Assembly: GCF_900177805.1 (NCBI RefSeq)
Contig: NZ_FXAX01000002.1
Span: forward strand, 248,001-312,000
Origin: Fibrobacter sp. UWB13
GTDB taxonomy: Bacteria; Fibrobacterota; Fibrobacteria; Fibrobacterales; Fibrobacteraceae
Direction: 5' to 3'
DNA: 64,000 bases
Below are positions 1 through 64,000 of the stretch, piece by piece. A model generated the notes under the pieces. It did not search any database. It worked only from the letters and a program-made list of their open reading frames with translations, and was not told the origin of the DNA. How positions within the stretch are numbered: the first letter of the stretch is position 1; each line of letters starts with the position of its first letter. The position numbers were made by a program, and so were the translations under genes.

Positions 1-1428
1 AAAGTTTTCGGCTTCGATTTTGCCCGGGATTTCAGCGACCTTGCCACCAAACGGTTCGCGAGGTACAGGATCTGCCGGAGTGCCACTGCCCACGAGTGTC
101 ACAATGCAGTCCTTGTTGCTTGAATTGCCGGCATCCATGGTAATCGTCACGGAGCCATTCTTGACTTCGACTTCACCTTCGTACTTTGCATTTTTCGCTT
201 CACTTGTCGTGTACACATGGAATGTCTGGACATCGGCACCCTTCACATTGACGGTCACAGTCTTGCTATTCTTGTAGTCGCGGTTCACGAGCACCACGAT
301 AACGCTATCGCCATCTTTGCTCTTGTATGCACTTGCAAAGACTTCCTTTTCGGGGTTTGCTGTAGCGCCCACGCGGACAGCACCCGGGCGGACAAAGCGC
401 GCAAACTGGCTCATCACGTAACCGCGCTTAGAAATCTTGCCGATTTCGTTCTGCGGAATCTGGAGCTTGTTGCCAAAGTCCTTTTCCATGATGAGGCCGT
501 AGCAACGACGGATGTACCACCAGGTGTACTGATTGAAATTGCCCACGACCATGGCGCGGTGGATTTCGTAAGCTACGTCCATGGCGTTCACGGTATCGCG
601 CTTGTTGGCGTTCGCCTGGTCACCCGTATTCGTAATCGTGCGCCAGTAGTTACCGCTTCCCTGGCTTTCGGTATAGTGTTCCGTCATCCAGCGTTCGACT
701 TTTTTCTGGTCAGCAAGGCTGTACTGGAAGAAGTTGTCTCCAGTCCTTCGGTCACTCGCGTAAAAATGCGCGCCGAGAATGTCCCAGTTCTTGAGGGCAT
801 TGGCATCGTTCAAGACCTTATTGTAGAGGTTCTTGTCATAACGGAAGGATTCTGTAGAAATCACCTTCGCGCCATTCTTGCGCATCTTGTCGGCATAGCC
901 CTTGGTGAAGTTGTAGATTTCGTCTGCACTCCAGCAGGCCCATTCACCGCACCAGTCCGGTTCGTTACTGATGGAGATGGCGTACAGGGGAACGCCCTGG
1001 TTCTTCATGTAATCGTTAAAGTTATTCAGGTGGTCCACATACTTCTGGTAATTCGAAGAAGCCATGTGCTGGTTCGCCCCTGCGTACGGCGATGTCCACG
1101 GAGTCGCATAAAGGATAAAGTCATCGCCGGCGTACTTTTTGGCATACTTTGCGGCCTGAACTTCCTTGTTGAAGTCATTGGAATTGGCGTAAACCGGAAT
1201 ACGGAGCGTGTTGAGGCCGATTGTGCCATCGCCCGTACCAAAAGCAAGCTTGGCATCTGCTTCGGAAAGGCCGCCACCGCCCTGCCACTGGTTGTGCACC
1301 ATGCCACCAAAACCGCGAATCACCTGGTGTTCTTCGGTCACGTCAACGTTGACCGTCGAGGCAAAAGCAGGTATAGCAAAAACCAAACCGTAAGCGGCAG
1401 CCTTCAAGACTTCACCCATGCGCTTCAT
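1..1428 (-). CDS. GH30 (subfamily 8-like) glucuronoxylanase with CBM6, 3' end outside window
   Basis: Secreted endo-xylanase acting on glucuronoxylan, inferred from the family. The 476 visible residues start with a signal peptide (about 1-24), then a GH30 barrel opening with VIRGFGGM. The acid/base Glu lies in ISNEPDW (about E156) and the nucleophile in WMTEHY (about E250). The later WWYIRRCYG motif resembles the segment that carries the glucuronate-recognising Arg in characterised GH30_8 enzymes. A beta-sandwich side domain follows, and the last residues (GKIEAENF) are the start of a CBM6-like module cut off by the window edge. The ATG at 1428 is preceded by AGGAG seven bases away. It is the most downstream gene of the minus-strand xylanase cluster and has its own candidate operator at 1521-1537. 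Family call is solid; the exact subfamily is less certain. Confidence 0.9.
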   Translation of the reverse strand, partial: MKRMGEVLKAAAYGLVFAIPAFASTVNVDVTEEHQVIRGFGGMVHNQWQGGGGLSEADAKLAFGTGDGTIGLNTLRIPVYANSNDFNKEVQAAKYAKKYAGDDFILYATPWTSPYAGANQHMASSNYQKYVDHLNNFNDYMKNQGVPLYAISISNEPDWCGEWACWSADEIYNFTKGYADKMRKNGAKVISTESFRYDKNLYNKVLNDANALKNWDILGAHFYASDRRTGDNFFQYSLADQKKVERWMTEHYTESQGSGNYWRTITNTGDQANANKRDTVNAMDVAYEIHRAMVVGNFNQYTWWYIRRCYGLIMEKDFGNKLQIPQNEIGKISKRGYVMSQFARFVRPGAVRVGATANPEKEVFASAYKSKDGDSVIVVLVNRDYKNSKTVTVNVKGADVQTFHVYTTSEAKNAKYEGEVEVKNGSVTITMDAGNSSNKDCIVTLVGSGTPADPVPREPFGGKVAEIPGKIEAENF

Positions 1429-1520
1429 AGTAAATCTCCTAAAAAAGTAATCCCATATTTCTTCGTAATTTAAATTTATACCCATCGCGCAATCATTTTA
1501 CACCCCCAGAATAATTTTCC

Positions 1521-1537
1521 ATTGTCAATTTGGTAAT
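1521..1537 (-). promoter_or_regulatory. Candidate operator, GH30 gene
   Basis: Plus-strand ATTGTC-N5-GGTAAT, 17 bp, starting about 96 nt upstream of the GH30 ATG. It is a diverged version of the motif found upstream of the GH43 genes. A second diverged copy (ATTGAC-N5-GGTAAC) lies at 1876-1892, further upstream. The regulatory role is inferred from position and recurrence only. Confidence 0.4.
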
Positions 1538-1903
1538 GAGGTTTACAATGCCGCAGCCGCAAAATAAACAAATGCGTAGGCCGAGCGTCGCGGCCAAGCT
1601 TGCTTGGACATGACCGAGGCCAGCATTTGGTGCTTGAGCGTAGCGAAAGCACAAACACCTCGGAACGTTCGTCCCGAGGCGTAATGGCACCATTCAGCGC
1701 CATTAGGGTGTGTGGTTTAGGAGGACCTTTTGGGGAATCTTGAAAATTACGCTAAAGCAAACCGCTTTAGTCTCTCATTCAACATCCCATAAACTCCCTT
1801 GCAAGATTGCAAGACTTTCCACCTTAAAATTTAGGTTTCCCACCACCGAAAAACACATTTTCCCAAATTTTTATCATTGACATTTTGGTAACGAATCGCA
1901 ACG

Positions 1904-1934
1904 AAAAAAGAGAAGCACGCGAGCTTCTCTTTTT
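1904..1934 (-). terminator. Bidirectional-looking terminator after GH43 gene 1
   Basis: Hairpin AAGAGAAGC / GCTTCTCTT with a six-base loop, flanked by an A-run on one side and a T-run on the other. It lies about 95 nt past the stop of the GH43 gene ending at 2029, so it should end transcription of that gene on the minus strand. Confidence 0.75.
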
Positions 1935-2028
1935 GTAATGTTTGGATCCTATCGCTACGCTCCAAGATGACAGTGTGTTTAGGCATCAGGATGACAGAGC
2001 GTCACGTTCCTAGGTGACAGAGGTTGAA

Positions 2029-4221
2029 TTATCTTGCAACAGAGGTCATGAAAGTCTTGTGACCGTCAACGCTCTTGAGCATGTAAACGCCCTTAGTGAA
2101 TCCTGCACTCTGGAGGGCTTCGCCAGCCTTCTTTCCGGCGAGATCCACAGTGCCGAGCATTTTGCCGCTCACGCTATACACGCGGTAGACGCGAGAAGCA
2201 TTAGCCTGGAACTTCACAGCAGGCTTGAGACCCACTTCGCTCACTTCGCCGAGAGAGAACCAGTCCACGTTCACGTTGTCGCCCGTAATCACGAGACGAA
2301 TCACGTGCGTGCCCTTGGTAAGTTTCGCCTTGCCACCTTCGAATTCCTTATAAACGCTCCAGTCCTCGCCAGTCTGCGGAACCGTAATGGTGTCGCCAAC
2401 AGCCTTTCCGTCGGCCAAGAAACAGAAGCTTGCGCTTTCCATGCCAGTAGAAGCCGAGGCCTTAATCGCATAATCGCCATCTTCCGGAACTTCGACCGTG
2501 TATTCGAGCCATTCGCCAGAAGCGGTATAGCCAATCGCCATGCCCGTACCACCTTCGACAATGTCAACGCCCTGGTCTTCGCGGAACTTGGCATCGCCCT
2601 GGTTTGCCTTTTCGTTATCGCTGTAAGAATCCACATCGCCACCGCGGCCAACGCCCGGGATGTCATAATGTTCAGCTTCAATCTTTGCCGGAAGCGTCAC
2701 AGCCTTTTCGCCATACGGTTTCTGCGGTTCCGGAGGAGTCGTGCCGCTACCTTCAAAGCCCCATGCCTTAATTGCCATGGTGGAGTCCTGAGAGCCCTTG
2801 AACACGAGGAAAATTTCATCTACGATGCCCTTGAGGCCGGTCACTTCGCAGGAATTTTCTGCAAAAGTGTTCTTGTTGCCGGTATTCTTGAGCGTACAAG
2901 TGCCAGCGAGCGTACCTGTAGCAGAGCCCGAATGAATTTCAATCTTGTTGCCATCAGCAGCGCTTGCCGCCTGAACCACAAAGCCCGTTGCCGCCGTACC
3001 AAAGTCCACGCCACTCACGCGAATCCAGGATTCCTTCGTGGAAAGCGGGAGCAAGAGGTGTTCTGCAACCTTGCCCGGAGTCCAGTTCGAACGGCTGCGG
3101 ATGCCTTTCTGCTTGGAACTCGTCAAAGCCGGATACCAGTCATACGGATCGAAGTTTTCAATCTGCTTCGGGCCTTCCTTCGTGAAGGTCAGTTCCTTCA
3201 TGGTACCGTCACCGTTGTAGAAAAACTCGTCAACACTCACGCTGCGGTGGAATGCCGGCACCGGATTCGGGCGACCATCATCGGCCGGGATTTTTTCCAA
3301 GCCTTCGTAACCATTTGCAATGCGGCGGTCATGATAAGCGACATACCAGTGGCCCTTGAATTCGGCAATGCCATGGTGGTTATTGTTGTTGGCGTTGATG
3401 TTCTGACCGCCAATGTTCGGGTTCCCCATGAAGATACCCTTGTATTCGTAAGGACCCATCGGGTTCTTGGACATGCCGTATGCAATGCGCAAATCCGCCG
3501 TACTGTAAGAGAGATAGTAATTACCCTTATACTTGTGGATGTAAGAGGCTTCCATCGCCTTCGGGCCACCAATCTTCAATTGGGTCTTGGAGCCTACATC
3601 GAAGCCCTTCATATCCTTGTTCAACTTGTAGATATTGAAGATATTGTTGTTATTGTTGGCTGCCGGGCGGCTATTGCTTTCACCACCGCCAAACGTGAAA
3701 TAGCCTTGGCCATCGTCATCGAAGAAGATTGCCGGGTCAAAACACCAGCCAATGCCGTCGCAGTCGGCAAGACCGCCACCCCAATTGTTGATGAGTTTCT
3801 TGTTGCCAGAGACCGGGTTTGTCCACGGACCTGCAATACTGTCGGCACCGATAAGGCCGATACCGCCGCCACCGCCATCCGGGAACACAATGTAAAGTCT
3901 GTGGTCATTCGGGTTCACCGCAATGCCAGACGCCCAGATATCGCCAATGCCATCGACCTTGCGGGCATCGTAAATGATACCGAAGTCGGTCCAGTTCTTC
4001 ATATCCTTCGTGCGGAAACCGTAAAGGGCCTTGATATTATAGCCATTGGCATTCGATGCAGCAGGGTCATCCGAGTCGGTTATGACATAGAAATAAGTAT
4101 CATCGGCAGCGGCACCCGGGTCGGCCAAGTAATGGTAAGCCGAAATCGGGTTATCGGCAAGTGCTCCCACACCAAAACCGGCGAGCAAGCCTGCCATCGT
4201 TAAACGTTTCAGTAATCTCAT
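2029..4221 (-). CDS. GH43 + CBM6 secreted arabinofuranosidase/xylosidase (paralogue 1)
   Basis: Debranching or xylo-oligosaccharide hydrolase of the GH43 five-bladed propeller family, 730 aa. A signal peptide ends near ALA-D (22/23). The GH43 domain spans about 25-350: base Asp in HYLADPG (about D34), pKa-tuning Asp in CFDPAIFF (about D162), acid Glu in MEASYIHK (about E224). Residues 355-492 are a shared beta-sandwich-like module conserved in all three paralogues, 512-645 a CBM6 (KIEAEHYD, GEWLEYTV), and 660-730 a C-terminal tail typical of secreted Fibrobacter proteins. The ATG has AAGGAG six bases upstream. This gene, the next two GH43 genes and their leaders look like tandem duplications. 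I recall a characterised F. succinogenes S85 GH43/CBM6 arabinofuranosidase of similar build; the exact substrate is not readable from sequence. Confidence 0.9.
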   Translation of the reverse strand: MRLLKRLTMAGLLAGFGVGALADNPISAYHYLADPGAAADDTYFYVITDSDDPAASNANGYNIKALYGFRTKDMKNWTDFGIIYDARKVDGIGDIWASGIAVNPNDHRLYIVFPDGGGGGIGLIGADSIAGPWTNPVSGNKKLINNWGGGLADCDGIGWCFDPAIFFDDDGQGYFTFGGGESNSRPAANNNNNIFNIYKLNKDMKGFDVGSKTQLKIGGPKAMEASYIHKYKGNYYLSYSTADLRIAYGMSKNPMGPYEYKGIFMGNPNIGGQNINANNNNHHGIAEFKGHWYVAYHDRRIANGYEGLEKIPADDGRPNPVPAFHRSVSVDEFFYNGDGTMKELTFTKEGPKQIENFDPYDWYPALTSSKQKGIRSRSNWTPGKVAEHLLLPLSTKESWIRVSGVDFGTAATGFVVQAASAADGNKIEIHSGSATGTLAGTCTLKNTGNKNTFAENSCEVTGLKGIVDEIFLVFKGSQDSTMAIKAWGFEGSGTTPPEPQKPYGEKAVTLPAKIEAEHYDIPGVGRGGDVDSYSDNEKANQGDAKFREDQGVDIVEGGTGMAIGYTASGEWLEYTVEVPEDGDYAIKASASTGMESASFCFLADGKAVGDTITVPQTGEDWSVYKEFEGGKAKLTKGTHVIRLVITGDNVNVDWFSLGEVSEVGLKPAVKFQANASRVYRVYSVSGKMLGTVDLAGKKAGEALQSAGFTKGVYMLKSVDGHKTFMTSVAR

Positions 4222-4275
4222 TGTTCACTCCTTGGGATCGACCAAACACACCGCCATCCCGTTTTTTATAAAACT
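4222..4275 (-). promoter_or_regulatory. Conserved 5' leader, GH43 paralogue 1
   Basis: The mRNA leader just before the ATG contains GAGGGTAG, then GGATGGCGGTGTG, then GGTCGATCC and AAGGAGTG. The same order of blocks occurs before the two other GH43 genes (6605-6660 and 9029-9083). It may simply be duplicated with the gene, or be a regulatory leader; GGAT..ATCC could pair across the block. Confidence 0.4.
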
Positions 4276-4290
4276 ACCCTCAGAAACGCC

Positions 4291-4317
4291 AAAAGACCCA
4301 CGAAAAATCGTAGGTCT
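4291..4317 (-). terminator. Terminator after GH43 gene 2
   Basis: Minus-strand hairpin AGACCTACG / CGTGGGTCT followed by TTTT, about 60 nt past the stop at 4379. Confidence 0.65.
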
Positions 4318-4318
4318 C

Positions 4319-4335
4319 ATGGACAAAAAGTCAAT
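4319..4335 (-). promoter_or_regulatory. Candidate operator, GH43 paralogue 1
   Basis: Minus-strand ATTGAC-TTTTT-GTCCAT, a 17-bp quasi-palindrome whose ATTGAC half starts about 109-114 nt before the ATG at 4221. Near-identical elements occur at 6698-6714, 9122-9138 and 11290-11306. Confidence 0.5.
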
Positions 4336-4350
4336 AGTTACTAAAAGGAG

Positions 4351-4372
4351 ATGCCCGATCAAGTCGGGCATG
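4351..4372. repeat. Dispersed palindrome, GCCCG type
   Basis: ATGCCCGA-N6-TCGGGCAT, followed by GACA and preceded by AGGAG. The same family appears at 32642-32663 and 54532-54556, always between genes. It could form a strong hairpin in either transcript. Confidence 0.6.
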
Positions 4373-4378
4373 ACATCC

Positions 4379-6604
4379 TTAGCGAGTGGTGCGAACTCTT
4401 GCCACCGCGCCGTTGTGACGGTTACGGATGATGCAAACGCCCTGCACGTTCCTGGACTGCGGATTTTCGCGCCAGAGCTTCTTCGCTTCGTGGATATTGC
4501 GGGCCGTGAAGCTAGAAACCTTCTTGCCGGTCAAATCGAACACGTCGAAGTTTGCGACTGCATCGGCACCAAGCACCCTGAAGCCCTTGATACCAATTGT
4601 TTCGTCGTCCGGATCCTTAGCGTCCTTGCCTTTAGCAAACGTCATATAGTCGATATCGAACCAGTCGCCCGTAACAGCAAAACGGAGGATATGTTCGCCG
4701 GCCGGGAGCGTCACGTTAGCCTTGACCTTGATAAAGTCATCCCAGCTATCGCCAGCAACCGGAACTTCAGCAACAGACTTGCCATCAATGGAAAGCGTAA
4801 AGCTAGCCGTAGAATTATCCGTTGCCACAGAAGCAAACATCGTGTAGTCGCCATCATCCTTGACATTCACGGTATATTCGAGCCATTCACCAGACTGGTT
4901 ATAGCCCACGACATAGCCAGTAGCCTTCTTGTAGATATCCACGCCAGTGTCTTCGCGGTAGCTCTTGCCGCCGTTGCTTTCGGCACCGTGATCTTCGGAA
5001 TCGTTTTCGCTGTAGGACTTGATTTCGCTACCGCGGCCAGAGCCCGGAATGTCGAAGTTTTCCATTTCAATCTTGCCCGGAATATCCCAAGCCTTGCCGC
5101 TAAACGGCTTCTGCGGTTCCGGAGGAGTCGTGCCACTGCCTTCGAAGCCCCATGCCTTGATAGCCATGGTAGAGTCCCTGTCGCCCTTGAACACGAGGAA
5201 CAATTGCTTTACAATGCCCTTGAGGCCTTCAACTTCGCACTTGTTTTCGGCATAGGTATTCTTGTTGCCAGTATTCTTGAGCGTGCAAGTACCAGCAAGC
5301 GTACCCGTTGCAGAACCAGTGCGGATTTCAATCTTGTTGTTATCGGCAGCGCTTGCAGCTTCGACTGTGAAGCCCGTTGCAGCCGTACCAAAATCAACAC
5401 CCGAAACGCGGAGCCAAGATTCCTTGCTCGAAAGCGGGAGCAACACATGATCGGCGGCCTTGCCCTGCACAAAATTCGAACGGCTACGAACGCCCTTCTG
5501 CTTGGAGCTCGTGAGTGCCGGATACCAATCGTACGGGTCAAAGTTTTCAATCTGTGCCGGACCTTCATCCGTCACCTTCACCGTCTGAATGGTGCCGTCA
5601 GCATTGTAGAACATTTCGTCTACGGAAACGCTACGGTGATAGCCTTCGTTCGGTTTCGGCTGACCGTCATCGGCCGGAATAATTTCCAGGCCGTTATGGC
5701 CCTTGGCAATACGGCGGTCATGATAGACAACATAAGAGTGGCCCTTGAATTCGGCAATACCATGGTGGTTATTGTTGCCGTTGATGCTACGACCGTTCAT
5801 GCTCGGATCACCGAGAATCGTACCCTTCCAGGTGTAAGGACCCATTACGTTGTTAGATGTGCCATAGTCAATCGTCGGAGCGCCCTGCTGCCAGCCAGTA
5901 CTGTAAGAGAAGTAGTAAGTACCCTTGTGCTTGTGGATGTAAGAAGCTTCGAGCATTTTGCGGGTCGGCAAGTTGTTCACCTTCACATGGGAACCGTTGC
6001 CCACCGGGGCGTTCTTGGCATCGTTCAACTTGACAATGTCGAAGTTATCAGTGTTTGGACGGCTAGTGCTTTCGCCGCCGCCCCATGTCACGTAGGTGGT
6101 TCCGTCGTCATCGATAAAGATACCCGGGTCAAAGCACCAGGAAACGCCATCGCAACCGATAATGCCACGGCCACCAACAAGCTTATCCTTGCCCTGGCCC
6201 ACAGCATTTGTCCAAGGACCTTCAATAGCAGGCGCCTTGATGTAGCCAATGCCGCCGCCACCGCCATCCGGGAACACAATATAGAACGTACCGTTATGAA
6301 CAGCAATGCCAGAAGCCCAAATGTCGTTAATGCCACTTACCTTGCGGGCATCGTAAATAATACCGTAGTCGGTCCAGTTTTGCATATCCCTACTGCGGAA
6401 TGCATAAAGGGCGTAAATCTTGTAACCGTTAGAATTAGCAGGCGCCGGGTCATCGGAGTCCGTGATGATGTAGAAGTAATCATCGTCAGCGGCTGCACCC
6501 GGGTCAGCCAAGTAGTGGTAAGTAGAAATTGGGTTATCGGCAAGCGCGCTTACTCCAAAGCCCGCCAAGAGTCCAAACATCGTTACTTTCTTAAGTAGTT
6601 TCAT
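4379..6604 (-). CDS. GH43 + CBM6 secreted arabinofuranosidase/xylosidase (paralogue 2)
   Basis: 741 aa, collinear with the neighbouring GH43 genes. Signal peptide about 1-22; GH43 catalytic Asp in HYLADPG, Asp in CFDPGIFI, Glu in MLEASYIHK. Then the shared beta-sandwich-like module (FDPYDWYPALTSSKQKG through WGFEGSGTTPPEPQKP), a CBM6 (KIEMENFD, GEWLEYTV), and a C-terminal tail (FDVFDLTGKKVSSFTARN) ending in a basic stretch. The tail matches that of paralogue 3 and differs from paralogue 1, so paralogues 2 and 3 appear closer to each other there. ATG with AAGGAG five bases upstream. The role is inferred as arabinoxylan side-chain or oligomer hydrolysis. Confidence 0.9.
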   Translation of the reverse strand: MKLLKKVTMFGLLAGFGVSALADNPISTYHYLADPGAAADDDYFYIITDSDDPAPANSNGYKIYALYAFRSRDMQNWTDYGIIYDARKVSGINDIWASGIAVHNGTFYIVFPDGGGGGIGYIKAPAIEGPWTNAVGQGKDKLVGGRGIIGCDGVSWCFDPGIFIDDDGTTYVTWGGGESTSRPNTDNFDIVKLNDAKNAPVGNGSHVKVNNLPTRKMLEASYIHKHKGTYYFSYSTGWQQGAPTIDYGTSNNVMGPYTWKGTILGDPSMNGRSINGNNNHHGIAEFKGHSYVVYHDRRIAKGHNGLEIIPADDGQPKPNEGYHRSVSVDEMFYNADGTIQTVKVTDEGPAQIENFDPYDWYPALTSSKQKGVRSRSNFVQGKAADHVLLPLSSKESWLRVSGVDFGTAATGFTVEAASAADNNKIEIRTGSATGTLAGTCTLKNTGNKNTYAENKCEVEGLKGIVKQLFLVFKGDRDSTMAIKAWGFEGSGTTPPEPQKPFSGKAWDIPGKIEMENFDIPGSGRGSEIKSYSENDSEDHGAESNGGKSYREDTGVDIYKKATGYVVGYNQSGEWLEYTVNVKDDGDYTMFASVATDNSTASFTLSIDGKSVAEVPVAGDSWDDFIKVKANVTLPAGEHILRFAVTGDWFDIDYMTFAKGKDAKDPDDETIGIKGFRVLGADAVANFDVFDLTGKKVSSFTARNIHEAKKLWRENPQSRNVQGVCIIRNRHNGAVARVRTTR

Positions 6605-6660
6605 AACACTCCTTAGGATCGACCATACACCGTCAATCCATCCAATCTAAAAGTACCTCC
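6605..6660 (-). promoter_or_regulatory. Conserved 5' leader, GH43 paralogue 2
   Basis: Blocks GGAGGTAC, GGATGGATTGACGGTGTATG, GGTCGATCC and AAGGAGTG in the same order as before the other two GH43 genes. Confidence 0.4.
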
Positions 6661-6697
6661 AAAAAAACAAAACAGCCCTGAACACGCCAAAAGATTT

Positions 6698-6714
6698 ATG
6701 GACAAAACGTCAAT
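6698..6714 (-). promoter_or_regulatory. Candidate operator, GH43 paralogue 2
   Basis: Minus-strand ATTGAC-GTTTT-GTCCAT, about 105-110 nt upstream of the ATG at 6604 and downstream of the previous gene's terminator, so it is placed as a promoter-proximal site. Confidence 0.5.
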
Positions 6715-6735
6715 GAGTCCGTAAAAATTTGGATG

Positions 6736-6762
6736 CAAAAAAGGCCCCTCTTGCGAGAAGCC
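6736..6762 (-). terminator. Terminator after GH43 gene 3
   Basis: Minus-strand GGCTTCTC-GCAA-GAGGGGCC (two G-U pairs) followed by six T residues, about 30 nt after the stop at 6794. Confidence 0.75.
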
Positions 6763-6793
6763 CTTTTATACGGATGTGTGTTTCTTGGAGATT

Positions 6794-9028
6794 CTAGCGC
6801 GTCATGCGGACCTTAGCCATCATGCCTGTGCTACGGTTGCGGATGAGGCACACGCCCTGCACCTTCTTAGCATGGGAACCATCACGCAGAATGTTCTTCG
6901 CTTCGTTCATATTGCGAGCCGTGAAGCTTGCCACCTTCTTGCCCGTCAAGTCGAACACGTCGAAAGTCGTAGCTGCCGACGCATTCATACGGACCATCTG
7001 ACGGATACCCACTTCGCCACCTTCATCCGGGTCCTTTGCATCCTTGCCAGATGCAAACTGAATGTAGTCGATGTCCATCCAGTCGCCAGTCACGGTAAAG
7101 CGGAGGATATGCTTCCCTGCCGGGAGCTTCACATTAGCCTTCACCTTGCTGTAATCGTCATAGTTTTCTTCGCCATCGTTTTTCGGCACGGCAATAGATT
7201 CCGTAATATCGTCGCCATCGATGGAGAGCTTGAAGCTAGAAGTTGCATTGGCAGAAGCCACAGCAGCAAACATCGTGTAGTCGCCTTCTGCAGCCACATC
7301 CACAGTGTATTCGAGCCATTCACCGGTCTGGTTGTAACCGACGACATAGCCCGTTGCCTTCTTGTAGATATCCACGCCAGTGCCTTCGCGGTAGCTCTTG
7401 CCACCATTGCTTTCGGCACCATGGTCATCAGAATCGTTGTCAGCGTAAGAATCGTTACCTGCGCCATAGCCCGGTTCATCGAAGTTTTCCATTTCGATCT
7501 TGCCCGGGATTGCCCAAGCCTTGCCGCCAAACGGCTGCTGCGGTTCAGGTTCGCGCTTCGTACCCTGGAATTCCCATTCCAAAACGCCCATGGTAGAGTC
7601 CTTGCCATTGTTCTTGAACACGAAGAACACCTGGTCAACAACGCCGGTGAGGCCCTTCATTGCGCAATCGTTATCCACGAAGGTCTTGTTATTAGCGGTC
7701 TTAGCAAGTTCGCAAGTACCGGCGAGCGTACCGCTTGCGCTACCCGTATGGATTTCAATCTTGTTGCCTTCGCCCACGTTTGCGGCCTTGATGCGGAGGT
7801 TTTCAGCACCCTTACCGAAGTCCACGCCAGAAACACGAATCCAAGATTCGCTACGGCTCGTGAGTGGCAAGAGCACATGCACAACGGGCTTGCCCTGAGT
7901 CCAGTCCGTACGGCTACGGATGTTCATCTGCTTGGAGCTCGTCGTTGCCTTGTAGGTCTTGTACGGGTCAAAGTTCTTGATCTGCTTCGGTCCTTCACGG
8001 GTGAAGGTGAGCTTGTTCATCTTGTCGCCATTCCAGGTGAGTTCGTCGATAGACACGCTTCTGTGGTTTTCGTAGTTCGGATTTTCGGAACGCACGCCAG
8101 CCTGAGTCGTTGCAGCCGGGTGGTTGTCAGAAGTCACCAAGCGACGGTCGTGGTAAACGGCATACCACTTGTCCTTGAACGGAGCAAAGCCCTGGTGGTT
8201 GTTGCCGCCTTCGCCGTGAGCGTCGGGCACAGAGCCAATGCCCGGAATAACCGTACCCACAAAGGTATACGGGCCCCAAATATTGTTGGACATACCATAG
8301 TCAATCACCTGGCTACGGTTGTTGAAGCTCAAGTAATAGGTGCTACCCTTCTTATGCAAGTAAGGAGCTTCGAAGGAGTTTGGCAAAGAAACCTTCTTCA
8401 AGGAGTTCTTGTCGAAAGTAATCTTGCCGTTGCTTTCGGTAAAACTGATAATGTCGAAGTTGTTGCCGTAGGGGCGCTGGCCGCTTTCGCCACCACCGAA
8501 AATCACGTAACCCTTGCCGTCGTCATCAATCAAGATGCCCGGGTCAAAGCAATGCGCAATGCCATCGCAACCTCCGATAAGGCTACCGCCACCTGCAATT
8601 CTGTTGACACCATGGGTTTCCTTAACGGGGTCGGTATAAGGCCCGTCGATAGCCGGGGCCGTAATCATGCCCACGCCGCTTGCACCATCAGGGTAAACAA
8701 TGTAAACCTTGCCGTTTTTCACGGCAATGCCCGAAGCCCAGGTGTTGTTCGGATAGTTCCCGAATTCACGCCTGGAACGGAAAATCATGCCGTGATCAGT
8801 CCAGTTCTTCATGTCTTCAGACGTGAAGGCGTAAAGGCCGACAATATCGTAGTTCCAGTTCGTCTGGTTGTTATAGTCATCCACATCGGTCAAGATGTAG
8901 AAGGTATCACCGTCAGAGGCGCAAGAAGGGTCCGCCAGATAGTGATAGCTAGAAATAGGGTTGTCAGCAAGCGCACTTACACCAAAGCCAGCAATTAAGC
9001 CCAGTGCAGCCAAACGTTTCATGTTCAT
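6794..9028 (-). CDS. GH43 + CBM6 secreted arabinofuranosidase/xylosidase (paralogue 3)
   Basis: About 744 aa. A GTG two codons upstream is possible, but the ATG at 9028 lies five bases after AAGGAG, the same spacing as in the paralogues. Signal peptide, then the GH43 domain with Asp in HYLADPS, Asp in CFDPGILI and Glu in NSFEAPYLHK (FEAP rather than LEAS). Next come the shared beta-sandwich-like module, a CBM6 (KIEMENFD, GEWLEYTV) and the C-terminal tail (FDVFDLTGKKVASFTARN) ending in VRMTR. The loop around the acid Glu and the SWIRVSGVDFG module differ somewhat from paralogues 1 and 2, so specificity may have diverged. First enzyme gene downstream of the lipoprotein/TIGR02147 pair. Confidence 0.9.
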   Translation of the reverse strand: MNMKRLAALGLIAGFGVSALADNPISSYHYLADPSCASDGDTFYILTDVDDYNNQTNWNYDIVGLYAFTSEDMKNWTDHGMIFRSRREFGNYPNNTWASGIAVKNGKVYIVYPDGASGVGMITAPAIDGPYTDPVKETHGVNRIAGGGSLIGGCDGIAHCFDPGILIDDDGKGYVIFGGGESGQRPYGNNFDIISFTESNGKITFDKNSLKKVSLPNSFEAPYLHKKGSTYYLSFNNRSQVIDYGMSNNIWGPYTFVGTVIPGIGSVPDAHGEGGNNHQGFAPFKDKWYAVYHDRRLVTSDNHPAATTQAGVRSENPNYENHRSVSIDELTWNGDKMNKLTFTREGPKQIKNFDPYKTYKATTSSKQMNIRSRTDWTQGKPVVHVLLPLTSRSESWIRVSGVDFGKGAENLRIKAANVGEGNKIEIHTGSASGTLAGTCELAKTANNKTFVDNDCAMKGLTGVVDQVFFVFKNNGKDSTMGVLEWEFQGTKREPEPQQPFGGKAWAIPGKIEMENFDEPGYGAGNDSYADNDSDDHGAESNGGKSYREGTGVDIYKKATGYVVGYNQTGEWLEYTVDVAAEGDYTMFAAVASANATSSFKLSIDGDDITESIAVPKNDGEENYDDYSKVKANVKLPAGKHILRFTVTGDWMDIDYIQFASGKDAKDPDEGGEVGIRQMVRMNASAATTFDVFDLTGKKVASFTARNMNEAKNILRDGSHAKKVQGVCLIRNRSTGMMAKVRMTR

Positions 9029-9083
9029 ACACACTCCTTCGGACCAGCATACACCGCCAATCCATCCATTATTAATCTACCTC
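9029..9083 (-). promoter_or_regulatory. Conserved 5' leader, GH43 paralogue 3
   Basis: Blocks GGAGGTAG, GGATGGATTGGCGGTGTATG, GGTCC and GAAGGAGTG in the same order as before the other two GH43 genes. Confidence 0.4.
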
Positions 9084-9091
9084 CAAACAAC

Positions 9092-9120
9092 AAAAAAAGA
9101 CCTGCAAAGCGATGCAGGTC
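9092..9120 (-). terminator. Terminator after lipoprotein gene
   Basis: Minus-strand GACCTGCA-N6-TGCAGGTC followed by seven T residues, 30 nt past the stop at 9150. It separates the regulator/lipoprotein operon from the GH43 gene, though the candidate operator at 9122 lies on its upstream side. Confidence 0.8.
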
Positions 9121-9121
9121 C

Positions 9122-9138
9122 ATTGATAAAATGTCAAT
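9122..9138 (-). promoter_or_regulatory. Candidate operator, GH43 paralogue 3
   Basis: Minus-strand ATTGAC-ATTTT-ATCAAT, the most symmetric copy of the 17-bp motif, about 105-110 nt upstream of the ATG at 9028. It lies between the lipoprotein stop codon and its terminator. Confidence 0.5.
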
Positions 9139-9149
9139 AGTGGATAAAT

Positions 9150-10370
9150 CTACTCTTCTTTCCGGACAACGCTCTTCTTCACAACCGAGGCGTACGGGTC
9201 AAAGATACCGTAGCCAAAGACTTCGATATCGTCCACCCAGACTTCCGTATCCATAGCACCGAAGATGCCAATCTTTGTGACACTGTCCTTCACCGCTTCC
9301 CAACCGTAGTTACCGCCATTGCTGTCAGCCGTATCCAGTTCCGCCGGAATCACGGTAAACTGCGTCCAGACCGTATCCGCATCGAAATGGCGCCAAGACT
9401 TGATATTGTCAGAACTTGTCACAGAATCATCGTTTACGAACCTGTCGAACGAGAACGAAATTCTCGACGGAGTCGAGACGCGGACCCAGAAGCGGATAGA
9501 ATCCAGATTGCTCATGTTGACATAGCCACCCAGTTCACGACCGATAAGAGCCCAGTCCCACTGAGCCGCAGAATCGCGTTTGCAGATAAAGTGGGCGGCC
9601 TTGCCTTCGCGACCAAGACCTGCCGATTCAATATTAAAGGTGACCTCCGCGTTGAGCGATGCCGCAGCTTCCCACGCGCCGGCGCCATTTTCAAAGTCTT
9701 CGAACACGAAGTACGTCTTGACGTAAGCGGAGTCGCCGAGGTAAAGGGCGCCTTCACTGGAGTCAGCGCCGACGTCTGCTTCAATTCGGCCATATTCCGT
9801 AACCGAGTCAACGCCAGCTTCGTTCACGAATGCGACAATCTCGACATTGCCGTTCGGGAGCGATTCAAATTCAAAGTAGCCCGTGGAATCCATCGAGACC
9901 TGGTAGTCCAAGCCCTGCACAGAGACCGTAGCGGAACTGCGCACCAGCTGCGGAAGACCGACTCGACCGGAGACCTTGGTCGGTTCCGAAACTTCGACTG
10001 TCAAAGGAGTCGTCGTATCCGCTTCGACGTAGGCAATTTTTTCAAAGCCCTTCAAATTCAGGGAATCGCTACGTGCTTCAATCACGTAAGAGCCAGACGG
10101 AACACTGGACAGGACAACGCGGCCCTGTTCGTCGGTTTCGAAGTGCAACTGGTAGAGAGAGTCCGATCCAAGTTCGGATGCACCAGACAAATAAGATTCA
10201 GGGCGGACAATAACGTCCATACGTGCAGCAGGCGTGCCATCGGCCAATTGAACAAGCACCGCGATGGAATTCTCAGTTTCCATCGACGATCCCGCGGTAC
10301 GACCGCTATCGCAGGCGACATTGAACAGAGCCAACGTCGCCAACCCATATGTCCACGCCCGTTTAATCAT
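9150..10370 (-). CDS. Lipoprotein with carboxypeptidase-regulatory-like and carbohydrate-binding-like domains
   Basis: 406 aa. A signal peptide ends in a lipobox (LFNVAC, Cys about 20), so the protein should be anchored in a membrane. Residues about 35-125 and 130-200 resemble carboxypeptidase-regulatory-like beta-sandwich repeats (TDEQGRVVLSSVPSGSYVIEA; STGYFEFESLPNGNVEI). Residues about 220-395 (FVFEDFENGAGAWEA ... VDDIEVFGYG) look like a CBM11-like jelly roll. Its start overlaps the stop of the TIGR02147 gene by 4 bp (ATGA), implying translational coupling. The same architecture and arrangement recur at 49349-50683. Function is unknown; a surface sensor or binding protein paired with the regulator is my inference. 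The ORF ends in a Lys/Arg-rich tail. Confidence 0.85.
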   Translation of the reverse strand: MIKRAWTYGLATLALFNVACDSGRTAGSSMETENSIAVLVQLADGTPAARMDVIVRPESYLSGASELGSDSLYQLHFETDEQGRVVLSSVPSGSYVIEARSDSLNLKGFEKIAYVEADTTTPLTVEVSEPTKVSGRVGLPQLVRSSATVSVQGLDYQVSMDSTGYFEFESLPNGNVEIVAFVNEAGVDSVTEYGRIEADVGADSSEGALYLGDSAYVKTYFVFEDFENGAGAWEAAASLNAEVTFNIESAGLGREGKAAHFICKRDSAAQWDWALIGRELGGYVNMSNLDSIRFWVRVSTPSRISFSFDRFVNDDSVTSSDNIKSWRHFDADTVWTQFTVIPAELDTADSNGGNYGWEAVKDSVTKIGIFGAMDTEVWVDDIEVFGYGIFDPYASVVKKSVVRKEE

Positions 10371-11236
10371 TTTTTATCTCCTGCACCTTCCCCTACTATT
10401 ATAGTATTTTCCGACGCCCCTCCTTTACGGGCAACCGGGTAAAATGCCATAGAAAGCTGCATAACACGATCAGGATTCTTGGCTCCGTCCACTCTTTTCT
10501 GGACCAGACGGCGGAATTCCCTCAACATGTCGCCCAAATCCTCGAAGCAGGACTGGTCCACAGAAAGGGTCAGTGTAGAAATATTGCGTTCATTGACGGG
10601 GACGTTCTCGAGCGCATCGCTCGCAAGGCTCAACACCTGGCGCTGGAAATTGCGCACAGCCTTTGCCTTTTCAGGGCCCCCTACTGTCAAATGGGCTTCG
10701 GTGAGTGCGAGCTTGCCCGATGCAAGCTTCTTCACGAGACCGACGCTCTTCAAAGTTTCAATGGCTTCGAGAGCCTGTTCCTCAGTGATCGGCGGGCAGA
10801 TATCCTTAGCAATCTGCTTGACGTTTACAACGCCACCGTTCAATTCCAGGTAGGCGCGTACCGCAGGAATCCACCAGTTTTCGAGGAGTTTAAGTTCAGC
10901 AGCCTGCAAAGAATGGCGTTCCACGTCGCGGAGCGAGAGTGCCTTCGCCATGAGTTCTTCGCGCTTAGTCTTATCCTTGCTGACAGCAGCAGAATAAAGG
11001 AGGTCGAAGTATTCGGCCTCGCGACCACTCAGCGCAAGGATTTCCTTTGCCGCAGGTAATGCATGAGCAGGCAAGTGCTGCTTCTTTTGCAATACGCGAT
11101 AGAGATAGCTGGAGTCTAGCCCGAGCTTATCACCCATCATGCGGTAGCTGTAGAAGGGCATCTCGACCTTGCGCCTGTCGTAGAATTCCTTCAAGAAGTC
11201 GCGGTAATCCGCTATGTCAGAAAAAGTAACCATCAA
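10367..11236 (-). CDS. TIGR02147 family regulator-like protein (DUF4423)
   Basis: 289 aa, matching the TIGR02147/DUF4423 family, which is greatly expanded in Fibrobacter. The N-terminus DYRDFLKEFYDRRK is followed by a helix-turn-helix-like stretch (MMGDKLGLDSSYLYRVLQKK, about 34-53), then an all-alpha region and a winged-helix-like segment (EEQALEAIETLKSVGLVKK). The C-terminal half carries the conserved NERNISTLTLSVD motif and the FRRLVQKRVDGAKNPDRVMQLSMAFYPV block. No catalytic residues are evident, so DNA binding is the likely activity. It overlaps the downstream lipoprotein by 4 bp and carries the same 17-bp operator upstream as the xylanase genes. A role in their control, with autoregulation, is inferred. 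Start is the first of two adjacent ATG codons. Confidence 0.85.
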   Translation of the reverse strand: MMVTFSDIADYRDFLKEFYDRRKVEMPFYSYRMMGDKLGLDSSYLYRVLQKKQHLPAHALPAAKEILALSGREAEYFDLLYSAAVSKDKTKREELMAKALSLRDVERHSLQAAELKLLENWWIPAVRAYLELNGGVVNVKQIAKDICPPITEEQALEAIETLKSVGLVKKLASGKLALTEAHLTVGGPEKAKAVRNFQRQVLSLASDALENVPVNERNISTLTLSVDQSCFEDLGDMLREFRRLVQKRVDGAKNPDRVMQLSMAFYPVARKGGASENTIIVGEGAGDKK

Positions 11237-11289
11237 TATCTAAAATATTTAAAACTTACCGCCGATGCCCTACTCTGTAAACATTTGGT

Positions 11290-11306
11290 ATGGATATTTT
11301 GTCAAT
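11290..11306 (-). promoter_or_regulatory. Candidate operator, TIGR02147 gene
   Basis: Minus-strand ATTGAC-AAAAT-ATCCAT, the same 17-bp quasi-palindrome as before the GH43 genes but closer to the start (about 65-70 nt). Confidence 0.45.
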
Positions 11307-11311
11307 GGGTA

Positions 11312-11343
11312 GGTCATTGGTCATTAGTTATTAGTCAATAGTA
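11312..11343. repeat. TCATTAGT-type intergenic repeat
   Basis: GGTCATTGGTCATTAGTTATTAGTCAATAG, a run of degenerate 7-8 bp units. Related runs are at 15365-15402, 25458-25491 and 55770-55864. Confidence 0.6.
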
Positions 11344-11370
11344 AAAAAGTCCGCACGGAGGCGGACTTTT
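11343..11370 (-). terminator. Terminator after triple-FKBP gene
   Basis: Minus-strand GTCCGC-N6-GCGGAC followed by six T residues, just after the stop at 11376. Confidence 0.8.
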
Positions 11371-11375
11371 CAAAC

Positions 11376-12566
11376 TTATTCTTCCCCGAGGTATTCCACA
11401 GCGAAGATGAGCGTTGCGCCACCCGGAATAGGCCCTGCGCCGCGGCTACCGTAGCCAAGGCCAGGCGGCACCACGAGAATTCTCTTTTCACCCGGAAGCA
11501 TGCCCTGCACGCCGAGTTCCCAGCCACGGATCACGTTACCCGCACCGAGTTCAAATGCAAACGGCTGTCCGCGATCGCGGGAGCTGTCGAACTTGTAGCC
11601 GTTCACCATCCAGCCCGTGTAATGCACAATCGCGCGGTGCCCAGAACGAGCCGGTTCACCCTCGCCCTGCTTCACAATAGCATAGCGGAGTCCTTCCGGA
11701 CCGTTTTCATACTTGAGGAGCGTCGTATCCGGGAAGAAGTCCATGTGCTTTGCCAGTTCCGGATCCACATCGCTAGAGACCATCTCGACGCGGAACAAAA
11801 GCGTGGAGTTCGGCGGAATCATCGAGAATGCCGTAGCGCCATAGCCCATTGCCGGCGACACGCGCAGCCAGCGGACGCCACCTTCGCGCATCCCTTCAAG
11901 GCCCGTTTCCCAGCCCTTGATCATCTTGCCGGCGCCCATCACAGCTTCGAGCGGCTTGCCCAAATCCTTGGAGCTACCGAACTTGCGGCCAGAGAGGAGC
12001 CAGCCCGTGTAATGAACCTTTATTACGTTACCTGCAGCGTTCAGCTTGCCACTGCCCGCCTTTTCGTCATAGACCTTGAGGCCGCGGCCCATATCACGCC
12101 ATTTTAATTTATCTACATCAGCAGGGAATTTATCTGCTTCGAGCGGCTTTTCGGCATGGACAAGTTCAACGACGAACATCAAGTCGCTATTAGGCGGAAT
12201 GCCTTCGAGAGAGTTGTCGCCATAAGCCATCACGGACGGCACCGAGAGCTTGCGGACTTCGCCAATCTTCATGCCGACAAGGCCCTTGTCCCAGCCTTCA
12301 ATCACCTGACCCACGCCAACCGTGAATTCCAGCGGCTGTTCGCTATAGTAGGAATTTGCAAAATAAGGAGCTTCGACCGTGGAATCCGTCGCCGCCTTGT
12401 TCACTGTAGCGCTATCGACAGCCAAGTAACCTTTATAATGAACCTTAATCAACTGACCTGCTCGAATAGTCTCTCCTGCGCCCTCCTTGAGCGTTTCAAC
12501 CTTAAACGGGACGGCCCAAGCAGCACTACAAGCAAGCAACACAAGAAAAAACTTTAATTTTGACAT
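11376..12566 (-). CDS. Exported triple-domain FKBP-type peptidyl-prolyl isomerase
   Basis: 396 aa. A signal peptide (about 1-18, AWA-V) precedes three consecutive FKBP domains at about 22-137, 157-263 and 285-394. Each opens with IKVHY or IVHYTGW and has an IEGWDKGL / IKGWETGLEG / IRGWELGVQG block, and each closes with an IPPNS or IPGGATL block and a final hydrophobic strand. It should assist proline-limited folding of exported proteins in the periplasm. Most FKBPs carry one domain, so three in tandem without a chaperone insert is unusual. ATG has AGGAGATATT upstream. Monocistronic with its own terminator. Domain call is firm; substrates unknown. Confidence 0.92.
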   Translation of the reverse strand: MSKLKFFLVLLACSAAWAVPFKVETLKEGAGETIRAGQLIKVHYKGYLAVDSATVNKAATDSTVEAPYFANSYYSEQPLEFTVGVGQVIEGWDKGLVGMKIGEVRKLSVPSVMAYGDNSLEGIPPNSDLMFVVELVHAEKPLEADKFPADVDKLKWRDMGRGLKVYDEKAGSGKLNAAGNVIKVHYTGWLLSGRKFGSSKDLGKPLEAVMGAGKMIKGWETGLEGMREGGVRWLRVSPAMGYGATAFSMIPPNSTLLFRVEMVSSDVDPELAKHMDFFPDTTLLKYENGPEGLRYAIVKQGEGEPARSGHRAIVHYTGWMVNGYKFDSSRDRGQPFAFELGAGNVIRGWELGVQGMLPGEKRILVVPPGLGYGSRGAGPIPGGATLIFAVEYLGEE

Positions 12567-12638
12567 AATATCTCCTGCCTTATAAAATAGAAAATGCTAG
12601 TTTTTCAGAGTAAGGATTTATCGTAAACGGATTTAAAT

Positions 12639-13202
12639 ATGCTATCAATCATCATCGTCATTGCGATTGTGCTATTGTCCATCGTCCTCGCCGGGATCGG
12701 AATTTATGTGGGCATGCACAATTCCGACGAAAAAGAAACGACAAAACCAATTATCGACGTATCGGGGCAATATGCCGCCATCGGTCGCCCTGCCCGCGAG
12801 ACGCTTACCGCCGTGAAACCGTCCGAAGCATCTATCAGGGCTTGGCTTGAAACCCAGAATTTAACTCCAGAACAAAGGTTAGCCTACATCGAACAGTGGA
12901 ACCGCACTCTGGAAGAAACAATTAAGACCATTGACGAAGGGGATAAGCAAGGAGTCGCAACTTACAGAATTGTGATTGGTCCCAAAGGCAAGAATTATTG
13001 TAAATTCGTCAGTGAGGAAAATTTCATCACCCGCGAACAGATTCGCAATCACGCGGAAATTTTACCACCCTACGTATTGGGCTGCGACTGTAAGCTTTTA
13101 CCGAAGCAACCCTGGGAAAACCCGAGCAAATCCGGATGGAAGGCTGTGATCCCGACACACGGAAACACTTACAACGTCCCGGATTGGAGGCAACTTGCGT
13201 AA
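12639..13202 (+). CDS. Membrane-anchored protein of unknown function
   Basis: 187 aa, not recognised. Residues 1-25 form one strongly hydrophobic segment (MLSIIIVIAIVLLSIVLAGI), followed by a charged, soluble C-terminal part. That part contains NLTPEQRLAYIEQWNRTLEETIKT, probably helical, and a Cys pair in GCDCKLLPKQPW. It probably sits in the inner membrane facing the periplasm. Its last 8 bases overlap the TTG start of the PorV-like gene, and the ribosome binding site of that gene (GGAGG) is inside this coding region, so the two are likely co-translated. Confidence 0.7.
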   Translation: MLSIIIVIAIVLLSIVLAGIGIYVGMHNSDEKETTKPIIDVSGQYAAIGRPARETLTAVKPSEASIRAWLETQNLTPEQRLAYIEQWNRTLEETIKTIDEGDKQGVATYRIVIGPKGKNYCKFVSEENFITREQIRNHAEILPPYVLGCDCKLLPKQPWENPSKSGWKAVIPTHGNTYNVPDWRQLA

Positions 13203-15360
13203 GTCATTATTATCTGCTATTCTCTTGGCTCCAGCCATGGCACTCGCCACAGGCTCAGCCATCATCACCCTCCAGATGCCTGTTGGCGCACGCCAGCTAG
13301 GTATGGGCGAAGTCGGAGCTGCACTTGCCGATGACGCAACCGCCATGTACTACAACCCGGCAGGGCTTGCATTCGGACCGCTCGCCGACGAATGGCGCAG
13401 CTCCTACAGCGCAGACGCGAAAAAGACGCCGTTCTTCACGCACATGGCATCGCGTTCCAAGAACGGGTTCTTCGACAAGAGCGAACTCTGGGCAGGCACC
13501 ACGCAGGGCATCCTCAAGTTCGACGGCGAACAGTGGGTCAACTACTATTCCGTCACCTTGCAAGGCACCGCCAAGATTAAGGACGCCGTCCGCACTTACG
13601 TGGGCTCCGAACGCGGACTCGATGAATACACCCGAGTCGTAAAAGCATTCAACGACGTCAAAAATGCCGACGACGAATCGCACGTGGTCGAAGTCAAGAT
13701 GCCCTGGGACCTCGTCGTCAAGGACACAATCACGGCCATTCTCTACGAAAGCCTCACCGAAAAGCTCTGGGTCGGTACCCCCAAGGGTCTTTACCGCTTT
13801 GACGGCAAAAGCTGGAAGTCCTTCGAAACGGAACTCGGCGAACGCCGCGTGACCGCACTCGCCAAGCAAGGCGCCTCCCTCTGGATTGGTACGGACAACG
13901 GGCTCTTCGTCTACCGCAACGGCGCCTTCGAACAGAAGGGCAAGGTTCTCCCGAGCCAAAAGATTAACGCACTCGTCTGGGCAGAAAACCGCAAGGAACT
14001 TTACGTGGCAGTCGACGGTGCTGGTGTTGCACGCCTCACCCCGAAAAAGAGCGCGAACGACAAGGACCGCTGGAGCCTGTTCAACCAGGAAGACGGCATC
14101 ATGGACTTGAACCCGACCGCACTTGCCGTCGACAGTTCGGGTCACGTCTGGGCAACCCACAAGGGCGGTCTCTCGCACTTCACGCTCCGCAAGTGGGAAC
14201 AGGTACAGTTCGCGAACAACACTGTAAATGACGTTTCCGTGGACCGCAAGGGCGCTATCTGGATTGCAACCGACCTCGGTGTCTGGCGCCACATGCCGGA
14301 TTACGCTACCGCTAGCGGACGTAAGGCAGAACTCGAACGCGGCTCCAAAGAAGACCCGACCGTGACCAAGCGCGACGACGAATGGACGCACTACCACCAG
14401 GGCAACGGACTTTCAACCAACAAGGTTTGGGCTGTTCTCCCCGAAGGTAACGACGTTTGGTTCAGCACCGCAAACGGCATGGAACAGTACAAGGACGCCG
14501 ACTACCAGCTTACCGCCTTCTACGAAAAACTTTTGCCGGTCCTCAACATTCCGGATCTTTACCACCTCTACGGCGGCATGACCATTCCGCTGAACGACTG
14601 GGGAACGCTCGGAGTTTCCGTGAACTTCGTCTCGTTCGGTTCTACAGTTGTTTCTGGCGACCTCGATGCGGATGACCTCGTGGCATACAACAGCTCCGAA
14701 ATCGTCGGTGGCATCAGCTACGGCACACGCTTCCCGAACGACTGGGGCCTCGGTCTCTCCATCAAGTTCTTCTACTCTGACTTGAGCTCCGGCGCAGCCG
14801 CAGGCGAAGAAGAAGCCACCACGTTCGGTTACGCATTCGACATCGGCGTTTTGAAAAAGAACTTCATCGTCCCGAAACTCAACATCGCACTCGTGCTCGC
14901 TAACATTGGTCCGAGCGTTTACTACGTGGACAAAACCATCGAAGACCCGATTCCCTTGACCTGGCGCCTCGGACTTTCTTACGAAATTCTTAGCATGGCA
15001 GATTACAAGTGGACCGTCGCTTTCGACTACAACCGCGAAGTCGTGAAGGATGACGACAAGGGCGATCCGGAACCGTTCTACATCGCTTGCTGGAAGTCCA
15101 TCGTTGACCCTGATGGTGACACGAATTCCTTCCTCCAGGGCGTATTCAACTTCGGTACAGAATTCATTTATTCTAATACGATTGCACTCCGCCTCGGTTA
15201 CTTGTACGACCGCGTGGGCAAGCGTAACGAAGTTGACTTCGGTGTTGGCGTGATGCTCTCCGACGTGCTGCAGTTCGACTGGGCAACCATCAAGAACGTA
15301 GGCCGTGCAGACGGCGTACGTGATGGCCAGATGCGCTTCGGCATGCTGTTCAAGTTCTAA
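13195..15360 (+). CDS. PorV/PorQ-like outer-membrane protein with inserted beta-propeller
   Basis: 721 aa. A TTG start four bases after GGAGG is the only start that gives a full signal peptide (RKSLLSAILLAPAMALATGS). Residues about 25-62 (QMPVGARQLGMGEVGAALAD, YYNPAGLAFG) match the N-terminus of PorV/FadL-like barrels, of which PorV belongs to the type IX secretion system. From about 95 to 430 the chain switches to two-component-regulator-type propeller repeats (LWAGTTQGILKFDGEQWVNY, LWVGTPKGLYRFDGKSW, LWIGTDNGLFVY, VWATHKGGLSHF, IWIATDLGVWRH). It then returns to beta-barrel strands from about 455 to the terminal aromatic FKF. A propeller placed inside a loop of a barrel is unusual. A role as secretion shuttle or surface-ligand-binding barrel is inference. 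Confidence 0.8.
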   Translation: MRKSLLSAILLAPAMALATGSAIITLQMPVGARQLGMGEVGAALADDATAMYYNPAGLAFGPLADEWRSSYSADAKKTPFFTHMASRSKNGFFDKSELWAGTTQGILKFDGEQWVNYYSVTLQGTAKIKDAVRTYVGSERGLDEYTRVVKAFNDVKNADDESHVVEVKMPWDLVVKDTITAILYESLTEKLWVGTPKGLYRFDGKSWKSFETELGERRVTALAKQGASLWIGTDNGLFVYRNGAFEQKGKVLPSQKINALVWAENRKELYVAVDGAGVARLTPKKSANDKDRWSLFNQEDGIMDLNPTALAVDSSGHVWATHKGGLSHFTLRKWEQVQFANNTVNDVSVDRKGAIWIATDLGVWRHMPDYATASGRKAELERGSKEDPTVTKRDDEWTHYHQGNGLSTNKVWAVLPEGNDVWFSTANGMEQYKDADYQLTAFYEKLLPVLNIPDLYHLYGGMTIPLNDWGTLGVSVNFVSFGSTVVSGDLDADDLVAYNSSEIVGGISYGTRFPNDWGLGLSIKFFYSDLSSGAAAGEEEATTFGYAFDIGVLKKNFIVPKLNIALVLANIGPSVYYVDKTIEDPIPLTWRLGLSYEILSMADYKWTVAFDYNREVVKDDDKGDPEPFYIACWKSIVDPDGDTNSFLQGVFNFGTEFIYSNTIALRLGYLYDRVGKRNEVDFGVGVMLSDVLQFDWATIKNVGRADGVRDGQMRFGMLFKF

Positions 15361-15364
15361 GTTG

Positions 15365-15402
15365 CTAGTTATCAGTCATTAGTCACTGGTCATTAGTCAA
15401 AA
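15365..15402. repeat. TCATTAGT-type intergenic repeat
   Basis: CTAGTTATCAGTCATTAGTCACTGGTCATTAGTC run just after the PorV-like stop, followed by the small hairpin GCGGC-TTC-GCCGC. Same family as at 11312, 25458 and 55770. Confidence 0.6.
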
Positions 15403-15432
15403 CGTGGCGGCTTCGCCGCATTACAACGAACG

Positions 15433-15464
15433 AAAAAAGTCAGGTGATGAGCCTGACTTTTTTT
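15433..15464 (+). terminator. Terminator after PorV-like gene
   Basis: AAAAAAGTCAGG-N6-GCCTGACTTTTTTT hairpin with T-run. Confidence 0.85.
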
Positions 15465-15623
15465 ATTGCATAAAAATTTGCCTTTTCCGGTTTACATCTG
15501 AAATTCTCAAGTCGATACATTCAGAGCAAGGGTCGAGAGCTTTCGCAATGAGGCTCCCGAAGCCCGAAGTATGCACTAGCTCTGCCGTTGTAAGGTCGGG
15601 CATTTTAGGGGATAGAATTCAGT

Positions 15624-16442
15624 ATGGAAAACCAAACACAAGCCACCCAGAACACCACCCACTTCGTCACGTACGCCTACTCCAAGGATTTCCACGGCAA
15701 GAAGCCTGACTACGCCGTCGATCACGGCGAAGGCATCGGCTACGACCTCCAGCTGGAATGCATGTTTTACACTACGAGCTTGGAAGAGGCCGAGCACGAC
15801 ATTCTCGAATACGCCAAGAATTACCCCAACAAGGAAAAACCGCTCTTTGGTTTCCACGTATTCGAACGCCCTGGCAACGCCTACATTATCACGACTCAGG
15901 AAGGTGCAATCGAACGGACGTCTGAACGTTGGTACAGCCCCGACGGCACGCTTGTAGCAAAGAGCGACACATCTACCGTGGCAAGCGATCCCGAAGAAAA
16001 ACGAATGTTCAAAGGCTGGGAAAGTACTAATTTTAAAAAAGGCGATATCGTCGAATTCTACACGCCAAAGCGCCATTACGTTGCCTTGGGAATCGTGATT
16101 AGCGACGTTTGTCCGCCAGATGTAGCAGAGATGCTGCACGACAGACACGGCAACAGATGCGGATATGACGCAGACAAAGTCCGTATCGTCACGCCGAATT
16201 ACAACGAGCAAGGCACATTCGGCATTGGCACGTCTCTCAAGTATTCAAGAATCAGCGTCCACACCGTCAACGTGTTTAAGCCGAGTTTGCCCTTCGCTAA
16301 GACGGACGAAATCATGCTGCGATTCGTCGAAGAAACCGAACGCAGGAGAGTCGAAGCGCTAGAACAAGTCAGTCAAGAATTATTGAAAGAAAAGCAACAG
16401 AAAGAAGCGGAAGAAAAAGCTACTCCACGCGTTCAAGAATAA
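15624..16442 (+). CDS. Protein of unknown function, 272 aa
   Basis: Not recognised. No signal peptide or membrane segment, so probably cytoplasmic. The N-terminal half contains HFVTYAYSKDFHGKKPDYAV and SLEEAEHDILEYAKNYPNK. The middle has a small beta-barrel-like stretch (FKKGDIVEFYTPKRHYVALGIV). The C-terminus (ETERRRVEALEQVSQELLKE) is charged and predicted helical. Its end overlaps the convergent rsmG stop by about 23 bp. The ATG has a weak purine-rich upstream (GGGGATAGAATTCAGT). Confidence 0.65.
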   Translation: MENQTQATQNTTHFVTYAYSKDFHGKKPDYAVDHGEGIGYDLQLECMFYTTSLEEAEHDILEYAKNYPNKEKPLFGFHVFERPGNAYIITTQEGAIERTSERWYSPDGTLVAKSDTSTVASDPEEKRMFKGWESTNFKKGDIVEFYTPKRHYVALGIVISDVCPPDVAEMLHDRHGNRCGYDADKVRIVTPNYNEQGTFGIGTSLKYSRISVHTVNVFKPSLPFAKTDEIMLRFVEETERRRVEALEQVSQELLKEKQQKEAEEKATPRVQE

Positions 16443-17187
16443 TCAGCGCGCGGTCCTGAGAGCTGTTCGGGATAGTGTAGAAATGCTTTCCGATAAACTT
16501 GTAGCCGAAATCTTCAGGGTAGAACGTCTTGAGTTCATCGGCTACTGCAGGACCCTTCATAAAGAACACGCGACCACCGACCTTGAGAGAATTCGCAATG
16601 CGCGGGAGCGTCTTTTCCATGAGTTCGAAAGCACGGCTAATCACACCATCAACCGGGATGGTCATGCTGCGACTCGTGACTTTATGACCGAACACGTCAA
16701 TTCCCTTGAGACCCATCTTTTCGATGACCATGTTAAGGAAGTTGATGCGGTTCGGGCGAGGTTCGCACAACGTAAGTCGAATGGACGGATTCACAATCTT
16801 AAGCGGGATTCCCGGGAAACCAGCACCGCTACCGACGTCAATCATGCGGGCTGGCCACTTAGGCACGTAAGCGTTGATGAGCGTACAGTCGGCGTAATGG
16901 CGTTCCACCATCGTCTCAAATGCATTGAGGCGAGTCAAATCCTGGTCATCGTTGTTCGCACGGAGCAGCTGATGGAATTCCCAAATCTGCTTGAGCGTCG
17001 GCTCTTGGAGTTCCACACCGTAGTAATGCAATAGCTTGTCGAGCCCTGCAAGCGAAGGCGTCACACGCTTTCCGTTGAAAAGCGGGAACTCCGTACGCGG
17101 AGCTTTCATGTGCGGGATAAAATCCTTGCCAAGCGCACTAGCGCCACTGCGAGGTTTGGAATTTTTGGACCAAGAAGAATTTGCCAT
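16420..17187 (-). CDS. rsmG: 16S rRNA (guanine527-N7)-methyltransferase RsmG
   Basis: 255 aa, the size expected plus an N-terminal extension. It methylates G527 of 16S rRNA with S-adenosylmethionine in the cytoplasm. The AdoMet-binding loop is MIDVGSGAGFPGIPLKI (about 115-131), followed by LCEPRPNRINFLN and the VISRAFELMEK motif (ARA in many homologues). The C-terminal strand RALIILERVE completes the fold. The first about 28 residues (Ser/Lys-rich) are outside the family core, and a later start is possible. Convergent with the unknown 272-aa gene. Confidence 0.92.
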   Translation of the reverse strand: MANSSWSKNSKPRSGASALGKDFIPHMKAPRTEFPLFNGKRVTPSLAGLDKLLHYYGVELQEPTLKQIWEFHQLLRANNDDQDLTRLNAFETMVERHYADCTLINAYVPKWPARMIDVGSGAGFPGIPLKIVNPSIRLTLCEPRPNRINFLNMVIEKMGLKGIDVFGHKVTSRSMTIPVDGVISRAFELMEKTLPRIANSLKVGGRVFFMKGPAVADELKTFYPEDFGYKFIGKHFYTIPNSSQDRALIILERVE

Positions 17188-17268
17188 ATTCCAAATTTAA
17201 AAAAGTTTTTTCAATAAAAACTGAAACAAAAACGCCTCTCATGCGTGTATATATAGCGGAGGTTCCTT

Positions 17269-18612
17269 TTGTTCAGAATACTTTTAGCTTTCGCGCTCAC
17301 ATTTTTTACGGTCATTCATGCACAGGCGCCATTTGACGCTGCCCAGGTTTTCGAATGGTGGGACGACGGCATCATCACGCCCGAAGAGGCCGAAGAAATT
17401 TTTTCGAGACTCGAAGAAGAAAACAACGATGAAGCATGCCTGCTCGCCGAAGTCTATGCGCAAGAGCCCTGCATAAAGCCCGCGCAGCCCAAAGCAAAAC
17501 CTTCGCAAAATGCACAGAAATTGCCAACTATAGTTTCGCACGGCTACGTTTCGTGGAAAGGCAGGTACAATTCCGACGGGCACTTGAAAAAACACCGCGA
17601 AGAATTGCAGCTTCAATTCTACTATTTCAAATTGAGGCTTGGTTCGCAAGAGCTTTTGTCCTACCACCGAGACAACTTCGAAGCGCATTTCGGACAAGTT
17701 TCCACAACCGAATTTCACAGCCACATTCCGCTAGACACGTTATGGGGCGCCACACTCCTCTACCCCATCAGCAAATTCAGGTTCGGAGCATTCATTGACT
17801 CCAGCAAGACGTTCAACGCCCGCGTCACCTTCAAACCCAACCGCGAAAACGAACTTAACGCCACATTCTGGAAATTCCCTGAAGCCACCGCACTTGCGCT
17901 ACAGGCCCGCACCACCCTCGGGCAAATCTCTGCATGGTACCAGTTCGGGCAAGACCGCCCACTCGTCAAAGTCCAACTGCAAAGCAGCAAGAACTGGATT
18001 TCATGGAAGACCACAGCATACCTCCACGGCGACAGCATTCCACAAGGGCTCAACTTGAGCAAAGGCATCGCAGAAAACTGGCTTTGGGCATCCCAAACCG
18101 TTTCCGCAAAATGGCCCGAAGCATTGAACACAGCGTTTTCCATCAAGGCACGCATCTTAAGTCCCATTGCATCAGACTCCATAAAAAAAGACTCCGTGAG
18201 CGCCCGTTTCAAAGCAACATTTACCTCCGGTCCTGAACGATTCCGACCAAGCTTAAGCGCGACTTGCCTCGAAGCAAGCGACAACTGCCGCACAACCGAA
18301 TGGAAAGGTTTCATCGAATCTGCATGGGAGCAGTTTTCATTCAAAGCAGGCGCGAATTTGCGCTACAACCGCACCAACAGCACCAAGCTCCCCAAAATTG
18401 AACTCGGAGCCACCTACCACGCCAGCTCCGCCACTGCCAAATTGACCGTTGCATTCCCCGAAACCACCCCTGTAAACGGCATTTCCGTCCAAAACGAGGT
18501 CAAATTTGACGCCGAACCACTCGGCTGCGACTTCGTGTTTGCGTTCAAAAAGACCAAAACCAAGCCGTTCAAGCCAAATTTCGCCCACATCCAGGCCATC
18601 CTCAAATTTTGA
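17269..18612 (+). CDS. Probable outer-membrane or periplasmic protein of unknown function
   Basis: 447 aa. The start is TTG, six bases after GGAGG, giving a clean signal peptide (FRILLAFALTFFTVIHAQA). An acidic segment follows (WWDDGIITPEEAEEIFSRLEEENND, about 29-53) that resembles a helix-hairpin-helix-like start seen in DNA-uptake or ComEA-neighbour proteins. Then comes a Pro/Lys/Gln-rich linker. The rest alternates short beta strands (FYYFKLRLGSQELLSY, FRFGAFIDSS, KIELGATYHAS) and ends in aromatic ILKF, consistent with a beta-barrel. Function not assigned. Confidence 0.7.
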   Translation: MFRILLAFALTFFTVIHAQAPFDAAQVFEWWDDGIITPEEAEEIFSRLEEENNDEACLLAEVYAQEPCIKPAQPKAKPSQNAQKLPTIVSHGYVSWKGRYNSDGHLKKHREELQLQFYYFKLRLGSQELLSYHRDNFEAHFGQVSTTEFHSHIPLDTLWGATLLYPISKFRFGAFIDSSKTFNARVTFKPNRENELNATFWKFPEATALALQARTTLGQISAWYQFGQDRPLVKVQLQSSKNWISWKTTAYLHGDSIPQGLNLSKGIAENWLWASQTVSAKWPEALNTAFSIKARILSPIASDSIKKDSVSARFKATFTSGPERFRPSLSATCLEASDNCRTTEWKGFIESAWEQFSFKAGANLRYNRTNSTKLPKIELGATYHASSATAKLTVAFPETTPVNGISVQNEVKFDAEPLGCDFVFAFKKTKTKPFKPNFAHIQAILKF

Positions 18613-18735
18613 GACATTTTACCCCAAAACACCCCTTGTATACAAGCGTGGACACAATTGTAACCACAAATTTTTGGAATATTCTAATCTATTTGCTGTA
18701 AGAAATCTATTATTAATAATACCCAAACACTCTCA

Positions 18736-18780
18736 GACTCCTTTAGGTTACCTCCTTTGCCTGAAGGAGTCCTTTTTTTT
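18736..18780 (+). terminator. Terminator upstream of small membrane protein gene
   Basis: GACTCCTTTAGG / CCTGAAGGAGTC 12-bp stem (one G-U pair) followed by nine T residues. It lies about 125 nt past the stop at 18612 and rules out a start before 18780 for the next gene. Confidence 0.85.
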
Positions 18781-18792
18781 TATCTTAGGGAT

Positions 18793-19182
18793 ATGTTTTA
18801 CATCGCTGCAATTATCGGATCTATTGTCTTTTTGCCCTCCATCGCACTGAATATCGCCCTTGCGCTCGGGGCGCCGCTTGGCATGTACGCCATGAACGGC
18901 CGCCACAAGGTCGTGCCGCAGGAGGTCCGCAAGGCATTCATTTTGCCGATTATCATGCAATTTGTGGCGCTTTTCACGATTCTCAGTGCCGGGCACGTGC
19001 TTCCGGAGACTATTCCGTTCGGGATTGTGCGCATCCTCGCCTTTTTCTACGCTGTTTACCTGACGTTCTACACCGCAACGGTATTCTTTAGCCTGAGTGC
19101 TCAGGAACGCCACGTCATGGGACCGCTCGCCATCGCCTCGACCATCTGCTTTTGGATTGTCGCAGTAGGAACGATTCAGTAG
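18793..19182 (+). CDS. Small integral membrane protein of unknown function
   Basis: 129 aa from the ATG at 18793. An upstream in-frame start at 18757 lies inside the terminator hairpin and is unlikely. Four hydrophobic segments are visible: FYIAAIIGSIVFLPSIALNI, AFILPIIMQFVALFTILSA, IVRILAFFYAVYLTFYTAT and GPLAIASTICFWIVAVGTI. The RBS is weak (TTAGGGAT). It precedes queH by 26 bp and may be cotranscribed with it. No family recognised. Confidence 0.65.
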   Translation: MFYIAAIIGSIVFLPSIALNIALALGAPLGMYAMNGRHKVVPQEVRKAFILPIIMQFVALFTILSAGHVLPETIPFGIVRILAFFYAVYLTFYTATVFFSLSAQERHVMGPLAIASTICFWIVAVGTIQ

Positions 19183-19207
19183 GAAGTAGACGAGAGACTA
19201 GAGAAAA

Positions 19208-19873
19208 ATGGATAGCGAAAAACAACAACCAAAGCACAATTATCAGGTCGACCTGGACCGAATCATCCGCAGACTAGAGCACACAGGCGAAGTGCCGACG
19301 CTCTTGTTGCATGCGTGCTGTGCACCGTGCAGCAGCTACACGATTGAATACCTTTCACAATATTTCAAGATTACGCTTTTCTATTACAACCCGAACATCG
19401 CGCCCGCCGAAGAATACCTGCATCGCGTGAACGAAATCAAACGTTTTGTCGCTGAATTTAAGACAAAGTACCCAGTTACGCTCGTCGAGGGCGAATACGA
19501 CCCGAAAAAATTCTACGATGTCGCCCGCGGACTCGAGAAAGAACCCGAAGGTGGCAAGCGCTGCCGCAAATGCTTTGAGCTCCGCCTAGCCGAATCGGCG
19601 AAACTCGCCAAGGAACTCAACTGCGACTACTTCACGACGACGCTCACCATCAGCCCGATGAAGGACGCCCAGGTGCTCAACGATGTCGTGCAGGAACAAT
19701 GCGACATCTACGGCATCAAGCGACTCCCGAGCGACTTCAAGAAAAAGGGCGGTTACAAGCGTTCCATCCAGCTCTCGCACGAATACAACCTTTACCGCCA
19801 AAATTTCTGCGGGTGTGTCTACTCCATGCGCGAAGCGGAGGAACGCGAAGCGAAAAAAGAGCGTGACATTTAG
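19208..19873 (+). CDS. queH: Epoxyqueuosine reductase QueH
   Basis: 221 aa, the QueH (DUF208) family. It performs the last step of queuosine tRNA modification, reducing epoxyqueuosine, as a non-homologous alternative to QueG. Cys motifs for the Fe-S cluster and metal are visible: LLHACCAPCSSY (about 33-44), KRCRKCFELRL (about 117-127) and NFCGCVYS (about 204-211). The conserved TTTLTISPMKD block lies at about 143-153. Cytoplasmic. Preceded by a small membrane protein and followed closely by a TIGR02145 lipoprotein. Confidence 0.95.
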   Translation: MDSEKQQPKHNYQVDLDRIIRRLEHTGEVPTLLLHACCAPCSSYTIEYLSQYFKITLFYYNPNIAPAEEYLHRVNEIKRFVAEFKTKYPVTLVEGEYDPKKFYDVARGLEKEPEGGKRCRKCFELRLAESAKLAKELNCDYFTTTLTISPMKDAQVLNDVVQEQCDIYGIKRLPSDFKKKGGYKRSIQLSHEYNLYRQNFCGCVYSMREAEEREAKKERDI

Positions 19874-19899
19874 AGCGTTATTATTTATACTTTTATAGA

Positions 19900-20952
19900 A
19901 TGCACAGAATATGGATATACGCAATAGTCATCTTAGGGGCTATCGTCGCTAGCGCATGCAGTGACGATGTTACCGAAGCACACGACGAAATCGCTGATAC
20001 CCATGACGACCCGCCTTCTGACGCCATCGAAATTATTGAAGTTAACGACAGCACGTCTAACAAAAGTTCTTCCAGCATTTACCGCACCACAAAAGCAAAC
20101 CTTTATTTTTCAAATAAAGTCGAAATAAAAAGTTCATCAAGCGAACCATCGTCATCGAGCGAGGAAGCCGAATCTTCGAGTAGTTCCAAGCCCGCGCCAA
20201 AGTCATCCAGTTCGCAACCAAAGTCCTCAAGCTCGGAGCCGCCCGCCAGTTCGAGCAGTGAAGAAAGTTCTAGTTCCGAGACGCCCAAGTCCAGCGCAGC
20301 GCTCCGCTTTTACGATTGCGACCAATACGACTGCGTCACCATGGAATACCTGAATCCAGATGTTTCTTACGGCGAAATGCTCGACAAGCGCGACAACCAG
20401 GTTTACCGCACCCTCGTCATCAGTAACCATGTGTGGACTGCGCAAAACATGAACTATGAAATCGAGAGCGAAGAGAACGAAGATGTAACCAGCTGGTGTT
20501 ACGACAACGAACCTGAAAACTGCAAAAAATTTGGTAGGCTCTATACTTGGGAAGCGGCAAAAAAAGTTTGTCCTGAAGGTTGGCATTTACCCACCGAAGA
20601 TGAATGGCAGGAACTCATCGCAGAGCACTCCTGCGATATTGTGATAAAAGACGGAAATCCACCCGTATATCGTTGCGCAGGGACAACACTGAAAGCAATT
20701 GACAGCTGGGGAGACGGCCTCGAAAACACCAACGAATACGGATTTTCCATCGTTGCCGCAGGGATCGTAAACTCAGGGGCCTTCATGAACAAGGGTATAA
20801 CGGGCTACCTGTGGGCCTCAACAACACAATATGAATCTGAATCACTCGCAACCCTAGTCATATTTGAATATAACGAAGATTACACAAGATTCGTATTGAC
20901 AAAACCAAACTCCGGGCTATCCGTCCGTTGCGTCAAAGGGGCCGCCGAGTAA
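19900..20952 (+). CDS. TIGR02145 (Fibrobacter major paralogous domain) lipoprotein
   Basis: 350 aa. A signal peptide with lipobox (IVASAC, Cys about 21) is followed by an acidic stretch, then a long serine-rich linker (about 50-135, repeats of KSSSSEP type). The C-terminal TIGR02145 domain (about 165-350) shows the hallmark blocks VWTAQNMNYE, YTWEAAKKVCPEGWHLPTEDEW, GDGLENTNEYGFSIVAAG, GYLWASTTQYE and LSVRCVK. The domain is C-type-lectin-like and hugely expanded in Fibrobacter; its role is unknown, probably cell-surface. It starts 26 bp after queH. Confidence 0.92.
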   Translation: MHRIWIYAIVILGAIVASACSDDVTEAHDEIADTHDDPPSDAIEIIEVNDSTSNKSSSSIYRTTKANLYFSNKVEIKSSSSEPSSSSEEAESSSSSKPAPKSSSSQPKSSSSEPPASSSSEESSSSETPKSSAALRFYDCDQYDCVTMEYLNPDVSYGEMLDKRDNQVYRTLVISNHVWTAQNMNYEIESEENEDVTSWCYDNEPENCKKFGRLYTWEAAKKVCPEGWHLPTEDEWQELIAEHSCDIVIKDGNPPVYRCAGTTLKAIDSWGDGLENTNEYGFSIVAAGIVNSGAFMNKGITGYLWASTTQYESESLATLVIFEYNEDYTRFVLTKPNSGLSVRCVKGAAE

Positions 20953-21028
20953 GACGAAAATAAATTTCGCCCGCACTCGCGTTTTCTATCTTTAATCTTA
21001 TAAACTTTTTAACCCCATAAGTTCCATT

Positions 21029-23317
21029 ATGTACGATCCTCGATTTTTACCCATTTGCAAAGAAGACCTGGACGAACTCGGTTGGGATTACGTTGACGTG
21101 ATCATCATCAGCGCCGACGCTTACGTGGACCACCCTTGCTTTGGGCATGCGGTTGTCGGGCGACTTTTGGAACATGAGGGTTTGCGCGTAGCAATTTTGC
21201 CGCAGCCGAACTGGCGCGACGACTTGCGCGATTTTAAGAAGCTCGGGAAACCGCGACTTTTCTTTGCGATTTCGAGCGGCATGGATTCCATGGTGAACCA
21301 CTACACCGCTGCAAAGCGCCTCCGCAGCGACGACGCCTTTACGCCGGGGAACAAGGCCGGATTCCGCCCCGATTACGCAACTTACACATACGCAAAGATT
21401 TTAAAGAAGCTCTACCCCGACGTGCCGCTACTCATTGGAGGTCTCGAATCGAGCCTTCGCCGCGTGACGCATTACGATTACTGGAGCAACAGACTCAAGC
21501 CGAGCATTCTTTTCGATACGCAGGCCGACATTCTCGTTTACGGCATGGGCGAAAAGCCGCTCAAAGAAATCGTTCGCTTGCTCAAAAAAGGCGTCCCGTT
21601 CTCGAGCCTGAATTCTGTTCCGCAAACTGCCTACTTGGCGCCCAAGGGAAATGTCCCGAAGAACAGCAAGTGGGAAGACTTGCGTTTGTACAGCTACGAA
21701 GAATGTTTGGAAAGTAAGAGGAACCAAATCGAAAATTGCCGCAGGGTGGACATCGAATGTAACAAGTGGTTCCAGCACCGTATTCTGCAAGATGTCGCCG
21801 AACAGACCGTGGTGATCAACCCCGCGTACCCGCCGATGGAATATGGCGAGCTCGACGAAAGTTTTGAATACCCCTACGCCCGCGAACCGCACCCGCGCTA
21901 CAAGAAACGCGGCAACATTCCGGCGTTCGACATGATCAAGTTCAGCATCAACACGCACCGTGGCTGTTTTGGCGGTTGCAGTTTCTGCGCCATCAACGCA
22001 CACCAGGGCAAGTTTATCGCAAGCCGTAGCCGCGAAAGCATTCTGCGCGAAGTCGAAATCGTGACAAATATGGAAGGCTTTGCCGGAACGATTACAGACC
22101 TCGGCGGCCCCAGCGCGAACATGTACAATATGCGTGGCCGCGACCCAAGCCGTTGTCAAAAGTGCGCCCGTGCAAGCTGCCTTACGCCCAAGATTTGCGA
22201 CAACATGGACACGCACCACGCCGAAATCTTGAGCCTTTATCGCGAAGTGCGCAACCACCCGAAAGTGAAACACCTGTTCATCGGAAGTGGTGTCCGTTAC
22301 GACATGCTCTTGCAAGAGACCGATGACGAAGAACTCCGCAAGGACCACGAAGAATACGCCCGCGAACTCATCGACTACCATGTGAGCGGTCGCTTGAAGG
22401 TTGCACCAGAACACACAAGCGATGCCGTTTTGAAATTGATGCGCAAGCCGAGCTTTACGCTGTTTCACAAGTTCAAGGAATTCTTTGACGACGAATGCAA
22501 ACGCATCGGCAAAAAGCAGCAGCTGATTCCGTACTTTATCAGTAGCCATCCAGGATGCACCGAAGCCGACATGGCTGAACTTGCACTCGAAACAAAGCAA
22601 TTGGGTTTCCAGTTGGAACAAGTGCAAGACTTTACACCAACGCCGATGACCATTGCGACCGAGATGTTCTACGCCGAAATGACGCCGGACGGAAAGCCGC
22701 TCTTTGTCGCAAAAACACCCGAAGAAAAAGCGAACCAGAAGCAGTTCTTCTTCTGGTACATTCCTGCAAACCGCCCGCACTTGCGCGAAGTCTTGGAACG
22801 CCTCAAGATGGGTAAAGTCAGCCGCTTGCTGCTGAGTCGTACTGCAATGGCTGAGGGCAAGGAATACTTCCCGAGCAAGGAACGCGAAGAAAACGAAGAC
22901 TTCCGCAATCGTGAAATGCAAAAACGCGACGAGCGCACAAACGCATTACGCCCGAAAAAAGAGAAAGTCAAGAATCGCTGGCGAGATGAAGGGTACGAGC
23001 CGCGTGACAACCGCTTTAGCGAAAGTCGCGACCGCTTCGAACGCGAAGGGGAACGCCAAGAACGTCGCGGATTCCACAGCGAGCGCCGATTTGATGACCG
23101 CAGAGATTTCGATCGTAACGAGAATCGCCGAGACTTTGACCGCAACGGGGAACGCCGAGGAAATGTATTCGAAGACCGCCGCGGGAACCAGCAGAATGCG
23201 CCGTTCCGCGAGCACCGCAATATCGAAGACAAGAACCGATTCAACAGCGGCGAGATAAACCTCGCCAGCCGCCGTTCACACGGAAAAGGTTTCAAGAAGC
23301 CAACGTTTAAGAAGTAA
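21029..23317 (+). CDS. YgiQ family radical SAM protein
   Basis: 762 aa. UPF0313/YgiQ: an N-terminal domain (FGHAVVGRLLEHEGLRVAILPQPNW) followed by a radical-SAM core with the Fe-S Cys motif in HRGCFGGCSFCAI (about 311-323) and C-terminal family blocks (LKVAPEHTSDAVLKLM, SSHPGCTEADM, QVQDFTPTPMT). The reaction is not established for the family. The last about 130 residues are an unusual low-complexity Arg/Asp/Glu/Asn tail (repeats such as RRDFDRNGERR) ending in a basic segment. That resembles RNA-binding disordered tails and is absent from many homologues. Start ATG at 21029, no strong RBS. Confidence 0.9.
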   Translation: MYDPRFLPICKEDLDELGWDYVDVIIISADAYVDHPCFGHAVVGRLLEHEGLRVAILPQPNWRDDLRDFKKLGKPRLFFAISSGMDSMVNHYTAAKRLRSDDAFTPGNKAGFRPDYATYTYAKILKKLYPDVPLLIGGLESSLRRVTHYDYWSNRLKPSILFDTQADILVYGMGEKPLKEIVRLLKKGVPFSSLNSVPQTAYLAPKGNVPKNSKWEDLRLYSYEECLESKRNQIENCRRVDIECNKWFQHRILQDVAEQTVVINPAYPPMEYGELDESFEYPYAREPHPRYKKRGNIPAFDMIKFSINTHRGCFGGCSFCAINAHQGKFIASRSRESILREVEIVTNMEGFAGTITDLGGPSANMYNMRGRDPSRCQKCARASCLTPKICDNMDTHHAEILSLYREVRNHPKVKHLFIGSGVRYDMLLQETDDEELRKDHEEYARELIDYHVSGRLKVAPEHTSDAVLKLMRKPSFTLFHKFKEFFDDECKRIGKKQQLIPYFISSHPGCTEADMAELALETKQLGFQLEQVQDFTPTPMTIATEMFYAEMTPDGKPLFVAKTPEEKANQKQFFFWYIPANRPHLREVLERLKMGKVSRLLLSRTAMAEGKEYFPSKEREENEDFRNREMQKRDERTNALRPKKEKVKNRWRDEGYEPRDNRFSESRDRFEREGERQERRGFHSERRFDDRRDFDRNENRRDFDRNGERRGNVFEDRRGNQQNAPFREHRNIEDKNRFNSGEINLASRRSHGKGFKKPTFKK

Positions 23318-23341
23318 CGGCGAAACGCCCTTACGGCTCAT

Positions 23342-24184
23342 TTAGGAGTGCGCAAGCACACTCCACCACTCCCCCTTGGTGCGTTCGACGGAGACTTTGA
23401 AACCTGCTTCATCGAACCACTTGAGGATGTAATCCTTTTCGACTTCGAGCTGACCGCTGATGATCAGTTCACCGCCTTCGGCGAGCAAATCTTCGATGTC
23501 GTCACGGAGCGGCCAAAGCTCGCTGCGAATCATATTGCAGAGAATCACGTCGAACTTCGTTCCATCCTTGAAAGCATCCAAGAATCCGAGCACGCAGTCG
23601 CTTTCACCAAAACCATTGCGTTCAAAGTTTTCCGCAATGCAGGGAATCGTGAGTGGGTCGATTTCCGTACCCACAGCAAGGCTTGCGCCCTTGCGACGAG
23701 CAAACATCGCCAAGATGCCCGTTCCCGTACCGATGTCGAGAACAGCCTTACCCTTGAAATCAATATTTTCCATGAGCGCAGCACAGCTACTCGTCGTTTC
23801 GTGCTCACCCGTACCAAATGCAGTCTTTGCCTCAAGTTCCAAGACAACCGCTTCAGGATCTTCCGGCGTGAACTCCACCCAAGGTGGACGCACCCAAAGG
23901 TGCTCGCTCACAGCCACCGGCTGCGCACGGTCTCGCCACCACTTGTCCCAATCCTTTGCAGGCTCTTCGGTGACCTTGAAATTGTACTGCGGAAATTCCG
24001 CAACGATGCGGTCGCGTTCCGCCTTGTCGCCCGTGTAAAAACAGAACTCCGTGCGGCCAGCGGTCACCGGGTCGAGTTCTTCGAGCGTCGCAACACCCGC
24101 CTCGAAAAGCAGGTAGCTTGCAATTTCATATTCTTCATCGGGGCAGTTGCCCTCAGCCTTGTACCAAGTTTCAATTTTCTGCAT
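23342..24184 (-). CDS. prmA: Ribosomal protein L11 methyltransferase
   Basis: 280 aa. PrmA trimethylates ribosomal protein L11. The N-terminal substrate-binding domain (WYKAEGNCPDEEYEIASYLL) is joined to a Rossmann methyltransferase domain. Visible blocks are AFGTGEHETTSSC (about 119-131), the AdoMet loop VLDIGTGTGILAMFA and the catalytic-region motif ILCNMIRSEL in place of the usual DLVVANILAEPL. Convergent with the ygiQ-like gene (24 bp apart) and divergent from the Fic gene. The family is often ~290-300 aa, so this copy is slightly short. Confidence 0.92.
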   Translation of the reverse strand: MQKIETWYKAEGNCPDEEYEIASYLLFEAGVATLEELDPVTAGRTEFCFYTGDKAERDRIVAEFPQYNFKVTEEPAKDWDKWWRDRAQPVAVSEHLWVRPPWVEFTPEDPEAVVLELEAKTAFGTGEHETTSSCAALMENIDFKGKAVLDIGTGTGILAMFARRKGASLAVGTEIDPLTIPCIAENFERNGFGESDCVLGFLDAFKDGTKFDVILCNMIRSELWPLRDDIEDLLAEGGELIISGQLEVEKDYILKWFDEAGFKVSVERTKGEWWSVLAHS

Positions 24185-24265
24185 AGTTTAAATTTATGAA
24201 AATTAGCGGCACCGCAAATCCGCACACAAAATGCAACTCCTGAAAAAGTGATATATTTACCATAG

Positions 24266-24342
24266 GTCATCCTGAGCAACGCGAAGGATCCAGTAAATTA
24301 TTTAAAAGTAACTGGATTCTTCGGCATCCGCCTCAGAATGAC
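24266..24342. repeat. Imperfect inverted repeat, GTCATCCTGAG type
   Basis: Arms GTCATCCTGAGCAACGCGAA...GGATCCAGT and ACTGGATTCTTC...CTCAGAATGAC flank a 16-bp AT-rich loop between prmA and the Fic gene. It is long enough to be a MITE-like element or a transcript hairpin. The first annotatable start of the Fic ORF (24338) falls in its right arm. Confidence 0.65.
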
Positions 24343-24361
24343 GATTAAGCCGAACACAATC

Positions 24362-25387
24362 ATGCTTTACATCCACCAATTTCCAGACTGGACGCGGTTC
24401 CGCTTCGATTCTCCAAAGGTGCTCCAAGCGCTTGGGCAGACACGCCTTGAAGAAGGCAAGCTCATTGGAATCATGCAAATCTGCGGATTGAAGGACATCG
24501 AAGCCAAGCTCCTCGCCGAAGACATTGTCGCCAACTACGCCATCGACGGCTACACGTTGGACACGGCAAGCACACTCGCCGAAGTGGAACTCAAAAGCAA
24601 AGGTTCGCAAAACTACATCAAGAACTATATAGGCGCCATCCAGAACGCCTCGCAGCCACTCACCGAAGAACGCCTATTCAACTGGCATTCCGCGATGGGT
24701 CAGAACAAAGTCTTAAAGTTTCGCGAAGTTCCGAGCGAAGTGCAAACGACCATCGACGAAAAGCAACTCCATTTTGTAGGCCCGAACCCGGAACGCCTCC
24801 AAAGCGAAATGGAAAACTTTTTATCGTGGTTCGAAAGCGCAAATATAGATGGGGTGATTAAAGCCGCAATTGCACATTTCTGGTTCATCACGATTCGCCC
24901 CTTCGCCGATGCAAACGGCAGACTCGCCCGCGCCATCACGGCCATGCAACTTGCACGCACCGAGAACACGACACATTGCCAGTACGCGCTGAACAAACAA
25001 ATTAACAATCACAAAAGCGACTACTTCAAAATTCTCGCACGAACACAAGCCGCAAGCGGTGACCTCACCGAATGGATTTTATGGTTCCTGCAAATGATGC
25101 GGGACGCCATCAAGGATAGCGAAGAACTTTTCGCTCCTGAAATCAGCCGCATCCAGTTCCGCAGCGCCCACGCAAACGACACGTTCAGCGCCCGCGAACA
25201 GCAGCTCATCGACGAAATCATGGCAGGCCGTCTCGCGCAACCATTCACCGCAAAAGAAGCCGCCGCCCTCTTCAACGCAAGCCACGACACCGCCCTCCGC
25301 GAAATACAGAGCCTCATGGACAAAGGAATCCTCGAGACGAACAAAAAAGGCGGTCGCAGCATGCGATACCGCCTCGTCAACAGTTGA
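24362..25387 (+). CDS. Fic-family protein with substituted catalytic histidine
   Basis: 341 aa from the ATG at 24362; an upstream start at 24338 overlaps a repeat. The N-terminus LYIHQFPDWTRFRFD matches the DUF4172-type Fic subgroup, and the C-terminus is a winged helix (FTAKEAAALFNASHDTALREI). Fic enzymes AMPylate target proteins through HPFxDGNGR. Here the motif reads HFWFITIRPFADANGRLAR, so the catalytic His is Arg (CGC) and the first Gly is Ala; the later Asn-Gly-Arg is kept. Activity is therefore doubtful. The upstream inhibitory-type motif is YAIDGY, with Asp where Glu is usual. It could be an inactive regulatory homologue or a decaying gene, although the reading frame is intact. Confidence 0.85.
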   Translation: MLYIHQFPDWTRFRFDSPKVLQALGQTRLEEGKLIGIMQICGLKDIEAKLLAEDIVANYAIDGYTLDTASTLAEVELKSKGSQNYIKNYIGAIQNASQPLTEERLFNWHSAMGQNKVLKFREVPSEVQTTIDEKQLHFVGPNPERLQSEMENFLSWFESANIDGVIKAAIAHFWFITIRPFADANGRLARAITAMQLARTENTTHCQYALNKQINNHKSDYFKILARTQAASGDLTEWILWFLQMMRDAIKDSEELFAPEISRIQFRSAHANDTFSAREQQLIDEIMAGRLAQPFTAKEAAALFNASHDTALREIQSLMDKGILETNKKGGRSMRYRLVNS

Positions 25388-25408
25388 CAGCCATTAAATC
25401 TTAAAATC

Positions 25409-25445
25409 AAAAAAGTCGCGAGGCATTTAACCCGCGACCTTTTTA
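25409..25445 (+). terminator. Terminator after Fic gene
   Basis: GTCGCG-N12-CGCGAC stem with A-run before and five T residues after, about 25 nt past the stop. Confidence 0.75.
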
Positions 25446-25457
25446 ATTTCGTTCAAA

Positions 25458-25491
25458 CCATTAGCCAACAACCATTGACTAATAAATGAAT
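25458..25491. repeat. TCATTAGT-type intergenic repeat
   Basis: AACCATTAGCCAACAACCATTGACTAATAAATG, the reverse orientation of the same repeat family (11312, 15365, 55770). Confidence 0.5.
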
Positions 25492-25500
25492 GGGCATGGA

Positions 25501-25556
25501 GGCCGTGCACCTAACGACGCACGGCCGATGTTGTTTATTAATAAATAAACAACATC
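25501..25556 (-). terminator. Two adjacent hairpins at the glnN 3' end
   Basis: A perfect palindrome (13-bp arms, GATGTTGTTTATT / AATAAACAACATC, 25527-25556) spans the last codons and stop of glnN. It is followed by a GC-rich hairpin (GGCCGTGC / GCACGGCC, 25501-25526). There is no clear T-run, so this may act as a 3'-end stabiliser as much as a terminator. Confidence 0.5.
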
Positions 25557-27655
25557 TCGCGATACTTTGGCAGCGGCCAAAGTTCGTTCGGCACAATCTT
25601 TTCAAGGCCGTCCACTTCCTTGCGGAGAGCGGCAATCGCATCGACAATGCCTTCGTGGAGTCCACCGAGCGCCTTTTCCATCACGTCAATTGCGGCGAGC
25701 AAGCGGTTCATGCCTTCGCCAAGCGATTTGGCGTAACCGTCAAGACCCGGGAAGCCCTGGTTGAGAGCCATTTCGTTTGTCTTGAGAGCCTTGGAGTATG
25801 CTTCGACAACAGCAGGCAAAATGATATTCTTCGCCATGTCGCGGGCGATTTCGCCTTCGATGTGGATGCGCTTGTGGTAATCTTCCACATTCACTTCGTA
25901 ACGGGAAACCATTTCGGCACGGTTCATCACGCCATACTTTTCGAAAAGCGCAATATTTTCGTCCTTCGTCAAAGCCTTGAGCGCTTCCATAGAAGTACGG
26001 ATGTTCGGGAGGCCGCGCTTTTCCGCTTCCTTCACCCATTCTTCAGTGTAGCCGTTGCCATTGTAAAGAATGCGCTTGTGTTCCTTCACGATTTTTTGCA
26101 GAATCTTTTGCAGGCCCGTGTGGAAGTTCTTGTCATCAAGCTTTTCGAGCTGCTCAGAGATCATGTCGAAAGCTTCAGCGACAATCGTATTCAGAACAAC
26201 GTTCGGTTCAGAGCAGCTCTGGCTAGAGCCCGGTGCGCGGAATTCAAACTTGTTGCCCGTAAATGCAAACGGCGAAGTTCTGTTGCGATCCGTAGCGTCA
26301 CGCGGAAGCGGCGGGAGCGTATCGGAACCAAGCTTCATCGCGCCAGCCTGCTTGCTGGACTTCGGCACGCCTTGTTCGAGCTGTTCAATCACGTCCGTGA
26401 GCTGATCGCCGAGGTAAATGGAGATGATTGCCGGAGGAGCTTCGTGAGCACCGAGACGGTGGTCGTTACCAGCACCTGCGCAAGTCATGCGGAGCAAATC
26501 AGCATGCGTATCGACAGCATACATGATGGCACAAATAGCAGTGAGGAACACGGCATTCTGGTGCGGGTCCTTACCCGGATTGAGCAAGTTACCCTTGCCG
26601 TAAGAAAGGCTCCAGTTGTTGTGCTTACCAGAACCGTTCACACCTGCAAACGGCTTTTCGTGCAACAAGCATACGAGACCGTAGCGGTCAGCCACGTTGC
26701 GAAGCGTTTCCATCACGAGCATGTTGTGGTCGCAAGCGAGGTTTACTTCTTCAAAGAGCGGAGCAAGTTCGAACTGAGCCGGAGCCACTTCGTTGTGACG
26801 GGTCTTTGCCGGAATGCCAAGCTTCCACAGTTCCTTTTCCACATCGTTCATAAAGTTCAAGATGCGGCTCGGGATGCTGCCAAAGTAATGGTCATTCATT
26901 TGTTGGTGCTTTGCAGGAGTTGCACCGAAAATCGTGCGGCCAGCCTGGTACAGGTCCGGTCGTTGCAGATAAAATCTCTTGTCGATGAGGAAGTATTCCT
27001 GTTCGGCGCCGAGCGTAACAGTCGTCTTCTTCGGACCGGCCTTGAAGCAAGTCATGAGGCGGCGAGTCGACTTGGAAAGCGCTTGCAAGCTGCGGAGGAG
27101 CGGCGTTTTCTTGTCGAGAGCTTCACCGGTGTAGCTGCAGAATGCCGTCGGGATGCAGAGCGTCGCCCCATTGCCGTGACGCTTGATGAAAGCCGGAGAA
27201 GTCGGGTCCCAAGCGGTATAGCCGCGAGCCTCGAACGTGGAGCGCAAACCACCACTCGGGAAGCTCGAAGCGTCCGGTTCGCCCACAATCAAGTTCTTGC
27301 CGCTGAAAGCCATAATGGCCTTGCCACCAGACGGTTCAATAAAGCTGTCGTGCTTTTCGGCCGTCGAACCCGTCAAAGGCTGGAACCAATGCGTAAAGTG
27401 CGTTGCGCCGCGATCCATCGCCCAGCGCTTCATAGCGTGAGCGACATCGCCTGCAATGCTCGGATCAAGAGCCACGCCCTCGTCGATCGTTGCGAGTAAC
27501 TTTTCGCAAATGTCCTTCGGGAGGTAGGTGCGCATGGCATCGGCATTGAAAACGTCTTCGCCATAGAAATCGACATTCGCAGGAGCGGCAGGCATCACAG
27601 CACTCACCGGAGCAGTTGCGATATCGTAGATGGCCTTATTACGACTATTGTTCAT
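25538..27655 (-). CDS. glnN: Type III glutamine synthetase
   Basis: 705 aa, the usual GSIII length. It makes glutamine from glutamate, ammonia and ATP in the cytoplasm. Diagnostic GSIII blocks include THFTHWFQPLTGSTAEKHDSF (about 86-105), LGAEQEYFLID (about 225-235), KTRHNEVAPAQFE, VNGSGKHNNWSL, AGAGNDHRLGAHEAPPA and the RNRTSPFAFTGNKFEFR segment; the metal- and ATP-binding Glu/His/Arg residues lie in these. Divergent from a sigma-54-type activator gene, with two palindromes and a possible -24/-12 promoter between them, suggesting nitrogen-responsive control. GSIII is common in Bacteroidota and Fibrobacter. Confidence 0.96.
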   Translation of the reverse strand: MNNSRNKAIYDIATAPVSAVMPAAPANVDFYGEDVFNADAMRTYLPKDICEKLLATIDEGVALDPSIAGDVAHAMKRWAMDRGATHFTHWFQPLTGSTAEKHDSFIEPSGGKAIMAFSGKNLIVGEPDASSFPSGGLRSTFEARGYTAWDPTSPAFIKRHGNGATLCIPTAFCSYTGEALDKKTPLLRSLQALSKSTRRLMTCFKAGPKKTTVTLGAEQEYFLIDKRFYLQRPDLYQAGRTIFGATPAKHQQMNDHYFGSIPSRILNFMNDVEKELWKLGIPAKTRHNEVAPAQFELAPLFEEVNLACDHNMLVMETLRNVADRYGLVCLLHEKPFAGVNGSGKHNNWSLSYGKGNLLNPGKDPHQNAVFLTAICAIMYAVDTHADLLRMTCAGAGNDHRLGAHEAPPAIISIYLGDQLTDVIEQLEQGVPKSSKQAGAMKLGSDTLPPLPRDATDRNRTSPFAFTGNKFEFRAPGSSQSCSEPNVVLNTIVAEAFDMISEQLEKLDDKNFHTGLQKILQKIVKEHKRILYNGNGYTEEWVKEAEKRGLPNIRTSMEALKALTKDENIALFEKYGVMNRAEMVSRYEVNVEDYHKRIHIEGEIARDMAKNIILPAVVEAYSKALKTNEMALNQGFPGLDGYAKSLGEGMNRLLAAIDVMEKALGGLHEGIVDAIAALRKEVDGLEKIVPNELWPLPKYREMLFIY

Positions 27656-27683
27656 TTTTTACCCTTAATGTCTTCTCCGTCTT

Positions 27684-27711
27684 GTCATCCCGGACTTGTT
27701 CCGGGATCACC
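27684..27711. repeat. Dispersed palindrome, CCCGG type
   Basis: GTCATCCCGG-N7-CCGGGATCACC between glnN start and its candidate promoter. A CCGG-type hairpin of similar layout occurs at 29101-29118, and a related one inside the coding sequence at 50861-50879. Confidence 0.6.
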
Positions 27712-27746
27712 ATTTCAGAGATTTTTAATTAACAAACTTAAAACTA

Positions 27747-27762
27747 GCAATGCTTTTACCCC
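27747..27762 (-). promoter_or_regulatory. Possible sigma-54 (-24/-12) promoter of glnN
   Basis: Minus strand reads GGGG-TAAAAGCATT-GC, giving the GG-N10-GC spacing of sigma-54 promoters with a TTGCT -12 box; the -24 box is a weak match. It lies about 95-105 nt before the glnN ATG. Confidence 0.35.
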
Positions 27763-27802
27763 TTTGCACCGTACAAAATCGCCTATTTTCGCCTCATTTC
27801 AT

Positions 27803-27816
27803 TACATTTTTGTAAA
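27803..27816. promoter_or_regulatory. Palindromic site TTACA-N4-TGTAA, copy 1
   Basis: TTACATTTTTGTAA, followed by AA, in the glnN / activator intergenic region. Its centre would be about 75 bp upstream of a transcript starting from the candidate sigma-54 promoter. Confidence 0.5.
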
Positions 27817-27831
27817 ATTATATCACTTTAT

Positions 27832-27845
27832 TACATTTTTGTAAA
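27832..27845. promoter_or_regulatory. Palindromic site TTACA-N4-TGTAA, copy 2
   Basis: Identical 14-mer 29 bp from copy 1, centre about 103 bp upstream of the candidate glnN start site. Two identical sites at this distance fit an enhancer for the adjacent activator. Confidence 0.5.
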
Positions 27846-27892
27846 ACAAGAACGCAAATTATTACTATATTAAACACGTTCATCTCTCCTAG

Positions 27893-27924
27893 AGCTGCGT
27901 CGGGCAACCGCAAGCCCGGCGCAG
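27893..27924 (+). other. GC-rich hairpin before the sigma-54 activator start
   Basis: GCTGCGTCGGGC-AACCGCAA-GCCCGGCGCAGC, one mismatch, ending about 25 nt before the ATG at 27950 in an otherwise AT-rich region. It could be a leader hairpin or an attenuator; there is no T-run after it. Confidence 0.5.
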
Positions 27925-27949
27925 CAACAGAGATTCCCCGAAATGCCAA

Positions 27950-29089
27950 ATGGATATTGAAGCTCTTGAAAACACGACTTTCGCGGCCATAGTCGAGAAA
28001 ATCCAAAAGGTTCGCAAGCGTGGCGAGCTTTTAGAGAGCATTCACGGGATTTTAAAGAGAAATTTCGAAGCCGTCGAAGCGGAGCACCAAATCGAATGCC
28101 AGAAAATCCGTAACGTCATTGAAGGCATTCCAGGCGAGCTCATCGGCAATACGCGCGAAATGCGCGAAGTGAGCAAGCTCGTCCGCCAAATCGCCCCCAC
28201 CGCCGCAACAGTCCTTATCCGCGGCAAGGCAGGCACCGGCAAGGAATACGTCGCCCGCAGCATCCACGAGCTCTCGGAACGCAAAGAAGCTCCTTTCGTA
28301 GCGCTCAACTGCGACGCCCTCACCGAAGGCGCGAACTCTTTCGAAAGCGAACTCTTCGGCTTTGAGCGCGGTGCATTCACAGGCGCCACCAACCGCCACA
28401 TCGGCAAGGCAGAACAAGCCAACGGAGGCACGCTCTTTCTAGATGAAGTCGCTGACTTGCCGCTCCCCGCACAAATCAAGCTTCTGCAATTTATTCAAGA
28501 ACAAAGTTTCAAGCGCCTCGGCAGTAACATCGAGCAGCGCTGTAACGTACGCCTTATCGCAAGCACCGGCAAGAATCTCGAAGCCATGATGCAACACGGC
28601 ACGTTCCGCGAAGACCTTTATTACCGTCTGAACATTTTCCAGATTTCGCTCCCCGAGCTCATCCAGCGCAAGACGGACATTCTGCTTTTAGCAGACCATT
28701 TCATCGAAAAGATGAATTACAAATACGGCAAGAAAATTTTGCGCTTAAGCTCACCCGCCATCGACATGCTCATGAGCTACCATTGGCCCGGTAACGTACG
28801 CGAACTCGAAAACTGCATCGAACACGCATGCCTTGCGACAACCGATGTCTGCATTAACGCCTACGATTTGCCGCCCACGTTGCAAACCGACGTCACGTCA
28901 GGAACGTCCGTACTCCCCGAAGGCAACAGCCCGCTCGCCACGCTGATGGACAGCTACGAACGTGAAATCTTAAGCGAAGCACTCCGCCGTCATGACGGTA
29001 ACATGAGCGCCGCTGGGCGCGACCTTTCCGTAAGTCCGCGCATGATGCTATACAAAATAAGGCGGCTAGGAATAGCCGCCTCGAACTAA
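27950..29089 (+). CDS. Sigma-54-dependent transcriptional activator (NtrC/NifA type)
   Basis: 379 aa. A short N-terminal region, predicted coiled and lacking a receiver domain, is followed by an AAA+ domain (about 63-290). Walker A is RGKAGTGKEYVARSI, the sigma-54-contacting loop is FGFERGAFTGATN, Walker B is GGTLFLDEVADLP and the arginine-finger region is FREDLYYRLNIFQI. The C-terminal Fis-type helix-turn-helix is LSEALRRHDGNMSAAGRDLSVSPRMMLYKI. With no phosphorylation domain, control probably comes from protein level or the N-terminal region. It faces glnN across palindromic sites, so glutamine synthetase is a likely target (inference). Confidence 0.92.
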   Translation: MDIEALENTTFAAIVEKIQKVRKRGELLESIHGILKRNFEAVEAEHQIECQKIRNVIEGIPGELIGNTREMREVSKLVRQIAPTAATVLIRGKAGTGKEYVARSIHELSERKEAPFVALNCDALTEGANSFESELFGFERGAFTGATNRHIGKAEQANGGTLFLDEVADLPLPAQIKLLQFIQEQSFKRLGSNIEQRCNVRLIASTGKNLEAMMQHGTFREDLYYRLNIFQISLPELIQRKTDILLLADHFIEKMNYKYGKKILRLSSPAIDMLMSYHWPGNVRELENCIEHACLATTDVCINAYDLPPTLQTDVTSGTSVLPEGNSPLATLMDSYEREILSEALRRHDGNMSAAGRDLSVSPRMMLYKIRRLGIAASN

Positions 29090-29100
29090 GCAAATTGTCA

Positions 29101-29118
29101 TTCCGGCCAAAGCCGGAA
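29101..29118. repeat. Dispersed palindrome, CCGG type
   Basis: TTCCGG-N6-CCGGAA preceded by GTCA, between two convergent genes; may act as a shared terminator. Confidence 0.5.
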
Positions 29119-29128
29119 CATCAATCAA

Positions 29129-30205
29129 TTATCTCACAAGAGCGATGCCGTAAACCGGGAGAGCATCCTTCGGAGCATCAATCTTTGTGACCTTCTTGCC
29201 GTCATACTTATAAAGGCCACCCTTAGAGCCACGGTCTCCAATGTAGAGGACGCCGTCAACATCGTCAAAGACGAGAGAGCCAGACACATCGCTCACATCA
29301 GAAACAGTCTTCACAGACTTTTCAGAGAGATTAACCTTAGCAAGAGGAACATCACCCCAAGTCTTATACACTGCTGCGTATGCAACGCCATCCGGATCAA
29401 CAGCAAATGCATAGACACCACCGCCAAGCTTCTTGCCGTCAACAACCATCGAGGATTTCTTCTTAGCGAAGTCTACGACTTCAATGCCGCGAGCATCATC
29501 GGCATCCGTACCATAAGTTTCATTGTATTCACCCTGAGAAGCCACATAGAGTTTGCCATCAGCAAATCCCATTGCAGTCGGATTCTTCTTAGCAAGCTTA
29601 ATCGTGTCAAGGAGTTCACCATTGCTGAGCTTGTACATAGCCAAAAGACCCGGAACCTTGAATGCATAAGATTCAGAACGCTGGAAGAGAGCAAACAACG
29701 TATCACCGCTCACATCAAGATCAACAAGGTTCGGAGTCGTAGCCTCCCCCTGATTGAACTTATTCGTCTTAACAGTCTTTGTGACCTTGCCATCCTTGAC
29801 AGCAACCTTCACAATCTTAGCAGCACCTTCCAATGCCACCCAGACTTCGTCCTTGTTGGCCTTCACGACATCGCTCGGATTCTCGCCGTCTTCAAAGTCA
29901 ACCTGCCACGATACCTCATTTTCCGAAGCATCAACAAGAGCAAGGTTGTCAGCACCGAATCTTTCGAGCACGAAAAGATTTCCATCAATTCCAATAATTT
30001 TAGAGTCTTTATGGAACTGAAGAGACTTATCAGAAATTCCATCTTCGTTAACCCAACGAAGTTCTCCAGACTTCGAATCAGCGCCGAACACATAGACCGA
30101 AGCCGGTTTGAGAGGATCGTCATCGGCAGAAGTAGAGTTGTCCGAGCAAGCCGTCATATAGAGGGCAAGGGACGATGCCGTTGCAAGCATGAGGAATTTT
30201 TTCAT
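29129..30205 (-). CDS. Beta-propeller lipoprotein, BtuG-like partner of BtuB
   Basis: 358 aa. A signal peptide with lipobox (LYMTAC, Cys about 20) and a short Ser/Asp linker precede a series of about seven propeller-like blades, for example IIGIDGNLFVLERFGADNLALVD, VWVALEGAAKIVKVAVKDGK, VDLDVSGDTLFALFQRSE, TAMGFADGKLYVASQG, YAFAVDPDGVAYAAVYK and GVLYIGDRGSKGGLYKYDG. It lies 71 bp downstream of the BtuB-like receptor, which follows a cobalamin riboswitch. In Bacteroides, surface propeller lipoproteins of the BtuG type capture vitamin B12 and seat on BtuB, so a matching role here is my inference. AAGGA seven bases before the ATG. Confidence 0.8.
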   Translation of the reverse strand: MKKFLMLATASSLALYMTACSDNSTSADDDPLKPASVYVFGADSKSGELRWVNEDGISDKSLQFHKDSKIIGIDGNLFVLERFGADNLALVDASENEVSWQVDFEDGENPSDVVKANKDEVWVALEGAAKIVKVAVKDGKVTKTVKTNKFNQGEATTPNLVDLDVSGDTLFALFQRSESYAFKVPGLLAMYKLSNGELLDTIKLAKKNPTAMGFADGKLYVASQGEYNETYGTDADDARGIEVVDFAKKKSSMVVDGKKLGGGVYAFAVDPDGVAYAAVYKTWGDVPLAKVNLSEKSVKTVSDVSDVSGSLVFDDVDGVLYIGDRGSKGGLYKYDGKKVTKIDAPKDALPVYGIALVR

Positions 30206-30276
30206 AGTTGTTCCTTTTTATGTTTTTCGCAGACAATGTGAATTACAGATTTTGCAAGTCCCATTCTGCGCGGGGT

Positions 30277-32370
30277 TTAAAACCCCTGTGTTAATGTTAA
30301 TTTGTACTCTCGCCCTGGAGTCGGGAATGAAATATATGGATTTCTATACGTTTCATCCGTCAAATTCCGGAGCGCAAAGACAAGTCGTGTTTTTGTAAAA
30401 GGTGTATAGCCCAACGCAAAGTGGTGTAAATCTACAGAAGGCTGCTTGATGCGATTGGCACGGTCATCAAAGATTTCAGTACGATATTCCGAAGTCCACG
30501 TAAAATCAAAGTGGTACGGCAAGTCAAATCGCGCCTCGGCATAATATGAACGCGCAGGTTCATTCGGGAGAACCTTACCATTGTAATAAGGTTCATCGCT
30601 TCGATCTTCTGCATCCTGGAACGTCGCACGCAAAATCACAGAGAGCCATTTTTTAGGCTTGCTTTCGAGTTCCGCTTCAAGTCCACGCACATGCGATTCA
30701 CCAACATTCATCGGCTTTGAAAAACCTGCACTTACCAACCAATAAATCCCGTTATCGACTTGAGTTTCAAAATACGTCGCCCGAATTGCGGTATTGCTTT
30801 TCGGAATCATGTAATAGCCACCGACTTCAAAACGCAAAGCCGTTTCATCTTTCAAATCAGGATTCGAGAGCATCCCCGGATAAACACCATAGAGTTCCAT
30901 CAACTGCGGCATACGAGCAAAGCGGCCAAAGCTTACGTTGCCACCGTACCTAGAATTTGGAGCATCATAACGTACAAAGCCGCGACTTGTCCAAGAAACG
31001 CTTCGAACATTCTCCGTTTTCAACGTTTTCGCCGTCGTCGGCTGCACAAACTTTCCACCATGCACATCGTCTTTAACAATCGACGCCGAAGCTTCACCAC
31101 CAACAGAAAGATTCTTAATAATATCATAGGACACATCGCCAGAGATATTCGTCGCAATACGCATCAAGTTCCATTTGCTCGACGAAGTTCCTCTTTTTTC
31201 GTAATAGGCAGCATCCATAGACAAACGCACATTGGCATCAAGACGTTCAGCAGAATAACTTGCAACAATCTCAGGAACAAGAGTATAACCCGCAGCGCCA
31301 TATTCCTGAACACCCGGCAAATCATAGCCCAAATGGTCCAGCGGATAATACGAATGCGAAGTCGCCTTTTCGTACTTTCCCGTCAACGAGAGTTCCAACC
31401 AAAGCCAGCCGAGCAACTGCGGAAGTTCTGCACGATATGTTGTCTGCGCAAATTCGCCCTTGTAGCCCGCCACAGACGTCTGGTAATCATCACGTCCAGG
31501 GTTACCGCCTTCCGAACGGCTAAAGTTCATATTCAACGTCGAGAACACACCATTTGAATGCAGAACGCGACCCTTGAAAAGCCCAGAGTATTCCGTAAAT
31601 TCCGCATTGCGGCGTGTGTCCTTGAAATCATCATTAGGGTTGTAAGGCGTTCCGTTTTGACTTTTAAATTCGTAATCGTTATCGCTGTGACGCGCCGACA
31701 AAGACGCACTCACCGAGGCGCTATCCGTCAAGCGAGATAGCAACTGCGTCGAAGCCTCCCACGTGTTGTGGCTGCCGTAACTTAAAAGCACACGACCCGA
31801 CTTCTTTTCTTCAGGCTTGAGCACAGCTTCGGCAGGCTTCGAACCCTTTGTGACAAAGTTTATAGCACCGCCGATTCCGCGACCGCCAAATTTCGCCGGC
31901 ACGCGATCCTTGTAGACTTCAATCTTTTCAATCTGATTCAAGTCAATCGAACCAAAATCAACCGCACCGCCCGAGGCATCGTTCAGCGGAATTCCGTCCA
32001 TGCAAACGACAATATTTTTTGCCGAGACTCCGCGAATGCTCACCGTCTGGAAGCTACCGACACCGCCCTGGCGCGTGTACTGTACGCCCGGCAAAGACGC
32101 GAGGACTTCAGCCGCCGAAAGCGAACGGCCTTCCCACGCTTCGGGCAAAACTTCGGCATAGCTCGAAGACGCCTGCAAAGGCTTTTCAACACTCGTTGTC
32201 TCGTAAATCGAGGACTCGCCTAAATCTTGAACAAACTCTTCGGAAAAACTAGAAACGCTCGCAAGCAGTACGGCCGCGCACACGCGAACGCCCAAGAGAC
32301 TGCCAGAACGACTGCACGCAGTCAAACACCCACGCAAACGCGTGGCTATGCAAAGCGATGTCTTTCGCAC
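30277..32370 (-). CDS. TonB-dependent receptor, BtuB-like (cobalamin uptake)
   Basis: 697 aa from a GTG start. The true start is uncertain because the N-terminus up to about residue 25 is poorly hydrophobic and no clear Shine-Dalgarno is seen; starts a little downstream are possible. A plug domain follows (LSAAEVLASLPGVQY, TVSIRGVSAKNIVVCMDGIPLN, IEKIEVYKDRVPAKFGG, GGAINFVTKG), then a 22-strand-type barrel ending in EYKLTLTQGF with a terminal Phe. Outer membrane; it needs TonB energy. The riboswitch immediately upstream identifies the probable substrate as cobalamin or another corrinoid. Probably cotranscribed with the propeller lipoprotein. Confidence 0.9.
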   Translation of the reverse strand: MRKTSLCIATRLRGCLTACSRSGSLLGVRVCAAVLLASVSSFSEEFVQDLGESSIYETTSVEKPLQASSSYAEVLPEAWEGRSLSAAEVLASLPGVQYTRQGGVGSFQTVSIRGVSAKNIVVCMDGIPLNDASGGAVDFGSIDLNQIEKIEVYKDRVPAKFGGRGIGGAINFVTKGSKPAEAVLKPEEKKSGRVLLSYGSHNTWEASTQLLSRLTDSASVSASLSARHSDNDYEFKSQNGTPYNPNDDFKDTRRNAEFTEYSGLFKGRVLHSNGVFSTLNMNFSRSEGGNPGRDDYQTSVAGYKGEFAQTTYRAELPQLLGWLWLELSLTGKYEKATSHSYYPLDHLGYDLPGVQEYGAAGYTLVPEIVASYSAERLDANVRLSMDAAYYEKRGTSSSKWNLMRIATNISGDVSYDIIKNLSVGGEASASIVKDDVHGGKFVQPTTAKTLKTENVRSVSWTSRGFVRYDAPNSRYGGNVSFGRFARMPQLMELYGVYPGMLSNPDLKDETALRFEVGGYYMIPKSNTAIRATYFETQVDNGIYWLVSAGFSKPMNVGESHVRGLEAELESKPKKWLSVILRATFQDAEDRSDEPYYNGKVLPNEPARSYYAEARFDLPYHFDFTWTSEYRTEIFDDRANRIKQPSVDLHHFALGYTPFTKTRLVFALRNLTDETYRNPYISFPTPGREYKLTLTQGF

Positions 32371-32375
32371 CGTTT

Positions 32376-32578
32376 AACAACCCGTGGCGCAAAGCGCCCG
32401 TTGTGCCTTACAGTTCTTCTGACTCGGGGATCACTCTACTTCCAGCCCCTTCACACCCACCTTGCGGCAAGCATTGGTTTATGCTGGTTTCGTCCTCCCT
32501 TACAGCGGCGAGACCGTTCCCGGCTTTCACGGGATTCTCTTATATCGCACCAGTGGTGACACGATACAGCGTTTTACC
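32376..32578 (-). ncRNA. Cobalamin riboswitch
   Basis: The minus-strand leader contains the conserved cobalamin aptamer blocks: AAGAGAATCCCGTGAAAGCC, GGGAACGGTCTCGCCGCTGTAA (B12-box-like core), GCCGCAAGG and the GAGTCAGAAGAACTG segment. The last part can form CAAC..GGCGC-TTT-GCGCC..GTTG (32376-32403) directly before the start of the BtuB-like gene, so it likely acts on translation or early termination. Boundaries are approximate. Confidence 0.85.
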
Positions 32579-32641
32579 GCATAAGGCATTACCTATGAAA
32601 AATATAGCAAACAATTCAGGGCGCTGTAAACAAAACTTGTC

Positions 32642-32663
32642 ATGCCCGTCACCGAACGGGCAT
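32642..32663. repeat. Dispersed palindrome, GCCCG type
   Basis: ATGCCCGT-N6-ACGGGCAT followed by CTCCC, the same family as 4351 and 54532, between the DMT gene and the riboswitch. Confidence 0.6.
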
Positions 32664-32680
32664 CTCCCTTTCATGAAATC

Positions 32681-33643
32681 TTACTTTCGCGGTTTCCACT
32701 CCGCAAGGACCATGCCCGCAACAATGGCGACAGCACCCGCGATCGCGACCGACGTGATGCGTTCCCCAAGAGCAATGACCGCCGTAATAATTGTCACCAG
32801 CGGAATCGCGTATATATAATTGCTTGCCAAAACCGTCCCAAGTTGCTTTAAAACTTTATTCCAAATCAAGTAGCCAAACAGCGACGAGAAAACCGTGAGG
32901 CAAAGGAAGTTGAGCGACACGACAGGCTCCGCAAAGTTCTGCCACGGGACTCCGAGGAACCGCCCCGCACCCGCCTCGTTTGGAGCAATCGCGGTTTCGC
33001 CAAGCATAATGATTATTGACGAGAGCGCGCCATAGAAAAACATCTTTCGCGTTATAAACAACGTAGAATATTTTCCGTTGAGGGGCCGGACAATCAAGGA
33101 ATAAATCGTCCACATGCATGCAGAACTGAACGCGAGCAAATCGCCCACCGGCGAAAGTTTTAGAATAAACTTTCCATTCAGCACCACAAGCACCATGCCG
33201 ATAAACGTAATCACACACCCGAGAATCTGTCGCTTGCAAAGGCGTTCGCTTTTGTAAATGAGCCCGCCAAAAATCATCGTCAAAAGCGGATTCGTACAGA
33301 CAATCAGCGACACATTGCTCGACGGCGAAATCGTAAGCGCCGTATTCTCCGCCCAAAAGTAAAGAGTGCAACCCGTGAGTCCACACAAGCACAGAATCAG
33401 CTCGTACTTCCAGTTTTCACAACGGAATTGTTTATGCGTCATCGCGAGCAGCAGCAAGTACGTCACCGTAAAGCGCAACGTGAAAATCTGCACCGCCGAA
33501 AAACCGTGATTCAAAAGCACCTTCGTGCTCACAAAACTCGTGCCCCAGAACGCAATCGTCCCAATCGCAAGGACATGCCAAAGCGCAAGACCGCGCGAAG
33601 CGTTTGCAGAAGATTCGAAAGCTTTAATCGGAGCCGGTTTCAT
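32681..33643 (-). CDS. EamA/DMT-family transporter
   Basis: 320 aa from ATG at 33643 (a TTG three codons upstream is possible). Ten hydrophobic segments in two EamA repeats are visible, for example VLAIGTIAFWGTSFVSTKVLL, FTVTYLLLLAMTH, ILGCVITFIGMVLVVLNG, LLAFSSACMWTIYSLIV and YAIPLVTIITAVIALGE. The hallmark WGTSF near the start and AENTALTISPSSNVSLI in repeat 1 are typical. Inner-membrane metabolite exporter of unknown substrate. Lies between the B12 region and an unknown lipoprotein. Confidence 0.9.
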   Translation of the reverse strand: MKPAPIKAFESSANASRGLALWHVLAIGTIAFWGTSFVSTKVLLNHGFSAVQIFTLRFTVTYLLLLAMTHKQFRCENWKYELILCLCGLTGCTLYFWAENTALTISPSSNVSLIVCTNPLLTMIFGGLIYKSERLCKRQILGCVITFIGMVLVVLNGKFILKLSPVGDLLAFSSACMWTIYSLIVRPLNGKYSTLFITRKMFFYGALSSIIIMLGETAIAPNEAGAGRFLGVPWQNFAEPVVSLNFLCLTVFSSLFGYLIWNKVLKQLGTVLASNYIYAIPLVTIITAVIALGERITSVAIAGAVAIVAGMVLAEWKPRK

Positions 33644-33674
33644 CAACCGCAAAGATAGTTTTTTTCTAAAGCCG

Positions 33675-34829
33675 TCAATCTATAACGGTTGGTTCCCCAT
33701 ATCGCACAGGTTCCACACGATTTACATCTTTATTCGATAAAAGACAATCAATCGTTTCTCTCGTAGCTGTGCTAAGAATGACAGATCGATCCAATGCGGC
33801 ATCCTCGCCTTTGCAAGTTTTCACAATTTCTTTGCAAGCATCCATTGAGACATCTTCCCAGCAGCCGACAACAATTTCAAGAGACACATCTTCAACAACC
33901 CAATGCGCCCCCGTGTAATCAAATTCCAGCTTTGTCGTATCATCGACATTGAACGTGTTATAAAAACCAACAATCAAGGAATCCATGGTAGCCTTTTGAA
34001 TATCGCGAGCCCCTTTCATAAAGCAAATGCCCATGTCCAAATTTTCGGTATGGAGAGCGGAACAGCTTAGTGTTTCTACTCCGAAAGTTTCAAGAGATGC
34101 TCTTGCTTCTTTGTTCAACGAATAATCCGTAATAAGCCAAAAACGCCCTGCGGCTTGCGTCATAAGGGAATCATCGCCAAATCTTTTGACCACCGTTTTC
34201 TGATCTCGGGATTCCCAGACAATGCCTTCCGCCACTGTTTCATCCGCATCAAATGAGTTGTAGAATTCGTTAATCCGTGAATCGATAGCACTCTTCTGGA
34301 CATCTTTTTCCGCCTTCATAAGGCAAAGACACATGTACCCCAAATCATCTCGGGAGGGACCATTATAGTCATACAGATAATACCGATAGCCTTCATAGCA
34401 ACGTTGTCTGTATATTCCAATATTTTCAAGGGATTCTGTTTCTTTTTGGTTTAGGGGATCCCTCATCACAAGCCAAAAACGCCCCGCGGCCTGAGTTTTA
34501 ACAGAATCGATGTCAGACATTTGGACAGCTGTTTTCTTGTCACCATTTCGAAAAACAATTCCTTCAAAACGAGATACCGAAGAAGATGAAACCGCAGTAC
34601 TAGACGTAGCCTCAACCTCGCTACTTGAAGAAATCAAGTTTTCAGACGACAACGCATCACTCGAAGAAACCACACTGTTCCCAGACATTTCGCTAGACGA
34701 TTCGTTAAACGTTTCACTGCTAGAGGAAATCGCAACAATAGCATCATTTATCGCAACGGAGTCGTCACTACATGCGACAAGACAAAGTGCCAAAACACTT
34801 GAGCAAAAAATATTTCTCGAAAAGCGCAT
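33675..34829 (-). CDS. Lipoprotein with serine-rich linker and duplicated unknown domain
   Basis: 384 aa from the ATG at 34829, which follows AAAGGAAG; an upstream in-frame ATG at 34889 has no RBS and adds a non-signal extension. The signal peptide ends in lipobox LCLVAC. A Ser-rich linker (about 30-80) is followed by two copies of the same unit: SRFEGIVFRNGDKKTAVQMS ... TQAAGRFWLVMRDPLN and EGIVWESRDQKTVVKRF ... TQAAGRFWLITDYSLN. Each continues into a Cys-containing block and an FYNSFDADET / FYNTFNVDDT close. A third, shorter unit has VGCWEDVSMDACKEIV. No known family recognised. Confidence 0.75.
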   Translation of the reverse strand: MRFSRNIFCSSVLALCLVACSDDSVAINDAIVAISSSSETFNESSSEMSGNSVVSSSDALSSENLISSSSEVEATSSTAVSSSSVSRFEGIVFRNGDKKTAVQMSDIDSVKTQAAGRFWLVMRDPLNQKETESLENIGIYRQRCYEGYRYYLYDYNGPSRDDLGYMCLCLMKAEKDVQKSAIDSRINEFYNSFDADETVAEGIVWESRDQKTVVKRFGDDSLMTQAAGRFWLITDYSLNKEARASLETFGVETLSCSALHTENLDMGICFMKGARDIQKATMDSLIVGFYNTFNVDDTTKLEFDYTGAHWVVEDVSLEIVVGCWEDVSMDACKEIVKTCKGEDAALDRSVILSTATRETIDCLLSNKDVNRVEPVRYGEPTVID

Positions 34830-35092
34830 TTTTCTTCCTTTCTTTGTTCTTAATTTACAAAAAAAACGCGAAACACGACATCTTTTCATAAAATAAACGG
34901 CATTAAAAACAAAAGAAGCTGTTCAAAATACACTTCACAGTTATAACGTTTTCCTATTACTATCTATAACTTTTACCTAATTTTGCCAATACTTTCTGTT
35001 TTTCCGCCATTTTTGGAAATCTTTTTACTAGACTACGCTATAGAATCTAACTATATTACACAACATAAAAATTTTATAAAGGATTCTAAAAA

Positions 35093-36370
35093 ATGTCCAA
35101 GATCGAAACTCTTTGTATTCAGGGCGGTTGGCAGCCGAAAAATGGCGAACCGCGCGTTCTCCCCATCTACCAGAGCACCACGTTCAAGTACGAAACGACC
35201 AATGACATGGCCGACTTGTTCGACCTGAAGGCTTCCGGCTACTTCTACACCCGTCTGCAGAACCCGACCAACGACGCCGTCGCCAACAAGATCGCCGCTC
35301 TCGAAGGTGGTGTGGCTGCTATGCTCACGAGTTCCGGTCAGGCCGCAAACTTCTACGCCGTTTTCAACATTTGCGAAGCTGGCGACCATTTCATTAGCAC
35401 TTCCGCTATTTATGGCGGTACGAGCAACCTCTTCTCTGTGACCATGAAGAAGCTCGGCATCGAATGCACGTTCGTGGACCAGGACGCCTCTGACGAAGAA
35501 ATCGAAAAGGCGTTCCGCCCGAACACCAAGTGCGTCTTCGGCGAAACCGTAGCAAACCCGGCCGGCAAGGTCTTGGACCTCAAGCGCTTTGCTGATCTCG
35601 CCCACAAGCACGGCGTTCCGATGATTGTCGACAACACCTTCCCGACCCCGATTCTCTGCCGTCCGATTGAATTCGGCGTTGACATCGTGACCCATTCCAC
35701 GACCAAGTACATGGACGGTCACGCCATGGCAGTCGGTGGCTGCATCGTTGACAGCGGCAACTTCGACTGGGAAGCAAACCACGACCGTTTCAAGGGCCTC
35801 ACCGAACCGGATCCGAGCTACCACGGCCTCGCCTATACGAAGGCTTTCGGCAAGGGCGCTTACATCACGAAGGCAACCGCACAGCTCATGCGCGACTTCG
35901 GTTCTATCCAGTCTCCGCAGAACGCATTCCTCCTGAACGTCGGTCTCGAAACGTTGCACCTCCGCATGCCGCGTCACTGTGAAAACGCTCTCGCCTGCGC
36001 CAAGTTCCTCAAGAACCACCCGAAGGTCGCTTGGGTTAACTACGCTGGCCTCGAAGGCGACAAGTACCATGAACTCGCCCAGAAGCAGTTCAAGGGCGGC
36101 CTCCCGTGCGGCGTTCTCACGTTCGGCATCAAGGGCGGTCGTGAAAAGTCCATCCAGTTCATGGATAGCCTCAAGATGATTTGCATCGTGACTCACGTGG
36201 CCGACGCCCGTAGCTGCGTGCTGCACCCGGCAAGCCATACGCACCGTCAGCTCACCGACGAACAGCTCATCGAAGCAGGCGTTGCACCGGACCTGATCCG
36301 TTTCAGCGTCGGTATCGAAAATGTCGAAGACATTATCGCCGACCTCACGCAGGCTCTCGAAAAAGTGTAA
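35093..36370 (+). CDS. metY: O-acetylhomoserine sulfhydrylase (MetY type)
   Basis: 425 aa, a fold-type I PLP enzyme of the Cys/Met metabolism family. It joins O-acetylhomoserine and sulfide to homocysteine in methionine synthesis. Visible blocks: LPIYQSTTFKYETTNDMADL, YTRLQNPTNDAVANKIAALEGG, LTSSGQAA, PLP-binding VDNTFPTPILCRP, Schiff-base Lys in VTHSTTKYMDGH (about K209) and SCVLHPASHTHRQL. ATG preceded by AAAGGATTCT. The upstream 200 bp are AT-rich and show no SAM-type riboswitch. Closely followed by a terminator and a BASS-type transporter. Confidence 0.95.
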   Translation: MSKIETLCIQGGWQPKNGEPRVLPIYQSTTFKYETTNDMADLFDLKASGYFYTRLQNPTNDAVANKIAALEGGVAAMLTSSGQAANFYAVFNICEAGDHFISTSAIYGGTSNLFSVTMKKLGIECTFVDQDASDEEIEKAFRPNTKCVFGETVANPAGKVLDLKRFADLAHKHGVPMIVDNTFPTPILCRPIEFGVDIVTHSTTKYMDGHAMAVGGCIVDSGNFDWEANHDRFKGLTEPDPSYHGLAYTKAFGKGAYITKATAQLMRDFGSIQSPQNAFLLNVGLETLHLRMPRHCENALACAKFLKNHPKVAWVNYAGLEGDKYHELAQKQFKGGLPCGVLTFGIKGGREKSIQFMDSLKMICIVTHVADARSCVLHPASHTHRQLTDEQLIEAGVAPDLIRFSVGIENVEDIIADLTQALEKV

Positions 36371-36406
36371 TCTGCAACTGAGAAATCTGCGATTTCACAA
36401 GTAAAT

Positions 36407-36443
36407 TCTGCACGGCACCGCAAAAACGGTGCCGTATTTTTTT
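36407..36443 (+). terminator. Terminator after metY
   Basis: GGCACCG-N6-CGGTGCC then TATTTTTTT, about 45 nt after the stop. Confidence 0.85.
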
Positions 36444-36524
36444 GACATTTAGTCACCATTTTTATATAGCCACGCACTGCGTATATGCCTATATTTAGGG
36501 CACCTCAAAAAGAAGGATATAACA

Positions 36525-37526
36525 ATGCTTAATTTAATAAAGGCTGTTAGCCGCTTTTTATCGACATACACATCGCTTTTCGTCATCGCATGTGCAGTCA
36601 TCGCATTTTTCATCCCCACGCTTTTTGGCTGGGTTCACGGCAACACAAGCTCGATTATTCTCGGCATCATCATGCTCAGCATGGGCCTTACCATTACCAT
36701 GGACGATGTCCGCAACTTGATGAAACGTCCTGGTGATATTTTCCTCGGCGCCGTCGCGCAATACACCATCATGCCGCTCGTCGCATTCACGCTCACGAAG
36801 CTCTTTGGACTTGACCCGTATTTGGCCATCGGCATCATTCTCGTCGGTTGCTGCCCGGGTGGCGTTTCAAGCAACGTTATGAGCTTCTTGGCTAAAGGCG
36901 ACGTGACCTATTCCGTAAGCATGACCATGGCAAGCACACTTCTCGCTCCGCTCATGACTCCGCTTTTGGTCCTTTGGCTTGCCGACACGAGCATCGAAGT
37001 GAACGCCGTCGGCATGTTCCTCAACATCCTTTACGTGACCGTCTTCCCGATTGCAATCGGCTTCACTTGCAACTACTTCTTCGGCAAGCGCGCTGGCTTC
37101 AAGGAATTCCAGGCAAACATGCCCGCCGTGAGCGTCATTGGCCTCGCATTAATCGTCGGTGGCGTCATCGTGACCGTTCGCCCGCAGCTTTTCGCGAACG
37201 GCTTTGGCCTTATCGCGCTCATCCTCGCTGTGGTGTTTTTGCATAACGGCCTCGGCTACGTACTCGGCTACAATGTCGGTCGTTTGTTCAAATTCAACAC
37301 CGCCAAGAAGCGCACCATCTCCATTGAAGTCGGTGTGCAGAACGCAGGCATGGCAACAGTCCTTGCCGGCGCATTCTTCGCCAACCCGGAGAATCTCGCC
37401 CTCCACCCGGAAGCAGCCCTCTGCGTTGTGCCGTGCGCCATCAGCTGCGCCTACCATTCCATCAGTGGAACAATCCTCGCCGGCATCTACGCTCACATGG
37501 ACAAGAAGAAAGCAGGGCAAGGGTAA
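36525..37526 (+). CDS. Bile acid:sodium symporter (BASS) family transporter
   Basis: 333 aa with about nine to ten hydrophobic segments. Family blocks: IILGIIMLSMGLTITMDDV, the Na-binding-region motif VGCCPGGVSSNVMSFLAKGD and the crossover helix EVGVQNAGMATVLAGAFF. Inner-membrane Na+-coupled uptake of an organic anion; members handle bile acids, pyruvate or methionine precursors, and the substrate here is unknown. The neighbouring metY could hint at a methionine-related keto acid (weak inference). AAGAAGGATATAACA upstream. Confidence 0.9.
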   Translation: MLNLIKAVSRFLSTYTSLFVIACAVIAFFIPTLFGWVHGNTSSIILGIIMLSMGLTITMDDVRNLMKRPGDIFLGAVAQYTIMPLVAFTLTKLFGLDPYLAIGIILVGCCPGGVSSNVMSFLAKGDVTYSVSMTMASTLLAPLMTPLLVLWLADTSIEVNAVGMFLNILYVTVFPIAIGFTCNYFFGKRAGFKEFQANMPAVSVIGLALIVGGVIVTVRPQLFANGFGLIALILAVVFLHNGLGYVLGYNVGRLFKFNTAKKRTISIEVGVQNAGMATVLAGAFFANPENLALHPEAALCVVPCAISCAYHSISGTILAGIYAHMDKKKAGQG

Positions 37527-37533
37527 AAACAGT

Positions 37534-37656
37534 TTAAAAACTACTACTTAGCCTCTCCAAAATAAATAGTACTTCCGCATACACCAACATCTGCGCGTAG
37601 TACCAAATCATCAACATACCCAAAATAACCACTAAAAGTTTGAGACGTCTTTCCAT
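37534..37656 (-). CDS. Small single-span membrane protein (40 aa)
   Basis: 40 codons, ATG preceded by GAGGATTTAAAA at correct spacing. A basic N-terminus MERRLK is followed by a hydrophobic span (LLVVILGMLMIWYYAQMLVY) and a short amphipathic tail. It ends 8 bp from the BASS gene stop, convergent with it. No family known. It is downstream of the AT-rich island and in the same orientation, but a terminator separates it. Confidence 0.4.
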   Translation of the reverse strand: MERRLKLLVVILGMLMIWYYAQMLVYAEVLFILERLSSSF

Positions 37657-37732
37657 TTTTAAATCCTCGTTTTGCCATAATCTAGATTCAAGGCACGACA
37701 ATTAATGTCGTCTCTAACGACTCCCACGCATA

Positions 37733-37776
37733 AAAAAAGAACTGCTGCATTTTATTGCAACAGTTCGTTTTTTTTC
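37733..37776 (-). terminator. Terminator after Cys-rich small gene
   Basis: GAACTGCTGCA / TGCAACAGTTC hairpin with A-run and T-run on both sides (usable in either direction). It is nearly the same sequence as the hairpin at 38941-38983. Confidence 0.75.
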
Positions 37777-37809
37777 AAATGAAAAGTAGTATTGAAACAG
37801 GAACTCCAA

Positions 37810-38046
37810 TTACAGAGCAGGTTCGTGACCGCCTTTCGACGGGCTCTTTAAGCAACGAGCATTTACCATAGCAAATATCGTCGGGAATTGCAGCCCACAA
37901 TATTTGCAAGTATACTTGGACTTTTCGGAGCCCTCGTACAGCACATGATTTGCACCGCCACCCTGTTTTGCACAACGAGCATGCACCAGCGCAAAAACAG
38001 AAGGAAAACCGATTCCGCAATATTTACAGTAGAACTTGGAGGACAT
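37810..38046 (-). CDS. Small two-repeat Cys-rich (zinc-finger-like) protein
   Basis: 78 aa. Two clear repeats: FYCKYCGIGFPSVFALVHARC (about 5-25) and YTCKYCGLQFPTIFAMVNARC (about 45-65), each C-x2-C-x14-C. The first has an additional His, so each unit could bind a metal with Cys/His ligands or form a ribbon. No known domain name is assigned. Encoded 16 bp after EcsC in the same direction and followed by its own terminator. Its second reading frame is open for similar length, but only this frame shows the repeats. Confidence 0.7.
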   Translation of the reverse strand: MSSKFYCKYCGIGFPSVFALVHARCAKQGGGANHVLYEGSEKSKYTCKYCGLQFPTIFAMVNARCLKSPSKGGHEPAL

Positions 38047-38062
38047 AGATTTCTACACCTAA

Positions 38063-38902
38063 TCAGTCTACCTCCACGCAATTTTCATCCAACCATCTTT
38101 TTTGGAAGGATCTACGTGCAGCCCAGCAAATATCATTAATGTATTGAGCATTCATGGCAGCACCAATACCAGCACCAATAAAAGGAATCATCTGCAAAGC
38201 TTTACGTTTTGTAATATTTATCCCCAACTGCTTAGCTAGCGCCTTTATCGCCAAAACACCCGCTTCTTTGCTAAAAGTTTTTTCAGAAGCCGTCTCTGCC
38301 ATTTTTTTCCATGTTGTTTTCATTATCATTTGCTGAATAGCTCTCATAGTCGTAATAGCAGACATTTTTTCAGCATGAGTATTCGCTCCAGCAGCAGACA
38401 ACACACTAAAAACAAATTTTTCATCTTCGTGACTTATCGTTTCATACCCATAACAGAGACCGATTTTATGAATGGACCTCAAAGAAAAGGTAACCAAGGC
38501 AGGAATATCAACAGCCATCCCCGCCAAACCAAAAAAGCCAGCTGTACCGCCTTCTGCAGTGGCAAACGCAAGAGCCCAATTATGAACACTATTCGCAATT
38601 CCGTCGCAAACTTCCAATTTCGCATTTTTTAAATCCGAAATTTTTGAAACGCCACCATCCCTCAAAATATCACTTTTGTCGGCAAGAGCAGAACCAGCCG
38701 CATTTGCAATATTCAGCGCACCTTCAATAGCCTTTTGTGGCACAAGTTTCTGAGCAAGCCAAACAATAGGTTTAGAGACAAAACCCGAAGCTTGAGTCAA
38801 AACACCCGGTTCTTCATTTTCCCACTTTTGAATACTTGCTGATTCAGCTTTTTCATAAGCAGTTGCTTGTCTTAACGTTTTTTGTTCATCAGTAAAATCC
38901 AT
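38063..38902 (-). CDS. EcsC family protein
   Basis: 279 aa, matching the EcsC family (named after Bacillus EcsC), with unknown biochemistry. Visible features: a basic/acidic N-terminus, a helical region (PIVWLAQKLVPQKAIEGALN), a Gly-rich block (EGGTAGFFGLAGMAVDIPALVTFSLRSIHKI, about 119-149) and a second hydrophobic, Gly-rich block near the end (MIPFIGAGIGAAMNAQYI). These look like membrane-associating amphipathic segments. Terminators flank the gene pair (38941-38983 upstream, 37733-37776 downstream), so EcsC and the Cys-rich gene may be a separate unit from the GTPase operon. Confidence 0.8.
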   Translation of the reverse strand: MDFTDEQKTLRQATAYEKAESASIQKWENEEPGVLTQASGFVSKPIVWLAQKLVPQKAIEGALNIANAAGSALADKSDILRDGGVSKISDLKNAKLEVCDGIANSVHNWALAFATAEGGTAGFFGLAGMAVDIPALVTFSLRSIHKIGLCYGYETISHEDEKFVFSVLSAAGANTHAEKMSAITTMRAIQQMIMKTTWKKMAETASEKTFSKEAGVLAIKALAKQLGINITKRKALQMIPFIGAGIGAAMNAQYINDICWAARRSFQKRWLDENCVEVD

Positions 38903-38940
38903 TGCATTACCTCTTTTCTGCTTTCCTTTCTAAATATAAG

Positions 38941-38983
38941 TAAAAAAGAACTGCCGCTTTTTTTGCAATAGTTCATTTTTTTC
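38941..38983 (-). terminator. Terminator after 233-aa gene
   Basis: A-run, GAACTGC ... GCAATAGTTC hairpin, T-run. Close in sequence to the hairpin at 37733-37776, bracketing the EcsC/Cys-rich gene pair. Confidence 0.7.
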
Positions 38984-38993
38984 AACTCAGTTA

Positions 38994-39695
38994 TTATTTC
39001 AACCAGTTCTCTTTAAGCCAACTACAGAAGAAATCTCGTGAAGTCATGCCACAAGCTTTTGTGTAGCCCGTCATCGGTTGATTCCAATGGACGCTTGACG
39101 GATGCTTCGTATAGACATATTCAATGCCGCGCGGTCCCGTCCAATCCCAAAGTTCACCGTCAAAATACTTCGGGTAATCAAAGCCCTCCGCCTGCTTGCA
39201 AACTCGAGAACTCAAGAAAACAAACATGTCCGGTTTCAGGATTTCAAGAACCTTGATGAAATTGCGAATAGCTTGTTCGCAGTCAACATTCTTGCCGCCA
39301 TACGCATTCCACAAATCCTCGATTCCAGTCGTGCAATCCGCCGGGCGCAAGAAGTAATTGAGGAAAGCCACCTGATGCCAGCCATTGCCTCCACTCGGCA
39401 GCACCAGATTCAAGCACCGATCAATCTCTTTCCCGAAACGACCGCTCTTGCCCTCACGAGTTCCACGAGTATTACACCAGTCTTGCTCATCACTCGTAAG
39501 CACAGGAGTTCCATACCACGAATTCGCATTGTGATGCACCGTAGCTCCTTCGGGCAAGTAAAAGCTCTCGCCCACAAGCAAAAGCTTTTTATGCATCGAA
39601 GATTCGTAAGCATCCCCCACAAAGGGCATCATGTACGGATGCGATCTATAAAAGGGGATGGATAGAAAGCGAGAATCGTAATCAGAATGCAACAA
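38994..39695 (-). CDS. Protein of unknown function, 233 aa
   Basis: Not recognised. Soluble, no signal peptide. Notable blocks: LLLVGESFYLPEGATVHHN (about 34-52), WCNTRGTREGKSGRFGKEIDR, VAFLNYFLRPA (about 109-119), FIKVLEILKPDMFVFLSSRVCKQ and a His/Trp-rich end (TKHPSSVHWNQP). The VGES...LNYFLRP...LKPDMFVFLS...HPSS order is loosely reminiscent of the uracil-DNA-glycosylase-like fold, where a final HPS motif is typical; I treat this as a weak hint. Member of the AT-rich operon, 23 bp downstream of the 374-aa gene. Confidence 0.65.
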   Translation of the reverse strand: MLHSDYDSRFLSIPFYRSHPYMMPFVGDAYESSMHKKLLLVGESFYLPEGATVHHNANSWYGTPVLTSDEQDWCNTRGTREGKSGRFGKEIDRCLNLVLPSGGNGWHQVAFLNYFLRPADCTTGIEDLWNAYGGKNVDCEQAIRNFIKVLEILKPDMFVFLSSRVCKQAEGFDYPKYFDGELWDWTGPRGIEYVYTKHPSSVHWNQPMTGYTKACGMTSRDFFCSWLKENWLK

Positions 39696-39718
39696 ACGCC
39701 TCCCTTTATTACAAACAG

Positions 39719-40843
39719 TTATTTTTTTTTTGATGATTCGCTTTCGCCATCTCTTTTTGATTCTACTTTCACATATTCATCAATTTTTTTCACATCATCA
39801 ACAGGCATTTTCGTCAAATCAGAAACTTCTTTTATGTCAAGTCCCCTTTTTACCAATTTTTCGGCAATTTCAACATTGTCTAACTTACCATCATCAAAAA
39901 GATTGTTTATGGACTTGTATTGTTCTACGATGTTGTTCAGTTCACTAATTCCATGATTATAATCATCATAACCCATCGCAAACAAAACAGAATCACGACT
40001 ATATTCCTGGAATTGTCTTTTCACATCTAAATTAATGTTCAAATTAAAGCCCAAGCATGCTTTTAAGAAAACAGCCCCCACACTGCCGGCTTTAGCAATT
40101 CCCAAGGAAGCCCCGATACTAAAATACTTACTCATATCAGACGAATACTGATACTGTTTAAAGTCAAATTTCTTTAAACCATATTTCGGATTTCGAGATA
40201 CAAGTAAATTCCTAAAATCTTCAATATAGAGCAACCCATTTTCTTTTAGGTAATTTTCTGCTTCATTCCAACGTTCCTGAGTCATTTCAATGGGATCATA
40301 ATATTCAAAATGAATAAATTTTCTATCCAAACGTTTTTCTATAGTTTGTTGAATTCTAGCATCAATTTTTCTTTCGTCAGCATAAGAACCTTCAAGAGAT
40401 TGTCCTTGAACAGCTAGACCACCCCCAATTTTACGTCCATCACCCAAGCCTAAACGAGCCGCCAACCCAGAACTTGTTTGCTGAGTGCTCATTTCGATAT
40501 TCGCAATCATCGTAACACCCAAAAGTTGTGCAAGATGTGTATACGCGTTCAAACGCTCATTGTTTATGCGGTTTATAGAATCAAAGGAAGACTCGTAATA
40601 AACATTCGGCTTCCCAAAGTACTTTGCACGGAGATAAGTATTACCAATTACAGGATCAATTTGCTCGCCATAACTATCTAAGAAAATCAAATCTTTCACA
40701 TCGTTAAGTGAAAGCATATCAACCTTTGACAAGTCCCCCCTCACATCAGGAGCTAAATTATTGGAATCAACCCAATGTCCACTGTTAAATGCAGCAGCCT
40801 CGGTCATATCCACAATTGCCAACATATCTTTTCTAAGAGTCAT
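39719..40843 (-). CDS. Protein of unknown function, 374 aa
   Basis: Not recognised. No signal peptide. Residues about 1-110 are mixed, with NDVKDLIFLDSYGEQIDPVIG and QLLGVTMIANIEMS. Around 125-180 there is a Gly-rich stretch (AARLGLGDGRKIGGGLAVQG) and a helical charged region (DARIQQTIEKRLDRKFIHFE). Around 243-275 comes another Gly/Ala/Val segment (YFSIGASLGIAKAGSVGAVF) that might associate with a membrane. The Lys/Ser/Glu-rich tail is disordered. The first 12 codons after the ATG are hydrophobic/acidic. Between a membrane-anchored protein (16 bp away) and the 233-aa gene, so cotranscription is likely. Confidence 0.65.
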   Translation of the reverse strand: MTLRKDMLAIVDMTEAAAFNSGHWVDSNNLAPDVRGDLSKVDMLSLNDVKDLIFLDSYGEQIDPVIGNTYLRAKYFGKPNVYYESSFDSINRINNERLNAYTHLAQLLGVTMIANIEMSTQQTSSGLAARLGLGDGRKIGGGLAVQGQSLEGSYADERKIDARIQQTIEKRLDRKFIHFEYYDPIEMTQERWNEAENYLKENGLLYIEDFRNLLVSRNPKYGLKKFDFKQYQYSSDMSKYFSIGASLGIAKAGSVGAVFLKACLGFNLNINLDVKRQFQEYSRDSVLFAMGYDDYNHGISELNNIVEQYKSINNLFDDGKLDNVEIAEKLVKRGLDIKEVSDLTKMPVDDVKKIDEYVKVESKRDGESESSKKK

Positions 40844-40859
40844 AGAATACCCCTTATTC

Positions 40860-41324
40860 TTAATTTAAAACAAAACCAAAAACGATAAAAAAAAACAGTA
40901 ATGAGACTAAAGTCACCAAACCTTTTGCAGTAACCCCCTTTAGCCTTCTTTTCGTTAGGAAAGGAATAAATTTCTGATTAAAATAAAGACTTAGCACCGT
41001 ATCACATTCTTTTTTTGATATTGTAAATCCTTTTTCATTCACGAGCTTTTTTAGTACTTCCATAACTTTAAAGATATTATCAATATCTATATAAAATGCA
41101 AACGGGATTCTTCTCTTAGCTGAATCCAACTCAACAACATGACCATTAACAACGACTTCGTGTTTTAATTTGTTGTAATAAATTTTAAAGGGAGACGCTT
41201 CTACTTCATGAAAATCCTTATTATCAACTACATAAATATAATCAACATATTCTTTTGAGCATGGTTTTCCATTTAACCAAAGTGAATCACCAAATTCAGT
41301 TTGCACCCATAAAACATTTTTCAT
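40860..41324 (-). CDS. C-terminally membrane-anchored unknown protein, 154 aa
   Basis: Not recognised. The soluble N-terminal part (about 1-120) has short beta-type segments (VLWVQTEFGDSLWLNG, FKIYYNKLKHEVVVNGHVVEL) and a helical stretch (DIDNIFKVMEVLKKLVNEKG). A basic patch (TKRRLKG) comes before a single hydrophobic span (LVTLVSLLFFFIVFGFVL) that ends the protein, so it should be tail-anchored. Ten bases separate it from the upstream DUF3944-GTPase gene. Very AT-rich codon use. Confidence 0.65.
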   Translation of the reverse strand: MKNVLWVQTEFGDSLWLNGKPCSKEYVDYIYVVDNKDFHEVEASPFKIYYNKLKHEVVVNGHVVELDSAKRRIPFAFYIDIDNIFKVMEVLKKLVNEKGFTISKKECDTVLSLYFNQKFIPFLTKRRLKGVTAKGLVTLVSLLFFFIVFGFVLN

Positions 41325-41333
41325 ACAGACTCC

Positions 41334-42479
41334 TTATAACAATTTTTCTTTTATAATATCAAACATTTCCTTCGTACTGACTTCATCTTTCAAATTAACG
41401 CACAAGAAGTCATCAATATTCAATTTACTCGAGACATCCCCCATTTCAGCAGTATGAATCATCTTATACAAATCGAATCTCACTTGTTTTTCAACATACA
41501 AATCACCATGCGTTGCGATAAATACAATTTTTTTTGCTTCATTTAAATCTTTCAGCATTCCTAAACGAGAAAGAAAATCATTTTTTTTCTCATTTACTTC
41601 AAGCACCTCTTTGGGGTTAAAGCAAAATAGAATTAAATCTTTATTTTGACACAATGCTTTTTGCTTATCCACATATATTTTATCTCCAGGAACCGTTTCA
41701 CCTTCGTTAATGGGCATATTCAATATTGGAGAAACAAAAGATGTTTCTCTTTCCAAAGACATTGAACCTTCATCTAATTGAATAAATTTACCCGTTTTAA
41801 GATATTTTAGCAATGTGGATTTTCCTGCTTTACTAGCTCCAAGAATCGCTATCGACAAACCCTGTGTAGAATTTCTCAATAAAGAAATTTCCACAATAGC
41901 TTGCATAATCACAGACCAATTAGGATTAAACAATTTAAATTCAGGATAAAATTTATCTATGATATAATTTCCAATTTTGTAAACCCAATGTTTTTGTTCT
42001 GCGGCGGCCTCTTGTAGCAACCGTTCCATTGCTGAACTTGTATCAAAATATTCTCTTAACACATATTGAAATTCTTCTATAGATAGTTCTTCTTGAACTT
42101 GAATAATTTTTTCAACGTATTTCTTTAATTTTTCTATTATTTTTGTTTCTTTTTCTACAGCATTTTTTCCCTTTAAAGATTCAGTCAACTCCATTTTATT
42201 CGCAACATCATCAAGAATTTCTTGATACATTACACCATTACGTCGTACAGTATTTACAAAAGAATTTCCTCCAAAACATTGTATTTCCCTTGCAAATATT
42301 TGCCAATTCTTTATATCTCTATTATTTTCGTTAAGACTAAGCAATTCAAATGATTCATCAAAAGCAGTTGATCTATTTTTTCCAATACGATCATACAACA
42401 ATATGTGACCTAAATAATTAAGCTTTTTTGAATCAATATTTTTTAGAAATTCCAAATCCTTATCAACAATATAATCCAT
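41334..42479 (-). CDS. DUF3944 domain fused to a P-loop GTPase-like domain
   Basis: 381 aa. Residues about 5-95 (DYIVDKDLEFLKNI, RIGKNRSTAFDESFELL, WQIFAREIQCFGGNSFVN, RNGVMYQEILDDVANKM) match DUF3944, the N-terminus of the YaaW-type family. A coiled/helical middle (about 95-200) leads to a P-loop NTPase: G1 motif ILGASKAGKSTLLKYL (about 213-228) and a TKxD-like ATHGDLY block near 328, with a hydrophobic strand ending in DLILFCFN. The usual DxxG switch motif is not obvious. Upstream-most gene of the AT-rich operon; the same orientation and short spacings suggest a module with the tail-anchored and unknown proteins. Base composition is far more AT-rich than the flanks, a sign of transfer. Confidence 0.75.
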   Translation of the reverse strand: MDYIVDKDLEFLKNIDSKKLNYLGHILLYDRIGKNRSTAFDESFELLSLNENNRDIKNWQIFAREIQCFGGNSFVNTVRRNGVMYQEILDDVANKMELTESLKGKNAVEKETKIIEKLKKYVEKIIQVQEELSIEEFQYVLREYFDTSSAMERLLQEAAAEQKHWVYKIGNYIIDKFYPEFKLFNPNWSVIMQAIVEISLLRNSTQGLSIAILGASKAGKSTLLKYLKTGKFIQLDEGSMSLERETSFVSPILNMPINEGETVPGDKIYVDKQKALCQNKDLILFCFNPKEVLEVNEKKNDFLSRLGMLKDLNEAKKIVFIATHGDLYVEKQVRFDLYKMIHTAEMGDVSSKLNIDDFLCVNLKDEVSTKEMFDIIKEKLL

Positions 42480-43011
42480 TTTATTATCCTTTTATTGTTT
42501 TTAGTTTCATGACATTATTTCGGGTTTTCCACCTTTGCGGCATCACCATTTACCACAATCCAAGCGTCATCCAAATATCCACATTTTTTTTGCTGTTACA
42601 TTTCATAGTTCAACCTCGGTTTCGCTTCAATATAAAACGAACAGGCGACAAATGATGTCGTCAGTTGTACTCTTTTAAGCAAGGACTTCGACCCAAAGTT
42701 AGGAAACAAGAATTTAAATGGGAATGAATAAAGGAAATTTGATTCTAGGCTTACCCCCAAAGTCCCAGAATTCATCGAATCCAAAGCCTCCATATTTCCA
42801 TTACCAATAATCATCATCGATAAATATACATTCGTCCAAAGATTAACTAGTCAAAATGTAAAAAAAATTGTCATTTTCTTCCATTTCCGCCAATCTGCTG
42901 AAAATACCATCCAAAACACCCCTTTTTGAACCACTTTTGGACGTTATTTTTCAAAAATCTTATCCAAAAGTCGAAATTTTGTACCGCATTTAGATAGTAT
43001 TCTGTGCATTT
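42480..43011. other. AT-rich noncoding gap upstream of the island operon
   Basis: No supportable gene in about 530 bases. The short ORFs found here lack RBS and family resemblance. It should hold the promoter of the DUF3944-GTPase operon; no confident box was identified. Several T-rich tracts and Cys-coding fragments look like degraded sequence. Confidence 0.5.
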
Positions 43012-43012
43012 G

Positions 43013-43044
43013 AAAAGGGCGACTCTTTCGAGCCGCCCTTTGTT
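43013..43044 (-). terminator. Terminator after AspT-type transporter
   Basis: Minus-strand AAAGGGCGGCTCGAAAGAGTCGCCCTTT hairpin followed by TTC, about 80 nt past the stop at 43124. Confidence 0.75.
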
Positions 43045-43123
43045 ATGACCAGGAAAACCAAAATAACAGTTATCGCGCCGCGCGCATCTTGATATACATT
43101 CAGCAGCGCATTTCGCCAACGCT

Positions 43124-44788
43124 CTAAGAAATAAGCAGTATCGCAAGCACTTGCCCACTCAAGATTCTCAGTAACATCGTGAGTGGGTAAACAGATGCAT
43201 AACCAACGTTCGTTGCTTCGGAATTGCTGAGGCCGTTTGCGAATGCAAGTGCCGGAGGGTCTGTCGTCGCACCTGCAAGCACACCGCAAAGCGAGAGGTA
43301 ATTGACCTTGAACACCGCCTTGCCAACAATCGCCACAATCATCAGCGGGAAGAACGTAATAATTGCCGAGAGCGCCATGTAGTAGAAACCGTCGCCATTC
43401 AAGAGCACATCGAAGAACTTGATACCGGCATTGAGACCCACGCAGCTGAGGAATATCGTAATACCGAGTTCACGCAGCATGAGGTTTGCGCTGTTTGCCA
43501 TGAAGAAGTTGAGCGGGCCAATCTTACGTTTACGGCTAAGGATAATTGCGACAATCAGCGGACCGCCAGCAAGGCCGAGCTTGAGCGGGGTCGGCATTCC
43601 AGGAATCGCCACCGGAATGCTACCGACAATCACGCCAAGGAAAATGCCGAGGAATGCGGGGAGAATTTCCGGATGGTCAAGCGCCGTGAGCGAGTCGCCC
43701 AGTTCCTTTGCGGCAGCGGCAATGCTTTCCGGCGTACCGACCACGAGCAACTTATCTGCAAACTTCACGCGGATATCGAGGCGACCGGTGAACTTGAATC
43801 CGCCACGAGTCACGCGGCTCACGGTCACGCCAAAGCGGTCGTTGAGCGCAAGCTGCTGAATGCTCTTGCCAAGAATTTTCTTGTTCGTCACGAGAATCGT
43901 CTTGACCGCCAAATTCGACTTCTGGAGCGTAATCGGGTTTTCTTGCTTTTCGCCAATAATCTTCTGCAAACTTTCAATCGCGTCCGGCATACCGACGACA
44001 TGCACCAAGTCATGGAGCTCAAGCGTCATATCGCCCTTCGGCATGTTAATCACCTGGTCGCGAGCATGGCGCGTCACCACAGCACCCGAAGAGATGAGCC
44101 CCGGAATGTCCTTGATCTTGCAGCCCACAAGATTTGCATTGTCCACACGGAGTGTGCAAGAGACAATTTCCTTGGACTGTTCTGCAATTTCTTTCTGGTA
44201 TTCTGCGGCAGCAACTTCCGGCTTTTGCCTAAAGAAAACGCGCACAAGAATCATCACGAGGATAATGCCAATCACGCCGAACGGGTAAGCCACCGCATAG
44301 CCAACGCCCGTGAGTGAAGCGTCCACGCTAGCCGCCGTCAGAGCAGAATTCGCAGCACCGAGCGACGGAGTGTTCGTCACGGCTCCGCAAAGCATGCCAA
44401 TCAGCACCGGCACGTTATCGTGCATGTTCGTCGTGAAGTAAATAAGAACGGTAGCAAGTACACCCAGGAGGACGATACTCACCGCAAGAATGTTGAGCAC
44501 CAGACCGTGTCGCTTTATGGAGTCAATAAAGCCCGGGCCTACTTGCATACCGATTGTATAGACAAAGAGAATGAGGCCAAATTCCTGCATAAAATGAAGA
44601 ACGCTGGGCTCGATTCGCATTCCGATATGACCGAGAAGGATTCCTACGAAAAGAGCGCCAGCTCCCCCAAGGCTCACGCCTTTCACCTTGACCTTGCCCA
44701 GCATGATGCCGATGGCAGCCGTCAAGGATAGCGCGAGTACTTGTTGCCCTACAGAGGGCTTTGCAAACAGGTCAATTAGCCAGTCCAT
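43124..44788 (-). CDS. AspT/YidE-type putative transporter with two RCK_C domains
   Basis: 554 aa from ATG at 44788 (AAGAAGG eight bases upstream; a GTG at 44797 is less likely). Two membrane bundles (about 5-185 and 380-554) of the aspartate:alanine exchanger (AAE) duplication type surround two regulator-of-K+-conductance C-terminal (TrkA-C) domains at about 200-285 and 290-370. The bundles contain GALFVGILLG, GLILFVYTIGMQVGPGFIDSI, GMLCGAVTNTPSLGAAN, and the second-half equivalents GITIFLSCVGLNAG and GVLAGATTDPPALAFAN. The inner-membrane substrate is unknown; related proteins exchange amino acids. Confidence 0.9.
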   Translation of the reverse strand: MDWLIDLFAKPSVGQQVLALSLTAAIGIMLGKVKVKGVSLGGAGALFVGILLGHIGMRIEPSVLHFMQEFGLILFVYTIGMQVGPGFIDSIKRHGLVLNILAVSIVLLGVLATVLIYFTTNMHDNVPVLIGMLCGAVTNTPSLGAANSALTAASVDASLTGVGYAVAYPFGVIGIILVMILVRVFFRQKPEVAAAEYQKEIAEQSKEIVSCTLRVDNANLVGCKIKDIPGLISSGAVVTRHARDQVINMPKGDMTLELHDLVHVVGMPDAIESLQKIIGEKQENPITLQKSNLAVKTILVTNKKILGKSIQQLALNDRFGVTVSRVTRGGFKFTGRLDIRVKFADKLLVVGTPESIAAAAKELGDSLTALDHPEILPAFLGIFLGVIVGSIPVAIPGMPTPLKLGLAGGPLIVAIILSRKRKIGPLNFFMANSANLMLRELGITIFLSCVGLNAGIKFFDVLLNGDGFYYMALSAIITFFPLMIVAIVGKAVFKVNYLSLCGVLAGATTDPPALAFANGLSNSEATNVGYASVYPLTMLLRILSGQVLAILLIS

Positions 44789-44837
44789 TTTATACACCTT
44801 CTTTTTTTCGCACCCAAATGTAGCATAGGAGATTAAT

Positions 44838-44870
44838 AATGACTAATAGATTATTCATATTAGATTAATA
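44838..44870. other. Small inverted repeat in the transporter upstream region
   Basis: CTAATA-N9-TATTAG within TTAATAATGACTAATAGAT..; lies about 65 nt before the AspT-type start and may be an operator. Weak evidence. Confidence 0.3.
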
Positions 44871-44994
44871 ACGAAAAATGATAGATAACGCATTTGCGCA
44901 ATCTGCGCCCCTCCAGTTGCTAGTATTAATATAACTTTACCGCGCTACAAAAGGCAAACAAAAAGGTCTACCCCTTACAGATTTTCGGCAAAAA

Positions 44995-46089
44995 CTACTC
45001 CAGATACACCACTTCGCCCATTTGCGGCATAAGCACAAGCTTTCCTGATTCCTGAGCGGCGCATTTCGCGTTTTCGAGCGGTTCAAAATACGTATGGTAA
45101 CCCAAGCAGAACTTGGAATGGTGAACCGTCATGTAGCGGTCTGCATTCAAGTCCAGCATTTCTTTACTGAGCTGTTCGGGTAAGGTATGAATTTGGTTCC
45201 AATCTTCATTGTACTGCCCGTTTTCGAGAATGGCGAGGTCGATATCTGCAAATTTTTCACCAATCTTCTTGAAATGCTTGCCGTAACCGCTATCACCACC
45301 AATCCAAACAGTGCGTTTCGGCGTCTTGAACACAAACGAGGACCACAGCGACTTATTCGGCCTTATCCCACGACCCGAAAAATGTCTAGCAGGTGTCGAT
45401 GTCACCACAAACTTTGCATCCTCAGCCGCTTCCAAGTCAACAGTTTCCCACCAATCAAGTTCCACGAGTTTTTCGACAGGGTAACCCCAGTATTCAAAAT
45501 GTTCACCCACGCCAAGTCCCGTCACCACACGCTTTACGCGCGGTTCGAGTTCCTTCACGGCCTGATAATCCAGATGATCCCAGTGGTCGTGCGAAACCAC
45601 CAGGTAATCGATATCCGGCATGTCGACAGGCTTGTAAACGTCTGTTCCCTTGAACATCTTGTTCACAAAGCTTACTGGCGAGCTCTGATAAAACACGGGA
45701 TCCACAAGGATCTTTTTCCCGGACAAGTTCATCAGATACGAAGAATGTCCGAACCAGACAATCCAATCACGGTCCTGCGGTAGCGACTTTAAGTCCGTCT
45801 TGACAACCGTCAGCGCTGTATCGGGAACGGTTTGCGACCTTTTGCCGAACAAGAATTCAAGCGTCGTTTCAAACAAGTTCTTATCGCCCGTCATTGTGAC
45901 AGTCTTTTCGTCATTCACGAACTTCTGGCCATCGTAATGTGGTGACTGCTTAATGCGTTCAAGGCGTTTACCTTGCGGAATACGCCCAAATTTCGCTTGG
46001 TTCAGGAACAGCACGCCAACGGTTCCCAAAATAAAAAGGGTCGAAAGTGCGATAATCATAATTTTCTTTTTCTTCGTTAATTTTTTCAT
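44995..46089 (-). CDS. Membrane-anchored MBL-fold metallohydrolase (UlaG/NAPE-PLD type)
   Basis: 364 aa. An N-terminal Lys-rich stretch is followed by a transmembrane segment (IMIIALSTLFILGTVGVLFL), giving an anchored or exported enzyme. The metal-binding motif is VVSHDHWDHLDY (HxHxDH, about 166-177). Further ligand regions are TSTPARHFSG, IGGDSGYGKHF, LAILENGQYNEDW and MTVHHSKFCLGYHTYFEP. The family hydrolyses varied ester or lactone substrates; this one is unassigned. It starts 3 bp after the MerR regulator gene, so the two form an operon. Confidence 0.9.
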   Translation of the reverse strand: MKKLTKKKKIMIIALSTLFILGTVGVLFLNQAKFGRIPQGKRLERIKQSPHYDGQKFVNDEKTVTMTGDKNLFETTLEFLFGKRSQTVPDTALTVVKTDLKSLPQDRDWIVWFGHSSYLMNLSGKKILVDPVFYQSSPVSFVNKMFKGTDVYKPVDMPDIDYLVVSHDHWDHLDYQAVKELEPRVKRVVTGLGVGEHFEYWGYPVEKLVELDWWETVDLEAAEDAKFVVTSTPARHFSGRGIRPNKSLWSSFVFKTPKRTVWIGGDSGYGKHFKKIGEKFADIDLAILENGQYNEDWNQIHTLPEQLSKEMLDLNADRYMTVHHSKFCLGYHTYFEPLENAKCAAQESGKLVLMPQMGEVVYLE

Positions 46090-46091
46090 GT

Positions 46092-46619
46092 CTAGCCTGT
46101 TACCTTGTCAAAATCGTCCGGTGATTCGAACAGTTTTTTCTTGAGTCGTAAAAGTTTCGGATTCTTGTCAGCGGCATCAAGGCTTCCCTGCTTGACAGCT
46201 TCCTCGTACAAGAGTTCCTTGAAGTGGATCTTGTTCAGCACCACCGTAAGGCGTTTCATTTCTTTTTCAACCGCCTCACGACGGCTTCGGAAAAGTTTCA
46301 ATCGTTGCTGCAACGTAGAATCACCTTCGCGGTACCAGTCGATATACTGGCGGATTTCCTTGATTTGAAGCCCCGAATCCTTGAGGCATTCAATCATCGT
46401 CAACCATTGCAAATCCATATCGGAATAGGCTCGCATTCCGGATTTATTCTTTTGCACAAAAGGAAGCAATCCCTCTTTTTCGTAATAGCGCAACGTATGC
46501 ACAGAGAGACCCGTCTTCTTGACAACCTCACCGATAGAATAGCACATTGCTTTACCCCCATGTACACCTCTTTCCTTGCCTTTTTCACAATCGTTCTGCG
46601 CGGTATTGTCCATAGCCAT
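46092..46619 (-). CDS. MerR-family transcriptional regulator
   Basis: 175 aa. The N-terminal MerR helix-turn-helix (YSIGEVVKKTGLSVHTLRYYEKEGLL) is followed by the wing (AYSDMDLQWLTMIECLKDSGLQIKEIRQYIDWY) and a coiled-coil dimerisation helix. The C-terminal sensing region (KIHFKELLYEEAVKQGSLD) has no Cys cluster, so the effector is not a metal bound by classic Cys motifs. The ATG at 46619 has AAGGATGA; an internal ATG at 46547 with GGGGGT also looks usable. A MerR-type promoter with a 19-bp spacer overlaps its upstream region, implying autoregulation together with the MBL gene. Confidence 0.9.
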   Translation of the reverse strand: MAMDNTAQNDCEKGKERGVHGGKAMCYSIGEVVKKTGLSVHTLRYYEKEGLLPFVQKNKSGMRAYSDMDLQWLTMIECLKDSGLQIKEIRQYIDWYREGDSTLQQRLKLFRSRREAVEKEMKRLTVVLNKIHFKELLYEEAVKQGSLDAADKNPKLLRLKKKLFESPDDFDKVTG

Positions 46620-46646
46620 TCATCCTTGGTTTAGATGTTCTCTAAA

Positions 46647-46677
46647 AATATAACATCTAGAGTTAGCTCTAGGTCAA
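46647..46677 (-). promoter_or_regulatory. MerR-type promoter with 19-bp spacer and operator
   Basis: Minus strand: -35 TTGACC (46672-46677), 19-bp spacer, -10 TATATT (46647-46652). The spacer contains the palindrome CTAGAG-CTAA-CTCTAG (46657-46672). This long-spacer, dyad-in-spacer layout is characteristic of MerR regulation and lies just before the merR-like gene. Confidence 0.8.
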
Positions 46678-46787
46678 GGTAATTTTTTGAAAAAATTTGC
46701 GCTTAGAAAAAATTTTCTCTTGCCGTCCACACATTTTCGTTCATTACTATATTATACTGCAACAAGTTTTTTTTCGGGCGGGTAGAC

Positions 46788-47336
46788 ATGGCAGAAGAGA
46801 TGATTGACATTTTGAACAGCGACGGCACTCCGGCGGGGTATTCCCGCAGTAGGACAGAAGTCCATGCGAAGGGACTTTGGCACCGTACCGTCCACATTTG
46901 GGCATTTGCTCCTGACGGAAGAATCGTCTTTCAGCTTCGGAGCCACCTCAAGGAAAACAACCCGAACCTGCTCGACACGAGCTGCGCCGGGCATATTACC
47001 GCAGGCGACGACAGCCGACACGCTGGCGTCCGCGAACTCCGCGAAGAGATGGGCATCACCAAACGCCCCGAAGACTTGGAATACCTTTTTGAGGCGACCC
47101 ACGAGAACGCTTTAAACAACAGAACGTATTTCGACAACGAATATTACGACACGTACAAGATAACGCTATCTGACGAAGAAGTGGAACATCTCGTTCCGCA
47201 GCCAGGCGAAGTAGACGACTTCATTTTGATGACGCGCGATGAATTTTTGGCCATGTTCGCTCAAAATCCCGAAAAATTCGTGAATCACCCCAAAGATTAC
47301 GCCTGGATACAATCAATACAAATTATGCAAAAATAA
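46788..47336 (+). CDS. NUDIX hydrolase
   Basis: 182 aa. NUDIX box GHITAGDDSRHAGVRELREEMGI (about 66-88) matches GX5EX7REUXEEXGU except that the first acidic position is Asp (DD). The preceding LWHRTVHIWAFAPDGRIVFQLRS and the QPGEVDDF motif place it in the isopentenyl-diphosphate-isomerase-like/Nudix group (YfcD type). Cytoplasmic hydrolase of a nucleoside-diphosphate-X compound, substrate unknown. Divergent from the MerR gene. Confidence 0.9.
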   Translation: MAEEMIDILNSDGTPAGYSRSRTEVHAKGLWHRTVHIWAFAPDGRIVFQLRSHLKENNPNLLDTSCAGHITAGDDSRHAGVRELREEMGITKRPEDLEYLFEATHENALNNRTYFDNEYYDTYKITLSDEEVEHLVPQPGEVDDFILMTRDEFLAMFAQNPEKFVNHPKDYAWIQSIQIMQK

Positions 47337-47401
47337 GTTTAAAGTAGTTAAATAGCCAAACTAATTAATGTAGATTAATAAGTCGGATTTGGGTTAATTT
47401 T

Positions 47402-48268
47402 ATGAAGTACAAAAACACAGCCATTGTTGTCGAGGGCGGCGGTTTACGCGGGTCGTATGCCGGCGGAGTTCTTGACGTGCTCGCCGACAAAGAAATCAAG
47501 TTTGGCGGGGCCTGCGGCACATCGGCAGGCGCCACGCACTTGTGCAGTTTTCTCTCGGGGCAAATCGGTCGCAACTTTCGCGTCGATACCGTACACTCCA
47601 AAAGCCCGCGCTACATGAGTTTCAGGAACCTGCTTTTCACAGGCGACTACTTTGCTTTTGACTATTGCTACAAGCAAATTCCATACAAAATTGACCCGTT
47701 TGAATTTGACAAGTTCGCCGCACAGTGCCAAGAGACCGAATTCCGCGTCTGCATGACAGACGTTGAAACTGGCCTTGCCGAATATCCGCGCATTTTGGAC
47801 TACCGTAACGAAGACGACATGAACCGCATCCGCGCATCGGCTAGTCTCCCGATTTTAAGCAAAATCGTCGAAATTCACGGGAAAAAGTTCCTGGATGGCG
47901 GCGTCGCCGACAGCATCCCGTTCGAACCCATGTTCAAAAGCGGTTTTGAACGCGCGGTCGTAATCCTCACGCGCCCGCTCGGCTACCGCAAAAAGGTCAA
48001 CAAGGCCCTCCCGCTCGTCAAGCTTGCGTTCCGTCATTACCCGAAATTCGTCGAAGCGGTCGCCACGCGCCACATCCGCTACAACCAGGCGCTGGACAAA
48101 CTGGCCAAACTCGAATCTGAGGGCAAAGTCTTCATCTACCGCCCAAGCCGCCTCATCAAGATTTCGGACATCGAGAGCAACAAGAAGAAAATTGCGGAAC
48201 TTTACGAGCTCGGCAAGGAAGACGCCCACAACAAGATGCCGGATTTGCTGAAATTTTTGGAAGGATAG
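47402..48268 (+). CDS. Patatin-like phospholipase (YjjU/RssA type)
   Basis: 288 aa. Oxyanion-hole GGGLRGSYAGGVL (about 12-24), nucleophile Ser in CGTSAGATH (about S41) and catalytic Asp in LDGGVADSIPF (DGG, about 160s). Cytoplasmic acyl hydrolase of the Ser-Asp dyad type, substrate not known. No strong Shine-Dalgarno before the ATG. Confidence 0.9.
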   Translation: MKYKNTAIVVEGGGLRGSYAGGVLDVLADKEIKFGGACGTSAGATHLCSFLSGQIGRNFRVDTVHSKSPRYMSFRNLLFTGDYFAFDYCYKQIPYKIDPFEFDKFAAQCQETEFRVCMTDVETGLAEYPRILDYRNEDDMNRIRASASLPILSKIVEIHGKKFLDGGVADSIPFEPMFKSGFERAVVILTRPLGYRKKVNKALPLVKLAFRHYPKFVEAVATRHIRYNQALDKLAKLESEGKVFIYRPSRLIKISDIESNKKKIAELYELGKEDAHNKMPDLLKFLEG

Positions 48269-48285
48269 AGTTGTCAAAAGGGCGA

Positions 48286-48336
48286 CGCCCGTTCCCCGGA
48301 ACCTGTCCGGGGCAGGCTCTGGCGGGCATGACAGAT
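48286..48336. repeat. Nested palindromes after patatin gene
   Basis: CCCCGG / CCGGGG nested inside GCCCG / CGGGC with GTCA..TGACA borders, another variant of the dispersed palindrome family. Confidence 0.45.
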
Positions 48337-48396
48337 TGAGGAACGTGCATGACAAAACGTTAGACCTTGCGTTTTTTCGCTAAAAAACAGCAATTT

Positions 48397-48468
48397 ACAA
48401 CGCTCGTTGAAAATTTTACAACGCGAAGCCTATTTTCTCAACGCGTTTTCGCAACACGTCCCTATAAT
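48397..48468 (+). promoter_or_regulatory. Repeat-bearing promoter of TIGR02147 gene 2
   Basis: Three CAACGC units start at 48398, 48419 and 48439 (about two helical turns apart), and a variant CAACAC at 48452. The first belongs to the inverted repeat CAACG-CT-CGTTG. They precede a TATAAT box at 48463-48468, 18 bp before the ATG at 48486. No good -35 is present, so an activator or autoregulator bound to the repeats is likely. Confidence 0.5.
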
Positions 48469-48485
48469 AATATAGATTATAGGGT

Positions 48486-49352
48486 ATGCCTGAAGTATTA
48501 GATTACCTGGAATATCGCGAGTACCTTAAGGACTGGTTTGTCGAGACCAAGAAAGACAACCCGTTCACCTCGTACCGCTATCTCGGCCAGAAAACCGGCG
48601 TGGACCCGGCCTGGCTTGTTCGAGTTTTCCAAAAAGAAGGCCATCTGAACGAGAGCACCCTGCCCGTGTTCATCAGAATTTGCGGCCTAGACGACAGACG
48701 GGCAGAGTATTTCAAGACACTTTACAGGTTCAACAAGACCAAGGCAAAGCAGACGCTCTCCGAGCTTTACTACAAGCTCCTGGAACTCCGTTCCCTTGAA
48801 ACGCGCGTGCTTTCGGAACCGGAACTCGCCTACTTTGGCAGCTGGGCATGCGCTGCGCTCCGCGCCCTCATCGGCATCACGAAGGACACGAGCGATATCG
48901 CCGGCCTCGGCAAGCATTTGAACCCGCCTATTTCGCAGGATGACGCCCGCAACGCGCTCGGCATCTTGAAGCAGCTTGGGCTCGTCGTGCCGGACGGCAC
49001 CGGCGGCTGGAACATCACCGACCAGATTATCAGTACTGGCGGCGAAGTCAAGAGTTCTGCAGTCCGCAGTTTCCACAGACACACAATGGAACTTGCGCAG
49101 GAATCACTTGACCGTCACAAGCCTGAAGAACGCGACATTTCGAGCGTGGTATTCACCGCTGATGAATCCGACCTGCCCGAAATCAAGCACAAGATTGAAG
49201 AATTTCGCCGCGGGCTTTTGCAGTTTGCCCGCAAGAGCGAACGCGCCGACCGCGTTTATGCACTGAACATCGCTATGTACCCCCTCTCCGACAAGGTAGC
49301 CGACCCGGCAACAGGCCCTACCTCGCCCGAAAACAAAGGAGGTGCAAAATGA
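48486..49352 (+). CDS. TIGR02147 family regulator-like protein (second copy)
   Basis: 288 aa, same family and size as the gene at 10367-11236. N-terminus DYLEYREYLKDWFVETKKDN, HTH-like segment YLGQKTGVDPAWLVRVFQKEG (about 33-53), middle helices (FGSWACAALRALIGI), winged-helix-like DDARNALGILKQLGLVV and the conserved PEERDISSVVFTAD / FRRGLLQFARKSERADRVYALNIAMYPL block. It overlaps the next lipoprotein gene by 4 bp. A different upstream repeat (CAACGC) suggests it recognises its own operator. Confidence 0.85.
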   Translation: MPEVLDYLEYREYLKDWFVETKKDNPFTSYRYLGQKTGVDPAWLVRVFQKEGHLNESTLPVFIRICGLDDRRAEYFKTLYRFNKTKAKQTLSELYYKLLELRSLETRVLSEPELAYFGSWACAALRALIGITKDTSDIAGLGKHLNPPISQDDARNALGILKQLGLVVPDGTGGWNITDQIISTGGEVKSSAVRSFHRHTMELAQESLDRHKPEERDISSVVFTADESDLPEIKHKIEEFRRGLLQFARKSERADRVYALNIAMYPLSDKVADPATGPTSPENKGGAK

Positions 49353-50683
49353 TTTTCAAAAAGAAATTATATATTAAGGGTATGGACTTGAAGCAGAACA
49401 ACAACAGACGCATGATTTCGCTGATTGCACCGCTTGCAATCGGGTTTTCGCTTTGCGCCTGCGGTTCTGACAACGTAGCAGGTGGCGGCCCGAGCGGCAC
49501 AGAAGCTGGCAACGCCATCACTGCACAGATTCTTATCGCCAATGCACCTGCGGCAAACGCACGCGTCAAGCTCGTCGAACACAACAGCCTCGACGGTCAA
49601 GGCTACACGGCTACCGCAGACTCGAACGGCTTTGTCTCCATTGAACACGTCGCCGTTGGCAACTACACGATGGAAGCCACCCTTGATGAATCTGCACTTG
49701 CACTCCAGCTCCCTGTGGATGTCAAGGATACCGTAAGCGATGTTGAACTCGGACAGCAGAATTTGCAGAAGTCCGTCTTTATCGGCGGTTCGATTACCGA
49801 CTTTATTGGCAACACGGACGAAAGCATAAAGAACATGAACGGCTTTGTCAAGTTCCGTGGTCTCGACCATTCAGCAGCCATCACAAATGGCAAGTTTGAA
49901 ATCTTCGGTCTCCCGGCAGGACACTTGAACATGGTGATTATTCCGGCAGAAACCGCCGACACGGTGAAGGTCACTGTTGAAACGGATGCAGGCGACTCGG
50001 TCACGACCCTCAAGCCGAACACTCCGGAACCGGAAAAAGAGACTCTCCTCATTGACGATTTTGAAGACGGGGACTTCTATCACCGCCTCGCTCCCGAATA
50101 CACGAATTTCATGTTCGGCGGTGGCCAATGGGCAATAAACACCGATCCAGCAATAGTAAACATCGATACATTGCCGGGCTCATTCAAAATCACCCCAGTT
50201 GCAACATACACCCCGTTCGGTGGCTCTCCATTTACCGCCGTCATTCAGGATGACGGGAACGGCGGCAAGGAAGTCCACTTTACAATCGAATTCCCGGATA
50301 CATCCGCATACAAGCAGGCTAGCGCCATTGTCAAAGTGGATATCGGAAATTCTGGTGTAAGCTACGACCTCACCCCCATCGATACGATTGCATTTGAAGC
50401 ATGGGGCCAAGGCACCGCAGATTTTGTAATTATTGATGCAACGCTCAAGGACGTCGACGCCTCGCTTGGTGGAGCAGCATTCACCATCGGCAAGACCTCC
50501 ATGGAGCTCACGCAAGAGAAGAAGAAGTACAAGTTCGCACTTGCAGACATTGTACCCAACGAAGAAACACGCAAGAGCGCAACTACGATGGGGCTTGTAT
50601 TCCATAGCGATGCAGAACTCCACTTCGACAATCTTGAGTTCATCGGCAATGACTTGCTGAACATCTGGAAATCGAACAAATAA
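49349..50683 (+). CDS. Lipoprotein with regulatory-like repeats and CBM-like domain (second copy)
   Basis: 444 aa. The start at 49349 has a perfect GGAGG upstream and overlaps the TIGR02147 stop by ATGA. The hydrophobic signal (MISLIAPLAIGFSLCACGSD) gives a lipobox Cys around 36. Two beta-sandwich repeats (ATADSNGFVSIEHVAVGNYTMEA; KFEIFGLPAGHLNMVIIPAE) resemble carboxypeptidase-regulatory-like domains, and about 230-440 (LLIDDFEDGDFYHRL ... LHFDNLEFIG) is CBM11-like. Same build as 9150-10370, so the regulator-lipoprotein pair is a repeated unit. No glycoside hydrolase lies next to this pair, only a TrmB-like gene. Confidence 0.85.
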   Translation: MIFKKKLYIKGMDLKQNNNRRMISLIAPLAIGFSLCACGSDNVAGGGPSGTEAGNAITAQILIANAPAANARVKLVEHNSLDGQGYTATADSNGFVSIEHVAVGNYTMEATLDESALALQLPVDVKDTVSDVELGQQNLQKSVFIGGSITDFIGNTDESIKNMNGFVKFRGLDHSAAITNGKFEIFGLPAGHLNMVIIPAETADTVKVTVETDAGDSVTTLKPNTPEPEKETLLIDDFEDGDFYHRLAPEYTNFMFGGGQWAINTDPAIVNIDTLPGSFKITPVATYTPFGGSPFTAVIQDDGNGGKEVHFTIEFPDTSAYKQASAIVKVDIGNSGVSYDLTPIDTIAFEAWGQGTADFVIIDATLKDVDASLGGAAFTIGKTSMELTQEKKKYKFALADIVPNEETRKSATTMGLVFHSDAELHFDNLEFIGNDLLNIWKSNK

Positions 50684-51522
50684 TGTCTGGAGCAAATTCC
50701 GTAACATCGAATCAAGAGACTCTACATAAAGATCTTGAAGAAGTTGTCCGCAAATACGCACGGACAACTTTTTTGCGTCCTATCGCAGACCACACACGAG
50801 AAGCATTTGCAGAAGTCGAGACTTTTGTAGAGAAATTTTACGGAAAAAATGGTGACCCCGTCCCGGCACAAGGCCGGGATGACATGGTGTCCGGGGTGAC
50901 AAATGCAATACGCGATGGCGCCCCCGGTGCAAATGCGGAGACTGCGCCGCGAGCTGTGATTCTAGATTCCGGTTGCGGGACAGGCGAAAGCACAATCCAC
51001 ATCGCTCGCCGCTTTCCGGGCATTCCCGTCATCGGGATAGACAAGTCCTGCGCCCGCCTGAACAAGGCCGGCAACCCATCGCAAACGGCGGGCGAAGATG
51101 TGCCTGCAAATGCTTTTTGGATTCGCGCTGAGCTCCTAGACTTTTGGCGACTCGCATTGGATTACGTCAAAGCATGCAAATGGACCATTCCGTACCATGC
51201 CGTATATTACCCGAACCCGTGGCCCAAGCAGAGCGAAGCCACGAGACGTTTCCACATGCACCCGATTTTCCCGACGCTCCTTGCGCTCGGGAAAACAATT
51301 GAGCTCCGCACGAATTGGGAAATCTACGCTCGGGAATTCGCCGAAGCCGCGAGAATTGTTTTTGATGAACGCGCGGAAGCGGGAATGACAACTAAAACTG
51401 GAATGACAATTAAGTGCGAGAGTTTCGACCCAATCACCCCAGAAACAGCCTTTGAACGCAAATACAAAGAAGCCCGCCAAACACTATGGCGAGCAATCAT
51501 TAAAAAGTCTAAACTTAACTAG
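50683..51522 (+). CDS. TrmB-like tRNA (guanine46-N7) methyltransferase with inserted repeat
   Basis: 279 aa. AdoMet loop LDSGCGTGESTIHIARRFP (about 88-106), then the family tRNA-contact blocks AVYYPNPWPKQSEATRRFHM and AFERKYKEARQTLWRAIIK. These match TrmB-like m7G46 methyltransferases, with divergence (YPNPWPK for PDPWPK). Residues about 55-84 are encoded by a dispersed genomic palindrome (TCCCGGC..GCCGGGA, 50861-50879), and a shorter similar stretch encodes EAGMTTKTGMTIK near the end. Both stay in frame. The start shares a base with the stop of the upstream lipoprotein (TAATG). Confidence 0.8.
   Translation: MSGANSVTSNQETLHKDLEEVVRKYARTTFLRPIADHTREAFAEVETFVEKFYGKNGDPVPAQGRDDMVSGVTNAIRDGAPGANAETAPRAVILDSGCGTGESTIHIARRFPGIPVIGIDKSCARLNKAGNPSQTAGEDVPANAFWIRAELLDFWRLALDYVKACKWTIPYHAVYYPNPWPKQSEATRRFHMHPIFPTLLALGKTIELRTNWEIYAREFAEAARIVFDERAEAGMTTKTGMTIKCESFDPITPETAFERKYKEARQTLWRAIIKKSKLN
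50861..50879. repeat. Dispersed palindrome inside a coding sequence
   Basis: TCCCGGC-N5-GCCGGGA within GTGACCCCG..GGGATGACATGG. The same repeat type is intergenic elsewhere (27684). Confidence 0.65.
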
Positions 51523-51525
51523 GTC

Positions 51526-52740
51526 CTATTTACGGTCATTCATCCAGTTGGCGATGAACTTCAGATTGCGCGTAAAGCGCACATCCATCTCAGCACCCGG
51601 CACTACGATAAATTCCGTAAGCCCATACTTGTCCGCCTTGCTCCCCCAGTCGTACGTATAACCTAAGCGAGTCCACGGGCGGGCATCCGGTCCTGTATAA
51701 ATTTTAGAAGCGCGAGCGTCAAACCAGTTCTTGAACCACATCATGCGTTCCGAAATTTCGGCATCATTACTCAGTTCGCCTTCGAAAGCCGTGCGCATAT
51801 CGTAAGCCTTTACATCCGGCATATATGCAGGGCGCATCAAGTCATCTGGCTTTACCCACAAGAACGCCATGTGCGTTGCCTTGGACGTTCTCGGTTCGCC
51901 AAAGAGCTGTTTGAATCTCAAGTCCCAGTTGCGCACGCCATCCTTATGATCCTGGTACCAAAGCAACAGTTCCTTTTCATTCACGACCCAGACCACGCTA
52001 TCGGACTTGACTAGTTCGCCATCCTTATAAGTCTCGGGATCGGACGTAAGCGTGACCACAAGGAGTCTAGACTTATCGCCATTCCAAGTGACCTTGTCGC
52101 TGTAATCGTCAAGCGTTACGACCGAGAATTTTTCTTCTTCAAGAGCTTCGGACGCATCCTTCACCGCTGCGGCAAACTTCACGTCCAAAACGGAATCGCG
52201 ATTGACCATCGAAATCTTTTGGCCCTTGTTGTCGAGAATGTCGCAATACGGGATGCTATCGGTATTTACCGCCACTTCCGCCTTTGCAAACTGTTCTCTC
52301 AAAAGTTCGCCATTATAGGTAAACAGAGTGTCACCATCCATAAACGAGACGACCACCTTGCAGAAACCCTTCTCCGGAATCACGACCGACGTCGGGAAAC
52401 GTTCATTGCCAGCCCCTGTCGTATCGAGCTGCATCTTGTTTTCGTTTTCACCGCAAGTGTAATTGTATTCCGTAAGCGTCGCAACGCCAGGCTTCATTTC
52501 GCTGAAGAACACGTTTTCCTGCTCGCTGCTAAAGGCGGGCTTTACAATGATGGACTTGCCGCCAAGCATCATCGTATGCGGGATACCTTCGCCGCAGTAA
52601 TAGGCCGGCTGGCGAAACACGCCGATAATGCCCGTCTTGCCCTGAAAATTTTCAGCCTTGGAGACGCTGTCGCCTCTCGTAAATGCACAACCTAACAAAG
52701 CTAGAGCAAATGCGCTCCCCAGTAAACAAATGTTCTTCAT
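51526..52740 (-). CDS. Lipoprotein of unknown function
   Basis: 404 aa from the ATG at 52740, which follows GAGGA by five bases (an in-frame start at 52791 lacks an RBS). Signal peptide ALALLGC with Cys about 18. Beta-rich soluble part with paired Cys (YYCGEGIPHTMML; YNYTCGENENK; SIPYCDILDN), and a distinct C-terminal region with TSKATHMAFLWVKPDDLMRP, YDMRTAF, RPWTRLGYTYDWGSKAD and TEFIVVPGAEM. No family recognised. Convergent with the TrmB-like gene at 3 bp. Confidence 0.7.
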   Translation of the reverse strand: MKNICLLGSAFALALLGCAFTRGDSVSKAENFQGKTGIIGVFRQPAYYCGEGIPHTMMLGGKSIIVKPAFSSEQENVFFSEMKPGVATLTEYNYTCGENENKMQLDTTGAGNERFPTSVVIPEKGFCKVVVSFMDGDTLFTYNGELLREQFAKAEVAVNTDSIPYCDILDNKGQKISMVNRDSVLDVKFAAAVKDASEALEEEKFSVVTLDDYSDKVTWNGDKSRLLVVTLTSDPETYKDGELVKSDSVVWVVNEKELLLWYQDHKDGVRNWDLRFKQLFGEPRTSKATHMAFLWVKPDDLMRPAYMPDVKAYDMRTAFEGELSNDAEISERMMWFKNWFDARASKIYTGPDARPWTRLGYTYDWGSKADKYGLTEFIVVPGAEMDVRFTRNLKFIANWMNDRK

Positions 52741-52820
52741 CCGATTCCTCATCCTAATAATGCACCACTTTGGCACCAAATTAACATGCAAAATATAGTT
52801 AACTCGGATTTTTTGCTACT

Positions 52821-54497
52821 TCATTTCATCAAAGTAGCCACACGTTTTGCAAAAATCAGGCGCCCATTCACGTCAAGCCGCACAAAGACGGGACGATTCC
52901 ACCCGGAAATATCGACCGAAGCGGACTGTTCGACAAACGAATGCCGACCGACCAAGTTCCCGATTGCATCGTAAAAACGTAGCGTTTTTTTGCCCGACAT
53001 CGGAATCTTCACATTCAACATTCCATGCGACAAGTGCACTTGCATTCCAGGCACCAAGCGATGACCGAGCAGCCCGATAGTGCCAAACGAAGACGAACTT
53101 GAATACTCGACAGAGGAACTCGAAACCGATGAAGAACTCGATTCAGCCTCAGAACTGGACGAAGCGATATTAGGGCATTTGTCCAAAGTCTTAGAACGAT
53201 TTACCGTAAAGCAAACGCGGTCATTTCCGTCAAAGACAACATTAAAAATCCCTTCGACAGATGCATTGCCATTATTATTGATAAAGTTAAAGCCCGTAAA
53301 GGATTCCTGATTCTGGCTCAACACGGAACGCATTTCGACACGCTGGTGATTGACATCGTCATTTGTCTTATTGGACGAAAAGACTCTCGCATCATAATCG
53401 ATATACCAAATAAAAACACCATTCTTACCTTGTTTGCCGCTATAAGACGAATTTTTAATTTTCGAATCAAAGCCTACCGCAGGACGGTATTCAATAAGGT
53501 AATATTCGTTAGGATACTTCGGGTTTGAAACCGCATACGCTTGCATTTTTGAAAGAGCCTGCAAGACATAGACGCTATCTCCATTGACGATTTCAGTCGG
53601 CTTTAGCCACCCCACCGATTCGCGTTCAAACGCAGAGAATGTCGGTGGATAGCCTCCGTTTCCGTTGCGAAGTCCAAGTGCCATCACATCATACGGCAAA
53701 GGACCGATTGTCGCATAGCCATCCTCGTTTGTACTGTACAAATCAGAAAGTCCCAAAACGTGGCAAAATTCATGGATAAAAGCCCCAAGCATAGCAACAT
53801 CTTTTGTACTTGTAGCATTAGGTTTCTTTTCTGCTTTCTGCGATACAAAAGCGTAGCTATTAAAGCTGTAGCCGTTTTTTGAATAAATTCGTCCAAGGAC
53901 CTGTCGCAAACCATCCATGTGGTTGTAAAAGTCCTTGTTATACTCTTGTGCTTTTTCTTTTGCAGTGGGGTGCAATATGATAAACGGGATAACGTTTCCG
54001 TACATGCTCGCACGGAATTTAAAGTCACTGCGCTCGACCAGCGAATCTATAGAAGGCAAAATAAATTTGCTATCGGAATTGTAGTTGCTAAAATTATTAG
54101 GAAGTTTTATCGGGTAGATGTCAAACGTCGGCTTAAACTGTCCATTGGAGCTTTCTATAAAGTAATCGCGAACGCTGCCGTATACCCCGTTTTCCTTGAA
54201 ACCTTCTTCATTGAACATCCTTGCAATAAAAGCAGAATCCAAGGCCTTGAAATCGGCTGTTTCGACAAGCATCACCGGAAAATAGCGTTCGCCAGAGGTG
54301 TAGACTTCGGGAGTGATGTTGGAACGGATTTTCGACAAACCTTCAGGTGTTGTGCGGAACATTTCATCTCTGTAGACGATTTTTTCCATCACAATGTTTT
54401 CTTCGGACACAATCGACTGCGCACACGCCAAAGAACCAGAGAACAAACATGCCCCGATCAAGCCCTTCCAAAATGTCGAACGTTCAAACCAACTCAT
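52821..54497 (-). CDS. Secreted M6-type metalloprotease
   Basis: 558 aa from ATG at 54497 (an upstream ATG at 54560 lies in a repeat and gives no signal peptide). Signal peptide KGLIGACLFSGSLACAQ. Zinc-binding motif LGAFIHEFCHVLGLSDLY (HExxHxxGxxD) sits at about 244-261, with the M6-like block around it (YGSVRDYFIESSNGQF, YDVMALGLRNGNGGYPP, PTFSAFERESVGWL, YLIEYR). A Ser-rich linker (about 460-490) leads to a C-terminal segment (KTLRFYDAIGNLVGRHSF) resembling the tail of other secreted Fibrobacter proteins. Extracellular endopeptidase by family; substrate unknown. Confidence 0.85.
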   Translation of the reverse strand: MSWFERSTFWKGLIGACLFSGSLACAQSIVSEENIVMEKIVYRDEMFRTTPEGLSKIRSNITPEVYTSGERYFPVMLVETADFKALDSAFIARMFNEEGFKENGVYGSVRDYFIESSNGQFKPTFDIYPIKLPNNFSNYNSDSKFILPSIDSLVERSDFKFRASMYGNVIPFIILHPTAKEKAQEYNKDFYNHMDGLRQVLGRIYSKNGYSFNSYAFVSQKAEKKPNATSTKDVAMLGAFIHEFCHVLGLSDLYSTNEDGYATIGPLPYDVMALGLRNGNGGYPPTFSAFERESVGWLKPTEIVNGDSVYVLQALSKMQAYAVSNPKYPNEYYLIEYRPAVGFDSKIKNSSYSGKQGKNGVFIWYIDYDARVFSSNKTNDDVNHQRVEMRSVLSQNQESFTGFNFINNNGNASVEGIFNVVFDGNDRVCFTVNRSKTLDKCPNIASSSSEAESSSSSVSSSSVEYSSSSSFGTIGLLGHRLVPGMQVHLSHGMLNVKIPMSGKKTLRFYDAIGNLVGRHSFVEQSASVDISGWNRPVFVRLDVNGRLIFAKRVATLMK

Positions 54498-54531
54498 GAT
54501 AATGAATATAAATATAAATTCGTCAAAAAGG

Positions 54532-54556
54532 AGATGCCCGCTCGGCGGCGGGCATG
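54532..54556. repeat. Dispersed palindrome, GCCCG type
   Basis: GATGCCCGC..GCGGGCATGAC just upstream of the M6-type gene; same family as 4351 and 32642. Confidence 0.6.
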
Positions 54557-54654
54557 ACAAATCAACGAATTTTCCCTCATTTTCACAGAATGCGTCGATA
54601 CAAGCAGTCCCTAAATTTTTATCTTTGGGCGTGTAAAACTAAAGAGGTCTAATT

Positions 54655-54915
54655 ATGACGTTTGAAGAAATGTACGCACTGGCCTGCCAGCGCAAGAAAG
54701 ACATGCCGGAAGGCAAGGGCACCACGGAACTCTTCAAGAAGGGTCCGCACGGCATCGGCAAGAAGCTCGTCGAAGAAGCCGCCGAAAGCTGGATGGCCGC
54801 CCGCTTTGAATCGCGCGACGCCCAGTGCCTCGAACTTTCTCAAGTGCTCTACTATGTTGCCGTCATGATGGCAGAAAAAGGTCTCACCCTCGAAGAAGTG
54901 TACGCAAAACTATGA
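54655..54915 (+). CDS. hisE: Phosphoribosyl-ATP pyrophosphatase HisE
   Basis: 86 aa, a short stand-alone HisE (second step of histidine biosynthesis, removing pyrophosphate from phosphoribosyl-ATP). Helical all-alpha NTP-pyrophosphatase fold, metal-binding motif KLVEEAAESWMAA (EExxE, about 38-50) and the second helix QVLYYVAVMMAEKGLTLEEV. AGAGG before ATG. It overlaps hisG by 4 bp (ATGA), a compact his unit. Confidence 0.93.
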   Translation: MTFEEMYALACQRKKDMPEGKGTTELFKKGPHGIGKKLVEEAAESWMAARFESRDAQCLELSQVLYYVAVMMAEKGLTLEEVYAKL

Positions 54916-55751
54916 TTAAGGTAGCTCTCCCGAACAAGGGCATGCTTTTTGAACCGACCCAGGAACTCCTCAAGGCCTGCGGTTACAAGGCATCCAAGCC
55001 CTACAAGACTTTGACCCAGATCGATTCCAAGAACGGTATCGAATTCTTCTTCCTCCGTCCGAGCGACATCCCGATGTACGTGGGTCGCGGCATCATCGAC
55101 GCAGGCATCACAGGCATTGACTTCAACGCCGAAGCCAAGAGCCCGGCTGTGAAGGTTTTGGACCTCCCGTTTGGCGCTTCAAAGCTCTGCGCTGCAGTCC
55201 CGAACGAAAGCCCGATCCAGAGCCTCGCTGACCTCAAGGATGCAACGATCGCAACGAGCTTCCCGAACATCGTGGAAGGCTACTACAAGAAGAAGATGGA
55301 CTTCGTGGTGCTCGAAGGCGCCGTTGAAATCTCCGTGAGCCTCGGTGTTGCAAACGCCATCGTGGACGTTGTCGAAACGGGTACGACGCTCAAGCAGGCC
55401 GGTCTCCGTATTATCGGCGAACCGCTCTTCCGCTCTAATGCGGCCATTTTCTGCAACCCGCAGAAGACAGAACTCGAAGAAGTCAACACGCTCATCCGCC
55501 GCATCCAGGGCAAGCTCGTCGCCCAGACGTACATGATGATCGAGTACGACTGCCCCTCCGAACTTCTCTCTAAGGCTTGCGAAATGACTCCGGGTCTCGA
55601 CGCCCCGACAGTGACGAAGCTCCACGGTCGTGAATGGTACTCCGTGAAGGCCATGGTGCCGCGCGAAGAAGCCAACGCCATCATGGACAAGCTCTGGGAC
55701 GCAGGCGCCCGTAGCATCCTCCTGTTCGGCATCGAAAGCGCTAGAATTTAA
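54912..55751 (+). CDS. hisG: ATP phosphoribosyltransferase HisG (long form)
   Basis: 279 aa, long-form HisG with a C-terminal ACT-like regulatory domain (about 205-279), so histidine feedback control within one chain is likely. First step of histidine biosynthesis. Motifs: ALPNKGMLFEP, YVGRGIIDAGITGID, the PRPP-binding EGAVEISVSLGVANAIVDVVETGTTLKQA segment and GREWYSVKAMVPREEANAIMDKLWDAGARSIL. The ATG at 54912 overlaps hisE by ATGA; an earlier ORF start at 54825 lies inside hisE. Confidence 0.95.
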   Translation: MIKVALPNKGMLFEPTQELLKACGYKASKPYKTLTQIDSKNGIEFFFLRPSDIPMYVGRGIIDAGITGIDFNAEAKSPAVKVLDLPFGASKLCAAVPNESPIQSLADLKDATIATSFPNIVEGYYKKKMDFVVLEGAVEISVSLGVANAIVDVVETGTTLKQAGLRIIGEPLFRSNAAIFCNPQKTELEEVNTLIRRIQGKLVAQTYMMIEYDCPSELLSKACEMTPGLDAPTVTKLHGREWYSVKAMVPREEANAIMDKLWDAGARSILLFGIESARI

Positions 55752-55769
55752 CGAATTAGATAATGGAAA

Positions 55770-55864
55770 GGTCATTAGTAGTTAGTCATTAGTTATTAGA
55801 CAAGCATTCGCGCCTATGGCGCCATACTTTAAAACCAATGACCATTGACTAAAGACTACTGACC
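55770..55864. repeat. Inverted pair of TCATTAGT-type repeats with central hairpin
   Basis: Left run GGTCATTAGTAGTTAGTCATTAG and its imperfect inverse near the end (CAATGACCATTGACTAAAGAC) flank GCGCC-TAT-GGCGC (55810-55822). The whole element could fold into a long imperfect hairpin of about 95 nt between hisG and the EAL gene. Confidence 0.65.
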
Positions 55865-55953
55865 TAAATATTTCTAAAGTCTGCCAACTAAGTTCTTACA
55901 GCTTCCTACTAACTAGAAACTCCGAATTCCTAATTCCGCATTCCGAACTAAAA

Positions 55954-56817
55954 ATGCAATCTCTCGCTTACTTGGCACGTCAACCGATTCTTGACCGAGA
56001 TGGAAACATCTTCGCGTATGAATTGCTATTCCGAGACTCGCCAAGTAGCGATACCGCAATAATCGCAAGCGACTTGCAGGCGACCGCCCAAGTGCTCGAA
56101 AACATCTTGAACAGCATCGGGCTTACACGCCTCGTCGGTGAAAGTAAGGCGTTCATCAACTGCAGTCGCGAGATTCTTCTCGACAACTTGTTCGGTCTCT
56201 TGAATACAGACCGCTTCGTTATCGAAATTCTCGAAGACGTCGCTGTAGACGAGAACCTCATCCGCGCCATTCAGCGTCACAAGTCTCTCGGCTTTGAACT
56301 CGCACTCGATGACTTTATCATGAGCAACGAATACATCCACCGTTTTGAGCCGTTGTTCGAATACGTCTCTTACGTCAAGATGGACCTAGTCGACAACTCG
56401 CCCGAAGACATCGCAAAAGCGGCGCAGTTCTTCAAAGCAAAAAACATCAAGCTGCTCGCCGAAAAAGTCGAAGACGAACCGACATACAAACGCTGCAAAG
56501 ACATCGGCTACGATTACTTCCAGGGATTCTATTTTGCAAAGCCCGAAATCGTAACAGGCCAAAAGATCGACGCAACATCTGCCGCCATCCTAGAAATCAT
56601 CAAGCTCTTGCGCACACGCCCGACGCTCGAAGTCCTCTGCGATGAATTCGACAAGCACCCGGACATTTCGGCGAACCTTTTGCAGTTCGTGAATTCAGAC
56701 GTGCGCAACAAGCCTGTCATCGAAAGCGTCAAAGGCGCCATCGTCTGGGTGGGCATGAAGCACATCCAGGAATGGCTCACGATCATGCTGTACGCGCATT
56801 TGGACTCCCGCTCATGA
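55954..56817 (+). CDS. EAL domain protein with shortened HDOD domain
   Basis: 287 aa. The N-terminal EAL-type domain (about 1-200) has YELLFR (E-x-L core), FINCSREILLDNL, FVIEILEDVAV, FELALDDFIM and GYDYFQGFYFAKPE. The C-terminal part (about 205-287) starts an HDOD domain (AAILEIIKLLRTRPTLEVL, DISANLLQFVNSD) but stops after about 80 residues, where recR begins. The usual YuxH-type EAL-HDOD proteins are about 400 aa, so HDOD is truncated. Catalytic Glu/Asp sites for c-di-GMP hydrolysis are partly present; activity uncertain. Cytoplasmic signalling. Confidence 0.8.
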   Translation: MQSLAYLARQPILDRDGNIFAYELLFRDSPSSDTAIIASDLQATAQVLENILNSIGLTRLVGESKAFINCSREILLDNLFGLLNTDRFVIEILEDVAVDENLIRAIQRHKSLGFELALDDFIMSNEYIHRFEPLFEYVSYVKMDLVDNSPEDIAKAAQFFKAKNIKLLAEKVEDEPTYKRCKDIGYDYFQGFYFAKPEIVTGQKIDATSAAILEIIKLLRTRPTLEVLCDEFDKHPDISANLLQFVNSDVRNKPVIESVKGAIVWVGMKHIQEWLTIMLYAHLDSRS

Positions 56818-57410
56818 ACGTAGAACCGCAAAGCCTAGAAAACCTGATTTCTGAATTTGCCTCCCTCCCGGGGATTGGACTAAAGACGGCACGCCGCCTC
56901 GCCTACCACATGCTTTCGCGCAAGAAAGGTGACGTGGAACGCTTTGCCGATAGCTTGATGCAGGCCGCCGAAAAAGTCCACCCGTGCCCGCGCTGCCACG
57001 CCTTCACCGACGAAGACATCTGCCCTACGTGCAGGGCCCGCGAAGGCGCCAAGTCCATTTGCGTTGTCGAAAAGAATTCGGACATTCTGCCGTTCGAACG
57101 TTCGTCTGTCCATAAAGGCCTTTACTTTGTCCTCGGCGGCGTGATTTCCCCGCTCGACGGCATCGGCCCCGAAGCGCTCCACCTGCCGCAACTCGTGGAA
57201 CGCATCAAAGCAGAAAACATCGAAGAGCTGGTCCTTGCACTCGGTTCTAGCCCCGAAGCCGACAGTACCGCGCTCATGATCGACCGCATGCTCGCCGGCG
57301 TCAACGTCAAACGCACCCGCCTTGCCCGCGGCATCCCGATGGGCAGCGACCTGGAATTCATCGACGAAGTCACCATGCTTCGCGCATTCGAAGGGAGAGT
57401 TTCCTTATGA
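56814..57410 (+). CDS. recR: Recombination protein RecR
   Basis: 198 aa, the normal RecR length, from an ATG overlapping the previous stop (ATGA). Acts with RecF/RecO in gap repair. Helix-hairpin-helix FASLPGIGLKTARRLAYHM, zinc finger CPRCHAFTDEDICPTC (about 57-72), Toprim domain VVEKNSDILPFERS ... FVLGGVISPLDGIGPE and the C-terminal Walker-B-like LARGIPMGSDLEFIDEVT. Overlaps engB by 4 bp. Confidence 0.95.
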   Translation: MNVEPQSLENLISEFASLPGIGLKTARRLAYHMLSRKKGDVERFADSLMQAAEKVHPCPRCHAFTDEDICPTCRAREGAKSICVVEKNSDILPFERSSVHKGLYFVLGGVISPLDGIGPEALHLPQLVERIKAENIEELVLALGSSPEADSTALMIDRMLAGVNVKRTRLARGIPMGSDLEFIDEVTMLRAFEGRVSL

Positions 57411-58060
57411 GTACAAAAGAAAAAGTCGTCCACCAGGCCCCTGTTGAAGTTGGCGGTTACACCGTCCGTTCGGCAAAGTTTGTCAAGGCAGCCGTGAGCC
57501 TCAAAGGTCTCCCCGAAGAACACCTCCCGCAAATTGCGTTCCTCGGACGCTCCAACGTGGGCAAGTCTTCGCTCATGAACACCCTCATGGGTCAGAAAAA
57601 ACTCGTGAAAATCAGTTCGACCCCCGGAAAAACGCGCGAATTGAATTTTTTCAAAGTCAATGACGAATTTTTTCTTGTAGATTTACCAGGTGTAGGGTTC
57701 GCTAAAGTCAACAATGCAAAGCGCGACCAGATGTCCGACTTTATCCGAGAATACGTCGAGAAGTGCAAGGACCTCAAGGGACTTATCTACCTCGTAGATA
57801 TCCGCCATGGAGGAACGCCGATCGACATCGAAACAGTCGAAAGCATCCGCGCCACGGGCTGTCCCGTGTTGGTTGTCGCTAGCAAACGAGACAAGGTGAA
57901 CCAGTCCGAACTCGCCAAGGGGCTCCGCGACATCCAGCAGCGTCTGGACCTCGACCAAAAGCCGCTTTGCGTCAGTTCGCTCAAGAAAACCGGGCTCGAC
58001 GAACTCTGGACCGAAATCCTAGAGGCAATACATAGCGATAATGGAAAAGACGCGACTTAA
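57407..58060 (+). CDS. engB: Ribosome biogenesis GTP-binding protein EngB/YsxC
   Basis: 217 aa. G1 FLGRSNVGKSSLMNT, G2 SSTPGKTR, G3 VDLPGVGFA, G4 SKRDKV and G5 VSSLKKTG. Assists 50S ribosome assembly. N-terminal extension KEKVVHQAPVEVGG is longer than in many homologues. Starts with ATGA overlap on recR and runs about 20 bp into mlaE. Confidence 0.95.
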   Translation: MSTKEKVVHQAPVEVGGYTVRSAKFVKAAVSLKGLPEEHLPQIAFLGRSNVGKSSLMNTLMGQKKLVKISSTPGKTRELNFFKVNDEFFLVDLPGVGFAKVNNAKRDQMSDFIREYVEKCKDLKGLIYLVDIRHGGTPIDIETVESIRATGCPVLVVASKRDKVNQSELAKGLRDIQQRLDLDQKPLCVSSLKKTGLDELWTEILEAIHSDNGKDAT

Positions 58061-58919
58061 AAACTGGCAAAAGATGACCCCTGTCGGGCGATTGTTCCAC
58101 ACGCTCGGCATATTCATCTTGAAGCGTAGACTCGGGCAGCTCATAGCCCTGTTTCTCCGCACAGTTGCGTCCCTATTCGACAAAAGCCACAACTTCAAGA
58201 GCGACTCCCGCAACATCATCTTGCAGACGTTCTTTACGGGTATCGAAATATTCCCGCCGCTGTTCATCGTCGCAACATTGTTCGGAACCGTTACGATTAT
58301 CGAAGTCATCTCCCTCATGGGCAAGATGGGCATGTCGGGCTTTGTCGGCGACCTCATGGTGGTAGTCCTCATCCGCGAAATGGGTCCCATCCTTACGGCA
58401 TTCCTTATCGCAGGCCGTACAGGATCTTCGCTTACCACATACATCGGCGGCATGGTCATCAACTCCGAAGTGGACGCTCTTGCCACCATGGGTATCAACC
58501 CCATCCGTTACCTTGTCATGCCTAGCGTTATCGGTGGTACCATTGCGACCATCATCATGAACATCATCTTTAGCGCAAGCGCCATTGGAGCAGGCTTCCT
58601 CGTCACGAAGGCAATCATCTTCGTTACCGGTAATGCCCCCAACTTGCAGATTACGTGGAGCTACCTCTCTACCGAAATTACCAAGGCGCTTACTATTCCG
58701 GACTTTGTCTTTGCCGTTGTAAAACCGCTCGTCTTCGGCATCATCATTACAACTAACGCATGCTACCAGGCGCTCAACATCAAGCGCGATATTCGCCAAG
58801 TGCCAAAGGCGACCTCCCGTTCGGTTATTTCGTCTTTCCTCTACATCGTTTTTGCTGACGTCGTGCTCTCGTTGTACTACTTTATCAATTACATGAATAA
58901 CCTTTCAACGCTTATTTAA
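58041..58919 (+). CDS. mlaE: MlaE-type phospholipid ABC transporter permease
   Basis: 292 aa, MlaE (YrbE) family. Hydrophobic segments IFPPLFIVATLFGTVTIIEVI, the coupling helix LVVVLIREMGPILTAFLIAGRTGSS, SEVDALATMGINPIRYLVMP and FVFAVVKPLVFGIIIT. Inner-membrane part of a retrograde/anterograde phospholipid transporter. The Asp/Glu motif (EVDALATMGI) is typical. Overlaps engB by about 20 bp; mlaF follows 2 bp later. An MlaD-type MCE protein is not in this window. Confidence 0.92.
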   Translation: MEKTRLKNWQKMTPVGRLFHTLGIFILKRRLGQLIALFLRTVASLFDKSHNFKSDSRNIILQTFFTGIEIFPPLFIVATLFGTVTIIEVISLMGKMGMSGFVGDLMVVVLIREMGPILTAFLIAGRTGSSLTTYIGGMVINSEVDALATMGINPIRYLVMPSVIGGTIATIIMNIIFSASAIGAGFLVTKAIIFVTGNAPNLQITWSYLSTEITKALTIPDFVFAVVKPLVFGIIITTNACYQALNIKRDIRQVPKATSRSVISSFLYIVFADVVLSLYYFINYMNNLSTLI

Positions 58920-58921
58920 AG

Positions 58922-59755
58922 ATGCTAGACGAAGCCCTCAGACTTGAAAACATTTATCTTTCGAGAAACGAGCTGTCGGGAACCATGTTCTCGATACCGA
59001 GGGCTGTTAGCTATTTCGAAAATATCAGGACCAGCAAGAGCAGTGAAGAAAACCAGCTCATCGCAGGAGCGAACCTCACGCTAAAACTCGGCGAGACGAT
59101 TTGCATTGGAGGACCTTCGGGCAAAGGCAAGAGCGCCATCCTCCGACTGATTGCAGGACTTGCACGCCCGCTCAAGGGACACATCTATTACTTCGGCGAA
59201 TACATTCCGTCAGAAAGACTTACCGCACTTGAAGTTGCCAATCGCCAAGTGGGTTATGTGCTCCAGAGCGCCGCACTGATTTCGAACCTAAGAGTTGTAG
59301 ACAACATCGCACTTCCGCTCCGCTACCACAAAATGGGGACCGAAGAAGAAATCGCCAAAAAAGTCAACATGGCTATGGACCTGATGCGAGTGCGCGACTT
59401 TGCCAAGATGTTCCCGCACGAACTCAGCGTGGGCATGCAAAAACGCGTCGCCATCGCAAGATCATGGGCGATGGACCCGAAGCTCTTGCTTATGGACGAA
59501 CCGACCGCAGGTCTCGACAACTACAACCGCCGAAACCTCTTGCCGTTGATCGACAACATGCGAACGATGTTCAAGACGTCCATTATCATCGTCACACACG
59601 ACCTCATGATTGCCAAAGAACTGGACTGCAACCTCGTATTCTTGCACCAGAAAAAGCTTACCGAGCCGCACTCCTTTGATTACTGGCTCCATTCGGACAA
59701 CGAGATTTCGAAGGACCAGTTCCGCGACCTTCAATCCGTTTCACCTAATACTTAA
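58922..59755 (+). CDS. mlaF: MlaF-type phospholipid ABC transporter ATPase
   Basis: 277 aa. Walker A IGGPSGKGKSAILR (about 61-74), Q-loop VGYVLQSAALI, signature LSVGMQKRVAIARS (VGMQ instead of SGGMQ), Walker B LLLMDEPTAGLD and switch His in VTHDL. An insertion of about 20-30 residues before Walker A (SYFENIRTSKSSEENQLIAG) is longer than in E. coli MlaF. Two bases after mlaE, so one operon. pyrC begins 8 bp after its stop. Confidence 0.92.
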   Translation: MLDEALRLENIYLSRNELSGTMFSIPRAVSYFENIRTSKSSEENQLIAGANLTLKLGETICIGGPSGKGKSAILRLIAGLARPLKGHIYYFGEYIPSERLTALEVANRQVGYVLQSAALISNLRVVDNIALPLRYHKMGTEEEIAKKVNMAMDLMRVRDFAKMFPHELSVGMQKRVAIARSWAMDPKLLLMDEPTAGLDNYNRRNLLPLIDNMRTMFKTSIIIVTHDLMIAKELDCNLVFLHQKKLTEPHSFDYWLHSDNEISKDQFRDLQSVSPNT

Positions 59756-59763
59756 TTACAGTT

Positions 59764-60765
59764 ATGTTTCTCCCTTTACCAGACGATTTTCATGCGCACT
59801 TGCGCCAGGGCGAACTCATGCCCGGTTACGTTCGTGATCTCGTGAGCCAGTTTGGCCGCGCCATCATCATGCCGAACACCGTCCCCGCCATGACTAGCGC
59901 AAAAGCAATTGCAGACTACAAAAAACAGATTCTCGAAGCCGCCGCTCCGGTACGCCCGGACTTTGAACCGCTCATGACGTTCAAGCTGAACCCGAACTAT
60001 ACGGAACAGGACTTGAAGGACATGATGGCAGTAGGCGTTGTCGCCGGCAAGTACTACCCCGCAGGCGTGACGACCAACAGCCAGGACGGCATCAGCGATT
60101 TTGAAGCGGTGTTCCCGGTTGTCGCCATGATGGAAAAGCTTGGCTTGGTACTTTGTGTGCACGGCGAAGAACCCGGTGAATTCTGCCTGGACCGCGAGCC
60201 CGCCTTTATCAAGCGCGTCGAAACGCTCGCCGAAAAGTTCCCGAAGCTCCGCATCGTGTTCGAACACTTGAGCAGCGCCAAATCCGTTGAAGCCGTGAAG
60301 CGCCTCCCTGCAAACGTCGCCGCCACATTCACGGTACACCACCTGATGATGACTCTCGACGATATCGTCGGTGATGCACTCCGCCCGCACCACTTCTGCA
60401 AGCCCCTGCCGAAGCGCCCAGAAGACCGCAAGGCCATCCGCGAAGCCGCCTTCAGCGGAAACCCGAAGTTCTTCCTCGGTACCGATTCCGCCCCGCACCA
60501 GCAGGGCAAAAAGGAATGCCCGTGCGGCGCCGCTGGCGTTTACAGCGCACCGGTCGCCATCCCGCTTTTGGTACAGGAATTTGACCGCGCAGGCGCCCTC
60601 GACAAGCTCCCGAACTTTATCGCAGGCTTTGGTGCAGACTTCTACCACCTCCCGCGCACGACAAAGCAAATCGAAGTTGTCAAGGAATCGTGGACTGTCC
60701 CAGCCGTTGTAAATGGCGTTGTGCCACTCGCCGCCGGGCAGACGCTCGAATGGAAACTTAAATAA
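59764..60765 (+). CDS. pyrC: Dihydroorotase (class II)
   Basis: 333 aa, the class II single-domain type, amidohydrolase fold. Third step of pyrimidine synthesis. Metal-binding His pair in DDFHAHLRQG, carboxylated Lys in VVAGKYYPAGVTT, HGEEPG, FEHLSS and the catalytic Asp in LGTDSAPHQQGKKECPCGAAG. Cytoplasmic. Last gene of the run that begins with the EAL gene; a weak RBS before ATG suggests translation coupled to mlaF. Confidence 0.95.
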   Translation: MFLPLPDDFHAHLRQGELMPGYVRDLVSQFGRAIIMPNTVPAMTSAKAIADYKKQILEAAAPVRPDFEPLMTFKLNPNYTEQDLKDMMAVGVVAGKYYPAGVTTNSQDGISDFEAVFPVVAMMEKLGLVLCVHGEEPGEFCLDREPAFIKRVETLAEKFPKLRIVFEHLSSAKSVEAVKRLPANVAATFTVHHLMMTLDDIVGDALRPHHFCKPLPKRPEDRKAIREAAFSGNPKFFLGTDSAPHQQGKKECPCGAAGVYSAPVAIPLLVQEFDRAGALDKLPNFIAGFGADFYHLPRTTKQIEVVKESWTVPAVVNGVVPLAAGQTLEWKLK

Positions 60766-60932
60766 CGTTGTGGGCCTTCATTTTACAATAAAACACCCAA
60801 ATTTCATACAAAAATTCGCTGTAAAAGGCGAATTTTTTTTGTACAAATAAAAAAAATTTTCCTTATTTGCTTTTTTTACTTATATTAGAAAGCGATCCAA
60901 GGATTATACCACTTTTCAATCGGAGGTTTTTA

Positions 60933-61550
60933 ATGAATCTGGTAAAAACAATTGGTCGTATTCTTCCGGTAGCTCTCTCGCTCTCTGTCCTCGTCGCTTG
61001 CGGTGACAAGAAATCTGAAAAGCCCGCTCCGGTCAAGCAGCCGGAACCGGTCAAGGTCGAAGCTCCGGCACCGGAACCAAAACAGCCGGCACCGTTTGAC
61101 TTCTCCAAGTTCGCAGCTATCAAGAACAACTCTCAGGTTTTCTTGACCACGAATGCCGAAGTCGAAGCATACCTCAACGATGCATTTGCCAAGGTTGAAA
61201 ACGGCCAGGCCACCTCGATCGAATTCCCGAACGTGAGCAGCCTCTTCGAACTCGCTAGTGCAGAACTCAGCAGCGAAGGCCGCGCAGTCATCGCAACAGT
61301 CGGTTCCAAGTTTGCACAGACCAACATCGATGCCGCATCCCTCCTCGTGGAAGGCTACACCTGCGACCTCGGCTCTGTCGCTTACAACGACGAACTTTCT
61401 CAGCGCCGTGCTGAAACCGTTAAGGCAGAATTCTCCAAGTACATCCCGGCTTCCAAGATCACTGCTAAGTGGTACGGCAAGCGCATGTTCAAGAAGTTCA
61501 AGTACGGTTCCAGAGAAGAATACCGCCGCGTGAACGTCCGCATCCAGTAA
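60933..61550 (+). CDS. OmpA-like lipoprotein
   Basis: 205 aa from ATG at 60933 (GGAGG six bases upstream; an ORF start at 60867 has no RBS). Signal peptide with lipobox (LSVLVACGD, Cys about 24), then a Pro/Glu/Lys-rich linker (about 27-60). The OmpA-type peptidoglycan-binding domain (about 110-205) has LVEGYTCDLGSVAYNDELSQRRAETV and YRRVNVRIQ. Outer-membrane-to-cell-wall anchor of the Pal/OmpA type. The domain is shorter than typical and lacks one of the usual Asp in the DxxG loop (CDLGS here). Confidence 0.85.
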   Translation: MNLVKTIGRILPVALSLSVLVACGDKKSEKPAPVKQPEPVKVEAPAPEPKQPAPFDFSKFAAIKNNSQVFLTTNAEVEAYLNDAFAKVENGQATSIEFPNVSSLFELASAELSSEGRAVIATVGSKFAQTNIDAASLLVEGYTCDLGSVAYNDELSQRRAETVKAEFSKYIPASKITAKWYGKRMFKKFKYGSREEYRRVNVRIQ

Positions 61551-61588
61551 TTCTTCTAAACGCACAAACTTAGACGTGCAAATATTTG

Positions 61589-61618
61589 AAAAGGCCTCCG
61601 CGATTGCGGAGGCTTTTT
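61589..61618 (+). terminator. Terminator after OmpA-like gene
   Basis: GCCTCCGC-N4-GCGGAGGC followed by TTTTT, about 40 nt past the stop. Confidence 0.85.
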
Positions 61619-61684
61619 CGTTTGTTAAAGACTGTTTTAAGACAGTCGCCACAATAGGAATGCCGCGACAAAAGGAAAGCCGCA

Positions 61685-63331
61685 CTACCCGTTCATTATG
61701 TATTCAGCATTTTCGAGGATATACGAATCTTTGGACTTCTGGTCTTCGGGGAGACGGTCAAACGGGATAATGTCGTGACGCGTAAACGTCCGCTCATCTG
61801 TAGGCCCTGAGCGGTAGCCCATCAGGAGCATGGACATCATCCAGCGACGATGTTCCGCTTCGCGGAGCAAATAGTCATCGTCCGTCATTTCAAAGCAACG
61901 CTTGCGGAGCGGGAACGCGTTTGCGCAGTAAATGGCAGAAGTCTTGTCGGCTTCGCTCAACTGGTACCAGAGTTTTTCTTCGGTATCGCGAGTGTCAGGA
62001 TTCAAATGGCGTTCGCGAACGTAGTTTGCACGCTGACCGCGTTCTACGCGCTTGGACTGCACAAATTCCTTCATTTCATCGATGTCACCCATGATGCGCA
62101 CATAGCCATACATGCCGCTTTCGTTGATGTTCTTGATGATATCGTCGTTCGCTTCACGCCAGTAGACGGCAATGTCTGCATTGTCGTAAACGGCTCGCGG
62201 TAAATGCACGAGTGTCGAAATCGCCTTGGACGCATCTTCCTTACAAATGCACACAACGAGACGTTCCTTAGGGCTTGCTGCTACAGCGGCAATAAAGTTA
62301 CGAGCCAAGTCCGCTTCGCAGTAGGCATCGACAAAGTTCCATTCGACATCGAGGTAGTCCCCTCGCGTTGTCTCCGGATCATGCGAGACCTTGTTTCCAT
62401 TGGCATCGACGTAGGTGTACTTCGAAAGTCTAAAAAGTCCCATGCGGGAAACCACCAAGCGGTCTACCCATTTTTCGCAATCTTCATCGACAAACGTAAT
62501 GCAAGTCTTTAAACCCGTGCGGCTGTAGTTCGGATAATGGCAGATGTTTGCAACCGCAAACGCAACCGCCTGGGCAATCGGTCCCGTGCCAATCAGCACG
62601 ACATGCAAGCGTTCATTTTCCGATTCACGGATCGTCGGCAAAAAGTCCGTGCCCACGAGCAACTGTTCCGACATGAACTCATATTCATTAAACACATCGA
62701 CAAGCAGATGCCCCTTATTCTGTTCGGGAGCTTTCAGATACCACAAGATTTCAGAAGACGAAGGATCGCTCAACAGCAAATGGCAATGGATATCTCGCGG
62801 AGATTTGGCGCACACTTTGCGAAGCACCTCGATGCAATGCAAGTTACGGGAATCGCGCTCAGGGCCGTCTTCACCAATCACGAGAATCTGGTCTGCCAAA
62901 AGAGCACCCGCAAAGATCAGGTCTTCTTCGTTTTCGTAATCCTTTTTATAATGGATAAAATGTCCATCAATATCGCAACGGCTCACGACAACAATCGGAC
63001 GCTTATCCCCTGCGAGCGCACGCAAGATACTTTTGAGTTGATGCCCCGCACCAAGCACAAGTACATGACCGCGCACATCGACGTGTTTCTTGCCTTCGCG
63101 CATGGACTCGGAAGTATTCTTGAAAACGTTTATCATGACGCTGATGAACAGCACGGCAAAGACGACGTAGCCCGACAAGAAACCTTTCCAGCCAAGCGTC
63201 TTTTCGCCAAGCACCCATGAGCCAAGCAAAACGCCTATGACAAAGATGACCAGGGAAAGGCCTAGCAAAATCAAGAGTTTCTTGGCGATGCCATTCGACC
63301 AGGCGCCTTTAATAAGTCCATTATAATTCAT
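61685..63331 (-). CDS. Membrane TrkA-N-like / RyR domain protein
   Basis: 548 aa. Two transmembrane segments (LLILLGLSLVIFVIGVLLGS; GYVVFAVLFISVMINVF) are followed by two Rossmann NAD-binding-like lobes (GHVLVLGAGHQLKSILRAL, about 89-107; LHVVLIGTGPIAQAVAFAVANI, about 244-265). The C-terminal RyR domain (about 485-545) includes LREAEHRRWMMSMLLMGYRSG, HDIIPFDRLPEDQKSKDSYIL. In eukaryotes RyR repeats occur in ryanodine receptors; bacterial versions with TrkA-N are known from Bacteroidota and are proposed to sense a ligand. Function here unassigned; a gated channel or ligand sensor is inference. Confidence 0.8.
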   Translation of the reverse strand: MNYNGLIKGAWSNGIAKKLLILLGLSLVIFVIGVLLGSWVLGEKTLGWKGFLSGYVVFAVLFISVMINVFKNTSESMREGKKHVDVRGHVLVLGAGHQLKSILRALAGDKRPIVVVSRCDIDGHFIHYKKDYENEEDLIFAGALLADQILVIGEDGPERDSRNLHCIEVLRKVCAKSPRDIHCHLLLSDPSSSEILWYLKAPEQNKGHLLVDVFNEYEFMSEQLLVGTDFLPTIRESENERLHVVLIGTGPIAQAVAFAVANICHYPNYSRTGLKTCITFVDEDCEKWVDRLVVSRMGLFRLSKYTYVDANGNKVSHDPETTRGDYLDVEWNFVDAYCEADLARNFIAAVAASPKERLVVCICKEDASKAISTLVHLPRAVYDNADIAVYWREANDDIIKNINESGMYGYVRIMGDIDEMKEFVQSKRVERGQRANYVRERHLNPDTRDTEEKLWYQLSEADKTSAIYCANAFPLRKRCFEMTDDDYLLREAEHRRWMMSMLLMGYRSGPTDERTFTRHDIIPFDRLPEDQKSKDSYILENAEYIMNG

Positions 63332-63372
63332 GAAACGCTCCCGATAAAATCTGGTAATATAATAGCTAATTT

Positions 63373-64000
63373 CTAGCCATTACTGACGCCAGCGCCACTC
63401 AAGAAGCTACGGCCACCGCGTGGAGTCACTTCAATGTGCGTCTGAAGCTCGTTCTTTACCAGATCCAAATGCGTGATGACGCCCAAGAGCTTACCTCTTT
63501 CCTGTTGCATTTTCTGGAGCACAACCACAGTTTCCTGCAACATCTTGGTGTCAAGCGTTCCAAAGCCTTCATCAAGGAACAGAGAATCGATGCTCACATT
63601 CTGGCTTGCAATCGTAGAGATTCCAAGAGCAAGCGAAAGGCTCACAATAAAACCTTCACCACCGGAAATGTTCTTTATCGGACGGATAGCATCGCTATTG
63701 TCATGGTCGATAAGCATAATATCGAGCGTTTCCTTCGCCGCAACCATTTCATAGCGTGGGAACATATCGTGCAAATAACCGTTTGCAATTTTCAGCAAAT
63801 TGCGCAGCGTGATCGACTGGATGAACTTGACAAACACATCACCATTTCCAGTCCTAGCATTATTTCCGTTAAACCAGCACTGCATTTGCAGCCAGTCACC
63901 GCGTTTTTCCTGGAGCGTTGTCAGCTGTGTTTGCAAATCCGCAAACTGTTGACGCTTCAAGTCATCATTACGCTTCTGCTCTGTCCACGTACCAAAATTC
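63373..64000 (-). CDS. sbcC: Exonuclease subunit SbcC, C-terminal part (5' end outside window)
   Basis: The last about 208 codons of a large SMC-like ATPase; the gene enters from the right edge. ABC signature KNISGGEGFIVSLSLALG and Walker B SLFLDEGFGTLD with the following D-loop/His-switch region VITHLDLVKNEL match SbcC. Preceded by coiled-coil end sequence (LTTLQEKRGDWLQ). With SbcD it processes hairpin and double-strand-end DNA. Frame is open to the window edge and no stop is seen upstream. Confidence 0.9.
   Translation of the reverse strand, partial: NFGTWTEQKRNDDLKRQQFADLQTQLTTLQEKRGDWLQMQCWFNGNNARTGNGDVFVKFIQSITLRNLLKIANGYLHDMFPRYEMVAAKETLDIMLIDHDNSDAIRPIKNISGGEGFIVSLSLALGISTIASQNVSIDSLFLDEGFGTLDTKMLQETVVVLQKMQQERGKLLGVITHLDLVKNELQTHIEVTPRGGRSFLSGAGVSNG

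Follow-up and report, generated by a model that had tools for sequence, protein, structure and literature searches.

Genes A, B and C of the window, the 64-kb stretch of DNA analysed here, form the core of an inserted island, and we give a probability of about 0.5 to the reading that they are an anti-phage cassette spread by horizontal transfer, a Juk-type defence with a linked GTPase that would probably act at a membrane. The three genes lie in inserted DNA, their order recurs at other loci, and protein A combines JukA homology with GTPase motifs; the defence role, the membrane target and the division of labour among the proteins are what we infer.

Composition of the island

Six minus-strand genes, A to F, occupy positions 42479-37812 in the list of open reading frames and translations of the window (Table 1), with intergenic gaps from A to F of 9, 16, 23, 91 and 19 bp. 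The first-pass annotation had described a compact cluster on this strand, and the genes lie where it placed them. It had also given all six a lower GC content than their flanks, which holds for only part of the cluster. The GC contents of A to F are 0.29, 0.29, 0.36, 0.48, 0.41 and 0.48, whereas the flanking genes have 0.53-0.54; AT richness is seen in A, B, C and E, and D and F are near normal. Because the terminator-like hairpin after D is weak and the one after F is strong, E and F may form a separate transcript. No integrase or transposase was seen within the island. Upstream of A, positions 42480-42700 apparently contain the frameshifted remains of a short zinc-ribbon-like sequence.

Table 1. 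Features of the island and its flanks (positions in the window)
Feature	Position	Strand	Description
Island (inserted segment)	37514..43006	.	5.5 kb; flanks adjoin in several relatives
Left-flank gene	ends 37526		bile-acid/Na+ symporter-like
Small ORF at left island edge	37534..37656	-	40 aa, single transmembrane segment; relatives 62-65% identical
Hairpin after F	37766-37739	-	strong, terminator-like; -16.7 kcal/mol, z -5.4
F	37812..38043	-	77 aa; two CKYCG zinc fingers, C2H2-like; zf-C2H2 below cut-off, 2 stretches
E	38063..38902	-	EcsC family (PF12787), Pfam 3.4e-46; accessory
Hairpin after D	38974-38942	-	weak, terminator-like, with T run; -7.7 kcal/mol, z -2.1
D	38994..39695	-	233 aa, TTG start; motifs GESFY, NYFLRP, HPSS; accessory
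C	39719..40843	-	374 aa; motif F..LL..RNP; candidate effector or adaptor
B	40860..41324	-	154 aa; hydrophobic segment 135-153, hydropathy 2.74
A	41334..42479	-	381 aa; JukA-family domain (~1-204) and predicted small-GTPase domain (~205-381)
Right-flank gene	43124-44797		AspT-like transporter

A variable insertion site

The AspT-like transporter gene of the right flank was found in 78 of the 80 genomes of the genus. In G046, G001 and G043 the left flank (the window up to ~37513) and the right flank (from ~43007) lie 18-33 bp apart, and in G005 and G057 the same two flanks are ~110-200 bp apart, indicating that 37514-43006 was gained as a block or lost from the others. The gained DNA extends beyond the six-gene cluster. 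In G008 the site carries a different cargo of 4.9 kb, including a gene of the YhgA-like nuclease family and a relative of D. Gene content at the locus, which was checked against a fixed content, therefore varies among relatives, and the site is a variable one at which cargo is swapped between genomes.

In another genus (G141), genes for canonical JukA, LeoBC-like (2e-97) and LeoA-like (8e-143) dynamins and then F and D lie beside a truncated AspT gene, F and D having >90% DNA identity to the window copies; this JukA-Leo locus is apparently at the same site as the window island. At L106 7221-11508 the canonical JukA gene shares an operon with the genes of the two dynamins, which suggests a combined JukA-Leo system. 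Relatives of the 40-aa transmembrane ORF lie at insert ends in G141 and G008. The ORF recurs at insert edges in several genomes (L106 12645-12755; L059 4287-4397; L108 4455-4562) and might encode a small membrane toxin or simply mark the site.

Fic, PLDc and WYL genes mark a second variable site (L012 10601-12852; L063; L010), where the defence-like cargo differs per genome; in the genome of the window this is where the second copy of the core, described below, is situated. In G054 this site holds an EcsC gene, an 82% orthologue of E, beside two DUF262-type genes, of which the one tested matches GmrSD_N, and a PLDc site in G019 carries JukA and DUF1232.

Protein A combines a JukA-family domain with a predicted small GTPase

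The fusion of DUF3944 with a P-loop domain, the hydrophobic C terminus of B, the 374-aa C and the EcsC protein (Pfam 3e-46), all named in the first-pass annotation, were confirmed. Besides the Pfam match to DUF3944, residues 3-142 of A match the PADLOC JukA models (E 1e-24), and residues 1-202 show 28% identity (BLAST, E ~1e-22) to JukA-like proteins that stand alone in G019 and G070. In an alignment with canonical JukA, the Gly-rich hydrophobic hairpin of the latter is missing from A, from A of the congener G004 and from the G019 and G070 proteins; the last helix, ahead of residue 203, is retained.

The GTPase domain follows the JukA part directly, with the motifs GASKAGKST (G1) and THGD (G4); the other two copies have GMQQSGKST/SHID and GSEESGKST/THID. 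A also matches the small_GTP profile (4e-4). The G3 position reads TVPG in A, DIAG in A of G004 and DIPG in a second copy in the same genome as the window. Since the usual Asp is missing from A and present in the two relatives, GTP hydrolysis by A may be weak or regulated. An AlphaFold model of A, built from 6 sequences, reached pLDDT 61; residues 204-381 of this model resemble Gtr2/RagC (Z 11.4, rmsd 3.0, 147 aligned), and the model also matches many other Ras-like GTPases, LRRK1 Roc and IIGP1 (Z 9.7) among them. Taken together, the motifs, the profiles and this medium-confidence model point to a JukA-family sensor domain fused to a predicted Ras-like GTPase domain. Sequence searches of the PDB with A, C and D found no relatives.

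Proteins B and C

The C-terminal hydrophobic segment of B is at the same position in its two relatives, from G004 and the second own copy, and thus in three copies in all, which fits a tail-anchored protein with one C-terminal transmembrane helix. Homologues of C were found at four loci, where they adjoin B or directly follow the GTPase gene. The AlphaFold prediction of C had a pLDDT of 42, and C had no match in Pfam, PADLOC or the PDB. Searches of Pfam, PADLOC and NCBIfam gave nothing above cut-off for B, C or D, and hhalign comparisons of JukB with B and C were negative.

Occurrence of the A-B-C core

The core spans 42479-39719. The congener G004 has A-B-C-D in the same order at L009 9325-12627, with BLAST identities to the window of 23% (A), 24% (B), 21% (C) and 22% (D). 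The second copy in the own genome (L012) consists of a GTPase gene lacking the JukA domain, then B and then C; next after C comes a PD-(D/E)XK gene matching the PADLOC candidate PDC-S26 (5.6e-48). Two further loci, one in a congener and one in the own genome, thus repeat the A-B-C order at 21-27% identity, which is not expected by chance. A profile of A led to a fourth module in G126 (genus g4; L140), which reads GTPase, C, a gene with no assignment, a possible UDG-like gene and EcsC. Its C scored 14.9 bits, whereas 1000 shuffles reached 8.0 at most; its fourth gene weakly resembles the UDG-like gene that accompanies the second own copy, and the EcsC gene that ends the module matches at 4.4e-8. 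Co-occurrence away from the window locus, which was also checked, was therefore found for A-B-C in G004 and at the second own site, and for the GTPase and C in G126.

The GTPases of the second own copy and of G126, which lack the JukA part, have an N-terminal hydrophobic helix. The JukA domain is missing from the GTPase in 2 of the 4 modules, so it is dispensable for the core. With a threshold of E < 0.001, C was detected in 3 of the 168 genomes of the phylum, and the core is thus rare there; B and C are each present in 2 of the 80 congeners. A match to C in G106 (E 0.036) was dismissed as chance, being an ankyrin-like ORF, and a match to the A profile in G125 was an unrelated, larger GTPase.

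All four modules found lie within one phylum. A-B-C was not found in other genomes, plasmids, phages or viral contigs by scans that are insensitive at 21-27% identity, and we make no claim of its restriction to the phylum. In tblastn searches of phages and plasmids, only matches of the JukA-type N-terminal part were obtained. JukA-family genes were seen elsewhere, such as one (PADLOC 1e-65) that lies among phage-like genes on E. coli plasmids of the pO111 type (L067 6001-6753). JukA-family N-termini are joined to unassigned C-terminal parts of ~400 aa on Methylomonas and Sphingomonas plasmids (L125 3956-5755; L126 4010-5779), and no GTPase domains were found in these fusions of 590-600 aa.

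Accessory genes D, E and F

D may be uracil-DNA-glycosylase-like by resemblance of its motifs, and the PF03167 profile did not match it. Its family is present in 37 of 168 genomes of the phylum and that of F in 25 of 168. F and D form a mobile two-gene pair: in seven genomes (L106-L111, L115) F is 14-33 bp upstream of D, and the paired copies have protein identities to the window of 73-94% for D and 93-99% for F. The order in the window is different, D following C and F following the EcsC gene, yet the two are paired elsewhere, suggesting that the island is a mosaic of cassettes. E matches the PADLOC candidates PDC-S29 (3e-11) and PDC-S30 (7e-8). On Myroides and Chryseobacterium plasmids, relatives of F precede DUF262 genes.

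These data bear on the proposal that all six genes are one system, in which a GTPase-linked sensor, a membrane anchor and C would work with EcsC, a UDG-like enzyme that damages DNA and a regulator with zinc fingers; we consider it rather unlikely. The genes are a compact cluster on one strand, a relative of D follows C in G004 (E 9e-5), a UDG-like gene is downstream in the second own copy (PF03167 E 0.04), the G126 module has a possible UDG-like gene and EcsC after the GTPase and C, and a zinc-finger-like ORF lies immediately upstream of A in G004. However, D and F show 82-99% identity to the independent zinc-finger-D pair of genomes that almost all lack A-C, the GC content differs among the genes, a weak terminator-like hairpin follows D, and the D family is common enough to make chance neighbours likely. 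The view of the six genes as one uniform AT-rich unit, put forward in the first-pass annotation, is not supported, given the near-normal GC of D and F and their pairing elsewhere. The position of D after C in G004, the EcsC gene ending the G126 module and the neighbouring EcsC and zinc-finger genes of the window, G023 and G054 are suggestive links. We read D, EcsC and the zinc-finger protein as accessory cassettes found repeatedly at these sites, and not as fixed parts.

Proposed mechanism and alternatives

We favour defence for A-B-C because of the JukA homology, the GTPase motifs, the repeated core order, the swapped cargo and the defence-gene neighbourhoods. The reading is weakened because only four modules were found, all in one phylum, A lacks the hairpin and the G3 Asp, no JukB homologue was found among B to F, and 2 of the 4 modules lack JukA. 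Our results bear out the earlier picture of an acquired, variable module that joins a nucleotide switch to membrane proteins in a defence-like setting. The role that had been proposed, stress or anti-phage, stands in part: a stress role is possible, and the JukA domain of A, which is the link to a described defence system, had been missed.

On the defence reading, A-B-C would probably act at a membrane. By analogy with JukA, the N-terminal domain of A might detect an early phage structure or protein, and detection would switch the fused predicted Ras-like GTPase domain. The GTP state could then drive assembly with C, which is probably the effector or an adaptor, and with the tail-anchored B at a membrane, and the outcome would be damage to the phage compartment or to the cell membrane. 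In modules without the JukA part, sensing would have to come from elsewhere. In a more specific version, the JukA part would locate the early infection vesicle, the predicted Ras-like domain would switch, and B together with C would break the vesicle open, which would make the module a functional counterpart of the interferon-inducible GTPases; we regard this version as quite improbable.

Alternatively, A-B-C could be a GTPase module for membrane stress or envelope remodelling that merely travels in variable sites and has no part in defence. A GTPase with a tail-anchored protein, and a core that has neither a nuclease nor a known toxin domain, would suit such a role, and the JukA/YaaW family also includes a chromosomal gene of Salmonella and E. 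coli whose role is unclear. We consider this unlikely in view of the patchy presence of B and C among congeners, the strong divergence of the copies and the defence-gene neighbourhoods at three sites. It is also distinctly improbable that A and its partners remodel or sever membranes by GTP-driven assembly in the manner of Leo or dynamins, with JukA only targeting them. In G141 an operon joins canonical JukA to LeoBC and LeoA, and JukA adjoins a LeoBC-like dynamin on an Acinetobacter plasmid, but the GTPase domain of A is small, is predicted to be Ras-like and has no dynamin helical domain or paddle. Similarity of A to LeoBC (E 0.037) is confined to the P-loop region, as is that to LeoA by hhalign, and DLP_helical and Dynamin_N were not matched.

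If the defence reading of A-B-C is true, a JukA sensor and a small-GTPase switch with their own membrane protein and partner would represent a regulated branch of the Juk family under nucleotide control. Together with the JukA-Leo operons at the same kind of site, A-B-C suggests that GTPases are recurrent partners of JukA. Neither B nor C belongs to a functionally annotated family, and small constructs would suffice to test them.

Comparison with known systems

E resembles the PADLOC EcsC candidates PDC-S29 and PDC-S30, which are candidate families only, and it is separable from A-B-C. With the IRG GTPases, which act on pathogen vacuoles, the proposed module would share, by analogy only, a GTPase switch aimed at a pathogen compartment; the homology evidence goes no further than the GTPase fold, IIGP1 being one of many GTPases that the model matches. 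The Leo system (LeoA/LeoBC) is likewise GTPase-based and membrane-linked, and it occurs with JukA at the same kind of site in G141. In contrast to Leo, A has a single small GTPase domain without the dynamin helical domain, and B and C are not Leo proteins.

Juk (jumbo phage killer) belongs to a small group of systems known to act against nucleus-forming jumbo phages during the vesicle stage. A review (PMC13282480) describes its sensor, JukA, as recognising phage proteins made early, at the infection vesicle, and as cooperating with a range of effectors that includes JukB. Unlike Juk, the JukA part in the window is fused to a predicted Ras-like GTPase domain, and B and C fall in no described family of the libraries searched. 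Proteins B to F had no match to the pore-forming effector JukB at E 1 in the PADLOC library, which includes a JukB model (F was represented only by the overlapping ORF 37775-38020). Since both JukB and the JukA hairpin are missing, we do not file A-B-C as a Juk system. However, A belongs to the JukA family over residues 3-142, and the module shares with Juk the layout of a sensor with variable partners and the mobile context; we provisionally place it as a Juk relative with a linked GTPase.
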